NCBI RefSeq assembly: GCF_029625215.1
Contig: NZ_CP121197.1
Coordinates: 2,232,001 to 2,296,000, forward strand
Source of the DNA: Aurantibacillus circumpalustris
GTDB lineage: Bacteria > Bacteroidota > Bacteroidia > B-17B0 > Aurantibacillaceae
Direction: 5' to 3'
DNA: 64,000 bases
Both the position numbers and the translations under genes were made by a program. Below, piece after piece: positions 1 to 64,000 of the stretch. The notes beneath the pieces are model-generated. The model was not told the DNA's origin. It ran no database searches and saw nothing but the letters and a program-made list of their open reading frames with translations. Each line of letters opens with the position of its first letter. Positions within the stretch are counted from its first letter, which is position 1.

Positions 1-604
1 TACCTACAGGATTACGCCTAAAATCAAATTTGTAATAATCTATAGCCTCGTATGGAAGTACACTAAAGTACTTCATTGTTAAAATATTAATAAAAGCGCT
101 AAACGGTTCTTTAATATATATTTTAAGTAGAGAATCATTCACGGCAACAAAACCTTTGTAATTTGTTTTTTCACTCCGATCAACTTTATCTAATAATGAA
201 GTCGCACTGCTAACTTTACTGTCAAACAGTCTGTTGAAACTATACACAAAGTCTTTAGCAGTAACTTTTCGTCCCTCACCATTCTCAAAACAAACATTAT
301 TATGAAAAAAAACATCGTTGCGTAAATAAAACGTATAGCATAAACCGTCTTCACTTATGTTAAAAGAATGCGCAATACAAGGTTTTACATTTAAGCTATC
401 ATCCATTTGGACGAGACCATTAAACAATTGGTTTACGGGTGAAATATTTTCAAAATTACTTGCAGCGGCTGGATCCAGCGACGTAATTCCGTTCATTTCA
501 TTGTAGTTGAATATTGTTCGGGAATCGTTTCCATTATCATTTTCTCTGCAGGATATAAGAAAAAAAATAAAAATGAAAAAAGGTAGAAAGATAATTCTTA
601 GCAT
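1..604 (-). CDS. Oligopeptide/nickel-type ABC transporter substrate-binding lipoprotein (3' part outside window)
   Basis: The reading frame starts at ATG 604-602 on the minus strand and runs off the left edge, so only about 201 N-terminal residues are visible. Translation begins with a hydrophobic stretch ending in LISC, a lipoprotein signal. It is followed by SLDPAAASN, an early NQLFNGLV block, the LRNDVFFHNN segment and TAKDFVYSFNRL, which is the characteristic N-terminal pattern of SBP family 5 (OppA/DppA-like) proteins. The product would be an inner- or outer-membrane-anchored periplasmic peptide-binding protein. It follows porV on the same strand after about 80 bases. Family assignment is firm; the ligand cannot be told. 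Confidence 0.85.
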   Translation of the reverse strand, partial: MLRIIFLPFFIFIFFLISCRENDNGNDSRTIFNYNEMNGITSLDPAAASNFENISPVNQLFNGLVQMDDSLNVKPCIAHSFNISEDGLCYTFYLRNDVFFHNNVCFENGEGRKVTAKDFVYSFNRLFDSKVSSATSLLDKVDRSEKTNYKGFVAVNDSLLKIYIKEPFSAFINILTMKYFSVLPYEAIDYYKFDFRRNPVG

Positions 605-684
605 ATACAAAGATGGTCTTTGCATAGGCTATATGTTTGAAGTGCACTGTGCAATTATGCACAGCGTTGTGTGAAGAGTTGAAA

Positions 685-1923
685 CTAAGGTTCTACTTTC
701 GGAGTATCACTTGCAGTACCAGCACCATTAAAATTAAAACTTAATGTGACGCGCCAGGTTCTTTGCAAAGGATTATTTATAGTGGTAGGAATTAAATAAG
801 AGAAATCGACGCCGATGACATTAAAATTAGCACCGATACCAACAGTAAAAAATTGGCGAGATCCTTTATTTTTAGATTCATGAAAATAACCTGCTCTTAC
901 TGCAAATATTTTATTGTAAGAATATTCCATTCCTACACTTGTGTTTATCTCTTGCATTTCTTCCTTAAACCCACCTGGTGCATCACCGAAAGATTGAACA
1001 ATACCGGTAGGAACAGAAACGTTAGGATCTTTCCCTTCGGCAATTTCCTTTTTACCTGTCGCAGGATTTATCTCTATCTCAGTTGTTGGATTTCCAAGAG
1101 AATCAGTTCTATATTTATAAATTGGCGGGGTAGGCACAAGTAGTTTATTAAAATCAACATAGAGCCCAAACGTGTTATAGTCGTCTATTTCAACTTTAAG
1201 ACCACCACCCAAGCGTAAATTACTTGGAATAAAATTTTGATCGTTCGAATATTTAATTTTTGCACCAACATTTGTAATTGCAAGTCCAACTGTTCCAATG
1301 CAGTTTTTACCGCCAAGTTTAAACTTATCACTTTTATAAAACATACTTAAATCAACCGCAAAAGTGCTTGCAGCATTACCAGAGTTTCCATTAAAATATG
1401 CTTTACTAATACCCGAATAGATATAGCGTGTAGCTACACCAAGCGAAAAGTTTTTAGAAAGTTTTTGAGAAAAAGCAAGATCAATCGCAAACTCATTTGG
1501 TTTATAATTACCTGTGGATGTTCCGGTTGCGTCGGTAAGCTCAATATTACCTAAACTAAAATAACGAAGTGAAGCTCCAACGGTTTGTTTGTCATTTATT
1601 TTAGCATAACCAGCCAAGTAATAAACGTTAATATCGGGAACTAATAATCTAAGCCAGGGAGTAACTGTACATCCAACCCCAAATTTTTTATCCATAAAAG
1701 CAAGTTTACTTCCATTCCAATGAATAGAATTAACATCCGGGTCGGTAGCAGCTCCAACATCTCCCATTGCGCCTTGTTTACTGTCAGGACTGATCAATAA
1801 GAAGGGTACTGCAGTTGTTATTGCATTGGTTCCACCACCAAGCTGATCAGAATTAATTTTAGACTGAGCAAAACTTGTTTCAGTTACAATTAAACTTAGT
1901 GCGATTAAAAGATGTTTTTTCAT
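685..1923 (-). CDS. porV: Type IX secretion system outer membrane protein PorV (LptO)
   Basis: A 412-residue protein with a cleavable signal peptide ending in TSFAQ, followed by the conserved PorV opening: an AITTAVPFLLISPDSK block, GAMGDVGAATDPD and HWNGSKLAF. The remainder alternates beta strands as in the FadL-like barrel fold. In the family, PorV carries folded cargo from the SprA translocon to the PorU sortase at the outer membrane and is needed for O-deacylation of A-LPS. It lies 48 bases downstream of porU on the same strand, the usual Bacteroidota pairing, so co-transcription is likely. The signal peptide ends in FAQ rather than a lipobox. Confidence 0.95.
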   Translation of the reverse strand: MKKHLLIALSLIVTETSFAQSKINSDQLGGGTNAITTAVPFLLISPDSKQGAMGDVGAATDPDVNSIHWNGSKLAFMDKKFGVGCTVTPWLRLLVPDINVYYLAGYAKINDKQTVGASLRYFSLGNIELTDATGTSTGNYKPNEFAIDLAFSQKLSKNFSLGVATRYIYSGISKAYFNGNSGNAASTFAVDLSMFYKSDKFKLGGKNCIGTVGLAITNVGAKIKYSNDQNFIPSNLRLGGGLKVEIDDYNTFGLYVDFNKLLVPTPPIYKYRTDSLGNPTTEIEINPATGKKEIAEGKDPNVSVPTGIVQSFGDAPGGFKEEMQEINTSVGMEYSYNKIFAVRAGYFHESKNKGSRQFFTVGIGANFNVIGVDFSYLIPTTINNPLQRTWRVTLSFNFNGAGTASDTPKVEP

Positions 1924-1971
1924 TAATGTGTTTTACTATAAAAGGTGCTAATTTTTCGGGCTACTAAAATA

Positions 1972-4900
1972 CTAATTTAGAATAACCAATTTTTCAATTT
2001 TTTCAGCTTTTTTATTCTCAACGTCTAAGATAGCTAATTTATAGATATAAACACCTCGGCCAAGTTTATCTCCATAGTCATCTCTGCCATCCCAGTCAAT
2101 CCCTTCAGACAAAGACCCTTCGCAACTGGTAGATTTTTGTAATGTTTTAACTATTTTTCCACTCACAGTATAAATTTGCACAGTTACCTTAAGAGGATTA
2201 CATGCTTGATTATGTTGAAACATAAATTTAGTGTGAGTAGTAAAGGGGTTCGGGTAATTTAAAACGTGTTTTAATGCAAGTTCAGCACTATTTACAACAA
2301 TAAAATCACTAGTTACTGTTGTGGAGTTATTTTGTATATCCCAAACTTTAAAGGTTAGGGTATGTTTACCTTCTTCCAATTTACCGTAGGGATAGCGAAC
2401 CCTCCCGCTCTGATAACTGTTTAGATTGGATTCGTAATAATCATTAAGCACAATTGGTTTACTTGTATTTGCATCAAGAATTACTGAGATGTCATGGCCA
2501 ATTCCAGTTCCAACAGTATTAATACCGCTTGAATCTACTAAATCGGCAAAAAGAACCGGTCTCTCACTGGTTACACCTCCTGCTACAAAATTTTTATCAT
2601 CTAGAAATAAATTCACCTGAGGCCCTTCGTTATCAATTATTTGACTGGTCGCTGAACCTCCTCCAACAACAATCTTATTGTAATAACCACCTGCATCAAC
2701 AACACCATTCGTTGCATAGTAACTTATTTTACCTGGCCCTGGAGAAAAACTAATGTCTTTCGGAACGATAAATGTGAAAGAAAAATCTCCATTTGTAACA
2801 AGAGATTTACCTCTGTACAAAATGTTTTTTTGCATATTAAACGTAAAGGGGACTATGTTACCAGCCGTGCCAGAACTAACTCCCGACTCAATTGTATTTA
2901 ATAAACAAACAATTGTTTGCTCCTTGTCGAAAACTGTGGGATAAATGATACCATTAAAATTACTAAGTTTTTTACCACCTTTATCAGCTACAAATCCTTT
3001 TACAGTTATTTTTGATAGTGATCCTATTGTATCAGATGATGTCGGACTTAAAGCGACATTGTTAAAGTGCGATGTAATTACTTTTTCTTCCGGGTAAGCC
3101 AAGGTTAATGCCGGATCGCCAAGCAAATGAAAATTAGCGTAATAGTATTTTTGTGTTAACTGCGCTTTAGTTAGTGCAATTGCATCTCCTAAAGTAGGCC
3201 ATTTACCGTTTGGCAAGCGTGTAAATAATCTTTTTAAAACTTCCGTATTTATTAATTCATTAAAGGTGGAATAGGCTACTCGACACGTTGTATAAAGTGC
3301 AATGGCGCCTCCTTTAGGATTTAATAAACAAGCCTCACCAGCCGACGTTCTACCTGGATCATCATATCGACTGAATTCGCATGTTGCAGTAATAAACAAA
3401 GGTAACTTATTAAAATTATTAAGAGTATTGATGATTTCCATATCAATCATTCGTTCTGCCGTTAAACCAACTTCACCTCCATGACCAGTATAATTGAAAA
3501 TCAGCGCACCTTTATCAATCCTCTTTAAAAAATCACTCGCGGCGTCAGGATATCTATTTCCGCCGGGCGTGCTAAAACGTTGGTAAGCGTCAAGATTAAT
3601 TTCATCAATATTGTAATCGGATGTAATATTTTTAACGGTTTTAACTAAGTTGTCAGATTGTTTCATGTGTGTTGCCCAATCTTCATCATCACCTAAAAAC
3701 AACAACCAAGTACGCCAGTCCCCTAAAGGACTTTCATTCACAGCTATTCTGGTTTCAGGGGCAGAATTATTCTCCAAATAATTTGGATCTTTTCGGTAAT
3801 AGTTTTCAATTTTAGCTATAACAGCTTTAACTTCTGCCAATGTGCGGCAAGGAAACCTTCCAATACCTATATCTACAGAACTATTTCCGTCTTCTTCAGC
3901 ATTAGCACCTTCGTTAGGATCCATTAAAGCATAAAAATCGTCCGAAATAACGCTACGAATTGGGTCCAAAGATTCCTTTGATTCATATGTTGGAATAAGG
4001 TTGCTATTGCTAGTAACATTTCTGTTTTTATTATCATAAGAACCATCTCCCATTAAGAGCACATACTTCAATTGTTGATCCTCTGTAAGATTGATTGTTC
4101 GGCTATAAATCATTCTAATAAAATCTCTGATAGCTGAAATATCTTGTTTTCCACTTCCAAACTCATTATAAATTTGGTCAATAGTGGCAACAACATAACT
4201 TAAACCTTCTTTTTGTTGATGAAAGGCACCCAAACGTTCAGCTTCTTTTACAAACAATGGGTGGCTTACTATTATATAATTCGCCTTGCTAATAGCATGA
4301 AGGTTTTGATTTGCAATTTTCCCTACAAAAACTGGTGAGTAATAATCATTTATGGGGGCAATACAAAACTCATTTAGGGAATCAACTTTGCAAGTATAAT
4401 TTATAGCCGAACCAACAGTAATATATGCTTGCTCAAAAGGATTTAAATTATCTGTAACATTCCATAAAGTAAAAACAGAATTTGGTGTATTGGAAATACT
4501 AAAATTACATACTTTACCCAAACCTTTTGAACGACTGTCTCGGAACGAAAACTGCTTCCCTCTAAAAGTTAGTGATCGTCTAGCATTTACAGTTAGTTTA
4601 TCTAACCAGCCCACGCTTTTTGAAGTCAATTTTGATACGGCAAGTATAATGGACGAAGAATTGGAATTAATTGCTTTACCTGATCGTGTTACTTTTGATG
4701 CAAAATCTGAATAGGTTCCTATTTGAATAGCGGCAGTAGTTGCACGAAAATTTAAACCATTTCCATTCAAAATAAATGTTGTTGTATCTGTATATAAGGC
4801 CGCTACAGTTAATTCCGCATAGATAGAATCATTTAAGAAATCTCCGTCAGACCAAGAGAAGTTATATGAACTTGTAAGATCAAAATACTCCCCATAAAAT

Positions 4901-5883
4901 TCTCTTCCGCTCTTGCCAAAGTTAATGATATCTTCTTCATGGTAATTTATATAATCATAAGAATTACTAATAAAATCAGGGTTTTGCGAGAGACTGGATT
5001 TTGATGCAATACGTTTTCCTTGTTCCTGACCAACATTTATGAAATAAAAACTGGTGTCACTATAAATGTTTTTTATAGGTTTAAATTTTAAACTTGTAGC
5101 TGAATTGGTTTTAATCCATTCGGTGGTAGAGCTTGCATAAAACAGTGCATAATCAAACAAACCGTCTTCACTTAATACAACTTTTATTGAATTTTCTACC
5201 AAATCATCGTATCTAAAATCTTTGTTACGTTCAGGAAGCATTTTGCCACCATTTCCAAAAACTCTAATTTTATTCGGATCTAGATTAGCAGTGTTTATTC
5301 CAATAGAATTAAAAAAGGCTTTGCTTAGTTTGTGTATACCCGTTTCTGTAACAGCAATTTTGTACCATTCTCCATTTGCAAGAACTGACGCAGAAGCAAA
5401 GCTAACACTCGCAGCTTCTCGAGCTACGGAATTATTAAGGTTAGAAACTTGCCACGTTACATCGTAGTCTACAAGCTCTTCTAGTTGATTTAAAGCATTA
5501 TATCTAAATGGAAATAATTTATAGTGATTTAAATTTTGATTTTTACTTAAACTTGCAACTTTTTCAGTAATGAACTGATTGCTGATAAAATCAGAAAAAT
5601 ACTTCTTTATCGCTTCACCGTGTGACTTTTCGACAGGAATCACTTTTTTAACGACTAATATTGGAATTGCCTGTTCATCGTATCCAGTTGCCTTTGAGAT
5701 GGTAAAATAAGGCAAATCTTTCTTACGAATATCATAATCAGCGAGTGACATCTCAAGATGAATAAAAGCTGTATCAGTAGTGTTGGAGCGCAGGATACGC
5801 GATGACTCTTTTAACTCAGTCTGTGCAAAAAAAGAGAGTTGTGCGAAGAGAAAAATGGAAGTGATTATTCGGTTGAGTTTCAT
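1972..5883 (-). CDS. porU: Type IX secretion system sortase PorU
   Basis: A gingipain-like (peptidase C25) sortase that cleaves the CTD signal from T9SS cargo and links it to the surface. I place the start at ATG 5883-5881 (MKLNRIITSIFLFAQLSFFAQ), a normal signal peptide. The frame stays open to 5967, but that would put a 28-residue charged leader before the signal. The C25 dyad is visible as His in NYTGHGGEVG (about residue 800) and Cys in FITATCEFSRYDDPG (about residue 834). A CTD-like FlgD fold with NYPNPF closes the roughly 1303-residue protein. porV follows directly, and porP/gldJ are divergent. Confidence 0.95.
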   Translation of the reverse strand: MKLNRIITSIFLFAQLSFFAQTELKESSRILRSNTTDTAFIHLEMSLADYDIRKKDLPYFTISKATGYDEQAIPILVVKKVIPVEKSHGEAIKKYFSDFISNQFITEKVASLSKNQNLNHYKLFPFRYNALNQLEELVDYDVTWQVSNLNNSVAREAASVSFASASVLANGEWYKIAVTETGIHKLSKAFFNSIGINTANLDPNKIRVFGNGGKMLPERNKDFRYDDLVENSIKVVLSEDGLFDYALFYASSTTEWIKTNSATSLKFKPIKNIYSDTSFYFINVGQEQGKRIASKSSLSQNPDFISNSYDYINYHEEDIINFGKSGREFYGEYFDLTSSYNFSWSDGDFLNDSIYAELTVAALYTDTTTFILNGNGLNFRATTAAIQIGTYSDFASKVTRSGKAINSNSSSIILAVSKLTSKSVGWLDKLTVNARRSLTFRGKQFSFRDSRSKGLGKVCNFSISNTPNSVFTLWNVTDNLNPFEQAYITVGSAINYTCKVDSLNEFCIAPINDYYSPVFVGKIANQNLHAISKANYIIVSHPLFVKEAERLGAFHQQKEGLSYVVATIDQIYNEFGSGKQDISAIRDFIRMIYSRTINLTEDQQLKYVLLMGDGSYDNKNRNVTSNSNLIPTYESKESLDPIRSVISDDFYALMDPNEGANAEEDGNSSVDIGIGRFPCRTLAEVKAVIAKIENYYRKDPNYLENNSAPETRIAVNESPLGDWRTWLLFLGDDEDWATHMKQSDNLVKTVKNITSDYNIDEINLDAYQRFSTPGGNRYPDAASDFLKRIDKGALIFNYTGHGGEVGLTAERMIDMEIINTLNNFNKLPLFITATCEFSRYDDPGRTSAGEACLLNPKGGAIALYTTCRVAYSTFNELINTEVLKRLFTRLPNGKWPTLGDAIALTKAQLTQKYYYANFHLLGDPALTLAYPEEKVITSHFNNVALSPTSSDTIGSLSKITVKGFVADKGGKKLSNFNGIIYPTVFDKEQTIVCLLNTIESGVSSGTAGNIVPFTFNMQKNILYRGKSLVTNGDFSFTFIVPKDISFSPGPGKISYYATNGVVDAGGYYNKIVVGGGSATSQIIDNEGPQVNLFLDDKNFVAGGVTSERPVLFADLVDSSGINTVGTGIGHDISVILDANTSKPIVLNDYYESNLNSYQSGRVRYPYGKLEEGKHTLTFKVWDIQNNSTTVTSDFIVVNSAELALKHVLNYPNPFTTHTKFMFQHNQACNPLKVTVQIYTVSGKIVKTLQKSTSCEGSLSEGIDWDGRDDYGDKLGRGVYIYKLAILDVENKKAEKIEKLVILN

Positions 5884-5955
5884 GGATATTATATTAATCA
5901 TACAAAGTACAGCAAAATAACGGACAGAGTCTCTAAATATTGTTTTGTATTTTTT

Positions 5956-5985
5956 TTTGTTTTTCAAAATGTATTTATATATTTG
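5956..5985 (+). promoter_or_regulatory. Bacteroidota-type promoter for porP
   Basis: TTTG at 5956-5959, an 18-base spacer and TATATTTG at 5978-5985 match the Bacteroidota TTTG-N17-20-TAnnTTTG promoter. It sits 27 bases before the ATG at 6013, in the intergenic region shared with the divergent porU. Confidence 0.7.
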
Positions 5986-6012
5986 TGAAATAGGTTAGGT
6001 TAATATGCTCAT

Positions 6013-6960
6013 ATGAATTCACGCGTTCTGTTCCCGATATTAGTGTTTACTGTGTTTTTATTTGACCTGAAGGCTCAAGATCCTCAGTTCACACAATTTT
6101 ACGCTAACCCTTTGTATTTAAATCCTGCGTTTGCCGGCACGGCTCGTTGTCCGAGAATTTCCATGAATTATCGTAATCAATGGCCTAATTTATCAGGTAG
6201 ATACGTTACATACTCGTTTTCTGGAGATCTTCACGTAGATGCTTTAGCAGGTGGACTTGGAATTTTGGTTACCACGGATGATCAAGCGCATGGAACCCTT
6301 AAAACGACTAATGCAAGTTTGGTTTATTCTTATCAAGCTGTAATTAATAGGGAGTTTTCTTTAAAATTTGGCCTTCAAGCAACTTATATGCAAAAATCTC
6401 TTGATGTTCAAAATCTCCATTTCGGAGATATGATTGATGCAAGACGTGGTTTTGTTTGGAATACCAGAGAAGCATTGCCTTCTCAAAATAAAAGTAATGC
6501 AGATTTCTCGGTTGGTGTTTTAGGATATAGTAAAAATTATTTCTTTGGATTTGCAGCGCATCATCTTAACCAACCTGATGAAGGGTTGTTAGGAAGCTCT
6601 AAGTTACCAGCGAAATTCACTGTGCATGCGGGTGCTATTATAACTTTGGAAAAAGGGAATGAAAGTTACCTCTCTCCTAATATCTTATTTCAATCTCAAC
6701 AAAAATTTAATCAACTTAACTTAGGACTTTATTATGTTAAAGGACCATTTGTTGCAGGATTATGGTACAGAAATGCCGATGCTGTAATTGCATTGATTGG
6801 AATTAAGAATGATAATTTTCAAGCGGGCTATAGTTATGACGTAACTGTCTCAAAATTAGCAGGTAACACTGCTGGAGCGCACGAAATTTCGATTCAAATT
6901 AAGTTTGAATGTAAAACAAAACGGAAAAAATACAGGACTATTAGTTGTCCTTCTTTTTAA
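6013..6960 (+). CDS. PorP/SprF family type IX secretion membrane protein
   Basis: A 315-residue protein with a signal peptide (ends DLKAQ), then the hallmark QFTQFYANPLYLNPAFAGT block shared by PorP and SprF. The rest is predicted outer-membrane beta-barrel with alternating aromatic strands. Family members anchor or assist secretion of specific T9SS cargo; SprF partners SprB, and PorP belongs to the PorKN complex set. This copy is not next to gldK/gldL/gldM/gldN, so I treat it as a paralogue rather than PorP itself. It is divergent from porU and precedes gldJ by 60 bases. Confidence 0.9.
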   Translation: MNSRVLFPILVFTVFLFDLKAQDPQFTQFYANPLYLNPAFAGTARCPRISMNYRNQWPNLSGRYVTYSFSGDLHVDALAGGLGILVTTDDQAHGTLKTTNASLVYSYQAVINREFSLKFGLQATYMQKSLDVQNLHFGDMIDARRGFVWNTREALPSQNKSNADFSVGVLGYSKNYFFGFAAHHLNQPDEGLLGSSKLPAKFTVHAGAIITLEKGNESYLSPNILFQSQQKFNQLNLGLYYVKGPFVAGLWYRNADAVIALIGIKNDNFQAGYSYDVTVSKLAGNTAGAHEISIQIKFECKTKRKKYRTISCPSF

Positions 6961-6961
6961 C

Positions 6962-6969
6962 TATATTTG
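6962..6969 (+). promoter_or_regulatory. Candidate -7 box for gldJ
   Basis: TATATTTG matches TAnnTTTG and lies 51 bases before the gldJ ATG, just after the porP-like stop. The -33 element is weak (GTTG at 6944-6947, spacer slightly short), so gldJ may be transcribed both from here and by read-through. Confidence 0.45.
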
Positions 6970-7020
6970 TAACCTTTTAGTAAATATAACGTTATAGCGT
7001 TTAATCATTGTCTTGTAATT

Positions 7021-8688
7021 ATGAATATAAAATGGATAAAAAACCGTAGATCGCTAGCTTTTATTATGGCAGTTATCGTGGTTTCGTGCTCTCAGGAACG
7101 CTCTCCAGTGACTGGATGGGCTTATAATGACCCTGCAAACGGTGGTTTTGAGAAGCCGCCATATGAAGAGCAGGAAACTGGTCCTGGTCTTGTGCTTATC
7201 GAAGGTGGTACCTTTACTATGGGGCGTACAGAAAACGATGTTACCTATGAGTGGAATAATGTACCTCGAAGAGTGACGATATCTTCCTTTTATATGGATG
7301 AAACTGAAGTAAGTAATCTTTCTTATCTTGAATATTTATTTTGGACAAATAAGGTTTTTGGACCTGTTTTTCCAGATATTTACTACAAAGCGTTGCCCGA
7401 TACGCTTGTTTGGCGTGAAAAATTGGCTTACAATGAGCCTTATGTAGAATATTACCTTCGTCATCCAGCTTATCGCGATTACCCTGTTGTGGGTGTAAAT
7501 TGGTTACAAGCTAACGAATTTTGTGCTTGGAGAACGGATCGTGTTAATGAGTTTATTCTTATTCGCGAGGGTTTATTGGAACATACTCAAGCACCTTCTG
7601 ATCAAGATTATTTCAGTACTGAAGCTTATCTTTCAGGAAAATGGCAAGGTCAGTTAAAAACCAAGCTTCCTTCATTTGACGGTCAAAACCCTGAGCGTGA
7701 TGTTAAAATGGAAGACGGGATATTTTTACCAAAATACAGACTTCCAACAGAGGCTGAATGGGAATTCGCTGCTTATGGTTTAATTGGAAACACAATTGGA
7801 GAACGTATTACAGATCGTCGTATTTACCCATGGAATGGTCACGGCGTGCGTAATGCTACCGATAAATATTTAGGACAAATCAATGCGAATTTTGTAAGAG
7901 GGGCTGGTGACTACATGGGTACAGCTGGTTTCTTAAATGATAATGCTGACGTAACTGCTCCAGTATATAGCTACTGGCCTAATGATTATGGCTTATATAA
8001 CATGTCAGGAAATGTATGTGAGTGGGTAATGGACGTTTATCGTCCAAATACACTTCAGGATGCGGATGAATTCCGTCCTTTCCGTGGTAATGTTTTTAGT
8101 ACTCAGGTACGTGATAGTACTACTCTTGTTGGTGGTTTAGGTGGTGAGATTATGACAAATGTTGACGGACCAATTTACCAAAAATTCACGCATAAAGTTA
8201 ATAACCCTACACGTCATGGAACGAGTGTTGATCCTATCGAGGTTGTTGATAGTGTTTTAGCGATAATGACTGTTGATCCACAAGGAAACAATAATGCTAC
8301 GCCAGAAGGAAAATCTGATATTCCAGGTCGTGTTCAATGGAGAGAGGTTTCAAGTGCTGTATCAACAGATAATTTAGATGAGCGTAGAAACTATAAAGCC
8401 GCTGATTATATAAATTATATGGACGGTGACGTTAATTCGAGTATTTATTTTGCCGAAGGAGAAGATGCATACACCGAAAAGGCTGCAAAGTTAATGTATG
8501 AATATGCTAAAACATCTTTAATTAATGACAAGTCTCGTGTATTTAAAGGAGGTAGCTGGAGAGATCGCGCTTTCTTCTTAGTTCCTGGTACCCGTAGATA
8601 TTTAGACCAACGCCAAGCTAGTGCATGGTTAGGATTCCGTTGTTCTATGACTCGTGTCGGTAGCCCAGTTGGCTTAGGTAGTAAATAA
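7021..8688 (+). CDS. gldJ: Gliding motility lipoprotein GldJ (FGE-sulfatase fold)
   Basis: A 555-residue lipoprotein with a signal ending in VVSC at about residue 23. It is followed by VTGWAYNDPANGGF, which is typical of GldJ, and a formylglycine-generating-enzyme-like domain. Visible FGE blocks are LIEGGTFTMGR, YRLPTEAEWEFAAYG, MSGNVCEWVMDVY and, near the end, FKGGSWRDRAF with AWLGFRC. In gliding Bacteroidota GldJ stabilises GldK and is needed for T9SS and motility; no enzymatic role is known. Its length fits GldJ (about 560) better than GldK (about 460). The association with porU/porV is conserved in flavobacteria. A terminator follows. Confidence 0.92.
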   Translation: MNIKWIKNRRSLAFIMAVIVVSCSQERSPVTGWAYNDPANGGFEKPPYEEQETGPGLVLIEGGTFTMGRTENDVTYEWNNVPRRVTISSFYMDETEVSNLSYLEYLFWTNKVFGPVFPDIYYKALPDTLVWREKLAYNEPYVEYYLRHPAYRDYPVVGVNWLQANEFCAWRTDRVNEFILIREGLLEHTQAPSDQDYFSTEAYLSGKWQGQLKTKLPSFDGQNPERDVKMEDGIFLPKYRLPTEAEWEFAAYGLIGNTIGERITDRRIYPWNGHGVRNATDKYLGQINANFVRGAGDYMGTAGFLNDNADVTAPVYSYWPNDYGLYNMSGNVCEWVMDVYRPNTLQDADEFRPFRGNVFSTQVRDSTTLVGGLGGEIMTNVDGPIYQKFTHKVNNPTRHGTSVDPIEVVDSVLAIMTVDPQGNNNATPEGKSDIPGRVQWREVSSAVSTDNLDERRNYKAADYINYMDGDVNSSIYFAEGEDAYTEKAAKLMYEYAKTSLINDKSRVFKGGSWRDRAFFLVPGTRRYLDQRQASAWLGFRCSMTRVGSPVGLGSK

Positions 8689-8710
8689 AAACTTTTAATA
8701 AATATTTTAA

Positions 8711-8742
8711 AACCCTTAGGTGATTGCTTAAGGGTTTTTTTA
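8711..8742 (+). terminator. Rho-independent terminator after gldJ
   Basis: AACCCTTAG pairs with CTTAAGGGTT (one bulged position) around a short loop and runs into a T tract. It lies 22 bases past the gldJ stop and just before murF. Confidence 0.85.
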
Positions 8743-8751
8743 TTTTGCAGA

Positions 8752-10086
8752 ATGGCTCTTCCAATAAGTATTGAAAAACTGTATGAGGTTTATTTAAATT
8801 CAGGTCAGAAAATCTGCACCGACACGCGCAAGCTTGAAACAGATGCCATGTTCTTTGCGCTGAAAGGTTCTAATTTTAATGCAAATGAATTTGCACAAAA
8901 CGCGATAGAAGCAGGATGCAGTGCGGCTGTTGTTGATGATCAAAAATACGTAACCAACGATAAGGTTTTAGTTGTAGAAGATGTTCTATTAACACTTCAA
9001 CAACTTGCAAATTTTCATAGAAGACAATTCAAAATCCCGTTTTTGGCCATTACCGGTAGTAATGGTAAAACAACGAACAAGGAATTAATAAAAACAGTTC
9101 TTTCAAAAAAATACAACACACTCGCAACGATTGGAAATCTTAATAATCACATTGGTGTGCCGCTTACACTTTTGCGTGTAACAGAAAAACATGAATTTGC
9201 TATTATAGAAATGGGAGCAAATCATCAGGGTGAAATAGATGCACTGTGCAAAATTGCTGAACCAGATTATGGACTTATTACAAATATTGGTAAGGCTCAC
9301 CTGGAAGGTTTTGGCGGTATTGAAGGTGTTAAGAAAGGTAAAAGTGAATTATATAAATTTCTAAAAAATAGCAACGCTAAGGCTTTTATTAATGGCGATG
9401 ATGAGGTTTTGTTTGAGCTGGCGTTCGAGAATGATAAAATAACCTACGGAACTAAAAAGCTTTACGATTTAATTGGCAAAGATTGTACTAATGGGGACAA
9501 TGTTAGCTTCAAGATGACAACACGTTATGGTGACAAAGATTGGAATAAGCATGAAACAATCCATACACAGATAATAGGAAATTATAATTTTATTAATTGC
9601 TTGGCTTCAGCTTGCGTTGGTAATTTTTTTAAGGTAAATGATAAACAAATAAAAGAGGCACTTGAACAGTATGTGCCTGATATGAATCGTTCACAATTAG
9701 TGAAGACAAAAAGCAATACAATTATTCTGGATGCTTATAATGCCAATCCTAATAGCATGAAGGTTGCAATTGAAAATTTTGCAACATATAAAGCGGAGAA
9801 TAAACTACTTTTATTGGGTGATATGTATGAGCTTGGCGAATACAGCATAGAAGAACACCAGAGAATAATTGATTTATTAAAGGAAAAGAAATTTAAAAAT
9901 GTGATCTTGGTTGGAGAAGAATTTTTTAAACTATCAGAAGGAAACCCGATAGCTATCGGATATAAAAATTTTAGAACAACATTGGAATGTAAAGATTATC
10001 TTCAAAAAGCTAAAGTATCAGAGAATACGGTGTTAATAAAGGGTTCTAGAGGAATGAAAATGGAAATTTTACAAGAGGTATTATAA
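8752..10086 (+). CDS. murF: UDP-N-acetylmuramoyl-tripeptide--D-alanyl-D-alanine ligase MurF
   Basis: A 444-residue cytoplasmic Mur ligase that adds D-Ala-D-Ala to UDP-MurNAc-tripeptide, completing the peptidoglycan precursor. The N-terminal domain has TDTRKLETDAMFFALKG. The ATP loop ITGSNGKTT is at residues 100-108. EMGANHQGEI and the TNIGKAHLEGFG block follow, and the C-terminal domain has LLLGDMYELGE and the KGSRGMKMEI ending. Length and domain order are standard. The ATG is only about 10 bases past the gldJ terminator, so the leader is very short. The symporter gene follows after 3 bases. Confidence 0.96.
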   Translation: MALPISIEKLYEVYLNSGQKICTDTRKLETDAMFFALKGSNFNANEFAQNAIEAGCSAAVVDDQKYVTNDKVLVVEDVLLTLQQLANFHRRQFKIPFLAITGSNGKTTNKELIKTVLSKKYNTLATIGNLNNHIGVPLTLLRVTEKHEFAIIEMGANHQGEIDALCKIAEPDYGLITNIGKAHLEGFGGIEGVKKGKSELYKFLKNSNAKAFINGDDEVLFELAFENDKITYGTKKLYDLIGKDCTNGDNVSFKMTTRYGDKDWNKHETIHTQIIGNYNFINCLASACVGNFFKVNDKQIKEALEQYVPDMNRSQLVKTKSNTIILDAYNANPNSMKVAIENFATYKAENKLLLLGDMYELGEYSIEEHQRIIDLLKEKKFKNVILVGEEFFKLSEGNPIAIGYKNFRTTLECKDYLQKAKVSENTVLIKGSRGMKMEILQEVL

Positions 10087-10089
10087 ATT

Positions 10090-11427
10090 ATGAGCTATTT
10101 CAAAAAAAACAAATTAATTGGGTTTATTATTATTGCAATGATTTTGGGTCTAATACTAGGCTATATCATTAATCTATCAATTGATAGCAATGCATTTAAA
10201 TACGATAGGTCGTTGACGGAACAGATATCAAATCCGACTATAAAAAAGCAAGTCGAAAAAAGTCTCACTAAATACGAAGTTCATCAATTAAGCGAGATTA
10301 AAAAAAGTGTAGCGTCTAATTTTTCAATACTAAGTGATATTTTTCTTAATCTAATAAAAATGATTATCGCTCCACTTGTTTTAGCAGTGCTCGTTATGGG
10401 TGTTGCCAAGGTGGGCGATTTTAAAAGCGTTGGGAGAATTGGTTTAAAAACGATTGTTTATTTTACAAGTGCAACATTAATTGCATTGGCTTTGGGCCTT
10501 GTAATTGTGAATGTGTTTGAACCTGGCAAAGTACTCCATTTAGAGCGTCCAGAGGCCTCTATTGATGCAGGAATCAAATCTTCTAAACAAACTTCTAAGA
10601 ATTTTATTGATCATGTAATTCCTGAGAGTATTATTCGTTCTATGGCATCTAACGATATTTTACCTATTGTTGTATTTGCCTTATTTTTTGGTGTGGCAAC
10701 TGCTGCTGTTGGAGAAATTGGAAAACCAATTATCAAAGCCTTTGATAGTATTGGACACATTATGTTTAAAGTAACGAACTACGTTATGAATTTCGCACCC
10801 GTAGGAGTGTTTGGTGCAATAACCGCAGTAGTCATTCAGCAAGGTTTATCAGTTCTTAGTGCATACGGTTACCTGATGCTCTGTTTTTTTGGAGGACTTT
10901 TATTTTTTGTTTTTGGAGTTTTATTTGCGATATGTATAATATTTAAAATAAATTATTTCAGATTGATGAAAGATATTAAAGAACCAATTTTACTAGCATT
11001 TAGCACAGCAAGCAGTGAGAGCGCCATGCCGCAGACGATTAAAGCTTTAGAGAGTCATGGTATTAGTAATCGCATTGTAAGCTTTGTTTTACCATTAGGT
11101 TATTCTTTTAATCTTGATGGTAGCATCATGTACATGACTTTTGCAACTGTATTTATAGCACAGAGCTATGGTATGGATATTTCAGCTGCAGATCAGATAA
11201 AAATGATGTTGATTCTGTTAATTACAAGTAAAGGAATGGCAGGAGTTCCCCGTGCCTCGCTCGTAGTAATTGCCGGAATGTTAACAATGTTTAAAATCCC
11301 TGTAGAAGGATTATTGTTATTATTGGCTGTCGATCAGTTTCTTGATATGGGTAGGAGTGCTACAAACGTAGTGGGTAATGCGGTTGCGAGTGCAGTAGTT
11401 GCCAGACTTGAGGGTGAAAAGTTTTAA
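10090..11427 (+). CDS. Dicarboxylate/amino acid:cation symporter (DAACS, GltP/DctA family)
   Basis: A 445-residue inner-membrane secondary transporter. Family signatures are visible: the serine-rich re-entrant loop AFSTASSESAMPQT, then NLDGSIMYM in TM7, the KGMAGVPRAS hairpin and DQFLDMGRSATNVVGNAV in TM8. Family members co-transport glutamate, aspartate or C4-dicarboxylates with sodium or protons. There is an unusual hydrophilic N-terminal loop (residues about 30-75) between TM1 and TM2. The gene starts 3 bases after murF, implying co-transcription, though no functional link is apparent. The substrate is not predictable with certainty. Confidence 0.9.
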   Translation: MSYFKKNKLIGFIIIAMILGLILGYIINLSIDSNAFKYDRSLTEQISNPTIKKQVEKSLTKYEVHQLSEIKKSVASNFSILSDIFLNLIKMIIAPLVLAVLVMGVAKVGDFKSVGRIGLKTIVYFTSATLIALALGLVIVNVFEPGKVLHLERPEASIDAGIKSSKQTSKNFIDHVIPESIIRSMASNDILPIVVFALFFGVATAAVGEIGKPIIKAFDSIGHIMFKVTNYVMNFAPVGVFGAITAVVIQQGLSVLSAYGYLMLCFFGGLLFFVFGVLFAICIIFKINYFRLMKDIKEPILLAFSTASSESAMPQTIKALESHGISNRIVSFVLPLGYSFNLDGSIMYMTFATVFIAQSYGMDISAADQIKMMLILLITSKGMAGVPRASLVVIAGMLTMFKIPVEGLLLLLAVDQFLDMGRSATNVVGNAVASAVVARLEGEKF

Positions 11428-11482
11428 ATCTGAGTTAATAATTGAGCCCAATCTTTATGTTTTTTTACCGCTAAATAAATGC

Positions 11483-11490
11483 TAAATTTG
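11483..11490 (+). promoter_or_regulatory. Candidate -7 box for yidC
   Basis: TAAATTTG matches TAnnTTTG and lies 20 bases before the GTG start at 11511. No good TTTG -33 element is seen. The implied leader is about 13 bases. Confidence 0.5.
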
Positions 11491-11510
11491 CCGTCTTTAA
11501 ATTAATTGAA

Positions 11511-13388
11511 GTGGATAAAAAATCGTTAATCGGGCTGGGTTTAATAGCAGCAATTTTAGGTGTGTGGTTGTATTTTAGTGGACCCTCAAAAGAACAAATT
11601 GCAAGAAATAAACAAATTAGAGATTCAATTGAAACGGTTCAAAAAGAATATGCGGCAATAGAGGCCGCAAAGATGGCGGCTCTTCCTCCAGTGGTTGCTG
11701 ATACGCTTAAACAAACCGTTAATTTATCTGAGTCTGATAAATCTATTGCTTTAAACGATAAATACAAAGACTTTGCAATTTCTGCAGTCGGAAAATCTGA
11801 AACCTTTGTTATTGAAAACGAAAACGTAAAAGCTACAATTTCTAATAAAGGCGGTCAAATAGAAAAAGTAGAATTAAAAAAATATCATCGCCCGGATGAG
11901 ACTGGCAGCCTAGTACTGTTTAATAAAGACTCTACAAATTTTTCTTTAAAACTAAATGCTTACGACAGATCTCGTTTGTTTTCAACAGATAGTTTTTATT
12001 TTAAATCTGTTTCGCAAACTGCTTCAAGTATTATTTTAAAACTTGAAACGTCCAAACCTGGAAGTTACATGGAGTTCGCATACTCCCTTAAACCAAACGA
12101 TTATATTGTTGAGTCTGAAATTCGTTTTGTTGGAATGCAAGACATCATCTCTCAAACAGAAGACCAATTGCAACTCAATTGGAGCATGTTATTCCCAAGT
12201 CAAGAAAAATATATTGAAAAAGAAAAAAAGGCCGCTACTATTTATTTTAAACAAACTATCAATAGTCCTGATTATATAAATCCTGTGAAGGATGAAGAAA
12301 AAGAATTAAGTGAAGCCGATATAAAATGGGTATGCTTTAAACAGCAATTTTTTAATTCGACTATTGTTGCAAATAATTCTTTTAATAAAGCAGGAAGTTT
12401 TATAAAATCATCTTCTCGCCCTAATTCAACTACGGTTGTAAAGTCTGTGAAAAGCGAATTAGGTATACCATACAACCATGGCGCAGATGAAAAATTTTCT
12501 TATAAATTTTATTTTGGACCAAATCACTATTATACAATTTCGGACTATGGCTGGGAACTTGAGAGCATTATTCCGATGGGTTGGAGCATCTTCAGTTACA
12601 TTAATAAATGGATGGTTATTCCATTGTTTAATTGGTTAGGATTTATGAATCTAGGAATCGTGATTTTGATTCTAACTATGGTGGTAAAAATTGTATTGCT
12701 GCCGATTGCTTATAAAACATATATGAGCGGTGCAAAAATGCGTGTTTTAAAACCGGAAACGGACGCATTGAACGCCAAGTTTGAGAAGAACGCAGATCCA
12801 ATGAAAAAACAACAAGAACAAATGGCACTTTATCGAAAGGCGGGTGTAAATCCATTGTCTGGTTGCATACCTCTGTTGTTACAATTTCCAATTTTAATCG
12901 CCCTGTTCAACTTTATGCCAGCTGCCATAGAGTTACGTCAGCAAGGTTTTTTATGGGCTGACGACTTAAGTACTTTTGATAGCATCTGGAATTTTGGATA
13001 TGTACCATTTATTAATTGGGCTTATGGAGATCATGTGAGTTTGTTTGCCTTGATGATGTTTGTGAGCACATTGGCCTATACGTATATGAATAGCAGTATG
13101 ATGCCACAGCAGAATAATCAAATGCCTGGAATGAAATTTATGATGTATTTTATGCCGGTAATATTTTTAGCCGTTATGAATGATTATGCTGCCGGACTTA
13201 GCTGGTATTATTTCTTAGCGAATATGTTCACGTTCTTGCAAAACTGGATTATTAAAAAGATTGTGAGCGATCAAAAAATTCGATTGAAGTTAGAAGCGAA
13301 CATGAAAAAGCCAGCTAAGGTTTCAAATTTTCAGAAACGTTTAGAAGACATGGCTAAACAGAGGCAGCAAGCTGTAAAGAAAAGGTAA
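11511..13388 (+). CDS. yidC: Membrane protein insertase YidC
   Basis: A 625-residue Oxa1/YidC insertase that places and folds inner-membrane proteins. The start is GTG at 11511, giving MDKKSLIGLGLIAAILGVWLY as TM1; no ATG gives a better N terminus. A periplasmic beta-sandwich domain follows (about residues 100-340). The Oxa1 core holds the cytoplasmic helical hairpin MKKQQEQMALYRKAGVNPLSGC and the membrane motif LLQFPILIALF. The C terminus is basic (KQRQQAVKKR), as in ribosome-contacting YidC. The gene stands alone, with its own -7 box just upstream. Confidence 0.96.
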   Translation: MDKKSLIGLGLIAAILGVWLYFSGPSKEQIARNKQIRDSIETVQKEYAAIEAAKMAALPPVVADTLKQTVNLSESDKSIALNDKYKDFAISAVGKSETFVIENENVKATISNKGGQIEKVELKKYHRPDETGSLVLFNKDSTNFSLKLNAYDRSRLFSTDSFYFKSVSQTASSIILKLETSKPGSYMEFAYSLKPNDYIVESEIRFVGMQDIISQTEDQLQLNWSMLFPSQEKYIEKEKKAATIYFKQTINSPDYINPVKDEEKELSEADIKWVCFKQQFFNSTIVANNSFNKAGSFIKSSSRPNSTTVVKSVKSELGIPYNHGADEKFSYKFYFGPNHYYTISDYGWELESIIPMGWSIFSYINKWMVIPLFNWLGFMNLGIVILILTMVVKIVLLPIAYKTYMSGAKMRVLKPETDALNAKFEKNADPMKKQQEQMALYRKAGVNPLSGCIPLLLQFPILIALFNFMPAAIELRQQGFLWADDLSTFDSIWNFGYVPFINWAYGDHVSLFALMMFVSTLAYTYMNSSMMPQQNNQMPGMKFMMYFMPVIFLAVMNDYAAGLSWYYFLANMFTFLQNWIIKKIVSDQKIRLKLEANMKKPAKVSNFQKRLEDMAKQRQQAVKKR

Positions 13389-13434
13389 AGAATACTTTAA
13401 CTTTTTACTTGATCACTGGTATTTGTGTTAAAAT

Positions 13435-13442
13435 GTTGCAAC
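13435..13442. promoter_or_regulatory. Short palindrome upstream of the metal-uptake-like operon
   Basis: GTTGCAAC is a perfect 8-base palindrome 34 bases before the first gene of the RGPP/TonB operon. A metal-responsive repressor site (Zur/Fur type) would be expected in this place. The match is short and this assignment is inference only. Confidence 0.25.
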
Positions 13443-13475
13443 TGAAGGCAAAATTCTCTTAATTTGTTGTGTAAA

Positions 13476-13814
13476 ATGTTTAAGAACAAGTATATAAAGA
13501 TTTCTGTATCGGCCTTTTTGGTGCTTATGGCGCTTTGGGTAGCTACACCAAAGGTTTATATTCATGCTCTTCTACATCACGACCATTCTGCGATTTCAAT
13601 TGATAAGGAAACAAAAGTAAAATCACATACATCAACCGATGATTGTGATATTGAGAAATATAATAAACCTTCTTACTTTAATTTATTTAAATTCATTTAT
13701 AGTTTTATTCCATCCAAAGCAAAAAACACGAATAAAATTGCCGAAAAAGCAATTCATTTTAACAGCATTTCTTATGCTATTTCTCTTTTGAGAGGTCCAC
13801 CAGTTGGACAGTAG
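13476..13814 (+). CDS. Small His-rich protein with N-terminal membrane segment and C-terminal RGPP motif
   Basis: A 112-residue protein starting at ATG 13476 (MFKNKYIKISVSAF); the frame is open from a TTG at 13464, but the ATG gives a clean signal/TM segment (residues about 5-25). A short His cluster follows (HALLHHDHS), then a mid-chain hydrophobic patch and the ending LLRGPPVGQ. I know no characterised family for it. Small Bacteroidota proteins with His clusters and terminal RGPP often precede TonB-dependent receptors for metals, so metal handling in the periplasm is the inference. It shares the RGPP ending with the next gene. Confidence 0.7.
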   Translation: MFKNKYIKISVSAFLVLMALWVATPKVYIHALLHHDHSAISIDKETKVKSHTSTDDCDIEKYNKPSYFNLFKFIYSFIPSKAKNTNKIAEKAIHFNSISYAISLLRGPPVGQ

Positions 13815-13887
13815 TTTCGAGTATTTTTGGCGCCCAATAATTCTATTTGAACCAAATCAAAATTAAATTTATTATAATTATTTTAAA

Positions 13888-14205
13888 GTGAAAAAAATTC
13901 ATTCATTTACCTCAGTACTCATGATCGTTTTGCTTCTTTTTCAATTAGTGGAAAAGGTTTCGCATGATTTTGAGCATTTCAGTGATGATCATTGTTCAAA
14001 GAAGGATATTCATTTTTGTAAAGCCGAACATACCTGTTCAATTTGTGATTATGTATTTTCTTCGTCAGCGACACCTCCAAATAATGAAGATTTAATTTTT
14101 GTAGTCTCAAAGGCAGGTGAAGAAACGAATTCAATCATTGCATTTAATACTTTAATTTCCCCCAAGTTTAAACTCTCTCTCAGAGGCCCTCCGGCTTGCG
14201 CTTAA
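13888..14205 (+). CDS. Small Cys/His-containing exported protein with RGPP ending (DUF2946-like)
   Basis: A 105-residue protein with a GTG start at 13888 (MKKIHSFTSVLMIVLLLFQL) giving a signal/TM segment. A metal-ligand-rich middle follows: HDFEHFSDDHCSKKDIHFCKAEHTCSICDY. The end is LSLRGPPACA. The CxxC plus His pattern and the C-terminal R-[GA]-P-P recall DUF2946-like proteins, many of which sit in copper or zinc loci; this is resemblance by eye, not an alignment. It lies 73 bases after its RGPP partner and 57 before the receptor gene, consistent with a single operon. Confidence 0.7.
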   Translation: MKKIHSFTSVLMIVLLLFQLVEKVSHDFEHFSDDHCSKKDIHFCKAEHTCSICDYVFSSSATPPNNEDLIFVVSKAGEETNSIIAFNTLISPKFKLSLRGPPACA

Positions 14206-14262
14206 GAGCGTTGTTCAGTTTTCAAATCAGGTAATTTTTATGATCATATTTTATGATCTATC

Positions 14263-16599
14263 ATGTTTATAAAAAAACACATATTCTTATGTGGTCTTTT
14301 TTTAATTAGCTTCTTAGTCAAATCGCAGGATTGCAAATTGATATTAAGAGGTGTTATTGAGGACCAGGATAATAGTGAAACTTTAGGATTCGCTGTTGTA
14401 AAGCTGCTTAAGCCTGAAATGATCATTCAAACAAATGACAAAGGTGAATTCGTGTTTTCTAATTTGTGTGAGGGTGAGTATCAAATTTTAGTTCAGCACA
14501 TCGGTTGCAATGACACTCTGTTTACAATAAAACTCAACAAGTCAAAAAAAATTCTTTTGAAACTGCCTCACAGTATGAATAATCTTGATGAGGTGGATAT
14601 TATGGACAAACGAACTGAGATGAAAAAAACACAAACTGTTGAGCAATTATCAGACGAAGAAATTCAAAAATCTAAAGGTCAGAGTTTGGGAGACGTTCTA
14701 AAAAACATAAGTGGCGTAACAACATTAAACACAGGCGCAACTATTTCTAAGCCAATGGTGCATGGTATGCAAGGGTACAGACTTTTGATTTTAAATAATG
14801 GTATCAGACAAGAAGGTCAACAATGGGGTAATGAACATGCTCCTGAGATAGATCCATTTATAGCAAAGAAATTTTCCGTGATAAAAGGAGTAGGGGCCAT
14901 ACGTTATGGAAGTGATGCTATTGCCGGTGTTGTTTTGGTTGAACCGAATGAATTACCCGACACTGCCGCTATGACTGGTGAGGTGAATTTAGTTGGTTTG
15001 AGTAACGGCCAGACTGGAGCAGTTTCAGGACTTTTGGAAGGTAGTTTCGAAAAACTCAAAGGCTTTAGTTGGCGCTTGCAAGGAAGTATGAAAAAAGGTG
15101 GTAACGTTAAAACACCAAACTATTTTCTTGCAAATACTGGTCTGGAAGAAAAAAACTTTTCTTATGCTTTGGGATATCACAGAAAAAAATGGGGAGCTGA
15201 AATGTATTACTCTCAGTTTAACTCTGCTATTGGAATTTTTCAAGGTTCACATATTGGAAATTTAACGGACTTAACTAAGGCACTACAACTTAATAAACCA
15301 ATAGATAGTCTTGCAGCTTTTTCTTTTTCTATTGATCGTCCAAATCAGGTGATTGGACATGAACTCATTAAAGGCTTAACACATTACCATTTTTCTTCTA
15401 AGTGGCGAGCGAAAATTCTGTGTGCCTGGCAGTATAATAAACGACAAGAGTTTGACTTACGTCGCTTAACTACTTTAGAGAAAGAAACAGGCAAAGTAGC
15501 ACCAGATCTTGATTTGGGTATTACTTCACAAACGGCTGATGCAATTTTAGAACACGATAACATAAAAGCGTTTAGAGGAATATTTGGTTTAAGTTATATG
15601 AATCAAAAAAACATTTATTCGGGACGTTTTTTTATTCCGAATTACATAAGCAATTCTTTTGGTGTATTTGCAACAGAGCGTTATGTGAAAAGATATATTG
15701 AAATGGAAGTTGGAATCCGCTACGATGAAAAGCATTTACAGTCTTATTTCTATGAAGGAAAGGATTGGAAAGAACATCTTAGAACTTTTAAAAATAGCAC
15801 TTACAATGCCGGTGTAATTTGGAAACCAAATTCAGTGTTTAATTTATTTGTAAATGCAGGATCTGCCTGGCGTGCACCAGCACCTAATGAGTTGTACAGC
15901 AATGGCATTCATCAGGGAGCTGCAACAATTGAACGAGGGAATCCTGATTTTAAATCGGAAACCTGTTACAATTTAACAGCTACTGGTATTTATAAAACAA
16001 AAAAATTAAATCTAGAGTTGAGTGCTTACTACAATCGTTTTGAGAATTTTATTTATTTAAGTCCGAGTGGTGAATTAGAATTAACCATCCGGGGAGCCTT
16101 CCCAGTGTTTGTTTATAAACAAGATAAGGTAAAGATAAGTGGTCTTGATTTTAAATCAAATTATTTAATAAACAACTACTTTTCTTTTGGATTAAAAGGA
16201 ATGATTGTGAGAGCTTGGAATTATAGTATAAGCGATTATCTTATTTATATGCCGTCAGACAGGTTAGACCTTAATTTTAAATTCAAAATTCCGGGTAAAA
16301 AAATGTTTCAAAATACCTATTTCCAAATCAATAATCAGTTTGTTGCAAAGCAATGGCGCTCTCCTTTGGACGTAGATTTTGCGCCTGCGCCAAATGGCTA
16401 CTCTTTATTAGGGCTTGATTTAGGAACTGAGGTACAAATTAAAAAACAAAAATTATTAATAAATCTAAGTGCTACAAATTTACTAAATGCCCGTTACCGC
16501 GAATACCTCGACAGATTCAGGTATTACGCCGATGCAATAGGAGTTTCATATAATGTGCGCATTACAATTCCATTATTACTTTACAAAAAAACTAATTAA
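14263..16599 (+). CDS. TonB-dependent receptor with carboxypeptidase-regulatory-like N-terminal domain
   Basis: A 778-residue outer-membrane receptor. The signal peptide ends LVKSQ. A CarboxypepD_reg-like Ig domain follows (GVIEDQDNSETLGFAVVKLL to about residue 105). The plug domain has LGDVLKNISGVTTLNTGATISKP, GYRLLILNNGIRQEGQ and RYGSDAIAGVV. The 22-strand barrel ends in the TonB-receptor-like NLLNARYREYLDRFRYYAD region with an aromatic-rich C terminus. The plug's QQWGNEHAPEID segment is typical of metal-type Bacteroidota receptors. Two RGPP small proteins precede it and a lipoprotein follows, suggesting uptake of a metal or metal chelate, which is inference. Confidence 0.9.
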   Translation: MFIKKHIFLCGLFLISFLVKSQDCKLILRGVIEDQDNSETLGFAVVKLLKPEMIIQTNDKGEFVFSNLCEGEYQILVQHIGCNDTLFTIKLNKSKKILLKLPHSMNNLDEVDIMDKRTEMKKTQTVEQLSDEEIQKSKGQSLGDVLKNISGVTTLNTGATISKPMVHGMQGYRLLILNNGIRQEGQQWGNEHAPEIDPFIAKKFSVIKGVGAIRYGSDAIAGVVLVEPNELPDTAAMTGEVNLVGLSNGQTGAVSGLLEGSFEKLKGFSWRLQGSMKKGGNVKTPNYFLANTGLEEKNFSYALGYHRKKWGAEMYYSQFNSAIGIFQGSHIGNLTDLTKALQLNKPIDSLAAFSFSIDRPNQVIGHELIKGLTHYHFSSKWRAKILCAWQYNKRQEFDLRRLTTLEKETGKVAPDLDLGITSQTADAILEHDNIKAFRGIFGLSYMNQKNIYSGRFFIPNYISNSFGVFATERYVKRYIEMEVGIRYDEKHLQSYFYEGKDWKEHLRTFKNSTYNAGVIWKPNSVFNLFVNAGSAWRAPAPNELYSNGIHQGAATIERGNPDFKSETCYNLTATGIYKTKKLNLELSAYYNRFENFIYLSPSGELELTIRGAFPVFVYKQDKVKISGLDFKSNYLINNYFSFGLKGMIVRAWNYSISDYLIYMPSDRLDLNFKFKIPGKKMFQNTYFQINNQFVAKQWRSPLDVDFAPAPNGYSLLGLDLGTEVQIKKQKLLINLSATNLLNARYREYLDRFRYYADAIGVSYNVRITIPLLLYKKTN

Positions 16600-16610
16600 A
16601 AAACTAAAAC

Positions 16611-17264
16611 ATGAAAACAACTATTAAACTATTTAGCATTACAATGACAGTGCTACTTTTGATTGCAGCTTCCTGCAAAAAAGATAAAAAAGATCCCATA
16701 AAGGAACCTGAACCAACTCCTGATCCTCAGGAAGTAATTACCACTTTTAAATTAATTTTAACGGACTCTGCATCAAATATATCGTCTGTTTATATGTTTA
16801 AAGACCCCGACGGTGATGGCGGGCAGGCTGGTTTCTATGGACCAACAAGTACATCGCAAACAGATTCTGTTATTACATTAGCAGCTAATAAAACATATTA
16901 CGGGAAAATTGTTTTGTTGGATGAAACAAAAAGCCCAGTGGATTCTATTTCAAATGAAGTGAAATCAGAAGGGGTAGAGCACATGTTTTTTTATAACAAT
17001 GGAAATAATACCATTCTTAATTCTGTTAATCCATACACGGTTAAATTAAATGGATCTGATATTAAAATTACTTATTTGGATTTGGATGCAGGAACACCTC
17101 AAAGAGGAATAGGTTTGCAAACACTTTGGAGAACTACAATGGCAAGTGGTACTACTAAGCATTTGCTTAATATTACTTTAAAACATCAACCTGACTCCAA
17201 GGATGGCACCTATGGGCCGGGAGAAAGCGATGTTTCTGTGGACTTTAAAGTGATGTTGAATTAA
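16611..17264 (+). CDS. Lipoprotein associated with the TonB-dependent receptor
   Basis: A 217-residue lipoprotein: the signal ends IAASC at about residue 22, then a Lys/Pro/Glu-rich linker (KKDKKDPIKEPEPTPDP). A compact beta-rich domain follows with an acidic DPDGDGGQ segment and a C-terminal KHQPDSKDGTYGPGESDVSVDF motif. Similar lipoproteins are regularly found next to metal-type TonB receptors in this phylum, where automated annotation calls them type 1 periplasmic-binding-fold superfamily proteins. It starts 11 bases after the receptor, so it is co-transcribed. A cell-surface or periplasmic ligand-binding partner is likely but unproven. Confidence 0.75.
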   Translation: MKTTIKLFSITMTVLLLIAASCKKDKKDPIKEPEPTPDPQEVITTFKLILTDSASNISSVYMFKDPDGDGGQAGFYGPTSTSQTDSVITLAANKTYYGKIVLLDETKSPVDSISNEVKSEGVEHMFFYNNGNNTILNSVNPYTVKLNGSDIKITYLDLDAGTPQRGIGLQTLWRTTMASGTTKHLLNITLKHQPDSKDGTYGPGESDVSVDFKVMLN

Positions 17265-17284
17265 TCTTTAAACGATTATAGTGT

Positions 17285-19648
17285 TTATTTTATGCCACAA
17301 CTTGAATTGTAAACCCTTTTAACCTCGGGGTTTTCAAGCACCTGAAAAGTCATAAAGGGTTCCCCAATTAGTTTGCAATAGCGTTCCTGATTTTTATTTT
17401 TTGCAATTTCCATAGCTTTTGCAAAAGTACGCGAGTAATATTTTTCCTGAACTCTGCTCGCTAAACTAATATACATAAAAACCAGATTTTCGTTTACGTT
17501 GGCTGCCTTTAAGTAAGGTTCAAGTAAGGTAGCTGCATAATTGTAGTCTTTAACTCTACTAAATACCGAGGCCAATTTTAAAGCATTTTGCCAGGTAGCA
17601 TCCTTTATGTTATAAAACTGTTTAATTCTTGCAATACAGGCGTCCATTTGTACTTCTGAATTAGGAAGCGTATCAAGTGTTTCCATTATTTTGAATTGCC
17701 ACTCAATATTTAATCCGTTTACGTAATTGCTATCTAATTTACCGTATAAATTATTTATCGTTTGTTGAACTTCTGATTGATGTGCAGCGTTGCCAGCACT
17801 GCTATCAAGTTTAAGCTGACAAAAAACTTTGTTGTATTGTAAAATAGGATTCGAAGGTTCAGAAATTAAAAGTTTGTCAAACGTTTTATCGTCTTCATCA
17901 GTAACAGAATTATTAGCGAGATAACTGTAGTAAATTTGGTTGTTTAAAAGACCAGTATTTTTTGGACTGTCGATTATTTTTAAGCTGTCATATATGCTTG
18001 CAGCGTACTTCCCTTCACCAACACGCCTATTAATAAATTCCATTATTTTATAGGCAAGTTTGCTGTTGTTTGCTTTGGCAGCCCTGTTAAAACTTACGGT
18101 AGTAAATTTTTCCTCTTTAAGCCCACTTACATCATAGGTAACGTCCATTATTATTTGCGCAAAACGTTCTTTAGCTAATATTGGTTCTAACTCTTCGAGA
18201 AGTTTTTTATCGCCATTAATTCTTTCGATTGCTTTATTTTTTCCAAGGTTTACAATGTCAGCGTATTTACCATCTTCATTTTCCAGCAAAAATAAACCCC
18301 AACTATCTTTTGTTTGAATGGTAGGATTAATTTTATTGTTTTGCATTCCTTGTAAAACCGTTACGACACTTTCGGCACGTTTGCGTTGCAGTTTAGAGTT
18401 GGCTAGCGAATCACCTTCAATAGAAGCATAAGCGTAAATGTATAAACCATCAATAATAAAATCGGGTTCATTCATAGCTTTAATAAACGGTTCAATATCT
18501 ACTTGTTTAAATTCTGCTTTATTTTTTTCGAATGGAATAATAAAATTTACAATTGAACTTTCGTTTCTTGGTTCAAATGCTGGTTTTAAGCCCTTGCTAT
18601 TTTGTATTGGCAATAAACCAATGGGAGTATTACTTTCTATGGTTGCATTTTCATTATAACCGCGGGTGACCGTTTTACAGAGAACACCATTTTGAATAAC
18701 TAATAAATTCAGTTCATAAGGTCCAGTTATTTTTGGATCGAATTTTCCAAGAAGAACTTCTATTCCTTTTATTTTTCGATTCGCCTTTTTATCTTTTGTA
18801 ATGAGTAAATTCTTTTTGAAGAGAGCTTCTTTATAAAGAACTTTGCTCATAATGCCTTTATTGAGTAAGTTGTTGTCAACGATGTTGTAGTCTCCAGCAA
18901 TAAATTGACTTCGTTGAACGATATCAACGGCTAAACCATCCTTTTCTTTTTTCAGAAAACGTCTTAAATCCTTTGCGTTTGGATATCTTAAATAAATTTT
19001 ATTATCTGAAACATACAAACCTTTTTGGAGTAGGTCATAGTTACGCCAGCGTTCACATGTTTTGCAGGCTTTCGGTTCGACTGGTTTTAGAGATTTCGAT
19101 TTGTTGTTGAATGGCACTTCAAGCTGATCCTTGTATATAACGCCTCCGTTTTTAATATCGTAACCACCAAAAAAAGCACTCACATAAACTTTTTCACCAT
19201 CTTCATCTATGGTACCAACTATACCAACTAGTGAATATTTAGGATTAGTAACAACGGGTAAATCCTTTAGATTGTTTTCCCAGCGATTATAAATTACTTT
19301 TGCTACGTCTTCGGTTGAAAAATCTTCCCGCCCTTTACTTATAACCCCCTTCATAACCAGCTCTTCACCTTTTGAGGTTGCATTTACGTATTTTAGAAAT
19401 TTCAAGGCTGTTTTTCTGTCAGTTTTTTCCGAATCATTATCTGCCATTGCTTGAGAACTTATTTCAGCAGCAGACTGCAGCATTTCACTCATTTCGAGGG
19501 TGTCGAGACCCTTACTTATTCTAAATCGGTTAAGCTCATTTAAGAGCACTCTTGGAAGGCTTTCTGTTCTGAATTTACCGCCCGATGACTGAGCGGATGC
19601 ACATAAAGACAGGGCAACGATCATTAGCGAAATTAGAAAACGATTCAT
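17285..19648 (-). CDS. CAP-domain (SCP-like) exported protein with OmpA-like region
   Basis: A 787-residue protein with signal peptide ending CASAQ. Residues about 30-165 resemble a CAP/SCP domain: LLNELNRFRISKGLDTLEMS, SAAEISSQAMADND and the terminal VYVSAFFGGYD strand. The middle (about 340-440) looks OmpA-like, with FEKNKAEFK, IDGLYIYAYASIEGDS and RKRAESVVTVLQ. The C-terminal third is helical, perhaps TPR-like. Such CAP plus OmpA-like proteins may act at the peptidoglycan. The gene converges with the lipoprotein gene and stands apart from its minus-strand neighbours. The exact function is unknown. Confidence 0.75.
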   Translation of the reverse strand: MNRFLISLMIVALSLCASAQSSGGKFRTESLPRVLLNELNRFRISKGLDTLEMSEMLQSAAEISSQAMADNDSEKTDRKTALKFLKYVNATSKGEELVMKGVISKGREDFSTEDVAKVIYNRWENNLKDLPVVTNPKYSLVGIVGTIDEDGEKVYVSAFFGGYDIKNGGVIYKDQLEVPFNNKSKSLKPVEPKACKTCERWRNYDLLQKGLYVSDNKIYLRYPNAKDLRRFLKKEKDGLAVDIVQRSQFIAGDYNIVDNNLLNKGIMSKVLYKEALFKKNLLITKDKKANRKIKGIEVLLGKFDPKITGPYELNLLVIQNGVLCKTVTRGYNENATIESNTPIGLLPIQNSKGLKPAFEPRNESSIVNFIIPFEKNKAEFKQVDIEPFIKAMNEPDFIIDGLYIYAYASIEGDSLANSKLQRKRAESVVTVLQGMQNNKINPTIQTKDSWGLFLLENEDGKYADIVNLGKNKAIERINGDKKLLEELEPILAKERFAQIIMDVTYDVSGLKEEKFTTVSFNRAAKANNSKLAYKIMEFINRRVGEGKYAASIYDSLKIIDSPKNTGLLNNQIYYSYLANNSVTDEDDKTFDKLLISEPSNPILQYNKVFCQLKLDSSAGNAAHQSEVQQTINNLYGKLDSNYVNGLNIEWQFKIMETLDTLPNSEVQMDACIARIKQFYNIKDATWQNALKLASVFSRVKDYNYAATLLEPYLKAANVNENLVFMYISLASRVQEKYYSRTFAKAMEIAKNKNQERYCKLIGEPFMTFQVLENPEVKRVYNSSCGIK

Positions 19649-19793
19649 TTTGTGGATTTAAGAATACAAAATAAATAATATTGTCACAAAACAAGCCTTT
19701 ATTAAAAAAAGGTTTTAAACAGTAGTGTGGTATTAAGTTGATTCGTTTAAGAATAGAGATAATTGCCAACTTGCCAGGCAACATTTAGTTATA

Positions 19794-20744
19794 CTAATTA
19801 GGATTTCCTGTTTTGATCCAGTTTTCAATAATATACTGGTTTAATTCATAGTAATCTACTTTTTTAATTACCATGCCGTTGTCTATAAAATATATCCTGG
19901 GAAGGTGCGCTGAAGAAAGTTGAACAAAAGATTTTCCTAAGCAAAAGCTAGAGGGAATATTGGTAGCTTTTGTATCTTCAATAAATTCTTTGTAGTTAGA
20001 TTTATCGCCATTAAGAATGAAATAAAAAGGAAGATCAGGATTGTTTCTCTTAATGAGTCTTATTTTTTTTGCAGCCACCCTGCAGTGTTGACAGGTCAAA
20101 CTTAAAAAAGAAAGTACATGTTTGTTTTTTCTAAGTTCAATGCTAGGAATTTCAACTTTCGAGGTGTCACTTGGTTCAAATAATAAATTTAATTCGAGTG
20201 GATACCCTACCTTTTCATCTAAATTGTTTGAAGTATAAGCGTAATCTATGGGGTTAAAAATAAAAGGAACGCAAGTAATTGTTATTGCAAGAAGGTTAGT
20301 AAACAGTGCATTATATTTTAGTTTCCAACCGTTTGATAAAATATATAATAACACACCAATTGTAATCATCGCGATATTTTTCAGAATTCCTTGCAAGGGT
20401 GTCATACGAATACTTTCACCGAAACATCCACAATTACCATTGTTGCCGCCTATCGCAATTTGAACACTTAGATAAAGAATAAAAAACAAAAGTAAACCAA
20501 TGGTAAAGGGAAGGGTGAATTTTCTAAGATTGTAATTAGCAATTAACAAAACGCCAATAAAAAACTCAAGCGAAATTAAGATTCTTGCTATTACTGGAGC
20601 AGTATACCAGTTGGCAATGCCAATATCTACAAAAGTAAATTCGAAAGTCTCAATGGGGAAGAGTTTTGAATAGCCTGAATAAATAAAAACAAGTCCTAGA
20701 GCAACCGAAAGTAATATGGAAACAATGAGTTTTAAAATTTTCAT
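19794..20744 (-). CDS. MauE/DoxX-like membrane protein fused to a thioredoxin-like domain
   Basis: A 316-residue inner-membrane protein with four to five TM helices matching the MauE/DoxX redox fold: LGLVFIYSGYSKLFPIETFEF in TM1 and the cysteine pair GNNGNCGCFGE after TM3. The C-terminal half (about residues 185-316) resembles a TlpA/thioredoxin domain with FLSLTCQHCRVAAKK (a CxxC active site) and HLPRIYFIDNG in place of the usual cis-Pro segment. The combination suggests transfer of electrons across the membrane to periplasmic thiols, analogous to DsbD, or thiol maturation; this is inference. No partner gene is adjacent. Confidence 0.85.
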   Translation of the reverse strand: MKILKLIVSILLSVALGLVFIYSGYSKLFPIETFEFTFVDIGIANWYTAPVIARILISLEFFIGVLLIANYNLRKFTLPFTIGLLLFFILYLSVQIAIGGNNGNCGCFGESIRMTPLQGILKNIAMITIGVLLYILSNGWKLKYNALFTNLLAITITCVPFIFNPIDYAYTSNNLDEKVGYPLELNLLFEPSDTSKVEIPSIELRKNKHVLSFLSLTCQHCRVAAKKIRLIKRNNPDLPFYFILNGDKSNYKEFIEDTKATNIPSSFCLGKSFVQLSSAHLPRIYFIDNGMVIKKVDYYELNQYIIENWIKTGNPN

Positions 20745-20811
20745 AATTGGAAAGCAAAGCTAAAAAAAGATTTAACGGATTTACGAAATATTTTAGTTAA
20801 CAGAAATGTAA

Positions 20812-21222
20812 CTACTGCAGATGTTTATCTTTAACATCATTTACAAGCCAAATAAGATCTTCAATTTGCTTGGGTTTTGAATAGAAGCCAGATACTCCCA
20901 ATTCTAGTATCTCTGCTTTTTCTTCAATGTTTGTATCGCTAGTATATACAACTATGGGTACTTTATTGAACACATTATTTTGTTTCAGTAACTGAATTGT
21001 GGTTTTACCTGATAATTCAGGCATATTTAAATCGAGAAGAATGAGATTGGGTGTTAACGATGTTGTCTTAACATATTCAAGTGTCTCTTTTGAACTATAA
21101 ACTGATTCGATGAGTGCCTGAGGAATTACTCGATTAAAAGCAGTTCTTAAAAAGCAATGATCGTCGGAATCCTCGTTAATAATTAAAATGTAATAGGTAA
21201 TGTTATTGAGATTAAGATCCAT
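20812..21222 (-). CDS. Single-domain response regulator (CheY-like receiver)
   Basis: A 136-residue protein made only of a receiver domain. The acidic pocket NEDSDDH follows the first strand, the phospho-acceptor Asp is in LILLDLNMPELSG (about residue 62), the conserved Thr is in VYTSD and the conserved Lys in YSKPKQ. With no output domain, it would signal by protein contact in a phosphorelay, as is common for rcp1-like receivers in Bacteroidota. No histidine kinase is adjacent, so the partner is unknown. Confidence 0.9.
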   Translation of the reverse strand: MDLNLNNITYYILIINEDSDDHCFLRTAFNRVIPQALIESVYSSKETLEYVKTTSLTPNLILLDLNMPELSGKTTIQLLKQNNVFNKVPIVVYTSDTNIEEKAEILELGVSGFYSKPKQIEDLIWLVNDVKDKHLQ

Positions 21223-21411
21223 AGGATTGCTTTTTGGTTAAGCCTTGGGTTTTTTAACGGTTGCAATTATATTAGGTTACGCCTTTCGTCAAAGAGGTGT
21301 TCTAAATAACGTTAATAGTAAAGATTTAGATCTAAAAATTAGAGCTTTTTCGTCAAAAAGCCCTATCTGAACGATGAAAACGCGAAAAGTAATCAGACCA
21401 CCATTTGTTAT

Positions 21412-21448
21412 GAAAAGAAAAAGCCTCAACATTATATGCTGAGGCTTT
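21412..21448 (-). terminator. Rho-independent terminator of rpoD
   Basis: Read on the minus strand, AAAGCCTCA pairs with TGAGGCTTT and is followed by a T-rich run. It lies 40 bases past the rpoD stop. Confidence 0.85.
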
Positions 21449-21487
21449 AAAATTGGTAAAGGTATAATTTAATTTATCCCAAATATT

Positions 21488-22351
21488 TTATCCCAAATAT
21501 TGTTGAAGTAATTTACTCCGGCTGCTGTGACGTAAACGGCGTATTGCTTTTTCCTTAATTTGACGAACACGCTCACGAGTAAGATCAAATTTATCTCCAA
21601 TTTCTTCTAAGGTCAAACCGTGATTAAGTCCTATGCCAAAAAATAATTTTACAACGTCCCGCTCACGCTCCGTTAAAGTACTTAATGCTCGGTCAATTTC
21701 TTTGCTTAACGATTCATTCATTAAACCGGTATCCGCCTTTGGTGAATCAAGATTCACCAAAACATCTAACAAACTACTTTCCTCGCCATTGGCAAAAGGA
21801 GCGTCCATGCTAACATGGCGACCACTCACTTTCATGGTGTCACTTACTTTATCAATTGGCAAATCAAGAATTTCAGCTAGTTCTTCTGCACTTGGTTCGC
21901 GTTCAAATTGTTGCTCAAGTTTACTGTAAGCTTTATTGATTTTATTTAAAGAACCTACTTGATTGAGTGGTAAACGCACGATACGACTTTGTTCTGCTAA
22001 AGCTTGTAAAATACTTTGACGAATCCACCAAACAGCGTAAGATATAAATTTGAAACCGCGCGTTTCATCAAATCTGCGTGCAGCTTTGATTAAACCTAAG
22101 TTTCCTTCGTTGATAAGATCGGGTAAACTTAAACCTTGATTTTGGTACTGCTTAGCTACAGAAACCACGAAACGCAAATTTGCTCTTGTTAACTTTTCCA
22201 GAGCATTCTGATCGCCATCTTTAATTTTCTTCGCTAAAATAACCTCTTCTTCAGCTGTAATTAATTCTTCACGTCCAATTTCCTGAAGATATTTATCAAG
22301 TGACGCACTTTCGCGATTTGTTATTGATTTGGTTATTTTAAGCTGCCTCAT
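21488..22351 (-). CDS. rpoD: Housekeeping RNA polymerase sigma factor (RpoD/SigA, Bacteroidota short form)
   Basis: A 287-residue primary sigma-70. Region 1.2 is [15 protein letters not shown]. Region 2 contains [41 protein letters not shown] and the -10-recognising [15 protein letters not shown]. Region 3 (IVRLPLNQV) and region 4 ([25 protein letters not shown]) complete it. It lacks region 1.1, as is normal for this phylum, where it reads the TTTG/TAnnTTTG promoters seen throughout this window. It is a single-gene unit with its own promoter and terminator. Confidence 0.97.
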
Positions 22352-22373
22352 GCTACGTTTTAGTTTAAGAGTT

Positions 22374-22381
22374 CAAAAGTA
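22374..22381 (-). promoter_or_regulatory. Candidate -7 box for rpoD
   Basis: On the minus strand this reads TACTTTTG, matching TAnnTTTG, 22 bases before the rpoD ATG. The -33 element is unclear. Confidence 0.5.
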
Positions 22382-22539
22382 CAAAAAAAAGCGAAATATA
22401 TCACGCTTTTCTTCACTTTTAAACGAGATTTCCGTGAAAAAGTTCTGTTTTTTTGGTGTTAAAAAGAAATAAATTGTTAGCAGGTCAAGGGTATATTAAA
22501 TCTTTGCGAAATAATTTAATCAATATCGCTTGTGAGTTG

Positions 22540-22720
22540 ATGCTTATTATTTATCGTTATAGAGTTTAGTCTTGCATATACACAGGACAAAAAACCTGGA
22601 GTATTTGAAACATAACCCCGGCAATTTAAGTGGCAAAATCAATTTTTCTCTTTGTTTATGGGCGTTTCTGGCAATCAGGTAATTAACAATCTACACTTAA
22701 TAACCCTAGCTTTAATTAAC
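22540..22720 (+). other. Intergenic region with a possible decayed exported-protein frame
   Basis: The 453-base gap between rpoD and the coiled-coil gene holds no intact gene. One frame reads LLFIVIEFSLAYTQDKKPGVF, which resembles a signal peptide and mature N terminus, then a TAA, then about 35 further residues. There is no start codon in frame. This may be a pseudogene remnant or chance; nothing identifiable is left. Confidence 0.2.
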
Positions 22721-22804
22721 ATTTAACTGTTTAATCATAGTCTCGTGTTAATGTAAGCGGCCTTTATTACTTAACTATTTTTATGAAAATAAAAACAGTT
22801 CCAA

Positions 22805-25159
22805 ATGAACGTAGAAAGCTTAAAATCTGAATTACAGCAAGTTTTAGATAATGATGTTGTGTTGCGCAAAGAATTTAACGTGTTAAAGCGCTCGTTAAGT
22901 GACTACCGCAATCAGTTAATTATGCGCGATGAGGACTGCAAGCGCTTGCAAGTAACGATTGACGTTTTAAATACCAAGCTGCTGGTATTAGAGAGAGATA
23001 ACACCACCTACAAAGCAGAGTTAACCTCATTTAAAGAATTACGTGGTACTATAAAAGAGCAATTGCAAGAGAAGCAAGATGAGATAGACGCCAGGTTAAA
23101 TGAGATACAAAACCTAAGAAATGATCTCAATTCAATGGCAGCGGGGTACGAGTCGCAGATAGATGAACTTAAAAAGGGGTCAAGTTCAGAGTTAAAAAGA
23201 GTTACGGAAGAATTTACTTCTCAGATAAATGAACTCAGAACCAATACGCATTATAAAGAAAGTGGCATAAAAGAGGAGTTTGAGAATCGTGTATCAGAAT
23301 TATCAATTAACTGGGCTGATCGCGAACAGAGTTTACTTTTAAATCATGAAGAGGAAATTTCAAGGTTAAAGGGAACGTACGAAAATGAGCTAAGTGCATT
23401 GAGGGCTGATCACGCTGCACAAATTTTAGCGACAACTTCTGGAAGTTCTGAGGAGATAGATTCTTTAAAACATTCACATCTAGTAACACTTTCTCAACTA
23501 GATGAAAAGCACAGTTTAAAATTAAGTGAACTTGAAGAGTCTTACGCAGGCGAGATTACGAATTTAAGATCTGCTTTAGAAGAACAACGAAGTACTTTAA
23601 CGAGCAATTTTAATACTCAATTAGATAGTTTAAAAAATGAACTTTCTGAAAAAGAATCGCTTCTTACTACTGAACACGAAAAACAATTGGAGGAACTAAA
23701 AGCGTCGTATGATTCAGTTTTAGAACAAACCATTTTCGGTCATGAAAACAAAGTAGCTTCGTTAATTAGTGAGTACGAGGAAAAACTATCCAATACGCTT
23801 ATTCATTCAACAACTCAGAATTCTAAACTAAACGACGAGTTAAGCAAAGTCCAGTCTGAAAGTTTCGGTTCAGAAGGAAAAATACAAATTCTTTCTTCAG
23901 AACTTGAATCTAAAAATTTAACGGTTGCAGATTTAAATTCACAATTAGATGTTCTCAATAATCAACTAATTGCAGAAACAAAAAAAGTGGATACTCTTAA
24001 TTCTGAATTTGAAACGTTTAAACAAAACGCATCACTTTCAGTAAGCGAACAAGTTAACGAACTTAATCTGCAAATAGCTTCACTAAACTTATCTCATAGT
24101 GACTATGTTGAGGAGTTGAATGCACAAATAGAAAACCTTAATGTTGAACTTAAAAACATGGGACTTTTATTTGAAACAACAACTAACACACTCAGTGAAA
24201 CTGAATCGTCATTGGAATTAAAAAATGAAGAATTAGTTCAAGCAAATTTAATAATCGAACAATTAAATAGTAAGATTGGATCTTTTGAATCTAGCATTAC
24301 GGATAAGGAAAGCGAACTGGAGAATTATAAACTCGAACTTGAAAACGGAAGTAAACAAGAACTAGAATCTAAGGAGTTAGAATATCAAAAATTGCTTGCA
24401 GAGAATACAAATCTTATTGATGAGATAAATCTTGCGCAAGATAAGGTAGAAGAACAGGAGTCTGAAATAACTGTGTTGAAAGGAGAGCTTGAAGAGATAA
24501 GACTACAAAGTATTGGAAAGAGTGAATATTTTAAAGAAACTTTATCTAATAGAAATTTTGAGATAACAAATCTTGAAGCCAACAATGCGGCGCTGTCGAC
24601 AGAACTTACTTTATTAAAAAATGAACTAACAAGTCTGCGCGAACAGTCGAATGTATCAGCAGAATCTGAAGCTCAATTAGCAGATCAACATCAGAAAATT
24701 GAGGCTTTAATATCTGAAAAATTGGAGTTAAGTAAAGAATTGGATGTATTGCAAAGTGTTGTAAGTGGACTAAATGAGTATGTGTCTTCAATGAACGATA
24801 AACTTAGCTCTTACGAAACAGAAATAGAATCCTTGAAAAATGTTTCTAAAGTAGATGAGCAGGAAGCCTTTATTGACAGACTATTTAAGCAAATTGACGG
24901 ATTAAATGATCAAAAATTAGCGCTTTTAGATGAAAAAGAGCAGATGGCCAATCAATTGTTAAAAATGAATGATGTTATTGGTTCTATTTCACAACAAGTT
25001 GATAGTGAGCAAATTGACGTTACAGGTTTGAATAATCACCGAAAGAATGTTATTTTAGCAAATAATTCAGGTGGAACAAATGAAAAAAGCCACATGAAGG
25101 AACAAATAAACGATTTGGTGCGTGAAATTGATAAGTGCATAGCGTTATTAAGTGCTTAA
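22805..25159 (+). CDS. Long coiled-coil protein upstream of ZapA
   Basis: A 784-residue, highly acidic protein that is coiled coil almost end to end, with heptad-rich repeats such as EEIDSLKHSHLVTLSQLDE and EKQLEELKASYDSVLEQ. It has no signal peptide or TM segment, so it is cytoplasmic. The C-terminal tail MKEQINDLVREIDKCIALLSA resembles the end of the small (about 95-residue) coiled-coil protein often found just upstream of zapA in Bacteroidota. Its position 18 bases before zapA supports a divisome or Z-ring role, which is inference. No catalytic domain is seen. Low-complexity repeats would give false hits to SMC or myosin. Confidence 0.8.
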   Translation: MNVESLKSELQQVLDNDVVLRKEFNVLKRSLSDYRNQLIMRDEDCKRLQVTIDVLNTKLLVLERDNTTYKAELTSFKELRGTIKEQLQEKQDEIDARLNEIQNLRNDLNSMAAGYESQIDELKKGSSSELKRVTEEFTSQINELRTNTHYKESGIKEEFENRVSELSINWADREQSLLLNHEEEISRLKGTYENELSALRADHAAQILATTSGSSEEIDSLKHSHLVTLSQLDEKHSLKLSELEESYAGEITNLRSALEEQRSTLTSNFNTQLDSLKNELSEKESLLTTEHEKQLEELKASYDSVLEQTIFGHENKVASLISEYEEKLSNTLIHSTTQNSKLNDELSKVQSESFGSEGKIQILSSELESKNLTVADLNSQLDVLNNQLIAETKKVDTLNSEFETFKQNASLSVSEQVNELNLQIASLNLSHSDYVEELNAQIENLNVELKNMGLLFETTTNTLSETESSLELKNEELVQANLIIEQLNSKIGSFESSITDKESELENYKLELENGSKQELESKELEYQKLLAENTNLIDEINLAQDKVEEQESEITVLKGELEEIRLQSIGKSEYFKETLSNRNFEITNLEANNAALSTELTLLKNELTSLREQSNVSAESEAQLADQHQKIEALISEKLELSKELDVLQSVVSGLNEYVSSMNDKLSSYETEIESLKNVSKVDEQEAFIDRLFKQIDGLNDQKLALLDEKEQMANQLLKMNDVIGSISQQVDSEQIDVTGLNNHRKNVILANNSGGTNEKSHMKEQINDLVREIDKCIALLSA

Positions 25160-25177
25160 TATTAACGCCCTCTTTAA

Positions 25178-25489
25178 ATGAGCGAAGTAAATATAAAAGT
25201 TGAAATAGCCGGAAGTATTTTTCCTTTAAAGGTGAATGCTGAAGACGAGCAAAATATTAAAGAGGCCGTTGATCTAATAAATAACAAAATTGTAGAGTTT
25301 GAAAAAAACTATGCGATTAAAGATAAGAAGGATGTGTTGGGAATGGTTATGTTGCAGCTGGTAAGCCAGCTTTACAAACAAGCCAACAATGCGGAGAAGG
25401 AATTAAGTCATTTAAAGCTGCTTTTTGCCGATGTTGAGGAGATGTTAAAAGAACATCAACAAAACATTAACACTATTGAAGAAGAGTAA
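25178..25489 (+). CDS. zapA: Cell division protein ZapA
   Basis: A 103-residue ZapA family protein: an N-terminal beta segment (NIKVEIAGSIFPLKVNAEDEQ), the EAVDLINNKIVEFEK helix and a long C-terminal coiled-coil helix. ZapA crosslinks FtsZ filaments in the Z ring. The gene order coiled-coil gene, zapA, rny is typical of Bacteroidota. It is separated from rny by a terminator-like hairpin. Confidence 0.9.
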   Translation: MSEVNIKVEIAGSIFPLKVNAEDEQNIKEAVDLINNKIVEFEKNYAIKDKKDVLGMVMLQLVSQLYKQANNAEKELSHLKLLFADVEEMLKEHQQNINTIEEE

Positions 25490-25509
25490 TAATTTACTTT
25501 TTTGATTCG

Positions 25510-25557
25510 CGCACAAAATTTATCAAGCTGAGCTGATAATATTTGTGCGTTTTTTTA
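25510..25557 (+). terminator. Terminator hairpin between zapA and rny
   Basis: CGCACAAA pairs with TTTGTGCG, an inner TATCA/TGATA stem extends the hairpin, and seven T residues follow. It ends the coiled-coil/zapA unit 21 bases past the zapA stop. Confidence 0.85.
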
Positions 25558-25597
25558 TTAACCCATTCCGCTAGAAACGGAATATAAAAAGGATAAA

Positions 25598-27148
25598 ATG
25601 GATATTTTGACGATTGTTTTTATTGCAGGTTCTTTAATACTTGGAGTAATTGCAGGATTTCTAATTGCAGGCAGTAAATTAAATGCTAGCGGCGCAAAGG
25701 AAAAAGAAAATTTAATTAAAGAAGCCGAAGTTAAGTCTGAGGCAATTAAGCAAGAAAAAATACTACAAGCTAAAGAAAAGTTTTTGCAGTTAAAATCAGA
25801 ACACGATAAAACTGTTCAAGAAAAGAACGCCCACATTGCACAATCTGAAAATCGCGCTAAACAAAAGGAGAGCGAGCTTAATAAAAAGATTGAAGATCAA
25901 AATAGAAAGGATAAGGAACTTGAAAGCGCTAAACAACAGGCGAATCAACAAATTGAGCTTTACAAACACCGATTAGAAGAAGTTGAGAAAGGGCATCGTA
26001 AACAAGTGGAAATGCTTGAGAAAATTAGTGGATTAAAAGCTGAGGACGCTAAGATGCAACTGATGGAATCTATTAAGGCAGAGGCAAAAACCCAGTCTAT
26101 GGTGTATGTAAAGGACATTATGGAAGAGGCTAAGTTAACTGCCAATAAAGAAGCTAAAAAAATTGTTCTACAAACCATACAACGTGTTGCAACAGAAACA
26201 GCTATTGAAAATTCCATTTCTGTTTTTCACATCGAAGGTGATGAAACCAAAGGAAGAATTATTGGACGTGAAGGCCGTAACATTCGTGCTTTAGAGGCTG
26301 CTACTGGTGTTGAAATTATTGTTGATGATACTCCTGATGCAATTACCTTAAGTTGTTTTGACTCTATCCGACGTGAAATTTGCCGTTTGGCGCTTCACCA
26401 ACTAGTTACGGATGGTCGTATTCATCCTGCCCGCATTGAAGAAGTGGTTGAAAAAACAAAAAAAATGTTGGAGGAGGAGATTATTGAAACTGGAAAAAGA
26501 ACATGTATAGATTTAGGCATTCATGGATTACATCCTGAATTAATCCGAATGGTAGGAAGAATGAAATACCGTTCTTCATACGGCCAAAATTTATTACAGC
26601 ATAGTAGAGAAGTTGCAAACCTTTGTGGTATTATGGCAAGCGAAATGGGATTAAATCCCAAGGTAGCCAAACGTGCTGGTTTACTTCATGATATTGGTAA
26701 AGTGCCTGATAACGAACCGGAATTGCCGCATGCTTTATTAGGAATGAAGCTTGCTGAGCAATACAAAGAAAAGCCAGAAGTATTAAACGCCATTGGAGCC
26801 CACCACGATGAAATTGAAATGACTACTTTGTATTCACCAATTATTCAAGTGTGTGATGCTATTAGTGGCGCTCGTCCAGGTGCTAGAAGGGAAATTGCTG
26901 AGCAGTACATGAAACGTTTAAAAGATTTAGAAGCTCTTGCATTAAGTTATGACGGCGTTGAAAAAACCTATGCCATTCAAGCCGGACGAGAGGTACGCGT
27001 TATTGTTTCAAGTGACAAAGTAAACGATGGTAGAGCGGAGCAATTAGCATTTGAGATATCACAACGTATCCAAACCGAAATGACTTATCCAGGTCAAGTA
27101 AAAGTAACCGTTATCAGAGAAGTCCGTGCAACAGGTTATGCGAAATAA
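25598..27148 (+). CDS. rny: Ribonuclease Y
   Basis: A 516-residue membrane-anchored endoribonuclease that starts mRNA decay. It has an N-terminal TM helix (residues about 5-25), a long charged coiled coil to about 200, a KH domain with the [20 protein letters not shown] loop, and an HD domain with the metal motif [10 protein letters not shown] (about residues 361-370) and HHDEIE. The C terminus ends [12 protein letters not shown], as in the family. Length is standard. It is likely transcribed from its own promoter after the upstream hairpin. Confidence 0.96.
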
Positions 27149-27170
27149 TTAAAACGTAATTTGTTTTTTT

Positions 27171-27200
27171 AATCCCGAAAATATTTTTCGGGATTTTTTT
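27171..27200 (+). terminator. Rho-independent terminator of rny
   Basis: AATCCCGAAAA pairs with TTTTCGGGATT and is followed by a T7 tract, 22 bases past the rny stop. Confidence 0.9.
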
Positions 27201-27352
27201 ATTTCCATTTTCTCAGAAAAATTTAAACGGATTAAATTTCGACAGAACCCCTTTATTGGTGGATTAAATTGTAGATAAGTTATTGTTAAAAATTAAAATC
27301 AATAAAAAAAAAGTACGATATTGCAGGCTTAAACCCTTATAAATATAAAAAC

Positions 27353-28138
27353 ATGAACAATACAAAAATGATTATTGCGGGTCTGCTTCTAACTGGACTT
27401 TCAATGAGTGCAGGTGAACCATTCTCATTAAAAAAAGAAGGTAAAGACGAATCTTCTCAAGCTTTTAAATTAGATTTTAGAAAAAAGCAAAGTGCTTTTA
27501 AGCTGAATGTAAAACAGTCTAACATTCTTTCATCCAGTGCTAAAGATTGGGATGAGTCTGAAGTAACCGGCAGCGGATTGTTTCTTAATTTCGGATTACA
27601 TTTTCCTTCTGCTAGTTTTTTAAATCCATACTATGCCACAAATCCTATTCGATTCGGACTTGGACTTGATTTTGAATTCGGTAGTTTTTTTAGATTTGGA
27701 AAAATCGCTGAACATAAATTTGGTGTGGGTTTAAGGGCAACCTGGCTTTCTTTTAGTTATACTTCGGCAAAAGACGGTAACGATATTTATAGAGCATTAC
27801 AAATAAGCCCAGTAAGACTAGGACCACAATTTAGCATGGCAATAACAGAATCTATGGGTTTTGACGTTTATTACCAAATTGGCGTGAACTTCACTGAGAT
27901 GTTTGGTTCAATTGATGATCCAAATGAAACCGAAAATATTGGATATAGTAAAACGTATCTTGGTGCTTCTCATGAGATAGGTGCTGCTTATCACTTTAGA
28001 GTATACAGCGTTGGTTTTGGTTATCGTTTTGGAAGTCTTTCAAACATATTAACTTATTATGACGGTGAGACAGAAGACAATGATATAGTGAAAAGTTCAA
28101 TTTCAAATTTCAGAATTACTTTAGGATTTAAATTTTAA
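27353..28138 (+). CDS. Outer membrane beta-barrel protein, unknown function
   Basis: A 261-residue exported protein. The N terminus is hydrophobic (MIIAGLLLTGLSMSAG), followed by a Lys/Ser-rich polar segment to about residue 60 and then alternating aromatic beta strands (LFLNFGLHFPSASF, FGLGLDFEFGSFFRFG, VGFGYRFGS) ending in ITLGFKF with a terminal Phe. This fits an 8-10 strand outer-membrane barrel. I do not recognise a specific family. It is monocistronic, with terminators on both sides. Confidence 0.75.
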   Translation: MNNTKMIIAGLLLTGLSMSAGEPFSLKKEGKDESSQAFKLDFRKKQSAFKLNVKQSNILSSSAKDWDESEVTGSGLFLNFGLHFPSASFLNPYYATNPIRFGLGLDFEFGSFFRFGKIAEHKFGVGLRATWLSFSYTSAKDGNDIYRALQISPVRLGPQFSMAITESMGFDVYYQIGVNFTEMFGSIDDPNETENIGYSKTYLGASHEIGAAYHFRVYSVGFGYRFGSLSNILTYYDGETEDNDIVKSSISNFRITLGFKF

Positions 28139-28155
28139 TAGTTTACATTTTCAGA

Positions 28156-28191
28156 AAGCGGTTGACCAAATATGGCAACCGCTTTTTTTTA
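28156..28191 (+). terminator. Rho-independent terminator of the beta-barrel gene
   Basis: AAGCGGTTG pairs with CAACCGCTT around a short loop and is followed by a T tract; it starts 18 bases after the stop. Confidence 0.9.
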
Positions 28192-28294
28192 TGGTTCAAT
28201 TTTTCGAAAATTCTTGAACAGATTTAATGGATTTTAAACCGATTAAAAACAGTACCTTCACTGCTTAGATTAATTGAATTAATATTTTTATCAC

Positions 28295-29524
28295 TTGACA
28301 TTCGACGATTTTAATTTTGATGCTTCTTTAGTAGAAGGACTTTATAGTATGGGATATAAAACTCCCACCCCAATACAGGCTCAGGCCATACCTGTAATTT
28401 TAGAGAACAAAGATCTTATTGCTTGCGCTCAAACTGGTACTGGTAAAACAGCCGCTTATTTATTACCAATCATAGATCATATTGTTCGCGCCCCAAATCG
28501 CCACTTAAATGCACTCATTATTGCACCAACCCGCGAGCTTGTGTTGCAAATTGATCAACAAATTGACGGCATGGGGTATTTTTGTTCAGTCGGCTCAATA
28601 GCTATTTATGGCGGAAACGATGGCATGACCTGGGAGAAGCAAAAACATGCTTTGCGTGAAGGAGTAGATATTATTTGTGCTACACCAGGCCGTTTAATTG
28701 CACTATTGCAAAATGGAGATATTAATTTTGAGCACCTTCAGCATTTGGTTTTAGATGAAGCAGATAGAATGCTTGATATGGGCTTTTTTGATGATATCAC
28801 CACCATCATAAATTATCTTCCAAAAGAACGACAAACGATAATGTTTTCGGCTACTATGCCTTCTAAAATAAGGTTGTTAGCAAACAAAATAACAAAGAAT
28901 CCTGAACAGATTAATATTGCTATAAGTAAACCTGCTGCTGGAATTGTGCAACAGGCCTATGTGGTGCACGATAGTCAGAAGGAGGGAATTCTTCGCATGA
29001 TCTTAAAAAATGAAGATTATCAATCGGTAATTATATTCTGTTCAACAAAAGACAATGTAAAATTATTAGAGAAAAATTTGCGAAGGGAAGAGAAGTCAAT
29101 TAAGGCTTTTCATTCTGATTTAGAACAAGCTGAGAGGGAAGAAATCATGCGTGATTTTAAAGGCAAAAAGTTAAGGATCTTAATTGGAACAGATATTTTG
29201 TCACGCGGAATAGATGTTGACGGTATAAGCCTAGTAATTAATTACGATGCACCGCCAGACCCCGAAGATTATATACACAGAATTGGAAGAACCGCCAGGG
29301 CTTCAAAAGCGGGTGTTGCTATTACTTTTATTAATTTACGTGATCAGATGAAATTTTCAAGAATTGAAGATTTAATGGGTTACGAAGTAATTAAAATGCC
29401 GATCCCTGAAGAACTGGGTCAAGGCCCTGTATATGATCCGGAGGCTAATAAAAAAGAAGGATTTAAACGTGGTCCTACTAAAGGAAAATCAAATTACAAA
29501 GGAAAAAGGAAATCAAGGCCTTGA
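28295..29524 (+). CDS. DEAD-box ATP-dependent RNA helicase (RhlE-like)
   Basis: A 409-residue two-domain helicase. The start is TTG at 28295, giving MTFDDFNFDASLVEGLYSMG, which aligns with the expected N terminus; no ATG or GTG lies nearby. Motifs in order are Q motif (TPTPIQAQAIP), I (AQTGTGKT), Ia (APTRELVLQ), Ib (TPGR), II (LDEADRML), III (SAT), IV (VIIFCSTK), V (ILIGTDILSRGIDVDG) and VI (HRIGRTAR). The C-terminal tail is basic (KGPTKGKSNYKGKRKSRP-like), as in RhlE/DeaD homologues. It probably acts in ribosome assembly or mRNA remodelling. Confidence 0.94.
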   Translation: MTFDDFNFDASLVEGLYSMGYKTPTPIQAQAIPVILENKDLIACAQTGTGKTAAYLLPIIDHIVRAPNRHLNALIIAPTRELVLQIDQQIDGMGYFCSVGSIAIYGGNDGMTWEKQKHALREGVDIICATPGRLIALLQNGDINFEHLQHLVLDEADRMLDMGFFDDITTIINYLPKERQTIMFSATMPSKIRLLANKITKNPEQINIAISKPAAGIVQQAYVVHDSQKEGILRMILKNEDYQSVIIFCSTKDNVKLLEKNLRREEKSIKAFHSDLEQAEREEIMRDFKGKKLRILIGTDILSRGIDVDGISLVINYDAPPDPEDYIHRIGRTARASKAGVAITFINLRDQMKFSRIEDLMGYEVIKMPIPEELGQGPVYDPEANKKEGFKRGPTKGKSNYKGKRKSRP

Positions 29525-29535
29525 AAATCGCACCC

Positions 29536-30006
29536 TTAACTGTTTTCTTTTAGTTTATCGCTCTCAAACGAACGTAAAGATTTAAACCAATTAATTAAAA
29601 GTTCTCTTTGCTCTTGCGTTAGTTTTGCTGAGTTATGCAGAATGGTGTAAGACGTCATTGGCATTTCGCCTTCTTCCACCATTTCGACACATTCCTTTAA
29701 TTTGTGATCTATTTTTTTAGAGGAATAGTTTCCCCATTCAGAAAAATTAAGATGCTGTGAGCCCTCGTTGATATGATGTTTTATCCACCAAGATACAGGA
29801 GCTATATTTGTGTACCAGGGATAGGTAATGTTATTGCTATGACAATCGAAACAGGAGTTTTGGAGAATAGAACTTATTTCTTGACCTGGATTTGTTAAGG
29901 CGAGAATATTTATTTCATAAGGTGATGGTTTATTTGTTTTGTCAATTCTAATAAACTGAATGATTAGAATGAGAGCGGCGATTGAAAGTAGAATTTTCTT
30001 TTTCAT
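29536..30006 (-). CDS. Haem-binding domain protein with CxxCH motif
   Basis: A 156-residue protein with one N-terminal TM/signal anchor (KKKILLSIAALILIIQF) and a single c-type haem site NSCFDCHSN at about residue 52. Aromatic and His residues typical of the Haem_bd family follow (YPWYTNIAPVSWWIKHHINEG) and the end is LTQEQRELLINWFKSLR. It probably is a membrane-tethered periplasmic cytochrome-like protein. It lies 9 bases after the ABC ATPase and is the last gene of a four-gene minus-strand operon. Function is unknown. Confidence 0.88.
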   Translation of the reverse strand: MKKKILLSIAALILIIQFIRIDKTNKPSPYEINILALTNPGQEISSILQNSCFDCHSNNITYPWYTNIAPVSWWIKHHINEGSQHLNFSEWGNYSSKKIDHKLKECVEMVEEGEMPMTSYTILHNSAKLTQEQRELLINWFKSLRSFESDKLKENS

Positions 30007-30015
30007 TACATCTGA

Positions 30016-31005
30016 TTAATAAATGAAAGAGTCATTTATTTCGAAGCAAAAACTTTTGTCTACTTCGAGTTTTTTATGTGAATGAACCATAAGAGAATTC
30101 CCTGATTTCGTTTCCCCTAATACTTCAAAGCACTTACCATTATAAGTACAGTTTATAATAGTTAGTTCAAGATCGTAATTTGTTTTTGAAGCTGTAAGTT
30201 TGATTTTATCAGGTCTTAAAAAAAGTTTCGACTTAAATTTCAGTTTCGACTTTTTACTGAGGTCGTTTTTCCGAAGGAGATTAAAATCGCCGAGCAGTCC
30301 TGCAAGCCTTGTGTTTTTTGGCTTATAGTATACTTGCCATTTTTCTCCTTGCTCAACCATTCTTCCATTATCTAATACAAGAAGAGTATCTGCATATTTT
30401 AAAGCTTCTTCGGCAAGATGAGTAATCAATATAACCGAAGTTTTATTTTTTTTAACCTCTTTAATGACGAATGAAAATAATTTCTCTGTTAAAAGCTTGT
30501 CAAGATTGCTGAAAGGTTCATCGAGCAATAATACTTTTGGAATGATTGCAAGCGCTCTGGCAATGGCTACCCGCTGCTTTTGCCCACTTGACAAATGTTT
30601 TGCCCGTGTGTTTTTTAAATTTACAAGTTCCAGGAGTCTTAAAAGGCTTGTAGCTCTTTTTTGTTTGGCTTCATTGGTATATCCAATAAGTTTATCAAAA
30701 ATATTTTCTTCAACAGTATGATTTTCGAGAACGTAAAATTCTTGGCTTACCAATTTCATTTCTTCAAATCCTGGAATTAGATTATAAGAGGGACCAAGAA
30801 TTTTTTGGTTATCCAACATGACTTCGCCGCTTTGAAGATCTTCTAGACCATAAATGCATTTAAGCAATGTAGTTTTGCCACCACCACTTTTACCGACAAG
30901 GCCTAAAATTTCACCTTCGTTTAACTGAAGTGAAATATTTCGTATTCCTTTAAAATAGGTTTGATTTGGGTAATTAAATGCTATGTTATTTACCCTTAAG
31001 ATAAT
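30016..31005 (-). CDS. ABC transporter ATP-binding protein with non-ATG start
   Basis: A roughly 329-residue ATPase. The first usual start in frame is TTG 30867, but it lies after the Walker A motif GLVGKSGGGKTT, which is encoded at about 30870-30905. The open frame extends to ATT 31005 (or ATC 31002), giving ILRVNNIAFNYPNQTYFKGI, a normal ABC N terminus; an in-frame stop lies just upstream and no ATG/GTG/TTG intervenes. Signature LSSGQKQRVAIARAL, Walker B VLLLDEPFSNLD and the switch His in ILITHLAEE are present. The C terminus looks like a TOBE domain, as in FbpC/PotA. No permease is adjacent. Confidence 0.85.
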   Translation of the reverse strand: MILRVNNIAFNYPNQTYFKGIRNISLQLNEGEILGLVGKSGGGKTTLLKCIYGLEDLQSGEVMLDNQKILGPSYNLIPGFEEMKLVSQEFYVLENHTVEENIFDKLIGYTNEAKQKRATSLLRLLELVNLKNTRAKHLSSGQKQRVAIARALAIIPKVLLLDEPFSNLDKLLTEKLFSFVIKEVKKNKTSVILITHLAEEALKYADTLLVLDNGRMVEQGEKWQVYYKPKNTRLAGLLGDFNLLRKNDLSKKSKLKFKSKLFLRPDKIKLTASKTNYDLELTIINCTYNGKCFEVLGETKSGNSLMVHSHKKLEVDKSFCFEINDSFIY

Positions 31006-31850
31006 TAGCGTGCTAAAGTGATAGTGCCTTTTAGATTATATTTTACACCGTCGAAGCCATAGGCGTCAACACAGATAAAATAAACACCTTCAGAACATTC
31101 TTCACCGGCCGTGGTGTAACCATCCCAGCCTTGTTTTGGTTTGTCCCAAGTAGCAACAATAACACCAAAGCGATTGTAAACCCATGCTTTGAGACCTAAA
31201 ATCCCTTTAGTAATGGGAATAAAAACATCGTTTATGCCATCTCTGTTAGGAGTGAATATGGTTGGAAGAATAAGGCTTGAGGTTTCTGAAATCGTAAAGT
31301 CATAAGATTCAGAATCGTCGCATCCTTCCTCTCCGTATGAATATAGCAAAACTGAATAATTTCCATTGGCATTGTATTCTTTTACTAAACTCAATGAGCT
31401 ATCTATTCCAACAGCATCACTAAATTTCCAATAATTTTTTAGACTGTATTGCGAATAATTAGTAAGCGTGAGATTTGCAGGAAAACCTTCTGAACTAAGA
31501 CTGGCGTTAAAGGAGGCAATTGCTGATCTTTTTGGGCTAACTATCGTAAATACGGTATTTGAGTTACCTGATATATCAGAAACGTTAAGAAAAACGGTAT
31601 AGTTAACGGTTCCGGAAAAAGTTAGAGAGATAGAGGAACTATTGAGGTCTGTATAAGAAGTTAAGCCTTTTGAAGGAATTACTGCCCATAAATAAGAAAG
31701 CGTTGAATCTGATGATACAGCGGAGTAGGTAATTGCTTTGCCGGTACAAAACATGGTATCTTTGGTAACGATACTAACGGCTGGCACAGTTTGGGCGTGA
31801 GCACAAATTGCAACAAGGTTTATGAGGATCAGCGTAAAAAATATTCGCAT
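31005..31850 (-). CDS. T9SS type B sorting-domain (gliding motility-associated CTD) protein
   Basis: A 281-residue secreted protein starting at ATG 31850 (MRIFFTLILINLVAICAHAQ), a clean signal peptide; a TTG at 31856 would add only two residues. PKD-like segments occupy the middle. The C-terminal domain matches type B sorting signals: PTIFTPNRDGINDVF, AWVYNRFGVIVATWDK, GWDGYTTAGE and CSEGVYFICVDAYG. It is likely exported by the T9SS and attached to the surface (SprA/PorV route). It lies 11 bases after the acyl-CoA reductase gene, and its stop codon overlaps the putative start of the ABC ATPase. Confidence 0.9.
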   Translation of the reverse strand: MRIFFTLILINLVAICAHAQTVPAVSIVTKDTMFCTGKAITYSAVSSDSTLSYLWAVIPSKGLTSYTDLNSSSISLTFSGTVNYTVFLNVSDISGNSNTVFTIVSPKRSAIASFNASLSSEGFPANLTLTNYSQYSLKNYWKFSDAVGIDSSLSLVKEYNANGNYSVLLYSYGEEGCDDSESYDFTISETSSLILPTIFTPNRDGINDVFIPITKGILGLKAWVYNRFGVIVATWDKPKQGWDGYTTAGEECSEGVYFICVDAYGFDGVKYNLKGTITLAR

Positions 31851-31861
31851 ATACAAAACGT

Positions 31862-32887
31862 TTATAAATTTACTAAAAATTCCAGTGTATTCACGTTATC
31901 TGCAAAATCTGTAATAACAGGGCGCTGTGAATAACCGAAAGGAACATAGTTTTCGCCTACCACACACTGCAGGTTATTTGTATTGGCCTGAAGGTAATTC
32001 TGAATAGCATCGTTACCGTTATAGTACTGATAATAAAGTACTCCAACCGGGGAATGAAGGTCATTACTCTCTTTAATCATAACGAAATTATTGTCTAAAA
32101 ACGCCATGGATTCAAGCAAATAGATAGCACGGTGGTAATCGTAATTATTCCCGTATTTTTTATTATTTACAACAAAACCATAGTCTATGAGAGATTCGAA
32201 GAGTGTATCGAATTTGTAACCTTGCGGAACCAAGAGTTTACTCACATTGCGGCAGCCAAGACCGAAATATTGAAAAATATCTATTCCTAAATTATTTAGA
32301 TCTTCCGTTTTCTCATTGCCAGTGAGGATAGCAACAGAGCTTCTACTTTTGCGAATAATGTTTGGGTATTTCGCAAAATAGTAGTGCAAATGACTTGCAG
32401 TATTGTCGCTTCCAGTTGCAATGACGGCATCAAAATTAGTTAATTTACCTTCCGCAAAAAGAATTTGTTTCTCAAATTCTGGTTCATAATGAACCAATAG
32501 TTTTAAAAAGAAGGGCAAAAGAACATGGTCATCGCTAGAGGGCTTAATTAATGCATTGTTTCCACTTAAAAGCACACACAATACATCGTGAAAACAAACC
32601 AAGGGAATATTGCCAGCACAAATAATGGCTACTGTTTTAGCCTTGTTTTCCTTAATAGGAGCGCTAAACCCAATCAGATCTTTTTCTGTTAAGAATAGAC
32701 CAATATTTGTGATAGCGTCATTAACAAATTTTGGAATAAACCAGTTATTGTATACATGCGCCACTTCAATAACTTTATCGAGCCCTTGATGCAGCTGTTC
32801 TTCATGAGAAATTCTGTTACTTGAAAAATGACGGTTTATAAACAAACCCACCTCAACAAATCCCTTAATTCTTTGTTTTAAAGTCAT
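31862..32887 (-). CDS. Acyl-CoA reductase (LuxC-like)
   Basis: A 341-residue protein of the LuxC/acyl-CoA reductase family, which reduces acyl-CoA or acyl-protein to aldehyde using NAD(P)H. Visible family features are VAIICAGNIPLVCFHDVL, LSGNNALIKPSSDD, DAVIATGSDNTA, the RKSRSSVAILTG strand and the active-site Cys in FGLGCRNVSKLLVP (about residue 227). It is shorter than Vibrio LuxC and matches the common Bacteroidota form that lies divergent from a ferredoxin gene. It is the first gene of a four-gene minus-strand operon. Confidence 0.9.
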   Translation of the reverse strand: MTLKQRIKGFVEVGLFINRHFSSNRISHEEQLHQGLDKVIEVAHVYNNWFIPKFVNDAITNIGLFLTEKDLIGFSAPIKENKAKTVAIICAGNIPLVCFHDVLCVLLSGNNALIKPSSDDHVLLPFFLKLLVHYEPEFEKQILFAEGKLTNFDAVIATGSDNTASHLHYYFAKYPNIIRKSRSSVAILTGNEKTEDLNNLGIDIFQYFGLGCRNVSKLLVPQGYKFDTLFESLIDYGFVVNNKKYGNNYDYHRAIYLLESMAFLDNNFVMIKESNDLHSPVGVLYYQYYNGNDAIQNYLQANTNNLQCVVGENYVPFGYSQRPVITDFADNVNTLEFLVNL

Positions 32888-32899
32888 AAAATTTGATCG

Positions 32900-32907
32900 T
32901 ATATTTG
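32900..32907 (+). promoter_or_regulatory. Candidate -7 box for the ferredoxin gene
   Basis: TATATTTG, matching TAnnTTTG, lies 68 bases before the ferredoxin ATG in the divergent region. A TTTG at 32872-32875 is 24 bases upstream, somewhat too far for a good -33 element. Confidence 0.45.
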
Positions 32908-32975
32908 CAGACTACGAAAACAAGGAAGACGGCGTATAACCGCTTCATTATTTTAACGCAAAACTAAGTAAAAAA

Positions 32976-33326
32976 ATGGCAATTATAATAACTGACGAGT
33001 GTATTAATTGTGGTGCTTGCGAACCTGAGTGTCCAAATAATGCAATATATGAAGGCGGTGCCGAATGGCGATACGCTGATGGCACTGGAGTAAAAGGAAA
33101 TTACACTGGTAAAAATAGTGGCGTTGAGGTAAGTGTTGAAGATCCACAAACGCCTAAAAGTATGGACGTTTATTTTATTGTAAGCGATAAGTGTACAGAG
33201 TGTGTTGGGTTTCACGATGAACCACAGTGCGCAGCCGTTTGTCCGGTTGATTGTTGTATAAAAGATGTTGATGTTGTTGAGACGAATGAGCAACTTTTAG
33301 AGAAAAAAGCATCATTGCATATTTAA
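32976..33326 (+). CDS. 2[4Fe-4S] ferredoxin
   Basis: A 116-residue ferredoxin with two cluster motifs: [17 protein letters not shown] near the N terminus and [21 protein letters not shown] near the C terminus. The extended spacing between the second and third Cys of cluster II (eight residues) and the long C-terminal extension place it with the Allochromatium-type ferredoxins. It is a small cytoplasmic electron carrier. The divergent arrangement with acyl-CoA reductase is common in Bacteroidota. Confidence 0.95.
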
Positions 33327-33328
33327 GG

Positions 33329-33352
33329 AAGGCCTCGAAAGAGGCCTTTTTA
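33329..33352. terminator. Rho-independent terminator after ferredoxin
   Basis: AAGGCCTC, a GAAA tetraloop and GAGGCCTT, followed by TTTT. It begins 3 bases past the ferredoxin stop and could work in either direction. Confidence 0.9.
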
Positions 33353-33416
33353 GTTTAATAGAAAAAATTGCTCAAAGCTCTTCTTCTGGTTAGCTTAGTT
33401 TGTTGGGCCATGAATC

Positions 33417-33436
33417 GCACGAATTAGCACGAATTT
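33417..33436. repeat. Short tandem direct repeat GCACGAATT
   Basis: GCACGAATTA is followed directly by GCACGAATTT, in the 177-base gene-free stretch between the ferredoxin and the cysteine-peptidase-fold gene. This phrase resembles degenerate interspersed repeats found in other Bacteroidota genomes. Nothing else is seen in this gap. Confidence 0.5.
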
Positions 33437-33503
33437 TTTTGTTAGTGAAAGTTAGTTAATTAGCGGCAAGATGCCTCGAATCTCGGCCTAAAGAACATTC
33501 ATT

Positions 33504-34016
33504 TCAATTTACCGGTCGGTATATTTTGAAGGTTCCTTTGAGGATGTTTTTAAGTTCAAGTGGAGCGGTTCCAACCTTTTTACCTAAGTCGGTAGTGTTT
33601 TGTTCGGCTAACACAAAACTTTCTTTATTATGTACTTTGAAAATAATAGCCGTGTGGTGTTCTAATTCCTCTCTGTAAAAGGAATTCTTTTTTTGATATT
33701 GAATTTCAACTCCTTCAAATTGAATGAGGTCACCAGGAAAAACACAGTCTTTTTTAAGATCAATTTCTTTACCAAAACCATAATTTTTATCCCAATTAGC
33801 TCCAATTGCGTTTAACCCATGCGCTGCTAGGTCCCAGCATTCACCGCGACCTACTTTCTTGTTTAGATTCGTTTTTACGAAATCTATCAATTTTTGATTT
33901 AAGACTGGAATTTGATCACAGGTTTTTACAGCAGAACAAATGAGTTTATTTGAGATATTAAAAGATGAAAACAAAAAGGGCAAGATGCCAAACGAAAAAA
34001 TAAACCAGCGTTTCAT
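33504..34016 (-). CDS. Exported cysteine-peptidase-fold protein (BBC1/AIM3-like or CHAP-like)
   Basis: A 170-residue protein with a hydrophobic N terminus (FSFGILPFLFSSFNISN) and a single papain-like domain. The catalytic Cys would be in GRGECWDLAAHGLNAIG (about residue 60) and the His in LEHHTAIIFKV (about residue 118), followed by VLAEQNTTD in place of the Asn/Asp strand. This spacing fits the CHAP/NlpC superfamily and the BBC1/AIM3 cysteine-proteinase-fold group. It may cleave a cell-wall peptide, but no SH3-type targeting domain is present. It is 12 bases downstream of the E1 gene on the same strand. Confidence 0.75.
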   Translation of the reverse strand: MKRWFIFSFGILPFLFSSFNISNKLICSAVKTCDQIPVLNQKLIDFVKTNLNKKVGRGECWDLAAHGLNAIGANWDKNYGFGKEIDLKKDCVFPGDLIQFEGVEIQYQKKNSFYREELEHHTAIIFKVHNKESFVLAEQNTTDLGKKVGTAPLELKNILKGTFKIYRPVN

Positions 34017-34028
34017 AGCCTTTTTGTT

Positions 34029-36125
34029 TTAGTAATTCATAAGCGCTGTAATTGCAATTTCTACTTTATCTGCATTTGGTAACATGGTTTTTTCTAAGGT
34101 GGAGTTTAAAGGAATAGCAGGCATATTTTCGGAACCAATTACTTTAACAGGGGCATCTAAAGATTCAAAACAATTTTCGCTAATGCGAGCAGCAATACTT
34201 TGCGCAAATCCATTAAACACGGGTTCTTCGGTGAGTACCATTACTTTACCATGCTTGCGGGCACTTTCAAAAATGGCAGTTTCGTCTATTGGTGATATGG
34301 TTCTTAGATCCAAAATTTCTACACGGCCTTCAAACTTTTTAGCGGCGGCTTTTGCCCAATACACGCCCATTCCGTAAGTAATAATTGTGATGGATTTTCC
34401 AGAATTAATAGCTTTGTCACTTGCTTCAATTACCAAACGCGCTTTACCAAAGGGAATAATATAATCTTCATCAGGCTCAATCGTTTTTGCGTCTTCCGTA
34501 CCTTTAATTTTACTCCAGTATAATCCTTTGTGCTCAAGAATCACCACAGGATTTGGGTCGTAATAAGCAGATTTAATAAGCCCTTTAAGATCGGCTCCAG
34601 TGCTAGGATACGCTATTTTAATTCCTTTAATATTTGCTAAAACACTTTCAACGCTGCTTGAATGATAGGGACCACCACTTCCATAAGCACCAATAGGCAC
34701 ACGTAAAATCATACTTACCGGCCATTTACCGTTTGAAAGATAACAAGAGCGACTTACTTCGGTAAATAATTGATTTAAACCCGGCCAAATATAATCGGCA
34801 AATTGAACTTCCACAATGGGTTTTAATCCTGCGGCACTCATACCAACAGTAGAACCAACTATAAAAGCTTCCTGAATAGGAGTGTTAAACACCCGGTGAT
34901 CTCCAAATTGTTGCGCCAGTGTGGCCGCCTCTCTGAACACGCCGCCAAGTCTGGCTCCAACGTCTTGTCCGTACAACAAACATTCAGGATGTTTGGTCAT
35001 TAATTCTCTTATCGCAAAAAGAGCGGAATCTACCATAACGGTTGCTTGTTTGCCGCTAGGAGCTCTGTTTCCTTTTTCTTCAGTTATTGGAGTAGGAGCA
35101 AATTCGTGATCAAATAAATCTTCTGGCCTTGGATCTTCCTCTAAAAGAGCTTTTTGATAATCGTCTTCTACGAGTTTTTTAGCTGTTTCCTCAATTTCTT
35201 TTATTTCAATAGCTGTTGTTCCCCCAATAATTAGTTGATTGCGAAGACGAGGAAGTGGATCTTTTTTTGCTGCTTCTTCCAAATCATCACGGTACCATTC
35301 TTTTCTTACCCCGCTTGTATGGTGATTTAATAAAGGTACTTTGGCGTGAATGAGCATTGGCCGTCTTTCTTTGCGAATAATATCCAGACAATCTTTAACT
35401 GTGTTATAACTGAGAATAAAATCTGTTCCATCAATGGTTTTTGTTTCAAGTCCGTTAAAGCCTTTTGCAAACTCCGTCATATCTTGAGAGCGAATTTCAC
35501 GGGCGTGGGCGCTGATGTCCCACTCGTTGTCTTGGATAAAAAATAAAATGGGTAGTTGCTTTAATGAGGCCATTTGTAAAGCTTCTGACACTTCACCTTC
35601 TGTGCAGCTGGCATCTCCCAAAGAACAGACAGCAATAGGATTGAGACCCGAATAATCTTTAGCCATGCCGTTTTTTTCGATGTACTGTAAGCCCATCGCA
35701 ATACCGGTTGTTGGAATGGCTTGCATGCCAGTAGCGCTTGATTGGTGAGGGATTTTAGGCATATCATCCCTATTTAAACTTGGATGTGAGTAATACGTTC
35801 TGCCACCAGAAAATGGGTCGTTGCGTTTAGCAAGCAGTTGAAGCATTAGCTCAAAAGGCTGCATACCAATTGACAAAAGAATACTGTCATCGCGGTAGTA
35901 GGCACTTAAAAAATCTTGTGGTAATAATTGTAATCCCAAAGCAATTTGAACAGCCTCGTGGCCCCGACTCGTGGCATGCACATATTTTGCCGTGATTTCT
36001 TTATTGGTTTCAAACAAATCTGTCATGCTTTTGGCAGTGAACATAAGTTCGTAAGCTTTTTTTAATATTTCGAGTGGTATCTTCGTCTTCACTTGAGCGG
36101 CTTTTAGAGAAATATCTTCCATCAT
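34029..36125 (-). CDS. Branched-chain 2-oxoacid dehydrogenase E1, alpha and beta subunits fused
   Basis: A 698-residue fusion. The N-terminal half is E1-alpha, with the HQSSATGMQAIPTTGIA region and the thiamine-diphosphate motif GDASCTEGE to QDNEWDIS (about residues 170-205). The C-terminal half is E1-beta (YGQDVGARLGGVFREAATL, RVFNTPIQEAFIVG, PIVEVQFADYIWPGLNQ, RVPIGAYGSGGPYHSSS). The enzyme decarboxylates 2-oxoacids and acylates the E2 lipoyl domain, feeding branched fatty-acid precursors. The fused form is usual in Bacteroidota. E2 and E3 are not in the window. Start is MMED at 36125, with 36122 equally possible. Confidence 0.93.
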   Translation of the reverse strand: MMEDISLKAAQVKTKIPLEILKKAYELMFTAKSMTDLFETNKEITAKYVHATSRGHEAVQIALGLQLLPQDFLSAYYRDDSILLSIGMQPFELMLQLLAKRNDPFSGGRTYYSHPSLNRDDMPKIPHQSSATGMQAIPTTGIAMGLQYIEKNGMAKDYSGLNPIAVCSLGDASCTEGEVSEALQMASLKQLPILFFIQDNEWDISAHAREIRSQDMTEFAKGFNGLETKTIDGTDFILSYNTVKDCLDIIRKERRPMLIHAKVPLLNHHTSGVRKEWYRDDLEEAAKKDPLPRLRNQLIIGGTTAIEIKEIEETAKKLVEDDYQKALLEEDPRPEDLFDHEFAPTPITEEKGNRAPSGKQATVMVDSALFAIRELMTKHPECLLYGQDVGARLGGVFREAATLAQQFGDHRVFNTPIQEAFIVGSTVGMSAAGLKPIVEVQFADYIWPGLNQLFTEVSRSCYLSNGKWPVSMILRVPIGAYGSGGPYHSSSVESVLANIKGIKIAYPSTGADLKGLIKSAYYDPNPVVILEHKGLYWSKIKGTEDAKTIEPDEDYIIPFGKARLVIEASDKAINSGKSITIITYGMGVYWAKAAAKKFEGRVEILDLRTISPIDETAIFESARKHGKVMVLTEEPVFNGFAQSIAARISENCFESLDAPVKVIGSENMPAIPLNSTLEKTMLPNADKVEIAITALMNY

Positions 36126-36321
36126 CTGATCGTTATAAGTTTTAAAAATAGCAATTATTGAAGCAAAATGGGACAGAAATTATCCCGTTTTAATAGAATT
36201 TATGAAAGAAATAGACTGCACGCCTTTATTTGCTTGAAAATTGAATTAACAAGCAAGTGTACACAATTGATTTTGAATCCTTTAAAACAATGATGGATGA
36301 GACTTATCTTTATGTCTGAAA

Positions 36322-36909
36322 ATGATTAAATCTGGTACTTATAGTCGTTTACTCCTTTTATTGTTTCTAATTGGAGCTTATAATTGCAAGCATAAAGAAA
36401 AACAAGCTGTTGCGTTGCAGAAATCCTCTACTAAAAAGCAAACGCATAAATTAAAGCCTCAGTCTCACAAACCTAGTGGTACCAAGTCAAAATCGACCGA
36501 TTTAGAACAAAAACTGGGACTTAATGATGAACAAATAAGGAATAGTAAGTTATATTCTTTTATTGATGATTGGTATGGGACACCCTATAAATACGGAGGT
36601 TGTCAGAAGGGTGGGGTCGATTGCAGCTGTTTTGCCAATCTATTATACGAGAAAGTGTATGATAAAAGAATTGCTCGATCGTCGGTAGATATTTATAAAA
36701 GTTGTGATGAAATAAGTATTAAAGAGGCAAAGACAGGTGATTTTGTTTTTTTTAAGATAGGGGGAAATATGGTTTCGCATGTAGGTGTTTATATTTGGGG
36801 TAATATGTTTGTACACGCAAGTAATAGTAGAGGTGTTGTTATTAATAGTTTAGAGGAAGCTTATTATAAAAAGTATTTTTTCTGCGCTGGTAAAATGAAG
36901 AGTTTATGA
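36322..36909 (+). CDS. NlpC/P60 family lipoprotein peptidase
   Basis: A 195-residue lipoprotein. The signal ends GAYNC at about residue 22, a Lys/Ser-rich linker follows (about 25-60), and the NlpC/P60 domain holds YGTPYKYGGCQKGGVDCSCF (catalytic Cys in VDCSCF), GDFVFFKI and SHVGVYIWGN (catalytic His), with HASNSRGVV carrying the third polar residue. It probably cleaves peptidoglycan stem peptides (gamma-D-Glu-diaminopimelate) at the envelope. Its TGA stop overlaps the ATG of the next gene (ATGA), so the two are translationally coupled. Confidence 0.92.
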   Translation: MIKSGTYSRLLLLLFLIGAYNCKHKEKQAVALQKSSTKKQTHKLKPQSHKPSGTKSKSTDLEQKLGLNDEQIRNSKLYSFIDDWYGTPYKYGGCQKGGVDCSCFANLLYEKVYDKRIARSSVDIYKSCDEISIKEAKTGDFVFFKIGGNMVSHVGVYIWGNMFVHASNSRGVVINSLEEAYYKKYFFCAGKMKSL

Positions 36910-38054
36910 TAAACGGCTTGCAGATATCTATTCCTCAGCGCATGATGTTATTGAGGATAACTGTTACTATTTCCCTGGCTATCTCGGTTCTTTTAAGTAT
37001 TCATTTATGGGCAGGAAATAGAGTTGTTCCTTATACTTCTATTATTGGGGTTAATCCTATTAAGGCACCTTTTGATTTTATTTATGTTTTTATTCTTGTA
37101 TTACTTTGGGCTGCATCCCTACTGCTCAATAAACAAAGATTAATACTTTTTTTTGCTTTTGTAATCAGTATTTTACTTGTGTTATTTGATATTAATCGCT
37201 TACAGCCCTGGTTTTATATTTATAATGCTCTATTATTAATTTTTCTTTTTTATAATGGCAGGGTGGATGATTCAAATAAGTTTACAGCCTACTTTATTAT
37301 TTTGCAGATTATTATTGCTTCCGTGTATTTTTTTTGTGGACTAAGTCAATTAAATAAATTTTTTGTTAGTACTGATTTTCTGGAGATAATTTCTCCTTTA
37401 CAAAAAACGTTGAGTGGAAGACAGTTTTTGTTTTTGAAGAAAGTGGGATATGTAGTTCCATACGTGTTAATGTTTATAGGTGTTGGTTTAATTATATCAC
37501 CAATTAGATATTTGGCTATTACCTTGGGATTTCTTTTGCATTTATTTTTGCTTATTTTTTTATTTCCTTCAGAAAACAATAAAAATTATGCGCTTTGGTT
37601 TAGTAATTTATCGTTTATGGTCATGTTATTTTTGTTGTTTTCAGGAAAAACAAAACAAAGATATTTTAGCCCAACCTTTTTGTTTCAAGTACCATTATTT
37701 TATGCCATAATGGCTTTGTTTGTAGTGATGCCATTTTTTAACAACAGTGGTAAATGGCCTGATTTTTTATCAGCCAATTTTAGAAGTGGGAATACAAATT
37801 CTGCTGTAATATCCTTATCCAATAAGACTTTATTAAATTTGCCAACAAATATTACGCGATTCTGCTCTCCGAATTACGGGTTTCAGAACTTTAATTATTC
37901 TAATTGGTTTTTGCACGAATTGCATGCAGACTGCTTTCCGCAGAAAAGGGTATTTAACAGTATTTATAATTACGTGTTAGATTCTGACAAAGAGCTTGTT
38001 AAAGAAATAGAATTGCTGCACGTTCCAAAACAAAAATTATTGCTTAAACCATAA
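36906..38054 (+). CDS. Polytopic inner-membrane protein, unknown (HTTM-like)
   Basis: A 382-residue protein with roughly eight to nine hydrophobic helices. The C-terminal soluble tail (after about residue 300) has FCSPNYGFQNFNYSNWFLHE and ends in a basic PKQKLLLKP. The helix pattern and the CGLSQLNKFF segment vaguely recall HTTM/vitamin-K-carboxylase-like or DoxX membrane proteins, but I cannot assign it. It overlaps the NlpC/P60 gene by four bases, so it may work with that peptidase at the envelope. A promoter for the next gene lies just past its end. Confidence 0.7.
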   Translation: MINGLQISIPQRMMLLRITVTISLAISVLLSIHLWAGNRVVPYTSIIGVNPIKAPFDFIYVFILVLLWAASLLLNKQRLILFFAFVISILLVLFDINRLQPWFYIYNALLLIFLFYNGRVDDSNKFTAYFIILQIIIASVYFFCGLSQLNKFFVSTDFLEIISPLQKTLSGRQFLFLKKVGYVVPYVLMFIGVGLIISPIRYLAITLGFLLHLFLLIFLFPSENNKNYALWFSNLSFMVMLFLLFSGKTKQRYFSPTFLFQVPLFYAIMALFVVMPFFNNSGKWPDFLSANFRSGNTNSAVISLSNKTLLNLPTNITRFCSPNYGFQNFNYSNWFLHELHADCFPQKRVFNSIYNYVLDSDKELVKEIELLHVPKQKLLLKP

Positions 38055-38070
38055 GGTAGTTCTATATTTG
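38040..38070 (+). promoter_or_regulatory. Bacteroidota-type promoter for the Skp/OmpH gene
   Basis: TTG at 38040-38042, a 20-base spacer and TATATTTG at 38063-38070, 19 bases before the ATG at 38090. Confidence 0.6.
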
Positions 38071-38089
38071 TGAAAACTAAATTCTTATA

Positions 38090-38755
38090 ATGAATAAAAT
38101 TTTACTTGGTGTTAATGCTGTTTTGGTTGCTGCGGTTGCGTTTTTATTTTTTAAGGTAAATTCTTTGAATAACTCTTCAGTAGATGTGACTACTGAAACA
38201 GAAAAGGTTGAAGAAAAACCAAAGTTGCCAGAAGCTGCAAAAAAGATTGAACAAGTAGGTAATGCACCTACTGGCAAAATAGCTTTTGTAAATATTGACA
38301 AGTTAAACGATGAAAGTCTTGAAATAAGCGATTTAGTTGCTGAAACAAAAAGGAGAAAGAGTGTTATTGAGGCTAGTATGGAGAGTCTAAATGACCAGTA
38401 TACTAAGGAAGTGGAAGAATTTCAAAGATCGCAGAAAGCTGGAATTGCCACTCAAGCTGACATGGAAATGAAAGCGCGAAAAATACAACAATTGGAAATG
38501 GATGCGCAAAACAAACAGTTGCAAATGGATAATCTTTCTCAGGACATGAATGAGAAAAACAATAATTTTCAAAAAAATGTACGTGAATTGCTTTTAAAAT
38601 ATAATGCTGGGAAATACGATTATATATTATCATATAGTGAAGCTATTCCAAGTATGTTGCTTGGGAATACCGCGCTGGAAATTACCGGTGATGTAATAAA
38701 GGAGTTAAACGCTGACTATAAGTTGGCTAAAACAAAGAAGACTTCTAAGAAGTAA
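38090..38755 (+). CDS. OmpH/Skp family periplasmic chaperone
   Basis: A 221-residue protein. N-terminal TM/signal segment (ILLGVNAVLVAAVAFLFF), acidic linker, then the Skp core: KIAFVNIDKLNDESL, a long coiled coil with KEVEEFQRSQKAG and RKIQQLEMDAQNKQLQMD, and the closing strand YDYILSYSEAIPSMLLG. Skp-type proteins hold unfolded outer-membrane proteins in the periplasm. The N-terminal segment is probably retained as an anchor. It has its own promoter and is separate from the membrane protein upstream. Confidence 0.9.
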   Translation: MNKILLGVNAVLVAAVAFLFFKVNSLNNSSVDVTTETEKVEEKPKLPEAAKKIEQVGNAPTGKIAFVNIDKLNDESLEISDLVAETKRRKSVIEASMESLNDQYTKEVEEFQRSQKAGIATQADMEMKARKIQQLEMDAQNKQLQMDNLSQDMNEKNNNFQKNVRELLLKYNAGKYDYILSYSEAIPSMLLGNTALEITGDVIKELNADYKLAKTKKTSKK

Positions 38756-38790
38756 TTTTTTAATTCATTCTTCGACTACACATTCTTTGA

Positions 38791-38810
38791 CTCCCGAGGC
38801 AAGATCGGGA
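38791..38810. repeat. Small inverted repeat TCCCGA/TCGGGA
   Basis: TCCCGA (38792-38797) pairs with TCGGGA (38805-38810). It has no T tract, so a terminator is unlikely; it may be a degenerate interspersed hairpin repeat in the 205-base gap. Nothing else is evident in that gap. Confidence 0.4.
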
Positions 38811-38960
38811 TTGGTTACGCGCAGAATAACATAGATTCCAGTGTAAAGGCAAAATTATAGTGGGTAAAATCCGCTTCTTAATAAAAAACCAAATTCTGTT
38901 TTAAAGTATTCTAACGACTATTAAAATTAAAAGTTATTTTCGTTTCATAAAAAACTATTC

Positions 38961-39359
38961 ATGAGTAAACTTCACGAAAAAATTAAGTCTGTGGCCGAGT
39001 TTCACGACACTTTTAAAATTGGTAATGCAGATACAATTAAATTGATTGATGAAAGAGATTATACCTTGCGTTACAACCTTATTAAAGAAGAAAATGAAGA
39101 GTACTTGGAAGCCTGTAAAAACAATGATATCGTTGAAATAGCGGATGCTCTGGGGGATCAACTTTATATTTTATTTGGCACGATTTTGAAACACGGACTT
39201 GAACATAAAATTGAGGAAGTGTATGATGAAATTCACCGCAGCAATATGAGTAAGTTGGATGAAAACGGTCAGCCTATTTTTAGAGAAGACGGCAAGATTT
39301 TAAAATCGAAGCTTTATTTTAGACCAGATATTAAAAAGATTTTGGATAAATCTGGATAG
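38961..39359 (+). CDS. MazG-like nucleotide pyrophosphohydrolase
   Basis: A 132-residue all-alpha NTP pyrophosphohydrolase (MazG/phosphoribosyl-ATP pyrophosphohydrolase-like). The metal-binding helices are visible: RYNLIKEENEEYLEACKNND (EExxE) and EIADALGDQLYILFGT (ExxD). The C-terminal segment SNMSKLDENGQPIFREDGKI is typical of single-domain members. It may clean up non-canonical NTPs; the exact substrate is not predictable. It converges with the rhomboid gene. Confidence 0.88.
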   Translation: MSKLHEKIKSVAEFHDTFKIGNADTIKLIDERDYTLRYNLIKEENEEYLEACKNNDIVEIADALGDQLYILFGTILKHGLEHKIEEVYDEIHRSNMSKLDENGQPIFREDGKILKSKLYFRPDIKKILDKSG

Positions 39360-39366
39360 ATTTAGA

Positions 39367-40005
39367 TTACTGAAAACTGGACATAATCTGATCAATAAAA
39401 TGGAGGAGTATTTTTGGCTTTAAAATGAGAATAAAAGCGATTCCGAATATGGCGCCCCAGAAGTGAGATTCGTGGCTTATGTTATCGCTGTATGTGCTTG
39501 TTTTTTTTCTGCGAATTAAAAAATAACTCACGCCTAAAAGAAGCACGCCGGCAATCCAACCTTTCATTGGGAAAAAGAAAAAGGAGATACTACTTAAGGG
39601 ACTTATCATGATATAACAAAATAAGATGGAAGAAATTGCGCCACTGGCTCCTAAGGAAGAGTAATCAGGATTGTCTTTATTTCTATAATATTCAGTAAAT
39701 GAAGCAGCGTAAATTCCTCCAGTAAATAAGAGAATGTAATAGAGTTTCCCTAATCGTGGATCAAAAATATTTGGATTACCAAAGAATTGTTCTTCCAAGC
39801 CTAAACCAAAACCATACAAGGCAATACAGTTAAATGCCAAGTGCATAAAATCACCATGAATAAAGGCATGTGTTAAGAACCGATAGTGTTCTTTGTTATG
39901 GTGTATTGAGTAAGGATGAAACATATACTTGTTCATCGCATTTCTGTCGTTAAAACAGTAAATAGAAAAAATAAGAATGATTGCTAAGAAAGTATAGGTT
40001 ATCAT
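39367..40005 (-). CDS. Rhomboid family intramembrane serine protease
   Basis: A 212-residue protein with six TM helices. The catalytic Ser lies in SSLGASGAISS (about residue 121), the His in SHESHFWGA (about residue 184), and the HxxxxHxxxN motif HGDFMHLAFN is in TM2. It cleaves single-span membrane proteins. It is the last gene of a three-gene minus-strand run with the queuosine-precursor transporter and crcB. No substrate is suggested. Confidence 0.92.
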   Translation of the reverse strand: MITYTFLAIILIFSIYCFNDRNAMNKYMFHPYSIHHNKEHYRFLTHAFIHGDFMHLAFNCIALYGFGLGLEEQFFGNPNIFDPRLGKLYYILLFTGGIYAASFTEYYRNKDNPDYSSLGASGAISSILFCYIMISPLSSISFFFFPMKGWIAGVLLLGVSYFLIRRKKTSTYSDNISHESHFWGAIFGIAFILILKPKILLHFIDQIMSSFQ

Positions 40006-40045
40006 TTTTTAAAGATAAGCATATTCAGAGAAGCTGAATAGCCAA

Positions 40046-40708
40046 TTAGTTAGAAGGTTTTGAATCATGTAAAAATTTATTAATGATAAAATGTCCAACG
40101 TAAATCATCGGAATTAAACAAAGCGCCACAAATAATTTAAACAAATAACCCCATATGGCATTGTGTGAGAATTCTTCAAGTGTCCATTTACCTGGAATAA
40201 CAAAGGCTATGAACTGAACTACAAATGTATCTAACAACTGACTCACAACAGTGCTTCCTGTAGCGCGCAACCAAATATGTTTGTTGCCTGTGCGTTTGCG
40301 TAACATCCAGAAAACAGATACGTCAACTAATTGTGAAATTAAAAATGCTGTAATACTTCCAACAATAATCCATTGACCCTGACCAAAAACAGTCACAAAA
40401 CTTTTATCGTCAACTGGACTACCTTCAATCGTTGGAATTTTGAGGCTAATGGAGAGAACGATGAACATGTAAGCAATTAGACCAACGGTTATGTATGTGA
40501 GTTTTCTTACGCCTTGTTTTCCGTAATGTTCGTTAATGAGATCGGTTAAAAGAAAAACAACCGGCCATAAAATAATACCGACGCTTTGTTTGAAGAGGCC
40601 AAAGAACTCAACCACTTTGCCACCAATTAATTCAGCAACGATTGCATTCGTGATAAAAAAGCCTGCAAGAACCAAAAAAACGAGATCTTTTCTTTTTGTG
40701 AAATCCAT
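40046..40708 (-). CDS. Queuosine precursor transporter (YhhQ/VUT family)
   Basis: A 220-residue inner-membrane protein with about six helices, matching the VUT_1 family: FFITNAIVAELIGGKVVEFFG, WPVVFLLTDLINEHYGKQGVRK and the SQLVDVSVFWMLRKRTGNKHIWLRA segment. Family members import the queuosine precursors preQ0 or preQ1. tgt, which inserts the base into tRNA, lies at 49499-50629, but no other queuosine biosynthesis genes are seen, so salvage rather than synthesis is plausible. It lies 18 bases after crcB. Confidence 0.9.
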   Translation of the reverse strand: MDFTKRKDLVFLVLAGFFITNAIVAELIGGKVVEFFGLFKQSVGIILWPVVFLLTDLINEHYGKQGVRKLTYITVGLIAYMFIVLSISLKIPTIEGSPVDDKSFVTVFGQGQWIIVGSITAFLISQLVDVSVFWMLRKRTGNKHIWLRATGSTVVSQLLDTFVVQFIAFVIPGKWTLEEFSHNAIWGYLFKLFVALCLIPMIYVGHFIINKFLHDSKPSN

Positions 40709-40726
40709 TTACTCAAACGGGTTTGA

Positions 40727-41077
40727 TTAATTAAAAAGGTAAAAAATAAAAATACTAAGTGAAGTCGTTACAAGAATGTTTAGCAAAGCAACTAAGTACA
40801 GACTTTGTTTTAAGAGTAAATAAGTTTCATAACCAAAAGTAGAAAACGTGCTCAAGCCTCCGCACAGGCCTACTAATAAAAGAAGTCTGAGGTTTGCGTT
40901 ATTCACATCTTTGTGTTGCATTATCCATAAAACACCAGCGAAAATAAAACAGGCGCTTATGTTTGAGAAAAAAGTTGCCCAAGGTAAAGTAGCTGAGGAT
41001 CTTTGAAAGCCAAGTCCAATCATATAGCGCATTAAGCAACCAATTCCACCACCAAAAAAAACAAATAAGAAATTCAT
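40727..41077 (-). CDS. crcB: Fluoride exporter CrcB/FluC
   Basis: A 116-residue four-helix channel subunit. Signatures are GGGIGCLMRYMIG in TM1, the pore Asn in TFFSNISACF of TM2, and GLCGGLSTFSTFGYE, the TM3 break carrying the Phe-box and sodium site. It works as a dual-topology dimer that expels fluoride. No fluoride riboswitch is seen upstream. It leads a three-gene minus-strand run. Confidence 0.93.
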   Translation of the reverse strand: MNFLFVFFGGGIGCLMRYMIGLGFQRSSATLPWATFFSNISACFIFAGVLWIMQHKDVNNANLRLLLLVGLCGGLSTFSTFGYETYLLLKQSLYLVALLNILVTTSLSIFIFYLFN

Positions 41078-41090
41078 CGCGTATTTTTAT

Positions 41091-41098
41091 CAAATTTA
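41091..41098 (-). promoter_or_regulatory. Candidate -7 box for crcB
   Basis: On the minus strand it reads TAAATTTG, matching TAnnTTTG, 13 bases before the crcB ATG. No -33 element is obvious. Confidence 0.45.
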
Positions 41099-41176
41099 AC
41101 AGAATTGAAGAATATGCGCCACTATTTTATTTAAAAACCTAAATACGTATATTCGTTGTTCCACAAAAAAAATAGT

Positions 41177-42601
41177 ATGGCAATTATTAGTTTAAAGAAT
41201 AAAGTAAGCGATGCTTCTCATGTTCTTGTGATTACTGAAAAATTTGTTAGTGAGTTTAATTTACCTGACAAAGTAAACAACTATATCGCAGAAGAGTTTA
41301 AACAAAAAGACAAAAAAACACTTACCTACAATTATATTGGGAAATATATTTCTATTATTATCATTGATCCAAAAAAAGAAGCGAATGCTCTCAACGAACA
41401 GTTGCGCAAACATGGTGCTGGTGTTGCCGATGGGTTAAATGCGCACAAAGCCAAAGAGGTTTATATTTACAATCAAACTAAATTACCTTTATTGTCGTTA
41501 GTTGCGGCTGAAGGCATTGCCTTGAGTAATTATCAATTTATTCCACATAAAACAAAAGATAAAAACGAAAATGAATTAATGTCCATTTTTATTACGAATT
41601 CTAAGATTAATGCAAAGTTAGTTGATGAATTAAACGCAGTGTGTGAGGCTACCACCTTGGCGCGTAATTTAGTCAATGAACCTGTAAACATATTAAATGC
41701 GGTTGCGCTTTCAGATGCGTTTAAAAAAATGGGTAAGGAAGCTGGTTTTAAGGTGGAGGTTTACAAAAAAGAAAAAATCACGCAACTAAAAATGGGTGGA
41801 ATTCTTGCTGTAAATGCCGGAAGTGTAGACGAACCTACATTTAGCATTATGGAGTACAAACCAGCCAATGCAAAAAACAAAAAGCCTTATGTACTTGTTG
41901 GAAAAGGGGTTGTTTACGATACAGGCGGATTAAGTTTGAAACCCACCGCAAATAGTATGGACATGATGAAATGCGATATGGCTGGCGCGGCAGCAGTTGG
42001 TTGTGCTATGTACGCTATTGCAAAAGCAAAGTTAAATGTACATGTGATTGCTTTGGTTCCAGCGACTGATAACCGTCCTGGTTTTAATGCCTTTGCTCCG
42101 GGTGATATCATTACCATGATGGATGGAAGTACGGTTGAAATGCTTAACTCCGATGCAGAAGGACGAATGATTTTGGCAGATGCCTTGCATTTTGCAAAAC
42201 GTTACACACCAGAACTGACAATTGACGTAGCCACTTTAACTGGCGCTGCAGCCGCGGCTATTGGTTCCTTTGGTATTGTAGGCATGGGCACAGCAAAAGA
42301 AAAACATAAAGAACGTCTTCAACAAAGTGGTTTACGTGTGCATGAGCGCATTGCAGAATTTCCATTCTGGGAAGAGTATGGTGATTTAATGAAAAGTGAT
42401 ATTGCTGATCAAAAAAATTTAGGTGGCGCTTTTGGTGGCGCTATTACTGCAGGGAAATTTCTGGAGAAGTTTACAGATTATCCGTATTACCATTTAGATA
42501 TTGCAGGTCCGGCTTTTATAACGGCTAAAGACAGTTATCGAACTAAAGGAGGAACAGGAGTGGGCGTGCGACTATTTTTCGATTTATTTAAACATCTTTA
42601 A
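41177..42601 (+). CDS. Leucyl aminopeptidase (M17 family)
   Basis: A 474-residue cytosolic metallo-aminopeptidase. I use ATG 41177 (MAIISLKNKVSDASH); the frame continues upstream to a TTG at 41156, but that adds only a few residues. The two-metal site is visible: GKGVVYDTGGLSLKP (Lys/Asp ligands), MKCDMAGAAAV and the signature NSDAEGRMILADAL, which is NTDAEGR with Thr to Ser. The C-terminal GAITAGKFLEKF and YYHLDIAGPAF fit the family. It removes N-terminal residues during peptide turnover. Confidence 0.94.
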   Translation: MAIISLKNKVSDASHVLVITEKFVSEFNLPDKVNNYIAEEFKQKDKKTLTYNYIGKYISIIIIDPKKEANALNEQLRKHGAGVADGLNAHKAKEVYIYNQTKLPLLSLVAAEGIALSNYQFIPHKTKDKNENELMSIFITNSKINAKLVDELNAVCEATTLARNLVNEPVNILNAVALSDAFKKMGKEAGFKVEVYKKEKITQLKMGGILAVNAGSVDEPTFSIMEYKPANAKNKKPYVLVGKGVVYDTGGLSLKPTANSMDMMKCDMAGAAAVGCAMYAIAKAKLNVHVIALVPATDNRPGFNAFAPGDIITMMDGSTVEMLNSDAEGRMILADALHFAKRYTPELTIDVATLTGAAAAAIGSFGIVGMGTAKEKHKERLQQSGLRVHERIAEFPFWEEYGDLMKSDIADQKNLGGAFGGAITAGKFLEKFTDYPYYHLDIAGPAFITAKDSYRTKGGTGVGVRLFFDLFKHL

Positions 42602-42603
42602 AC

Positions 42604-43719
42604 ATGAAAACACTTTTTACCATCTTGTTTTGTTTGTTTTTGTTTCCGGTAATTTATTTATCACAAGGAAATGTGAAACAGGCTTTATATGTGGTGCATG
42701 TTGATGCATCGGGTAAATCGGCTTTTACACAACGAATTTTTGCTTATCATTTTTTAAATGGAAGTTTTATGGGACGTGATGAGGTAATGAGTTTTGATGG
42801 AAAAAAAGAAGGTAAAGATTATATCCGCACAGATAAGGGCACTAATCTGATTTACAAGGATCGTTACTTAATTACAGGAATGGGAAATATTCTTGATCTT
42901 ATAGATAAAAAAGTTTTATTTGATGGCAGAGCAAGTCTGGTAAGGTGCAGTAATGATAGTGCCGTTTTTTATACGAACGATATTTTTAAAGGAAAATTTT
43001 ATTCCATTTATGATTTTAAATCGAAGGAATACAGAGAAGTAAAAGATCTTCTTTTTAAACCAAGGTTTGGCAGGGATATTGAATTTGATAAAACTACATC
43101 ACCTTTTAAAGTGATATATTATCCGCAAGGAAAACCAAAAGTCACTTTAGTTGCTGACGCTGGTTATGGGCAGTTGGGAACGAAAGATAATTTTGTGCCG
43201 GATCCGCCGCTGTATTGGATGGACAATGATAATTTTATTTATGTGCATTTTAACCAAGCGAATAATGAGATTTCAATAAATAAGGTTAATGTTGATTCTA
43301 AAGAGATAACTGTTATCGGAAAAATTGCCATTGCCAAAGAGCGTATTCCTGCCTCTCTAACTAAGATAAGTAAAGATCAACTGATTTTTTGGTTAGGTAA
43401 TAAACAAGTATTTATTGATTTAACTACTTCAACGGTAAGTTTGATGGATAGCTCAAGACCTGATCATGGATTTACGTACGAATTTAAAACAGATCCAAAA
43501 GGTAGAGTGGTGAAATTAAATGGAAAAGATATTGGCAAGTATCATTTTGAAACACGCAATTTTATAGCTGGAGAAAATGCAGCAGCCTTTGTAAAAGAAT
43601 TAGTGATTGGTGGCGACAGTTACCAACAAGGTTTAATGACCTGGAATTTCACTAAAAAAGACTGGGAAAAAGTAGACGCCGATGAGGTGTTGACACTTGC
43701 AGGCTGGGGGAAGGAGTAG
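42604..43719 (+). CDS. Exported protein of unknown function
   Basis: A 371-residue protein with signal peptide (FTILFCLFLFPVIYLSQG). The mature part is rich in short beta strands such as DRYLITGMGNILDLIDKKVLFDGR and LYWMDNDNFIYVHFN, with repeated conversions of values to text-like displays; a beta-propeller is possible but not shown. I recognise no family. It begins 2 bases after the aminopeptidase stop, so the two are probably co-transcribed. Its 3' end abuts a decayed LytTR fragment. Confidence 0.7.
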   Translation: MKTLFTILFCLFLFPVIYLSQGNVKQALYVVHVDASGKSAFTQRIFAYHFLNGSFMGRDEVMSFDGKKEGKDYIRTDKGTNLIYKDRYLITGMGNILDLIDKKVLFDGRASLVRCSNDSAVFYTNDIFKGKFYSIYDFKSKEYREVKDLLFKPRFGRDIEFDKTTSPFKVIYYPQGKPKVTLVADAGYGQLGTKDNFVPDPPLYWMDNDNFIYVHFNQANNEISINKVNVDSKEITVIGKIAIAKERIPASLTKISKDQLIFWLGNKQVFIDLTTSTVSLMDSSRPDHGFTYEFKTDPKGRVVKLNGKDIGKYHFETRNFIAGENAAAFVKELVIGGDSYQQGLMTWNFTKKDWEKVDADEVLTLAGWGKE

Positions 43720-43724
43720 GGGGC

Positions 43725-43906
43725 TTTATTACAAAAACGAAATTCCGCAAAACTTTATTTGCCATATAAATAATTCATTTAATGTAGCACTTGATAAAAT
43801 TGTTTCTATTGAACGCGATCGCATTAAAATGAAAGATGTTTTAATTCCGATTTCAGAAACGTATAAGAACGAATTTTTGGATCTAATAAATCATTCAACT
43901 AGATGA
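43725..43906 (+). pseudogene. C-terminal fragment of a LytTR DNA-binding domain
   Basis: The frame reads NFICHINNSFNVALDKI, VSIERDRIKMKDVLIPIS and ETYKNEFLDLI. This matches the second half of LytTR domains (pattern F-x-x-H-x-S-F-x-V-x-L-D-K-I and IPIS-x-x-Y-x-x-x-F). The receiver and the first half of the DNA-binding domain are missing, and the frame opens only inside the preceding gene, so this is a relic of a LytTR-type response regulator rather than a functional gene. Confidence 0.7.
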
Positions 43907-43928
43907 AACTTATTCGCCCGACTTTATC

Positions 43929-44795
43929 TTAGTTTTTAATAAAAGTTTGGGTAATCGCCTCGTTTTCAAAATTAAGCTGAATAAAATAGTACCCTGATTC
44001 AAATTTTGAAACCTCTATGGTTAGGAGATCTAGATGGATATTAGCATACTGCATAATTGTTTGTCCGAGAATATTTTTTATGAAGATTGACTTCGGCCTA
44101 GATTTTTCGAAACGAATGTTGATTAAATCTGTAGACGGATTTGGAAAAATGTTGATTCCCTTTTTATCCATATTATTTAAGGGTAGGCTTGTTGTAAGTG
44201 GGCAGCTTGATCCTAAACCTAAGCTGCTATATACTGATAAGGTTGGACTAATTCGTGCAAGACAATTGAGTGTTGAAAAAGCTTCGAATCCATCAAAAGG
44301 TGCCAATAAACCTCCTAAACTACCAACACCTTCAATGATAGGTTGTGAATTATCAAATGTAAATCGTTTATGATAAAATCCATCGTTAATTAATACGCTG
44401 TCTTTTGAAATCAGCGTATGGGTTTGCACCGTAGAATTATTACTTAACAAGGCTGCAGTGTCGCCTACTACCTTGTTAAAGTTATAGAGAATGTACTCTT
44501 GATTATTTGCAACAGAATAAACAATCTTAAGCAAGGTGTCTTCTCGAATTACCCCAGCCCTATAACATTGAAAGTTGGTTACATCAAAGCTGTTAATATA
44601 TTTAAATACTTTTCCATTAATCATACTGTCTTTGGTCACCTTCAAATAATAAGAACAATTTATCGGTGGACCTACAGTACTAATAGTAGTAGACTGCTGC
44701 CAGTAGTGATTTGTGTCTAAAGGTAATTTTCGGTATTGTGCTTTAAAAGAAGATGAAATAAAACAGAAAATAATTATGACTAATAAATTTTTCAT
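43929..44795 (-). CDS. T9SS type A sorting-domain protein
   Basis: A 288-residue secreted protein. The signal peptide ends SSSFKAQ. The middle is an uncharacterised beta-rich domain with a few Cys. The C-terminal domain is a type A sorting signal: GINIFPNPSTDLINIRF, then IFIKNILGQTIMQ and SKFESGYYFIQLNF, ending in FIKN. It is probably secreted by the T9SS and anchored by PorU. It is a monocistronic minus-strand gene. No functional domain is recognised. Confidence 0.88.
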   Translation of the reverse strand: MKNLLVIIIFCFISSSFKAQYRKLPLDTNHYWQQSTTISTVGPPINCSYYLKVTKDSMINGKVFKYINSFDVTNFQCYRAGVIREDTLLKIVYSVANNQEYILYNFNKVVGDTAALLSNNSTVQTHTLISKDSVLINDGFYHKRFTFDNSQPIIEGVGSLGGLLAPFDGFEAFSTLNCLARISPTLSVYSSLGLGSSCPLTTSLPLNNMDKKGINIFPNPSTDLINIRFEKSRPKSIFIKNILGQTIMQYANIHLDLLTIEVSKFESGYYFIQLNFENEAITQTFIKN

Positions 44796-44995
44796 GAAGG
44801 GTAAACTTAAAGTTTGAGTGAGTGATTGATTAGTTATAATAAAGGTACGAAAAAAACAGTGTCCTTATTCGCCTAGCTGGTAAAACTAGCTTTGTTTTAA
44901 CATAAGAGTGAAATAACAGTACTTGCATTTCAAAATGTAAAAATTTGGTACCACTCGAATAAAAGTTGTTTTTAATAGGTATTCGAAATAGATTT

Positions 44996-45262
44996 TTATT
45001 TATCCTCTTCCTTTTTCTTGTCGATTCCTTTTTCTTCCGTTTCTTTCAACTTGTCTGCCCCGCAGCTTTTGCATGGTTTGTAACCCTTTTTCTTTGCGTC
45101 TTTAAGCTCTATTTCTTTGAAATTAGATTTTACGGTGGGACAACTTTTTACGTGGTATTTTTTTCCCTTTTCAGCAATGTAAACTGTTTGAGCATTTAAT
45201 TTGGTAAAGCTGAATAAAATAAACAAAAAGGAAATAAAATTGAGTCTTTGAAAGTTGTTCAT
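44996..45262 (-). CDS. Small exported protein with Ada-like Cys metal motif
   Basis: An 88-residue protein. I set the start at ATG 45262 (MNNFQRLNFISFLFILFSFTKLNAQ), a signal peptide; the frame stays open farther, but that part overlaps the riboswitch on the other strand. The mature part is YIAEKGKKYHVKSCPTVKSN, then ELKDAKKKGYKPCKSCGAD, which resembles the metal-binding fold of Ada-type or hypothetical nuclease-linked domains (Cys-x(n)-Cys-x-x-Cys). The Lys/Glu-rich tail is disordered. Function is unknown. Confidence 0.75.
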   Translation of the reverse strand: MNNFQRLNFISFLFILFSFTKLNAQTVYIAEKGKKYHVKSCPTVKSNFKEIELKDAKKKGYKPCKSCGADKLKETEEKGIDKKKEEDK

Positions 45263-45328
45263 ATTACTGGTAGTATAGTTTAGATTATTCAAAGTTAAAA
45301 AAATATATCGGCAACGAATCAAATTAAG

Positions 45329-45336
45329 TATATTTG
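45329..45336 (+). promoter_or_regulatory. -7 box of the cobalamin riboswitch transcript
   Basis: TATATTTG, matching TAnnTTTG, just ahead of the riboswitch. Transcription would start at about 45342, at the riboswitch 5' end. Confidence 0.55.
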
Positions 45337-45342
45337 CAGTGT

Positions 45343-45515
45343 TGAATGGTTCTTCGCTCAAACGAAGATTAAAAGGGAACAACGGTGAAAAACCGCGACT
45401 GTGCCCGCAACTGTAGTCCTCATGTATTTTTGCCAATCATGGCCACTGTCTAATTAATTATGTGGATGGGAAGGCGGTAAGATAGAGGTAGTCAGGAGAC
45501 CTGCCGCCAACAAAC
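45343..45515 (+). promoter_or_regulatory. Cobalamin (adenosylcobalamin/B12) riboswitch
   Basis: The conserved elements appear in order: AGGGAAC, CGGTGAAAAACCGCGACTG, TGCCCGCAACTGTA, a GCCACTGTC arm, GGGAAGGCGG and the B12 box AGTCAGGAGACCTGCC (45490-45505). This is a textbook cobalamin riboswitch and should repress the downstream gene when B12 is abundant. The 5' boundary is set from the -7 box. The roughly 80 bases between it and the ATG at 45594 would hold the expression platform; the exact antiterminator or ribosome-site hairpin was not resolved by eye. Confidence 0.95.
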
Positions 45516-45593
45516 CATCAAATGCTCTCGGGAAGAAGAACAGATGCACACGCTGTGCTACCGTTTTGTTTCTTGTAAATTTAAGAATGTAAA

Positions 45594-46829
45594 ATGTTAG
45601 ATAGAAAAGAAGAAGAAACAAATTGTCCGCGTTGCGAAAAAAAATTCATTTGCAACCCAAATGATATAAGTGCTTGTAATTGCTCTAAAGTGGAACTTAC
45701 CACCGAAGAGTATCGCTTTATAAGTTCTCAATTTAAGATCTGTGTCTGTAATGTGTGCTTAAAGGATCTTAAAGACGAGTACAATAAAAAATTTCATTAC
45801 AACAAGCCAAATAATTTTAAGGATCGTACATACAGTATCTTTCTGCTTTTTGTTTTATTCTTTGAAATAATGAATGCGCAAACCTATGCGCCATCAGTAG
45901 GGCAAGCGGGCACTACAGCAATACACAAAGATAGTTCTGTATTTGTGAATTGGGCGGTTGCGAGCCAAATTACACGAGGTTATCAAAATATTTCGAATCC
46001 AAGTTTAGGTTTTGCTACTTCCGGAGATAATGCAATGGCCACGGGTAAAGCCGAAGGCAGCGCTGTTAGTCTGGGTGACGGTGGTTATGCCATTTGTACT
46101 TTTGAAAAATCAATTCGTAATGATGCAGGATTTGATTTTGCAGTTTTTGAGAACGGTTTCGATGATGTTTTTTTGGAACTCGCATTTGTAGAAGTGAGTA
46201 GTGATGGTGTGAATTTTTTCAGGTTTAAAGCCCATTCATTAAGTGATACGGTGGCACAAACAAATGGATTTGGATCAACAGATGCGACAAAAATAAATAA
46301 TCTGGCTGGGAAATACAGGGGCGGCTACGGTACTCCTTTTGATTTGCAGGAACTTGCTGGTACCGTAGGTTTAGATGTAAATGCGATTACACACGTAAAA
46401 ATTATTGATGTAGTGGGAAGTCTTAATAATAATTATGCCAGTCGTGATTTTAACATGAATAAAATAAACGATCCTTGGCCAACCCCTTTTCCTTCGGGCG
46501 GTTTTGATTTGGATGCTGTTGGAGTTATTCATCAATCAACAATAGCAGGAATACATGAGGATAAAGATCCTATTCCTGTTTCAATTTATCCAAATCCTGT
46601 AAAAGCAGGAGAATTTATTTATCTTGATAAATTGCCTTTTGGAACATCTGTTGAGTTGCAGGATGCTTCCGGTAAAATAATTGTAAAGGTAAAACTTACA
46701 TTAGAGCAAGAGACACTTCATCAAGAAAAACAGACTATTTCTACAAAAGGTTTATGTGTAGGGCTTTATTCACTAAAAATTATTTCAGGGAATACCCTTC
46801 TGATAAAAAGAGTTATCGTTTCTGAGTGA
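45594..46829 (+). CDS. B12-riboswitch-controlled fusion: Cys-rich CWC domain plus T9SS type A cargo
   Basis: A single 411-residue frame with two unlike parts. Residues 1-60 are a Cys-rich CWC domain: CPRCEKKFIC, CNCSKVEL and CVCNVCLKDL, eight cysteines, typical of small cytosolic proteins in B12 loci. Residues about 78-96 form a signal-like segment (YSIFLLFVLFFEIMNAQ). The rest is an exported beta domain (DGGYAICTFEKSI, DFAVFENGFDDVFLELAFV) and a type A sorting signal starting with IYPNPVKAG. No in-frame ATG, GTG or TTG lies between the CWC part and the signal segment. A role in B12 capture at the surface is inferred from the riboswitch. Confidence 0.85.
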   Translation: MLDRKEEETNCPRCEKKFICNPNDISACNCSKVELTTEEYRFISSQFKICVCNVCLKDLKDEYNKKFHYNKPNNFKDRTYSIFLLFVLFFEIMNAQTYAPSVGQAGTTAIHKDSSVFVNWAVASQITRGYQNISNPSLGFATSGDNAMATGKAEGSAVSLGDGGYAICTFEKSIRNDAGFDFAVFENGFDDVFLELAFVEVSSDGVNFFRFKAHSLSDTVAQTNGFGSTDATKINNLAGKYRGGYGTPFDLQELAGTVGLDVNAITHVKIIDVVGSLNNNYASRDFNMNKINDPWPTPFPSGGFDLDAVGVIHQSTIAGIHEDKDPIPVSIYPNPVKAGEFIYLDKLPFGTSVELQDASGKIIVKVKLTLEQETLHQEKQTISTKGLCVGLYSLKIISGNTLLIKRVIVSE

Positions 46830-46860
46830 TAAAGTTATTTTGACTATTATTGCTTTAGAA

Positions 46861-48282
46861 ATGAAGTCAGCGGTTAAATTATTTATTCTGTTTCTGAGTT
46901 CTGCGGTTATTGTTTTAATCGTTGCACCTTTATTTCAAAAAGGCTGCTTTATTGACGGGATGCTGTATAAAACGGTTTCTTATAATTATGCTGAAGGACT
47001 TGCTTCGTTCTGGAATATGAAATTTACGGATACGAGCATGACTTTTTTCTGTGAGCAACCTCCACTTTATTTCTATTTATTGAGCAATTTTTATAAACTT
47101 TTCGGGGTACATTATTTAACCGACAGGTTTTTTACCTTGTTGCTTTTTATTGCACTCACAGTTCTGTTGCATTTAATTTTAAAGCTAGTATTTAAAAAAA
47201 CTCAATCGTATTTATTACTCACCTACTTTTTTCTACTCGCTATTCCGGTGTTTTGCTGGAGCTATGTAAATCAGGTAATTGAACCTCTTGTGTGTGTATT
47301 TGTTAGTTTGGGTATTTTATTTTTTATAAGGTTTCTTCGCACAGATAAAATTGTGTTTATGATTTTGTTCGGGCTTGTTTGTTATTTGTTGTTTTTGACA
47401 AAAGGATTTCAATCTTGTTTTATTGTAGTTTTGCCTTTGAGTTATTTTCTTTTTACGAAATTGAAAAAAACCTTTTTTTTGTTCTCTTTTATATCTGTCG
47501 GGGTCTTTTTGCTGCTAATAATTGGAAGCATATTCATGTATATACCTGCCAAGGTTTGGTTTGAATGTTATTATTCAGCACGTTTGGTGTTAACGATTGA
47601 AAACGTTGGTAATACAACGAATAATCACTTTGAAATTATTGGAAGATTTTTTTCAGAAGTAATTGTTTGTTTGGGAATTGTTGTGTTATTGATTCTTTAT
47701 CTTAGAATTAAAAAAGCTTATCCTCTAGTATTTGTAATTAGAAATTTTTTAGCAAATAAACTTGCACTAGCTCTTTTCATCACGTCTTTATTTGGCAGTT
47801 TCCCTTACGCGATAAGTCTTGTGCAGCGGGGTTTTTATCTGATCCCTTCTTTTATATGTTTTGTTTTAGCGCTGGTTATTGGATTGAGACGGTACTGGAC
47901 GATTGTTTTTTGTGGACTAGAAAGAATTGATAAATTCAAATTAGTCTGGATTTTTACGGGGATGGTAATGCTAGCGGCTGTTTTTTATTTTTGTTTTAAT
48001 CTTACAGCATACAAGCGAGATGAGATTAAATTAAAAGACATCGATAAAATTCTTCCCCTTTTACAAGAGGGGGAAACCGTTATAATTGAATCGGCAATGT
48101 GGAACGATTTTAGTTTGCATTCTTATTTGTATATGGCGAAAAAAATTAGTTTAAGTGTTGAAGGAAAAGAAAGTCGTTTTTTGATAAAAGTAAAGTCTTC
48201 AACAAATGACACGCCTCAACATAAAATTAATCTAAACACAAACGAACTCGAGTTGTATTTTATACCGAAAACTCTTCCGTAA
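46861..48282 (+). CDS. GT39-like membrane glycosyltransferase
   Basis: A 473-residue polytopic inner-membrane protein starting at ATG 46861; the open frame begins at a TTG at 46840, but the ATG gives MKSAVKLFILFLSSAV as TM1. The first periplasmic loop has the GT39/ArnT-type pattern FIDGMLYKTVSYNYAEG and EQPPLYFYLLSNF (the PP-L-Y motif), then about ten TM helices and a soluble C-terminal domain. Such enzymes move sugars from polyprenyl phosphate to lipids or proteins. It follows the B12-riboswitch gene by 31 bases, so may be co-transcribed, but a link to B12 is not evident. Confidence 0.75.
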   Translation: MKSAVKLFILFLSSAVIVLIVAPLFQKGCFIDGMLYKTVSYNYAEGLASFWNMKFTDTSMTFFCEQPPLYFYLLSNFYKLFGVHYLTDRFFTLLLFIALTVLLHLILKLVFKKTQSYLLLTYFFLLAIPVFCWSYVNQVIEPLVCVFVSLGILFFIRFLRTDKIVFMILFGLVCYLLFLTKGFQSCFIVVLPLSYFLFTKLKKTFFLFSFISVGVFLLLIIGSIFMYIPAKVWFECYYSARLVLTIENVGNTTNNHFEIIGRFFSEVIVCLGIVVLLILYLRIKKAYPLVFVIRNFLANKLALALFITSLFGSFPYAISLVQRGFYLIPSFICFVLALVIGLRRYWTIVFCGLERIDKFKLVWIFTGMVMLAAVFYFCFNLTAYKRDEIKLKDIDKILPLLQEGETVIIESAMWNDFSLHSYLYMAKKISLSVEGKESRFLIKVKSSTNDTPQHKINLNTNELELYFIPKTLP

Positions 48283-48375
48283 ATAGGAGAGTATGGATTA
48301 ATGCCTTAAACAGATTGTGTAAACATCCTTTTTGTTTAGTGTTTTCTATAAAAGTAAGATTGGTAGACTATGTGT

Positions 48376-49497
48376 TTATTTTTGGGCTGTACGGTAAAAA
48401 TACAAAGCCACAAAAGAGAAAATAATGTTTGGAACCCACACTGCTAGCAAAGGTGAAGCTACACCCGTGGTGGCAATCGTAATAAAAATATACATTAACA
48501 TAATGTAAATACAGGTGAGAAAAAGACCAAGTGCTATTTGCGAACCCACACCTCCTCTTACTTTTCGAGAAGAGACACAAACACCAATGATTGTGAGAAT
48601 AAATGTGGCAAAGGGAAACGAAGTCCGTTTGTACATCTCAACCTCGTAAAGTTCAATGCGGTTAGAGCCTTTTGCCTTTTCACGTTTTATGTAACTCTTA
48701 AGTTCAAAATAGGTTTTGGTTTCAATTTTACTTTCATCGCGCCACATATCAATTGGAGCAAATTCCAATTTCATTTTTTTAGTTGTCAAATAAATATTTT
48801 CCTGATGGTAAATTGGTTTTTGGTTTTTTAAAGTGTCAAGTCTATCCTGAATGGTTATTTTTCTTTCATGCACATTGGTAAGAACCCATTCAGAAGAAAG
48901 ACTGTCCCAAAGCATGTTATCTGCGCTTAAAAAATACGTTTGTTTATTGTCTACAACTTCTTCAAGACTTATTTTGTATCCGGTATTTATTTTATTATCG
49001 TAACTCTGCAAGTACAACAAGGTATTCTTACCTATTTTACGGTGTATGTTTCGTTCGTCGTTGGTGTAATTATTATTAATCCATTTATCTTCAAAGCCTA
49101 TTTTTATTTTGAAGGCTTTTGGAAGAATAAGGTGATTGAGTAGTAGTGAGCCAAATGAAATAATAAATGCTCCCATCAGGTATGGGCGAAGAACTCTGTT
49201 AAAACTGGTTCCGCTGCTTAAAATGGCAATAAATTCCGTTTGCTGTGCCATTTTAGAAGTAAAAAATATTACAGAAATGAAAATAAAAACAGGGCTAAAA
49301 AAATTACCGTAATAAGGAATAAACATTAAATAATAATCAAGAACTATTTCCTTAAGTGCAATGTCTTTGGTAGTAAAGGTGGGTAGCTTGTCTTTAATGT
49401 CGAACACAATAAAGATCATTAGAATTAATGCAATTGAAAAAAAGAACGTTGTAAGAAACTTTTTTAAAATGTATTTATCTAATTTTTTTAAAAACAT
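48376..49497 (-). CDS. LptF/LptG family lipopolysaccharide transport permease
   Basis: A 373-residue YjgP/YjgQ protein. Three N-terminal TM helices (KFLTTFFFSIALILMIFIVF and others), the cytoplasmic FTSKMAQQTEFIAILSSGTSFNRVLRP coupling region, a periplasmic beta-jellyroll (about residues 140-270), and C-terminal helices with YKRTSFPFATFILTIIGVCVSSRK. With LptB and its partner permease it extracts LPS from the inner membrane. It is 1 base downstream of tgt, the usual Bacteroidota arrangement. Confidence 0.9.
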   Translation of the reverse strand: MFLKKLDKYILKKFLTTFFFSIALILMIFIVFDIKDKLPTFTTKDIALKEIVLDYYLMFIPYYGNFFSPVFIFISVIFFTSKMAQQTEFIAILSSGTSFNRVLRPYLMGAFIISFGSLLLNHLILPKAFKIKIGFEDKWINNNYTNDERNIHRKIGKNTLLYLQSYDNKINTGYKISLEEVVDNKQTYFLSADNMLWDSLSSEWVLTNVHERKITIQDRLDTLKNQKPIYHQENIYLTTKKMKLEFAPIDMWRDESKIETKTYFELKSYIKREKAKGSNRIELYEVEMYKRTSFPFATFILTIIGVCVSSRKVRGGVGSQIALGLFLTCIYIMLMYIFITIATTGVASPLLAVWVPNIIFSFVALYFYRTAQK

Positions 49498-49498
49498 A

Positions 49499-50629
49499 TT
49501 AAAGGCGTTGTGCTACTTGTTTTACCATTTTATTTTTCCATTCCAAAAAAGAACCCTCTATAATTTTTTCCCTAGCTTCTTTAACAAGCCAGAGATAAAA
49601 TCCTAAGTTATGCACGCTAGCAATTTGGGCGGCAAGTAATTCATTGCACACTAACAAATGGCGTAAATAAGCTTTGGAATATTCATTATCTACAAAGGTG
49701 GTTCCATTTTCATCCAAAGGCGAAAAGTCGTTTTTCCACTTTTCATTTCGAATATTTATAATACCGTTCGATGTAAAAAGTAGTCCGTGTCTCGCGTTTC
49801 GAGTCGGCATCACACAATCAAACATATCAATACCTAAAGCAATACTTTCAAGAATGTTTGCAGGTGTGCCAACACCCATTAAATAACGCGGTTTATCTTT
49901 TGGAAGAATATTGGTAACCACTTCTGTCATAGCGTACATTTCTTCAGCTGGCTCGCCTACGCTTAAACCGCCAATGGCATTCCCAAAAGCATTTTTAGAG
50001 GCGATGTATTCGGCGGATTGAATGCGTAGATCTTTGTATACACTGCCTTGCACAATTGGAAATAAGGCTTGCGAATAATTGTACTTAGGTTCGGTTTCAT
50101 CAAAACGTGAAATACATCTGTCTAACCAGCGATGTGTAAGAGCAAGAGAATCTTTTGCGTACTTAAATTCGCAAGGGTAGGGAGTGCATTCATCAAAGGC
50201 CATAATAATATCGGCTCCAATAATGCGTTGAATATCCATAACACTTTCGGGTGAAAAAAAGTGCTTGCTTCCGTCGATGTGGCTTTTGAAGGTTGCGCCT
50301 TCTTCTTTTAATTTGCGTTGTGCAGAGAGTGAAAAAATCTGGTAACCTCCACTGTCGGTTAAAATCGGTTTATCCCAACCATTAAATTTATGCAAACCAC
50401 CTGCATTTTCAATTACTTCAAGACCTGGACGTAGGTACAAATGATAGGTATTTCCCAAAATTATTTGGGCTTTAATATCGTCTTTTAATTCCCTTTGGTG
50501 CACTGCTTTTACAGTTCCTGCAGTGCCAACCGGCATAAAAATGGGTGTTTCAATAGAGCCGTGGTCGGTTTCCAAAATACCCGCTCGGGCCTTTGAATCC
50601 TTGTCGTTATGTAAGAGTGAAAATTTCAA
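49499..50629 (-). CDS. tgt: tRNA-guanine transglycosylase Tgt (zinc cysteines absent)
   Basis: A 376-residue TIM-barrel enzyme that swaps guanine-34 for preQ1 in GUN-anticodon tRNAs. The start TTG 50629 (MKFSLLHNDKDSKARAG) fits the family; an open frame runs up to GTG 50671. Motifs seen are TPIFMPVGTAGTVKAV, TDSGGYQIFSLS (acid/base Asp), IIMAFDECTPYP, GGLSVGEP and the nucleophile-bearing GIDMFDCVMPTRNARHG. The usual zinc CxCxxC before SRAYLRHL is replaced by GTTFVDNEYSKAYLRHL, so all three Cys ligands are missing; His in SVHNLGFY remains. Confidence 0.93.
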   Translation of the reverse strand: MKFSLLHNDKDSKARAGILETDHGSIETPIFMPVGTAGTVKAVHQRELKDDIKAQIILGNTYHLYLRPGLEVIENAGGLHKFNGWDKPILTDSGGYQIFSLSAQRKLKEEGATFKSHIDGSKHFFSPESVMDIQRIIGADIIMAFDECTPYPCEFKYAKDSLALTHRWLDRCISRFDETEPKYNYSQALFPIVQGSVYKDLRIQSAEYIASKNAFGNAIGGLSVGEPAEEMYAMTEVVTNILPKDKPRYLMGVGTPANILESIALGIDMFDCVMPTRNARHGLLFTSNGIINIRNEKWKNDFSPLDENGTTFVDNEYSKAYLRHLLVCNELLAAQIASVHNLGFYLWLVKEAREKIIEGSFLEWKNKMVKQVAQRL

Positions 50630-50712
50630 TGTGTAAAGATAATTTTTTTCAGCTAGTTGGCGACTTTGCACCGAGTCACTTTATTAAAGTATTGATAGTG
50701 AATTATTATTCG

Positions 50713-51378
50713 CTAAGACAAGATTGTTTTAAATAATGCTAAAACATCGTGCATCGTATCACGCTTGTAATCTGCTACAGCAAAGCCCTGAATGCTTGTA
50801 TGCTCTTCGTCAGGCACAGCAATTACCTTCATTTGAGCTGCTTTTGCCGCAATTACGCCATTTAATGAATCTTCAATGACTAAACATTCTTGAGGTGCAA
50901 TTTCTAATTTTTCGGCACACATTAGAAAAACTTGAGGATGTGGCTTCCCGTAAGGTAAAAATTCGGCAGAAAGTGCTGCGTCAAACTCATTTGTAAGATC
51001 GAGTTTTTTTAGAACTGCATTCATGAGTAATACAGAGGAAGAAGTTGCCAAGCCTAATTTTAGTTTTTTCTGTCTGCAATAGGCTATTAAGGCCGGTATG
51101 CCTTGCATAAAGGTTCCACTTTCTTCAATGAGTGATAAAAGAAGTTCAATGATCCTGTTTTCTAATTGTTTGGTCGAAATTTCAGTAAGTTTAAAATGAA
51201 CTAGCCATAAGTTAATTACTTCACCTATCCGTAATCCCATGGTTTTCCGGCAATCTGCTTCACTTAAAGTGATACCATATTCTTTAAATCCTATAATCAT
51301 GGCCTTGCGCCAAAGATGTTCGCTCTCTATTAAAACCCCATCCATGTCAAAAATTACTGCTTTTATTGAACCTAGCAT
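50713..51378 (-). CDS. HAD-superfamily phosphatase (beta-phosphoglucomutase-like subgroup)
   Basis: A 221-residue HAD subfamily IA enzyme. Motif I is IFDMDGVLIES (DxD nucleophile/acid), motif II LGLATSSS (Ser/Thr), motif III Lys in LPYGKPHPQVF, and motif IV ECLVIEDSLNGVIAA. The helical cap follows motif I. It probably dephosphorylates a sugar phosphate, but the substrate is not predictable. It is divergent from the GT2 gene. Confidence 0.9.
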   Translation of the reverse strand: MLGSIKAVIFDMDGVLIESEHLWRKAMIIGFKEYGITLSEADCRKTMGLRIGEVINLWLVHFKLTEISTKQLENRIIELLLSLIEESGTFMQGIPALIAYCRQKKLKLGLATSSSVLLMNAVLKKLDLTNEFDAALSAEFLPYGKPHPQVFLMCAEKLEIAPQECLVIEDSLNGVIAAKAAQMKVIAVPDEEHTSIQGFAVADYKRDTMHDVLALFKTILS

Positions 51379-51417
51379 TGTTAATTATTTTGTTTAATAA
51401 ATGCAAAGATATCCTAT

Positions 51418-51445
51418 TTTGTGTCTTAGGCTTGTGATACCTTTG
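51418..51445 (+). promoter_or_regulatory. Promoter of the GT2 gene, probably leaderless
   Basis: TTTG at 51418-51421, a 16-base spacer and TACCTTTG at 51438-51445. The ATG is only 5 bases past the -7 box, so transcription should start at or very near it and give an mRNA with no leader. Confidence 0.65.
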
Positions 51446-51450
51446 CATCT

Positions 51451-52593
51451 ATGCTTTTTCCTGACTTTAATAGCCTTGGTTTACCTGAATTTTTAAGTGT
51501 GTTGGCTTTACTTGGCTTTATTACTTTAATAATAAATTATTGTATCCAATATTTACCTGTTTCGCGATTTAAAACGAGTCGTTTTAATGAAGAAAAAAAT
51601 ACACCACCAATCTCTGTAATTATTTGCGCTAAAAATGAGGATGAAAATTTAACCGAGTTTCTTCCAAAAATATTAACTCAAGATTACCCGGACTTTGAAG
51701 TAATTGTTGTGAACGATTGTAGTTACGATAATACGGAGAATGTGATTGATGAATTTGCGGCCATATTTCCAAATTTGCGTAAAGCGAATATAAAGGAAGA
51801 CCCTTATTATAAACATGGTAAAAAGTTTGCCATGCTTGTAGGCATAAAAGCAGCAAAAAATAATTGTTTGGTGTTTACTGATGCTGACTGTTATCCTGCA
51901 TCAGATAAGTGGTTAGGTGAAATGGCCGCAGGCTTTACAAATGATAGAGAAATTATTTTAGGGTATGGCGCTTACGAAAAACAAAATGGTTTTTTAAATA
52001 AGCTTATTCGTTTTGACGCGTTTAATATTGCTGTGCAGTACCTTTCTTCTGCCATCAAAGCAAAACCATACATGGGTGTTGGTAGAAATCTGGCTTACAC
52101 GAAGGAATTATTTTTCAAGGAAAAAGGTTTTTCTAAACATTACCATATCCACTCAGGTGACGATGATCTTTTTGTAAATCAGGCTGGTAATTCTAGCAAT
52201 ACCAATGTTTGTATTGATAAAGAAGCTGTAACATATTCTAAACCTGAAAAAACATTCAAACAATGGAATATTCAAAAAACAAGGCATTTAACTACGGCAC
52301 CCCTGTATAGTTCATTCTCCAAAGGAAGAATTACTTTTAACTATTTTTCACAATACTTTTTTCACCTCTCTTTATTACCACTAGCCTTCTCATTAAAAAC
52401 AATACTCTTTATTCCTATTCTGTTAATTTTAAAGGTAATTGTACAAGCAATCATGTTGAATAAAGCATCTAAAAAATTGGGAGAAAAAGATCTTTTGGCT
52501 GGTAGCGCCTTTTATGAGTTGATTCTTTTGTTTATTTATCCTATCTTTCATATAAGTAAATTAATTTATAAGCCCAATAAGTGGACGAATTAG
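51451..52593 (+). CDS. Membrane-anchored GT2-family glycosyltransferase
   Basis: A 380-residue protein. One N-terminal TM helix, then a GT-A domain: SVIICAKNEDENLTEFLPK, the DFEVIVVNDCSYDNT sugar-nucleotide site, DxD-type VFTDADCYPA and GDDDLFVNQ for the acceptor base; a KQWNIQKTRH segment resembles a QxxRW motif. Two or three C-terminal TM helices follow. It may make polysaccharide or glycolipid. It appears leaderless and its end overlaps the ECF sigma gene by 13 bases. Confidence 0.88.
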   Translation: MLFPDFNSLGLPEFLSVLALLGFITLIINYCIQYLPVSRFKTSRFNEEKNTPPISVIICAKNEDENLTEFLPKILTQDYPDFEVIVVNDCSYDNTENVIDEFAAIFPNLRKANIKEDPYYKHGKKFAMLVGIKAAKNNCLVFTDADCYPASDKWLGEMAAGFTNDREIILGYGAYEKQNGFLNKLIRFDAFNIAVQYLSSAIKAKPYMGVGRNLAYTKELFFKEKGFSKHYHIHSGDDDLFVNQAGNSSNTNVCIDKEAVTYSKPEKTFKQWNIQKTRHLTTAPLYSSFSKGRITFNYFSQYFFHLSLLPLAFSLKTILFIPILLILKVIVQAIMLNKASKKLGEKDLLAGSAFYELILLFIYPIFHISKLIYKPNKWTN

Positions 52594-53201
52594 ATAATAA
52601 AGAACAAAAGTTGACGACTAAAGCAGTTTACGATTATAAACTGGTTAGACTGGCTATTGAAAAGGATGACCAAAAGGCGTATGCTGAACTTTTGCATCGT
52701 TACCGTGAAAGCGTGTATTTTACGATGCTTAAAATGTGTAACAACAAAGACGACGCAGAGGATTTAACCATTGAAGCTTTTGGTCGTGCATTTAAAAAGC
52801 TAGAGCAGTACAGTCCTGATTTTGCTTTTAGTACCTGGTTATTTAAAATTGCAAGTAATAACGCAATTGATTTTTTACGAAAGAAAAAGCAGATTTACGC
52901 TTTGTCTATAGACAATAAATTTGAAGCTGGTGAAGGTTCAGATTTTTCGGCAAGTATTAAATCGCTGTCACTTGATCCCGAGGAAACCTTTATTAAAAAG
53001 CAAAAAATTGAAAATATAAGAGTGTTGGTTGACAATTTAAAACCGAAATACAAAGAGATGATTGAGCTTTTTTATTTTCAAGAATTAAGTCATGAAGAAA
53101 TATCCAAAAAATTAAATTTACCCTTAGGAACAATAAAGGCTCAGCTATTCAGAGCAAGGGATCTCTTATACAACGCATTTCAGCACAACGAAAAGAAATA
53201 A
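52581..53201 (+). CDS. ECF RNA polymerase sigma factor
   Basis: A 206-residue ECF sigma-70 with GTG start at 52581. Region 2 shows KAYAELLHRYRESVYFTMLK, CNNKDDAEDLTIEAFGRAFK and FSTWLFKIASNNAIDFLRK; region 4 shows FYFQELSHEEISKKLNLPLGTIKAQLFRARDLL. No anti-sigma gene is adjacent. It overlaps the GT2 gene and is 1 base from rsmG, so it is probably expressed as part of that operon. Its target is unknown. Confidence 0.93.
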   Translation: MDELDNKEQKLTTKAVYDYKLVRLAIEKDDQKAYAELLHRYRESVYFTMLKMCNNKDDAEDLTIEAFGRAFKKLEQYSPDFAFSTWLFKIASNNAIDFLRKKKQIYALSIDNKFEAGEGSDFSASIKSLSLDPEETFIKKQKIENIRVLVDNLKPKYKEMIELFYFQELSHEEISKKLNLPLGTIKAQLFRARDLLYNAFQHNEKK

Positions 53202-53202
53202 G

Positions 53203-53826
53203 GTGATCAGCATTATTCAAAAATACTTTAAAGAATTAAGCATAGAACAATTAAAACAATTTGAACAATTGTTCGACTTGTATAGTTTTTGGAACAATCA
53301 AATAAATGTGATTTCACGTAAAGACATTGACCTCTTATACGAAAGGCATATTTTACATTCCTTAGGCATTGCTAAAATTATGTCTTTTAAACCAAACACA
53401 CAGGTGTTGGATGTGGGCACAGGTGGCGGATTTCCTGGAATCCCCTTAGCTATTTTATTTCCGGAGACGCAGTTTACTTTGGTAGATAGTATTGGAAAGA
53501 AAATTAAGGTGGTAAATGAAGTGTCAAGCGCTTTAAATTTAAAAAATGTAAAAGCTTACCACAAACGTGCCGAAGAGCTAGATCAGAAATTTCATTTTGT
53601 TGTGAGTCGTGCCGTTACTGAATTCCCAGTGTTTCATAGCTGGGTAAAAAATAAATTTCTTAAAGAAAATTTTAACGACTTAAAAAATGGTATTCTCTAT
53701 TTAAAAGGTGGAGATTTAAAAGAGGAGTTCGGTCGGTTTTTCAATCAGTCTAAATTTCACGACTTAAAAGATTTTTTTGAGGAAGAATTTTTTGAAACCA
53801 AAAAGGTTGTTTATTTTAGGATGTAA
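53203..53826 (+). CDS. rsmG: 16S rRNA (guanine527-N7)-methyltransferase RsmG
   Basis: A 207-residue AdoMet methyltransferase. GTG start at 53203. SAM motif QVLDVGTGGGFPGIPLAILFP, then FTLVDSIGKKIKVV, the NVKAYHKRAEEL loop and FHFVVSRAVTEFPVF as in RsmG/GidB. It modifies G527 of 16S rRNA; loss confers low-level streptomycin resistance in other bacteria. It is the last gene of the GT2-sigma-rsmG run. Confidence 0.95.
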   Translation: MISIIQKYFKELSIEQLKQFEQLFDLYSFWNNQINVISRKDIDLLYERHILHSLGIAKIMSFKPNTQVLDVGTGGGFPGIPLAILFPETQFTLVDSIGKKIKVVNEVSSALNLKNVKAYHKRAEELDQKFHFVVSRAVTEFPVFHSWVKNKFLKENFNDLKNGILYLKGGDLKEEFGRFFNQSKFHDLKDFFEEEFFETKKVVYFRM

Positions 53827-53855
53827 AGAATTCGCTGAGTTCTACAAATATCAAA

Positions 53856-56324
53856 TTAAGGAACCACTTTTTCACCTGTTCCAAGCATTTCGGGTTTAAT
53901 CAAGCTCATAGCATTTTTTACGTCCTTATAATCAGGATTAAGTTGTAGCGCTTTATCCCAATTGCGTTTCGCTAAAACAAATTTCCCCTGATTAAAATAA
54001 GCACCTCCTAAACTGTAATAGGCCTCTGCGTTGTTTGGTTCTAAAAGTGTCAGAAGATTATAGGCAATGGCGGCAGAATCCATTCTTCCTTTATTAAACG
54101 CTATTGCTCCACGATTTTTCAAATCATTTGCATATACTTGATAATAATTTCTTAAGTAAGGATTGTTAGGATACAACCGTTCGGCATTTTTCCAATAATA
54201 TAAAGCTTCGAAATCTTTTCTTGATTTAAAATACAATAAGCCTAAATTCAAATAACCATTTACATAACGGGGATGCAATTGAATGGCGTGTTCTAAAACC
54301 TCAATGCCATGATTCAAAACGGATTCATTTTTAGATTTATATTTCCCAGTTCTTACATCTTCCTCAATATTCTTTAGAGTCCCATTGTAATCATTATAAG
54401 TGCTATCGTAGCCCAGAGGAGTATCTCCCGTTATGTCTCTTGTATTGGAAAGATCTACATAGCGAGCACCTGCATTACCAAGGCAAAGCACAGAATTAGG
54501 CATTGTTTTTACATCTTTTAAAAATAAGGTGACGTCATTTTTCCAGTCAAAATTTCTCTCCCATGTTTTGCAGCCGAACAAAAAACCAATCACAAGAACA
54601 AAACTTGATAACAAGTATCTGCGCGTACTGAGTTTTAAATGTGATAATGATTCAAAACCTTTCATGATAAAATAAGTAGCAGCAATACAAAAACCAATAG
54701 AAGAATGAAAAATCAAGCGTTCACCCATTGTTGCACCAATATCCATAAGAATATTTCCAATTAATAAACCAAACAGAATATAGGTCATGAATGCAAAACC
54801 GAGGATGTGTTTTTTTAAAGTGTAGTAGATGGCGGCAATCACTAAACCGATATGAAATAATAGCGAGAAAATAAAATCCCAACTGCTAAAATGGCGGTAT
54901 TCAATCGAATTAAAGGAATAGTCAGAAGAGAGTGGGTGAGGGAACACCTGAAGAATTACATATTTTAGAAGTACATAAACCTTGGTGCAAAAACGTTCTT
55001 CACCTGTTGCAAGTAAATAGGGGTTATTTAAAATCTCGGTATCTGGAACGCCAGGCTTTAATTTCACAGCCATCCAGCGCATAGCAATATAAAAGAGCAT
55101 TACAAAATATAGCCAACTCATTAATTTATGAAAATTGTTTTTCTTATTTGTACCCATTAAAAAAATACCAACACCAACAAAGAGAAATGGAAAAAGCCAG
55201 AAGGAACGTATTGGCTTAGCTCCGGGTAAAGCGTGCATGTCAAAATCTCTTTTTACATACGTCATTATAACAGCACAAATAATAAAACTTAATCCGACAA
55301 ATAACGTTTGCCTAAATGCTTCTGTTTTAAAAAATGTTCTAAAATTAAAGTCGTTTTCTGTAAAAAAATATACAGAAAGTGGAACCAGAAAGAGTAACAT
55401 AACAGCGTATTCCTTTGATAAGAGGGCTAGAAGGAACATCAAGCATGACCAGAATATAAAACGCGATTTTTTTGTTTCTAAATACCTAAACGTATAAAAA
55501 AAAGTAAGTGCAATAAAAATAAGAGAAAAAATTTCATCACGGCTTTTAACATTTGCAATAGCCTCAGAGTGTATGGGGTGCGTGGTAAAAAGCAAGACTC
55601 CTAGAAAAGCGAAATCCTGGTTATTTCTGAAAAAATACTTACTAAATACAAGGTATAATAACATGCAACCCAGAGAAAAGCACCAAATATTATTAAAGTG
55701 TCTAAAGCTAGCGCCATATAATTGACAATCGATCTCATTAAAAATTCCGTCTTTGTTTACATCTTCTGAAGCGTCGTTTTTAAAGTTTTTATTTTTATCC
55801 CAACACGTATAGCATTCGTTTCCTTCTGCAATACCGTTATTATTTAAATCAACAAAATCATTGTATTCATAATTTGTTTCTGGCCTTCCGCATGGAGTGA
55901 TATAATTAATCATGCCAGGGTCTAGAACCCCATTTTTATTAGAGTCCTCTACTTTCAAATACAATCCGGTTCTATATTTTCCTATCAATTCCTGCTCTAT
56001 AGCAAAACTAACCGCAGATAGTGGACGGTAGCGGCCGCCAGCCAATTGGTCTGTAGCGCACATTCTACGGTAAAAACTTTCGTAAGCATCGCGGGTTAAA
56101 ATATCTTTAATACCGCGTACACCTTTTACAACATGATCATTCTGGTGTATGATGATTCCGTCATCAAGTGCGTATTCACCGTTTATGGATGTGATGTAAA
56201 AAACAAGAGCTACTAAACCAATACTAATTACAGCTCTTTTCTGCGTAAGAAAGGTAAAGTATTTAAACTCTTTATTATAAGGGAGAAGTGCAGGTACTTT
56301 TAAGGTTGTTTTTTTTGTTGCCAT
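53856..56324 (-). CDS. TMTC-like TPR membrane glycosyltransferase with EF-hand-like insertion
   Basis: An 822-residue polytopic protein. The first extracytoplasmic loop carries YALDDGIIIHQNDHVVKG and GGRYRPLSAVSFAIEQ, which match TMTC/PMT-type O-mannosyltransferases (DD motif and RPL). The same loop contains four EF-hand-like motifs (DSNKNGVLD, DLNNNGIAE, DKNKNFKND, DVNKDGIFNEID) before TM2. About ten TM helices follow, and the C-terminal third holds TPRs (GYLNLGLLYFKSRKDFEALYYW, AEAYYSLGGAYFNQGKF). It probably glycosylates exported proteins; calcium binding is inference. It converges with rsmG. Confidence 0.85.
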   Translation of the reverse strand: MATKKTTLKVPALLPYNKEFKYFTFLTQKRAVISIGLVALVFYITSINGEYALDDGIIIHQNDHVVKGVRGIKDILTRDAYESFYRRMCATDQLAGGRYRPLSAVSFAIEQELIGKYRTGLYLKVEDSNKNGVLDPGMINYITPCGRPETNYEYNDFVDLNNNGIAEGNECYTCWDKNKNFKNDASEDVNKDGIFNEIDCQLYGASFRHFNNIWCFSLGCMLLYLVFSKYFFRNNQDFAFLGVLLFTTHPIHSEAIANVKSRDEIFSLIFIALTFFYTFRYLETKKSRFIFWSCLMFLLALLSKEYAVMLLFLVPLSVYFFTENDFNFRTFFKTEAFRQTLFVGLSFIICAVIMTYVKRDFDMHALPGAKPIRSFWLFPFLFVGVGIFLMGTNKKNNFHKLMSWLYFVMLFYIAMRWMAVKLKPGVPDTEILNNPYLLATGEERFCTKVYVLLKYVILQVFPHPLSSDYSFNSIEYRHFSSWDFIFSLLFHIGLVIAAIYYTLKKHILGFAFMTYILFGLLIGNILMDIGATMGERLIFHSSIGFCIAATYFIMKGFESLSHLKLSTRRYLLSSFVLVIGFLFGCKTWERNFDWKNDVTLFLKDVKTMPNSVLCLGNAGARYVDLSNTRDITGDTPLGYDSTYNDYNGTLKNIEEDVRTGKYKSKNESVLNHGIEVLEHAIQLHPRYVNGYLNLGLLYFKSRKDFEALYYWKNAERLYPNNPYLRNYYQVYANDLKNRGAIAFNKGRMDSAAIAYNLLTLLEPNNAEAYYSLGGAYFNQGKFVLAKRNWDKALQLNPDYKDVKNAMSLIKPEMLGTGEKVVP

Positions 56325-56536
56325 TAGAATGGTTGATTAAGTTTTTGAAACAAAGCGTAGGGCATGAGTTTTCTATTAACGCCCGAAGGCATTTTAAAAA
56401 GTTAAAAACAAGAAAAGAGATTCGCATAGAACGCTAAGGAGGATGACTATAAAATTTTAGTGTTTCCATATTTTCTTGGGCAATAGTTGTTCAGGCGTTA
56501 ATACGCTATCAATTAAATAAAATAAGATTGTGGTTA

Positions 56537-56917
56537 TTAGTTTCGTATTACCATGGTTGGAATACTGGTGAGCATGGTAGTGCTATTTACCGAAATAGTT
56601 GTATTTGTTATGGATAGAGCATCCTTATATTCCATAAACCCTGCATTAACGCTCGAATTGTAATTGGGTTCATTCACATAAAATAATCCGGCTGAAATTA
56701 ATAGTACTGAAACACCCACATGATAAAATTTAAGATCAAATCTAAAAAAGCCAGTAAGTTGATCAATAAAACTAATTTCAACACGAATCGTTTTTTTACG
56801 CGCAGCTACTTTTTTTCGGGCTGCCAAAACCAATGAAATGTCACAAGCCACCATATCTAAAGCTTCAACAGACATTAGCTCTCCAAGGTATTTATCCAAA
56901 TCTTTATTTCTGTCCAT
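56537..56917 (-). CDS. Small single-TM protein downstream of an ECF sigma factor (putative anti-sigma or partner)
   Basis: A 126-residue protein, start MDRNKDLDKYLGELMSVEALDM. The basic RKKVAARKKTIRVEISF segment precedes one TM helix (about residues 67-83, LKFYHVGVSVLLISAGLFYV) and a short Ser/Thr-rich tail. It starts 3 bases after the ECF sigma gene. Position and topology suggest a short anti-sigma factor or membrane partner, but it has no ZAS-type His-Cys motif, so this is inference. Confidence 0.65.
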   Translation of the reverse strand: MDRNKDLDKYLGELMSVEALDMVACDISLVLAARKKVAARKKTIRVEISFIDQLTGFFRFDLKFYHVGVSVLLISAGLFYVNEPNYNSSVNAGFMEYKDALSITNTTISVNSTTMLTSIPTMVIRN

Positions 56918-56920
56918 GAT

Positions 56921-57514
56921 TTATTGTATAACGGGGTTAAATATATTAAGTTTTGTTTCGAGTATTTTTAATGTGTAATGAAGACGCGATTTTACGCTAC
57001 CTTCAGGACAATCTTGAATGGCAGCGATTTCTGAAATTGTTTTTTCTTCCTGATATTTCAAAATGAATGCTTCTTTTTTTTCTGGTGGCAATTCATTAAG
57101 AGTTTCCTCGAGCATTCTGCGAAATTCAAGTCCATCGATTTTATTTGCTAGATTTAAAAAAGCGGATTCGTTTACTTTAGTATTCGTATTATAAAGTTCA
57201 ATTTGGCTATTAGTGACAATGTTTTTATGTCGGTAAAAATTTTTACACGTGTTTGAAGCAATCGAAAAAATCCATGTTTTAAAAGAACGGCTGCAATCAA
57301 ATTTTTCAGGAAATTCTGCAATTTTAAGGAACAGATCCTGTAACGCATCTTCAGCCAGATTTTTGTCAAAATTGAGCATCCGCGTAAAGTACATCATCAT
57401 GCTTTTGTTATATCTAGTATAAAGTTCATCAAAAGCTAAAACCTCACCGCTGCTCAAGTAGAACATCAATTCTTCGTCACTGGATATTGAGAATTTGTCT
57501 TTCCTTTCAACCAT
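56921..57514 (-). CDS. ECF RNA polymerase sigma factor
   Basis: A 197-residue ECF sigma-70. Region 2: LAFDELYTRYNKSMMMYFTR, AEDALQDLFLKIAEFPEKFD and FKTWIFSIASNTCKNFYRHK; region 4: TLNELPPEKKEAFILKYQEE and SEIAAIQDCPEGSVKSRLHYTLKIL. The next gene on this strand encodes a small TM protein that may control it. No FecI/FecR-type receptor is nearby. The 340-base region upstream holds no gene that I can see. Confidence 0.93.
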   Translation of the reverse strand: MVERKDKFSISSDEELMFYLSSGEVLAFDELYTRYNKSMMMYFTRMLNFDKNLAEDALQDLFLKIAEFPEKFDCSRSFKTWIFSIASNTCKNFYRHKNIVTNSQIELYNTNTKVNESAFLNLANKIDGLEFRRMLEETLNELPPEKKEAFILKYQEEKTISEIAAIQDCPEGSVKSRLHYTLKILETKLNIFNPVIQ

Positions 57515-57896
57515 AAGCTTATTTCATCTTTTGTTTTGTATATGTGCTGGTTTAAAGAGCTGTACACGCTTAGGTATACAAAGTTCATTTCAGTAGCCTT
57601 TCATTTCTAAAAAAATGTGAAATAAAGCTTTATTGAAGTTAGAGTTTTTTGTAATTGTAAAAATGCTAAAAAAACTAAATTTTCAAGGTTTCTATGATTT
57701 GATGAATTGCAAGAAAGAGTCGCTCTAAGTGTCATTCATAGTGTGAATAGACCGGCTAACGAAACCTGTCAGCAGTAAAGTTTGAGCTTCCGTAACTGTT
57801 CTTTTGCTTATAAACACAAAAGCCCAAGCGGTCATAGTTTTAAGTCTATATTAATTGTTAATTTCGCTAAATGTCTGTATAATTAGGCTTAGAAAT
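57515..57896. other. Gene-free intergenic region
   Basis: About 380 bases between the divergent ECF sigma gene and the YitT gene. It holds no ORF, tRNA-like fold or clear hairpin that I recognise. It should contain promoters for both genes, though neither has a clean TAnnTTTG box. Confidence 0.5.
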
Positions 57897-58853
57897 ATGA
57901 ATAAACTCTTCGAAAATATCTTCGAAAAAGCAATTAAATGGCTTAATAGGCGTTCGGTTCAAGCCTTAACGCCATTACAGCGTGCAAAAGCGTTTGTTGT
58001 ACTGAGACGTTTGTTTAAACGTGAAATCATAAATGCCTTTTTGATTTTGCTAGGAGTTTTTTCGGCAGCCTTTGGACTGAAGAGCTTTTTACTTTCCAAC
58101 GACTTTATTGACGGAGGAATTACAGGGGTTTCCCTTTTGGTTTCGGCTGTAAGTGGTATAAATATCTCAATACTCATTGTTGTTCTTAATATCCCTTTTA
58201 TCATTTTGGGCTATACACAAATTGGTAGAACCTTTGTAATAAAGACAACCTTGGGTATTCTGGGATTATCCATTTGTTTGGCGACAATTAATTTTCCGAT
58301 TTTGACTGAAGACAAACTTTTGGTATCTGTATTTGGAGGATTTTTTCTTGGGGCTGGAATAGGGTTAACCATGAGAGGTGGCGGTGTGATTGATGGAACA
58401 GAGGTAATGGCTATTTCCTTCAGTAAAAAAACAGGTTTAACGATTGGTGATATTATTCTAATTGTAAATATCATTATATTTTCTTTTGCAGCTTGGTTAC
58501 TGTCTTTTGAGACTGCTTTATATTCAATTTTAGCGTATCTTAGCGCCTCAAAAACCGTCGATTTTATTATTGAAGGGATTGAAGAATACACAGGTGTAAC
58601 CATTATTTCGGCAAAAAACGAAGAATTAAGATTAATGATTACACGGAACCTTGGACGCGGTGTTACTATTTATAAGGGTACTAGGGGATATGGACAAGGT
58701 GTGGATATTGATATTTTGTACACTGTTATTACCCGTTTAGAGGTGGCAAGGTTAAATACCGAAATTGAAAAAATAGACCCGGCGGCCTTTGTGATTATGA
58801 ATAGCATAAAGGATACCAAAGGAGGAATGATTAAAAAAAGAGTACTACATTAA
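57897..58853 (+). CDS. YitT family membrane protein (DUF161/DUF2179)
   Basis: A 318-residue protein starting at ATG 57897 (MNKLFENIFEK); the frame is open from a TTG at 57855. A soluble N terminus is followed by about five TM helices: LKSFLLSNDFIDGGITGVSLLV, PFIILGYTQIGRTF and GGFFLGAGIGLTMRGGGVIDGTEV. The C-terminal DUF2179 cytoplasmic domain carries YTGVTIISAKNEEL and TIYKGTRGYGQGV. Function is unknown in the family. The MMPL transporter gene follows by 15 bases and is likely co-transcribed. Confidence 0.9.
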   Translation: MNKLFENIFEKAIKWLNRRSVQALTPLQRAKAFVVLRRLFKREIINAFLILLGVFSAAFGLKSFLLSNDFIDGGITGVSLLVSAVSGINISILIVVLNIPFIILGYTQIGRTFVIKTTLGILGLSICLATINFPILTEDKLLVSVFGGFFLGAGIGLTMRGGGVIDGTEVMAISFSKKTGLTIGDIILIVNIIIFSFAAWLLSFETALYSILAYLSASKTVDFIIEGIEEYTGVTIISAKNEELRLMITRNLGRGVTIYKGTRGYGQGVDIDILYTVITRLEVARLNTEIEKIDPAAFVIMNSIKDTKGGMIKKRVLH

Positions 58854-58868
58854 AATTAGGCACGCAGT

Positions 58869-61250
58869 ATGTGGAAGTTTTTTTCTGGAATTTTATTACG
58901 CAATAAATTAGTTTTTACAATTTGTGTCTTAATTGGCACAGTTTTTATGACATACGAGACTTCTCGTATGGAACTCTCTTATGAGTTTGCTAAAATATTG
59001 CCAGATGACGATAGTACATTTATTAGTTACCAAAATTTTAAAAAACAATTTGGTGAAGACGGAAATGTAATGGTGATGGGTTTTAAAGACAAAGATCTTT
59101 TTAAGTTTGAGAAATTTCGTGATTGGCATGAATTAAGTAAGGAAGTCAAGAATATTCAAGGTATCAAGGAGGTAATGTCCTTGCCAACTATTTTCAAGCT
59201 TTCAAAAAATGACAGTTTAGGAAAATTTGAAACCATTCCATTAATTCAAAATCCAATTTCTTCGCAAAAAGAAGTAGATAGTTTAAAAGCCGAAATCCTA
59301 AATCTCCCTTTTTACGAAGGATTTATTTATAATAAGGAAACAGGTGCTACTCTTTTGCTTATTACGTTCAAAAAGAAAGATCTGGATTCGAAAAGACGGT
59401 TAACTATTGTTGATGAAATAAAAACCCTTGGAGATGCGTTTTCTAAAAAACACGCTATAGACATGCATTATTCTGGCATGCCTTATATCCGTTCTCAGAT
59501 GATGACAAAAGTGTCAAGTGAGATGACATTATTTTTAACACTTGCAGTATGTGTTACAGCTATAATCTTATGGTTGTTTTTCAGGTCTGCTACCACCGTA
59601 ATTTTCTCGTTGATTGTTGTAATAATCGGAGTAGTATGGTCGATAGGTATTATGGAATTGTTCGGGTATAAAATTACTGTGTTATCGGGCTTAATAGCAC
59701 CCTTAATAATGGTCATTGGATTACCCAATTGCATTTTTCTCATAAATAAATACCACAGTGAGTTTTTAGCTCATGGTAATAAAATAAAGGCTTTGCAGCG
59801 CAGTATAGAAACAATTGGCATTACTTTGTTTTTAGCAAACATTACTACGGCAATTGGTTTTGGAGTGCTTTACTTTACAAAAAGCTCTATGTTGGTTGAG
59901 TTTGGTGAAGTTGCAGCTATCAGCGTAATGGCAACGTATTTTATTACTTTAATTCTTATTCCAATCATTCTAAATATTTTACCAACACCTAAAACTAAAC
60001 ATACAAAGCATCAAGAAGGAAAGCGCATTAATAAAGCACTTGAAGTAGTGGATTCTCTAGTTCAAAAACGTCGCCCTGCTATATACCTTACTACAACACT
60101 TATTACACTTGTTTCTTTTTGGGGTATGACATTTATTGACATGAATGGTTATGTTGTAGATGATTTGCCTATTAAAGATCCTATTTATGCGGATTTACAT
60201 TTTTTTGAAAATAATTTTAAAGGTGTCCTTCCTTTCGAAATTGCTATCGATACCAGAAAACCGAATGGACTTTTCTCTGATAACGCGAAAGCTTTATATA
60301 AAATTCAACGACTTCAAAAATTATTTGCAGAGTACGATCTTTTTAGCAAACCGTTTTCGATTGTTGAGGGAATTAAATTCTCTTATCAAGCATATAGGGG
60401 TGGAGAGCCTAAGTTTTATAAATTACCCCCAGTTTCTGATCTTAAAAACTTGGCAGATTTTACAGGAAGTTTAAAAGGACAAAATAGTAAACTTCAAAAT
60501 TTCATTGATTCAACAAAACAAATTACCCGAATTTCTTATCAGGCAAAAGATATTGGTTCTAGGAAAATGGATGTGTTAATGAAAGAATTACGTCCGAGAA
60601 TAGATTCTATTTTTCCTGCTGCAGATTATGGTATTGTAACAACTGGACATAGTCTTGTGTTTTTAAAGAGTAACGATTATCTGTTGGATAATTTGTTAGA
60701 GAGTCTTTTAATCGAAATTATTTTAATTGCCATTGTGGGCATAGCATTGTTTCGTTCTGTGAGAATTATTATTCTTTCTAAACTCCCATGTCTCATTCCG
60801 TTAGTAATAACGGCAGGTATTATGGGCTTTTTGGATATCCGTTTTAAACCGTCTACTATTTTAATTTTTAGTATTGCTTTTGGTATTTCCTCTGATGGAA
60901 CAATTTATTTTTTAACTAAGTATAGACAAGAACTTAAGAAGAATAAAAAGAATGCTGCTGAGGCAATTTCTGCCGCGATAAAAGACACTGGTTTAAGTAT
61001 GGTGTACACTTCTATTATATTGTTTTGTGGATTCGCAATCTTCGCAGCCTCTAGCTTTGGTGGCACTGTGGCTTTAGGCGTATTAGTTTCTTTAACTTTA
61101 CTTATTTCAATGTTCACTAATTTAATTTTATTACCGGCTATTTTACTTTCTATACATCGTAAATCTTTAAACAAAGAGATTACAGATGATCCATATATTG
61201 ATATTGAAGAAAGTATCGAAGAAAGAGGAAAAGATCTTTCGGGAATTTAG
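58869..61250 (+). CDS. RND/MMPL-family transporter
   Basis: A 793-residue inner-membrane protein with two sets of about six TM helices, each preceded by a large periplasmic loop. TM1 is LRNKLVFTICVLIGTVFM. The first transmembrane bundle has MTLFLTLAVCVTAIILWLFF and the second ends in FSIAFGISSDGTIYFLTKYRQE, which carries the membrane Asp used for proton coupling. It likely exports lipids or hydrophobic compounds. The substrate is not indicated by neighbours; the coupled YitT gene is a poor clue. Confidence 0.88.
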   Translation: MWKFFSGILLRNKLVFTICVLIGTVFMTYETSRMELSYEFAKILPDDDSTFISYQNFKKQFGEDGNVMVMGFKDKDLFKFEKFRDWHELSKEVKNIQGIKEVMSLPTIFKLSKNDSLGKFETIPLIQNPISSQKEVDSLKAEILNLPFYEGFIYNKETGATLLLITFKKKDLDSKRRLTIVDEIKTLGDAFSKKHAIDMHYSGMPYIRSQMMTKVSSEMTLFLTLAVCVTAIILWLFFRSATTVIFSLIVVIIGVVWSIGIMELFGYKITVLSGLIAPLIMVIGLPNCIFLINKYHSEFLAHGNKIKALQRSIETIGITLFLANITTAIGFGVLYFTKSSMLVEFGEVAAISVMATYFITLILIPIILNILPTPKTKHTKHQEGKRINKALEVVDSLVQKRRPAIYLTTTLITLVSFWGMTFIDMNGYVVDDLPIKDPIYADLHFFENNFKGVLPFEIAIDTRKPNGLFSDNAKALYKIQRLQKLFAEYDLFSKPFSIVEGIKFSYQAYRGGEPKFYKLPPVSDLKNLADFTGSLKGQNSKLQNFIDSTKQITRISYQAKDIGSRKMDVLMKELRPRIDSIFPAADYGIVTTGHSLVFLKSNDYLLDNLLESLLIEIILIAIVGIALFRSVRIIILSKLPCLIPLVITAGIMGFLDIRFKPSTILIFSIAFGISSDGTIYFLTKYRQELKKNKKNAAEAISAAIKDTGLSMVYTSIILFCGFAIFAASSFGGTVALGVLVSLTLLISMFTNLILLPAILLSIHRKSLNKEITDDPYIDIEESIEERGKDLSGI

Positions 61251-61385
61251 TAATTTTTCAGGATTCTACAGACACCTTTCTTATTCATTGGTAATACCGT
61301 GTATAGGCATTTCAATTTAAGGAAAAACATGCGTTTGAGGACATTGAGTTGTCGTAACTAATTTAACTTTGTATTGCTGAATTTT

Positions 61386-62273
61386 TTATTGCGACGATAC
61401 CCCTCTCCCAAAGCCAACAGTGTCGCGGTACATTTGAGGTGAGATGTCTGCATTTACTTTAAAGAAACGACTGAAATAATATTCATCGGGATAACCCAAT
61501 TCGAAAGCGATTTGTTTAATGGCTTTGTTTGTAAGATATAATTCTCGTTTTGCTTCTATAATAATTCTTTCAGAAATTAAATCCGTTAATGTTTTATTAA
61601 AATGTGTTTTGGTGATTTTGGCTAAGGCACTTGCTGAAATATTTAAGAGTTTGGCGTAGTCGCTAGCTGAGTGCTTGGTTTTAAAATCTTTTTCAATCGC
61701 ATCTTTCAGATTTTGAAGAATGAACGGTTCTTTGATGCCGGATACTTTTTGAAATGAATTTGGTTCTTGTTCAGTTTTTAGTCTAGATGTGGTTATAAGG
61801 AATATTTTTAAATAAGAAACCAATAACTCGTACTGAGCTAAGGCAGGGTTTTGCATTTCGACTTTCATCTGGTCCACCAATATTTTTAGTGTTGATGCTG
61901 AATTATTATCGATAGCTATAAAGGGGTGATGGTAAATGTTATTGAACAATACTCCATTGCAGGCAACTTCTGCTTGGTGTTTATGAATGCAGAAAAAATC
62001 GGGATGGAATTGTAAAGCAATTCCACCTAAAGTGTGGTCGCTTGACAACATAAATGGTTGATAGGGTGAAAAGGCAAATAAGCTATTGCTCTGAAAGTCA
62101 TATTCTGAAAAGTCAGCTTTTACTTTCCCTTTACCGTTTTTAATCCAAAGGAGTGAATAGTAATTATTACGTTGTATGTGGTCAAAATTACTATCATCAT
62201 CAAAAGAGAAAAGTTTGAATGCTAAATTTCCATTTTGAGGATTTACAAGAGTAAAAACTGTCTGCGTTGTCAT
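61386..62273 (-). CDS. AraC family transcriptional regulator
   Basis: A 295-residue regulator. A cupin-type N-terminal sensing domain (residues about 1-120) and the AraC double-helix-turn-helix at the C terminus: SASDYAKLLNISASALAKIT, KTHFNKTLTDLISERIIIEAK and IAFELGYPDEYYFSRFFKVN, SPQMYRD. The effector is unknown. It lies 12 bases after the DUF1348 gene, so the two form an operon, and the AhpD-like gene upstream may be a target. Confidence 0.92.
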   Translation of the reverse strand: MTTQTVFTLVNPQNGNLAFKLFSFDDDSNFDHIQRNNYYSLLWIKNGKGKVKADFSEYDFQSNSLFAFSPYQPFMLSSDHTLGGIALQFHPDFFCIHKHQAEVACNGVLFNNIYHHPFIAIDNNSASTLKILVDQMKVEMQNPALAQYELLVSYLKIFLITTSRLKTEQEPNSFQKVSGIKEPFILQNLKDAIEKDFKTKHSASDYAKLLNISASALAKITKTHFNKTLTDLISERIIIEAKRELYLTNKAIKQIAFELGYPDEYYFSRFFKVNADISPQMYRDTVGFGRGVSSQ

Positions 62274-62285
62274 TATGTAAAGATA

Positions 62286-62702
62286 TTATTTTAGTTTGCG
62301 TTCTGTTTCTTGAATTGGTAAATCATTTATGCTTGCAAAACGTTTTTGCATATATCCGTTTTCATCAAATTCCCAAAGTTCATTACCGTAACTTCTAAAC
62401 CATTGGCGGGTATTATCGTACCATTCGTATTCAAAACGAACAGCCATTCTGTTTTCGTGAAATCCCCATAATTCTTTTTTAAGTTTATAGCCCAATTCCC
62501 TTTTCCACTTGGTTTTCAAAAATACTTTAACTTCATCTCTTCCATTAATGAATTCGGTTCTGTTTCTCCATTCTGTGTTAATTGTATATGCTAAACACAC
62601 TTTTTCTGGGTCTTTGGTATTCCAAGCATCTTCGGCTAATTGCACCTTCAACAGTGCGGTTTCCATTGTAAATGGCGGAATAGGTAGTCGTTGTTTTTCC
62701 AT
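62286..62702 (-). CDS. DUF1348 (NTF2/SnoaL-like) protein
   Basis: A 138-residue NTF2-fold protein with DUF1348 landmarks: [77 protein letters not shown] and [17 protein letters not shown]. Family members are small cytosolic proteins of unknown role. It is expressed with the AraC regulator that follows 12 bases later, and is separated from the AhpD-like gene by a hairpin. Confidence 0.92.
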
Positions 62703-62715
62703 TAAATAATTTTTA

Positions 62716-62749
62716 TAAGCAAAGCCATAACACGAATTATGGCTTTGCT
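62716..62749 (-). terminator. Perfect 13-bp stem-loop between the AhpD-like and DUF1348 genes
   Basis: AGCAAAGCCATAA (62718-62730) pairs perfectly with TTATGGCTTTGCT (62737-62749) around a 6-base loop. On the minus strand it is followed by a T/A-rich stretch, so it may end the AhpD-like transcript; it also lies in the leader of the DUF1348/araC operon and could act there instead. Confidence 0.65.
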
Positions 62750-62860
62750 CAAGGTTTTCAATTAATTTTACTCGGTTCGTTTTTTAATAGTTGCAGTTCT
62801 TTTTTGTGAGATATTCGAAACTGTAATTTGTGCAGACAAAGTTTTTTAAATCATGATGCA

Positions 62861-63415
62861 CTAAACTACTCCAACAGTTTGCGCTTCCACTAAAGGAAAG
62901 TCAACCTCAGTATTGGCAGTATTGTTGAAGTAATTGGTTAATACATTTAGAGCAACATGGCCAATAATCTCACCTATTTGACCTTCAGTTACTCCGCCGG
63001 CTTTAACAGTTTCAACATCTGAATCGTTAACCCTTCCTTTTTTATTGACAACAATTTTAGCAAATTTTAAAATTGCATCAGTTTTGGCATCATTGGCATT
63101 ACCACTTCTTGCGGCTTCTAAGCTAGCAGCATCAATCTTAACTAAGTTCGCGCCAATATAGCTGTGTGCCGATAAACAATAATTGCATAAATTGCTTTCA
63201 GAAACTGCTAAGGCAATTAATTCACCAGTTTTTGCGCCGAGAGTTCCTGCAGCTAATGCACCACTCAGGTTTAAATAACCTTCTAAAAATGCAGGTGAGT
63301 TTCCCATGGTACGCATCATATTAGGAACCATCCCTAATTTACTTTGAATGCCATTAAATAATTCTTTTGTTTTGCCCGTTGCTTGATCAGGACTTAATGC
63401 GTTTAATCGTTTCAT
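62861..63415 (-). CDS. AhpD/carboxymuconolactone-decarboxylase-like protein
   Basis: A 184-residue protein using ATG 63415 (MKRLNALSPDQATGKT); an ATG at 63442 would add nine residues and is an equal candidate. It shows the CMD fold: NMMRTMGNSPAFLEGYLNLSG, GELIALAVSESNLCNYCLSAH with the redox CxxC (Cys-Asn-Tyr-Cys), then GHVALNVLTNYFNNTAN. Members of this group act as alkyl-hydroperoxidases or disulfide-linked antioxidants. It lies upstream of a DUF1348/AraC operon, and nothing else in the window points to its substrate. Confidence 0.9.
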   Translation of the reverse strand: MKRLNALSPDQATGKTKELFNGIQSKLGMVPNMMRTMGNSPAFLEGYLNLSGALAAGTLGAKTGELIALAVSESNLCNYCLSAHSYIGANLVKIDAASLEAARSGNANDAKTDAILKFAKIVVNKKGRVNDSDVETVKAGGVTEGQIGEIIGHVALNVLTNYFNNTANTEVDFPLVEAQTVGVV

Positions 63416-63442
63416 TTTTGTTTTTTTAAAATGGTTTGTCAT

Positions 63443-63771
63443 TATTGACGATGCAAAGGTGCAATCACATAAAGCGTTTTAAAATGGATGATTAAAGCAA
63501 GTAGATGGACAATTTTTAGAGCAAAATTGTTTTTTTAAATGAGAGACTGATTCTGTTCTAGCACTTTTTTTCGAGTAAATCATTCTTAGGTTATATTGTT
63601 GTATAAGGATTTGTTTTGATTTCAGAGTTTGTATAATTAAAGAATACCACTGACTATAAAAAATACCAAGCTAATCAATTCTAAAAGCGTGTTTCGGAAT
63701 TTGGCCGATGAAACTATATTGACGCTCGCGTTTTACAAGTCTACTTTATTAATTTTAACCTGTATTACGAA
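63443..63771. other. Gene-free intergenic region
   Basis: About 330 bases between the AhpD-like gene and the DinB-like gene. It contains no ORF, tRNA or clear hairpin by eye. It probably carries the AhpD-like promoter; a GCACCTTTG sequence, one mismatch from TAnnTTTG, lies just upstream of that gene on the minus strand. Confidence 0.5.
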
Positions 63772-64000
63772 TTACTCACAATGGAAGAAATTATAATCAG
63801 TTGATGGAATATTTTCAGTTATACCAATTCCTCTGGCAATCGTTATGATTTGTCCTCTATGAAAGGTACTATGATTGATTGCATGAATCACATACTCGTA
63901 TCTATTCAATTTATTCTTGGCCCAAGGCATATTGAGTTCTATTAATTCAGTTAGTTCTTTATCTGTGTATCTTAAGAACGAATTCTCCATATCGATGGAC
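63772..64000 (-). CDS. DinB family protein (N-terminal part outside window)
   Basis: The frame has no stop to the right edge; about 76 C-terminal residues are visible. RYEYVIHAINHSTFHRGQI carries the metal His triad remnant of the DinB/YfiT four-helix fold, followed by TIARGIGITENIPSTDYNFF, typical of the family C terminus. Members bind divalent metal and often act in thiol-dependent transferase reactions; this one is not specified. An internal ATG at 63990 is probably not the true start. Confidence 0.8.
   Translation of the reverse strand, partial: SIDMENSFLRYTDKELTELIELNMPWAKNKLNRYEYVIHAINHSTFHRGQIITIARGIGITENIPSTDYNFFHCE

Follow-up and report, generated by a model that had tools for sequence, protein, structure and literature searches.

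The closest described systems are those of Bacteroides thetaiotaomicron, in which DUF4465 proteins bind B12 and riboswitch-controlled operons hold several such binders (PMC12751083, PMC13398666, PMC8941943). A cobalamin riboswitch located before a TonB-dependent transporter has also been reported (PMC9723704). In this setting, BtuGH is described as a lipoprotein that fuses two parts of the B12 uptake system and whose halves both bind cobalamin (PMC12751083). Here, we describe a locus that combines an uncharacterised exported family with a rare two-compartment architecture, repeatedly evolved, within these known uptake systems. A single protein that unites a Cys-rich part proper to the cytosol with a B12-uptake-linked surface part, and has an export signal in the middle of the chain, is found in some uncultured Bacteroidota, and the join was made more than once among relatives. 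Like BtuG, BtuH and BtuJ of B. thetaiotaomicron, which are beta-propeller and DUF4465 proteins (PMC8941943, PMC13398666), the protein is linked to a riboswitch, is associated with neighboring BtuB-like genes, is exported, and has a predicted fold similar to that of BtuH2. Unlike them, it has no DUF4465 sequence match, it bears a T9SS tail in place of their lipoprotein signal, and it carries a cysteine-rich CWC part of the cytosolic type. It resembles BtuGH (PMC12751083) in that it unites two components of B12 uptake, but the halves of the protein described here belong to different compartments. With the small proteins of the Cys_rich_CWC family (PF14375) it shares the domain, its eight cysteines and the B12 context; their long-frame counterpart differs in that its CWC sits before a signal peptide in a 414-codon frame. 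We found no description of such a fusion in the listed titles and abstracts on BtuG/BtuH, CWC, DUF5522, internal signal peptides, T9SS with cobalamin or BtuB, and DUF4465 with T9SS.

The locus lies in the window, i.e., the whole stretch of 64,000 nucleotides of the Aurantibacillus circumpalustris genome that was analysed. Its features are as follows.

45329..45522, + strand: cobalamin riboswitch aptamer, RF00174 (cmscan, 96.7 bits against a gathering score of 31.5, full length)
45594..46829, + strand: fused ORF, comprising CWC, linker, internal signal peptide, exported domain and T9SS tail
45594..45773, + strand: CWC domain of the cytosolic type, residues 1-60, eight Cys (PF14375 profile match)
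45774..45836, + strand: linker in frame with CWC, residues 61-81 (codon comparison of the window with L042)
45837..45878, + strand: internal signal peptide, hydrophobic and cleavage part (hydropathy; cleavage by eye)
45879..46568, + strand: exported beta domain and candidate corrinoid binder, residues 96-325 (predicted fold, B12 context)
46569..46826, + strand: T9SS type A sorting domain (PF18962, TIGR04183)
46840..48282, + strand: PMT_2 glycosyltransferase-like ORF, TTG start as called (PF13231, E 2.8e-8)

The fused ORF starts with ATG and encodes 411 amino acids in a single frame of 411 codons. The parts that a first-pass annotation had read in it, namely an eight-Cys CWC domain, an internal signal segment and a type A sorting signal, were all recovered. 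PF14375 matches residues 11-57, both in the whole protein (E 1.7e-8, 35.2 bits) and when the CWC part is searched alone (E 1.1e-9, 39 bits; cut-off 24 in both cases), and the cysteines are at residues 11, 14, 20, 28, 30, 50, 52 and 55. The hydrophobic run of the signal peptide spans residues 82-90 (IFLLFVLFF), with a probable cleavage site, placed by eye, between A95 and Q96. At the other end of the protein, Por_Secre_tail (PF18962) matches residues 331-409 (E 5.3e-8, 33.5 bits, cut-off 27) and the sorting signal is also recognized by TIGR04183 (E 1.4e-8, 34.6 bits, cut-off 23). The host has the T9SS machine, as indicated by an SprA_N match in its genome (E 2.0e-155), SprA being the only T9SS gene searched for. 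The PMT_2-like ORF starts 10 nt 3' of the fused one, has homologues at L039, L048 and L053, and is possibly co-transcribed with it.

We looked for the same architecture at 78 loci of the order in addition to the window, leaving out G085, where the core is cut at a contig end. Six genomes (those of the window, L039, L040, L042, L095 and L108) have CWC and the exported domain in one open frame, and all of them keep the eight cysteines. At 12 unfused loci, CWC or a CWC-DUF5522 protein is encoded by a separate gene directly upstream. When counted from the first ATG of the downstream gene (TTG in L045), the two genes overlap by 8 nt at six of these loci (L041, L044, L046, L049, L050, L051), by 4 nt at three (L067, L112, L116) and by 11 nt at L045, and they are separated by 1 and 3 nt at L043 and L063. 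Among the matches listed, pepA is within ~3 kb of the fused loci of the window, L039, L040 and L042 and also beside unfused ones, including L041, L043-L046 and L049-L051, so that fused and unfused loci share a chromosomal place. The fusion probably arose from two overlapping genes that were translationally coupled. In the maximum-likelihood tree of the exported domain, two changes between the fused and unfused states are needed among the CWC-bearing rows. One is near the window, L039, L040 and L042, where branching is poorly supported and rows without CWC are interspersed, and the other corresponds to the sisters L095 and L108. Scoring the rows without CWC as a separate, third state raises this number to nine. 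The CWC fusions fall in two lineages, with at least two changes between states. Two other multi-Cys open frames running through the leader, at L057 (the same gene as L027) and L105, were judged by eye not to be CWC.

A comparable join has been made with another small domain. In four genomes (G199, G222, G230 and G191, at loci L299, L241, L234 and L300, respectively), DUF5522 (PF17653) shares one frame with a signal peptide and a domain distantly related to the exported one. These proteins have the same succession of small Cys-rich domain, internal signal peptide and exported domain, but the Cys-rich family is another one, the genomes belong to another class of the phylum, and the exported domain is only distantly related. 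Separately, at L240 888-1094 (- strand), in another family of the phylum, a CWC gene is directly 5' of a distant exported-domain relative and in a different frame.

The first-pass annotation had proposed either a true fusion or two genes joined by the loss of a stop. Both ideas retain a part: the same-locus relatives do have two overlapping genes, and a chance loss of the stop is disfavoured relative to a true fusion, because the join is present in six genomes of two lineages with all eight cysteines and because the linker is constrained in one close pair. Homologues are not always two genes, since the fused frame is open in five further genomes, and for this reason the fusion is not a sequencing error. 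The two genes of the relatives might still evoke an assembly error, or a decaying gene, in which a missed stop or frameshift joined the neighbors. This is very improbable given the further open fused frames, the quality of the window genome (4.60 Mb in a single contig, completeness 100) and the constraint on both CWC and core.

The constraint on the linker is clearest between the window and L042. Over residues 61-77 (17 codons) this pair has Sd 8, Nd 3 and a pN/pS of 0.06, the values for CWC and core being 0.24 and 0.33, and over 21 linker codons 11 of the 15 differences are at third positions (binomial p 0.0018). The linker pN/pS is 0.30-0.37 in pairs with L040, where the third-position excess is not significant, 0.30-0.48 in pairs with L039 (9 codons) and 0.82 between L095 and L108 (8 codons), all linker ratios being rough because pS is near or above 1, with synonymous sites near saturation. 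The codon comparisons thus argue strongly for protein-level constraint on the linker in the window-L042 pair and weakly in the other pairs. This bears on the possibility that one frame gives two products, with ribosomes also initiating ahead of the hydrophobic run, at ATC, CTG, TTG or GTG rather than ATG, such that the surface protein would lack CWC and the fused form would be a by-product. The overlapping genes of the relatives suggest coupled re-initiation, and candidate starts can be found: a CTG-Lys precedes the run in L039, a TTG is at its edge in L042, and a GTG precedes it in the DUF5522 fusions L234 and L241. However, none of the candidates is common to all fusions, and the GTG is not a conserved start, since L299 has GTT at that place. 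The window, as noted earlier from its letters, has no ATG, GTG or TTG from Cys55 up to the hydrophobic run; the first one after that is an ATG at residue 93, in the c-region. L095 likewise has none of the three before the run. Together with a constraint that spans the linker in the window-L042 pair, this makes two products from one frame unlikely.

The fusions have signal peptides of normal hydropathy, within or above the unfused range: the best 10-residue value is 3.05 in the window and 2.11-3.05 in the six fusions, with a median of 2.6 and a minimum of 1.64 in 73 unfused relatives. One could imagine a near-neutral fusion, where two frames merged and CWC is tolerated as an extension of the n-region, to be degraded along with the signal peptide. 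The rarity of the architecture is in line with this idea. Pfam finds CWC in 37 of the 87 genomes of the order (that of L040, G017, was missed by Pfam and found by tblastn). In the phylum sample, 106 of the 395 genomes have CWC, the window's own counted; among these 106, the window's genome is the only one with CWC in a frame above 172 codons, the other open frames having 67-172 codons. Several relatives at the pepA locus, among the matches listed, have no CWC at all. Yet the eight cysteines are kept in every fusion, the pN/pS of CWC is 0.24-0.41 in six fusion pairs, and joins of this kind are seen in two or more lineages, as well as with DUF5522, which leaves the near-neutral case rather doubtful.

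We regard it as reasonably probable that the gene produces one polypeptide which is split by signal peptidase into a CWC stub facing the cytosol and a T9SS-exported corrinoid-capture protein. The riboswitch would permit expression of the fused gene at low cellular B12, and B12 would otherwise repress it. The CWC part, a small Cys-rich domain of the metal-binding type that would serve in corrinoid salvage, would fold in the cytosol, and the internal signal peptide would thread the remainder through Sec. A cut by signal peptidase at the A95-Q96 site would then leave CWC and signal peptide as a membrane stub oriented to the cytosol. Finally, T9SS would carry the exported beta domain over the outer membrane, where corrinoids would be captured for BtuB. 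A more specific and tentative reading takes the protein as a two-compartment polyprotein, with signal peptidase as the processing protease giving a tethered, corrinoid-handling CWC and an exported capture protein in a one-to-one ratio, an arrangement that could have independent origins, two or more involving CWC besides that with DUF5522. If so, both ends of the uptake route would be made one-to-one. This raises a question: could a folded cytosolic domain placed before a cleavable signal peptide survive as a useful product?

The exported domain has a wider distribution than the fusion. Within the order it is present in 79 of 87 genomes, a count that includes that of the window, and in the phylum sample it is present in 48 of 395 genomes, mostly as weak partial matches; the family is not universal in the phylum. 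To survey its context outside the order we took the best 80 of at least 460 relatives and removed 18 order repeats, leaving 62 loci, a set that leans to close relatives since only the best 80 were kept. Btu-like genes were labeled by blastp (E<=1e-6) to this genome's three own proteins, with ends removed. The first-pass annotation had named a lack of co-occurrence with B12 genes as the result that would speak against it. We found the opposite, as 56 of these 62 loci (from the best 80 of at least 460) have a riboswitch and/or BtuB-, BtuG- or BtuH-like genes. By element, these 62 loci from the best 80 have a riboswitch by nhmmer in 45 cases, a BtuB-like gene in 45 (a label that may take in other TonB receptors), a BtuG-like gene in 47 and a BtuH-like gene in 28; neither riboswitch nor Btu-like gene was found at L145, L171, L184, L199, L201 and L204. 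Inside the order the same context surrounds 63 of the 78 loci, and the other 15, including the fusions L042 and L108, have neither element in the stretch examined. The sole control consisted of four T9SS-tailed loci of the window genome, none of which has B12 context. Two gene orders are frequent: riboswitch, BtuB, BtuH, exported domain and BtuG, at times followed by CWC; and riboswitch, BtuH, exported domain, BtuB and BtuG. An uncharacterised exported family thus recurs in the B12 operons of Bacteroidota.

The window genome itself has two cobalamin riboswitches. The second one heads an operon (L038 7703-12024; genome C1:4497702-4502023, - strand) encoding, in this order, a BtuB-like protein, a DUF4465 protein (BtuH-like, with a T9SS tail) and a DUF5074 protein (BtuG-like), without the exported domain. 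B12-binding domains have seven matches in this genome, six of them over the cut-off.

What the exported domain does can be approached through its predicted fold. No Pfam model matches it, and the AlphaFold2 model built from 57 sequences has a pLDDT of 91.5 and a pTM of 0.72. The nearest fold is 7biz_A, the B12-binding lipoprotein BtuH2 (Z 11.6, rmsd 3.5, 156 aligned, 19% identity), followed by 8blw_B, BtuG1 of B. thetaiotaomicron (Z 10.4, rmsd 3.8, 162 residues); both were found by VIA-align re-examination of Foldseek's 1000 best and are outside Foldseek's own top 50. Membership in DUF4465 by sequence was rejected, as the Pfam model PF14717 matches none of the 57 members at E<=1 and hhalign of the domain against 23 BtuH-like proteins gave no match, and the fold resemblance was kept as a lead. 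Searching PDB sequences with the core profile gave no match, and the one match of a single-protein search of PDB (E 1.1) was taken as chance. Near its C-terminal end the core has TPFxSGGFDLD, which was compared by eye only with the HI-loop Tyr motif GTPAYF / NTPAY. The corrinoid capture at the surface put forward in the first-pass annotation has its support in context and predicted fold. We consider that the exported domain likely captures corrinoids, because of its B12 genomic context and of a predicted fold nearest to BtuH2 and BtuG1. It could instead act at the surface under B12 regulation without being a corrinoid binder, e.g., as an adhesin or as a scaffold for BtuB/BtuG. The jelly roll is a widespread fold with many ligands, Z values of 9.3-9.4 are also reached by PAPP-A and a CBM32 protein over this domain, and the DUF4465 sequence signal is absent. 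But the two best structural matches over the domain are both B12-binding proteins and the domain is found within BtuB-BtuH-BtuG operons, such that a non-binding role seems somewhat improbable. A further observation is a weak match of residues 172-214 to the LIC_13355 family lipoproteins (NF033170, NCBIfam; E 0.0012, far under the cut-off), a faint hint that the domain has relatives beyond Bacteroidota.

The riboswitch of the window is complete, as first described, and its start is 14 nt earlier than then claimed. The aptamer ends 71 nt before the fused ORF. The TATATTTG box at 45329-45336 resembles a -7 element of Bacteroidota. Between aptamer and ORF, a pattern scan found no terminator on the + strand, and the fold of the segment 45503-45592 does not stand out from those of shuffled sequences (z 0.52; at least as good in 145 of 200). 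The presence of the element varies among relatives. It exceeds the Rfam cut-off in three of the six CWC fusions (window, L039, L040). L095 has an AdoCbl-II-like match 5' of the fused CWC gene (4966-5068, - strand) at 29.6 bits, below the gathering score of 36.5, which may be a diverged aptamer, and the Rfam models find no cobalamin riboswitch at L042 and L108. Four of the 12 unfused CWC loci have one (L063, L067, L112, L116) and eight have none (L041, L043-L046, L049-L051), a laxer search having covered L041, L043, L044, L045 and L051 among the latter. The riboswitch is not a fixed part of the fusion architecture. In the order as a whole, 57 of the 78 loci have an upstream RF00174 match on the same strand, L095 among them below the gathering score; it is at 85-464 nt in 38 cases, at 1,358 nt in one and at 3.0-3.6 kb in 18. 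The nhmmer profile finds riboswitches at 59 of the 78 loci and replaced a regex that was dropped for poor recall (13 of 78). Regarding the proposed tie of riboswitch and B12 to this architecture, the exported domain has a strong link to B12 and CWC a fair one, and the riboswitch itself is over the cut-off in only half of the fusions.

Several associations of CWC point to the cytosolic side of B12 metabolism. In 58 CWC sequences, seven cysteines are invariant and the eighth is present at 90% or more. Fusions of CWC with a DUF71-type PP-loop protein (DUF71/Diphthami_syn_2) are encoded at L117 3169-4104 and L118 4018-5013, with CWC in a C-terminal position in one and N-terminal in the other, and DUF71 has a subgroup adjoining B12 salvage genes (PMC3541065). 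At L120, CWC comes after a cobalamin riboswitch and a gene read by eye as metE, and at L121 it is flanked by a riboswitch and a BtuH-like gene. It is also named in the tables of a paper on a Sulfurospirillum cobamide gene cluster (PMC7755780). Our best guess is that CWC acts in cytosolic corrinoid salvage. Structure comparisons gave no information on its fold: the predicted model has a pLDDT of 77.9 and a best Z of 2.6, with only three chains aligned, and the matches of the CWC profile to the PDB (best E 0.0022) were short zinc-finger ones taken as chance. DUF5522, on which we found no literature under this name or PF17653, is present in 111 of the 395 phylum-sample genomes; stops within its matches in one genus are natural C-terminal stops and not interruptions. 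The locus and its relatives also tie CWC and DUF5522, two small domains with no assigned function, to B12 salvage.

The two domains also occur together in one small protein, at L063, L112, L116, L287-L298 and L302 (with CWC-like parts recognized by eye in most of L287-L298), and at L287 and L292 this protein is followed by a gene that looks by eye like CobU. At L301, DUF5522 is in a frame of 307 codons and is followed by the PP-loop motif SGGKDS, by eye a DUF71-like fusion. Beside the fused gene of the window, a second T9SS-tailed protein, with no assigned function, adjoins the locus at 43929-44795 (- strand). Between them, at 44996-45262 (- strand), a divergent gene encodes a secreted-looking small protein of 88 amino acids that contains Cys and has a weak, sub-threshold match to the Ada metal-binding domain; it has homologues at L042, L048, L053 and L054.
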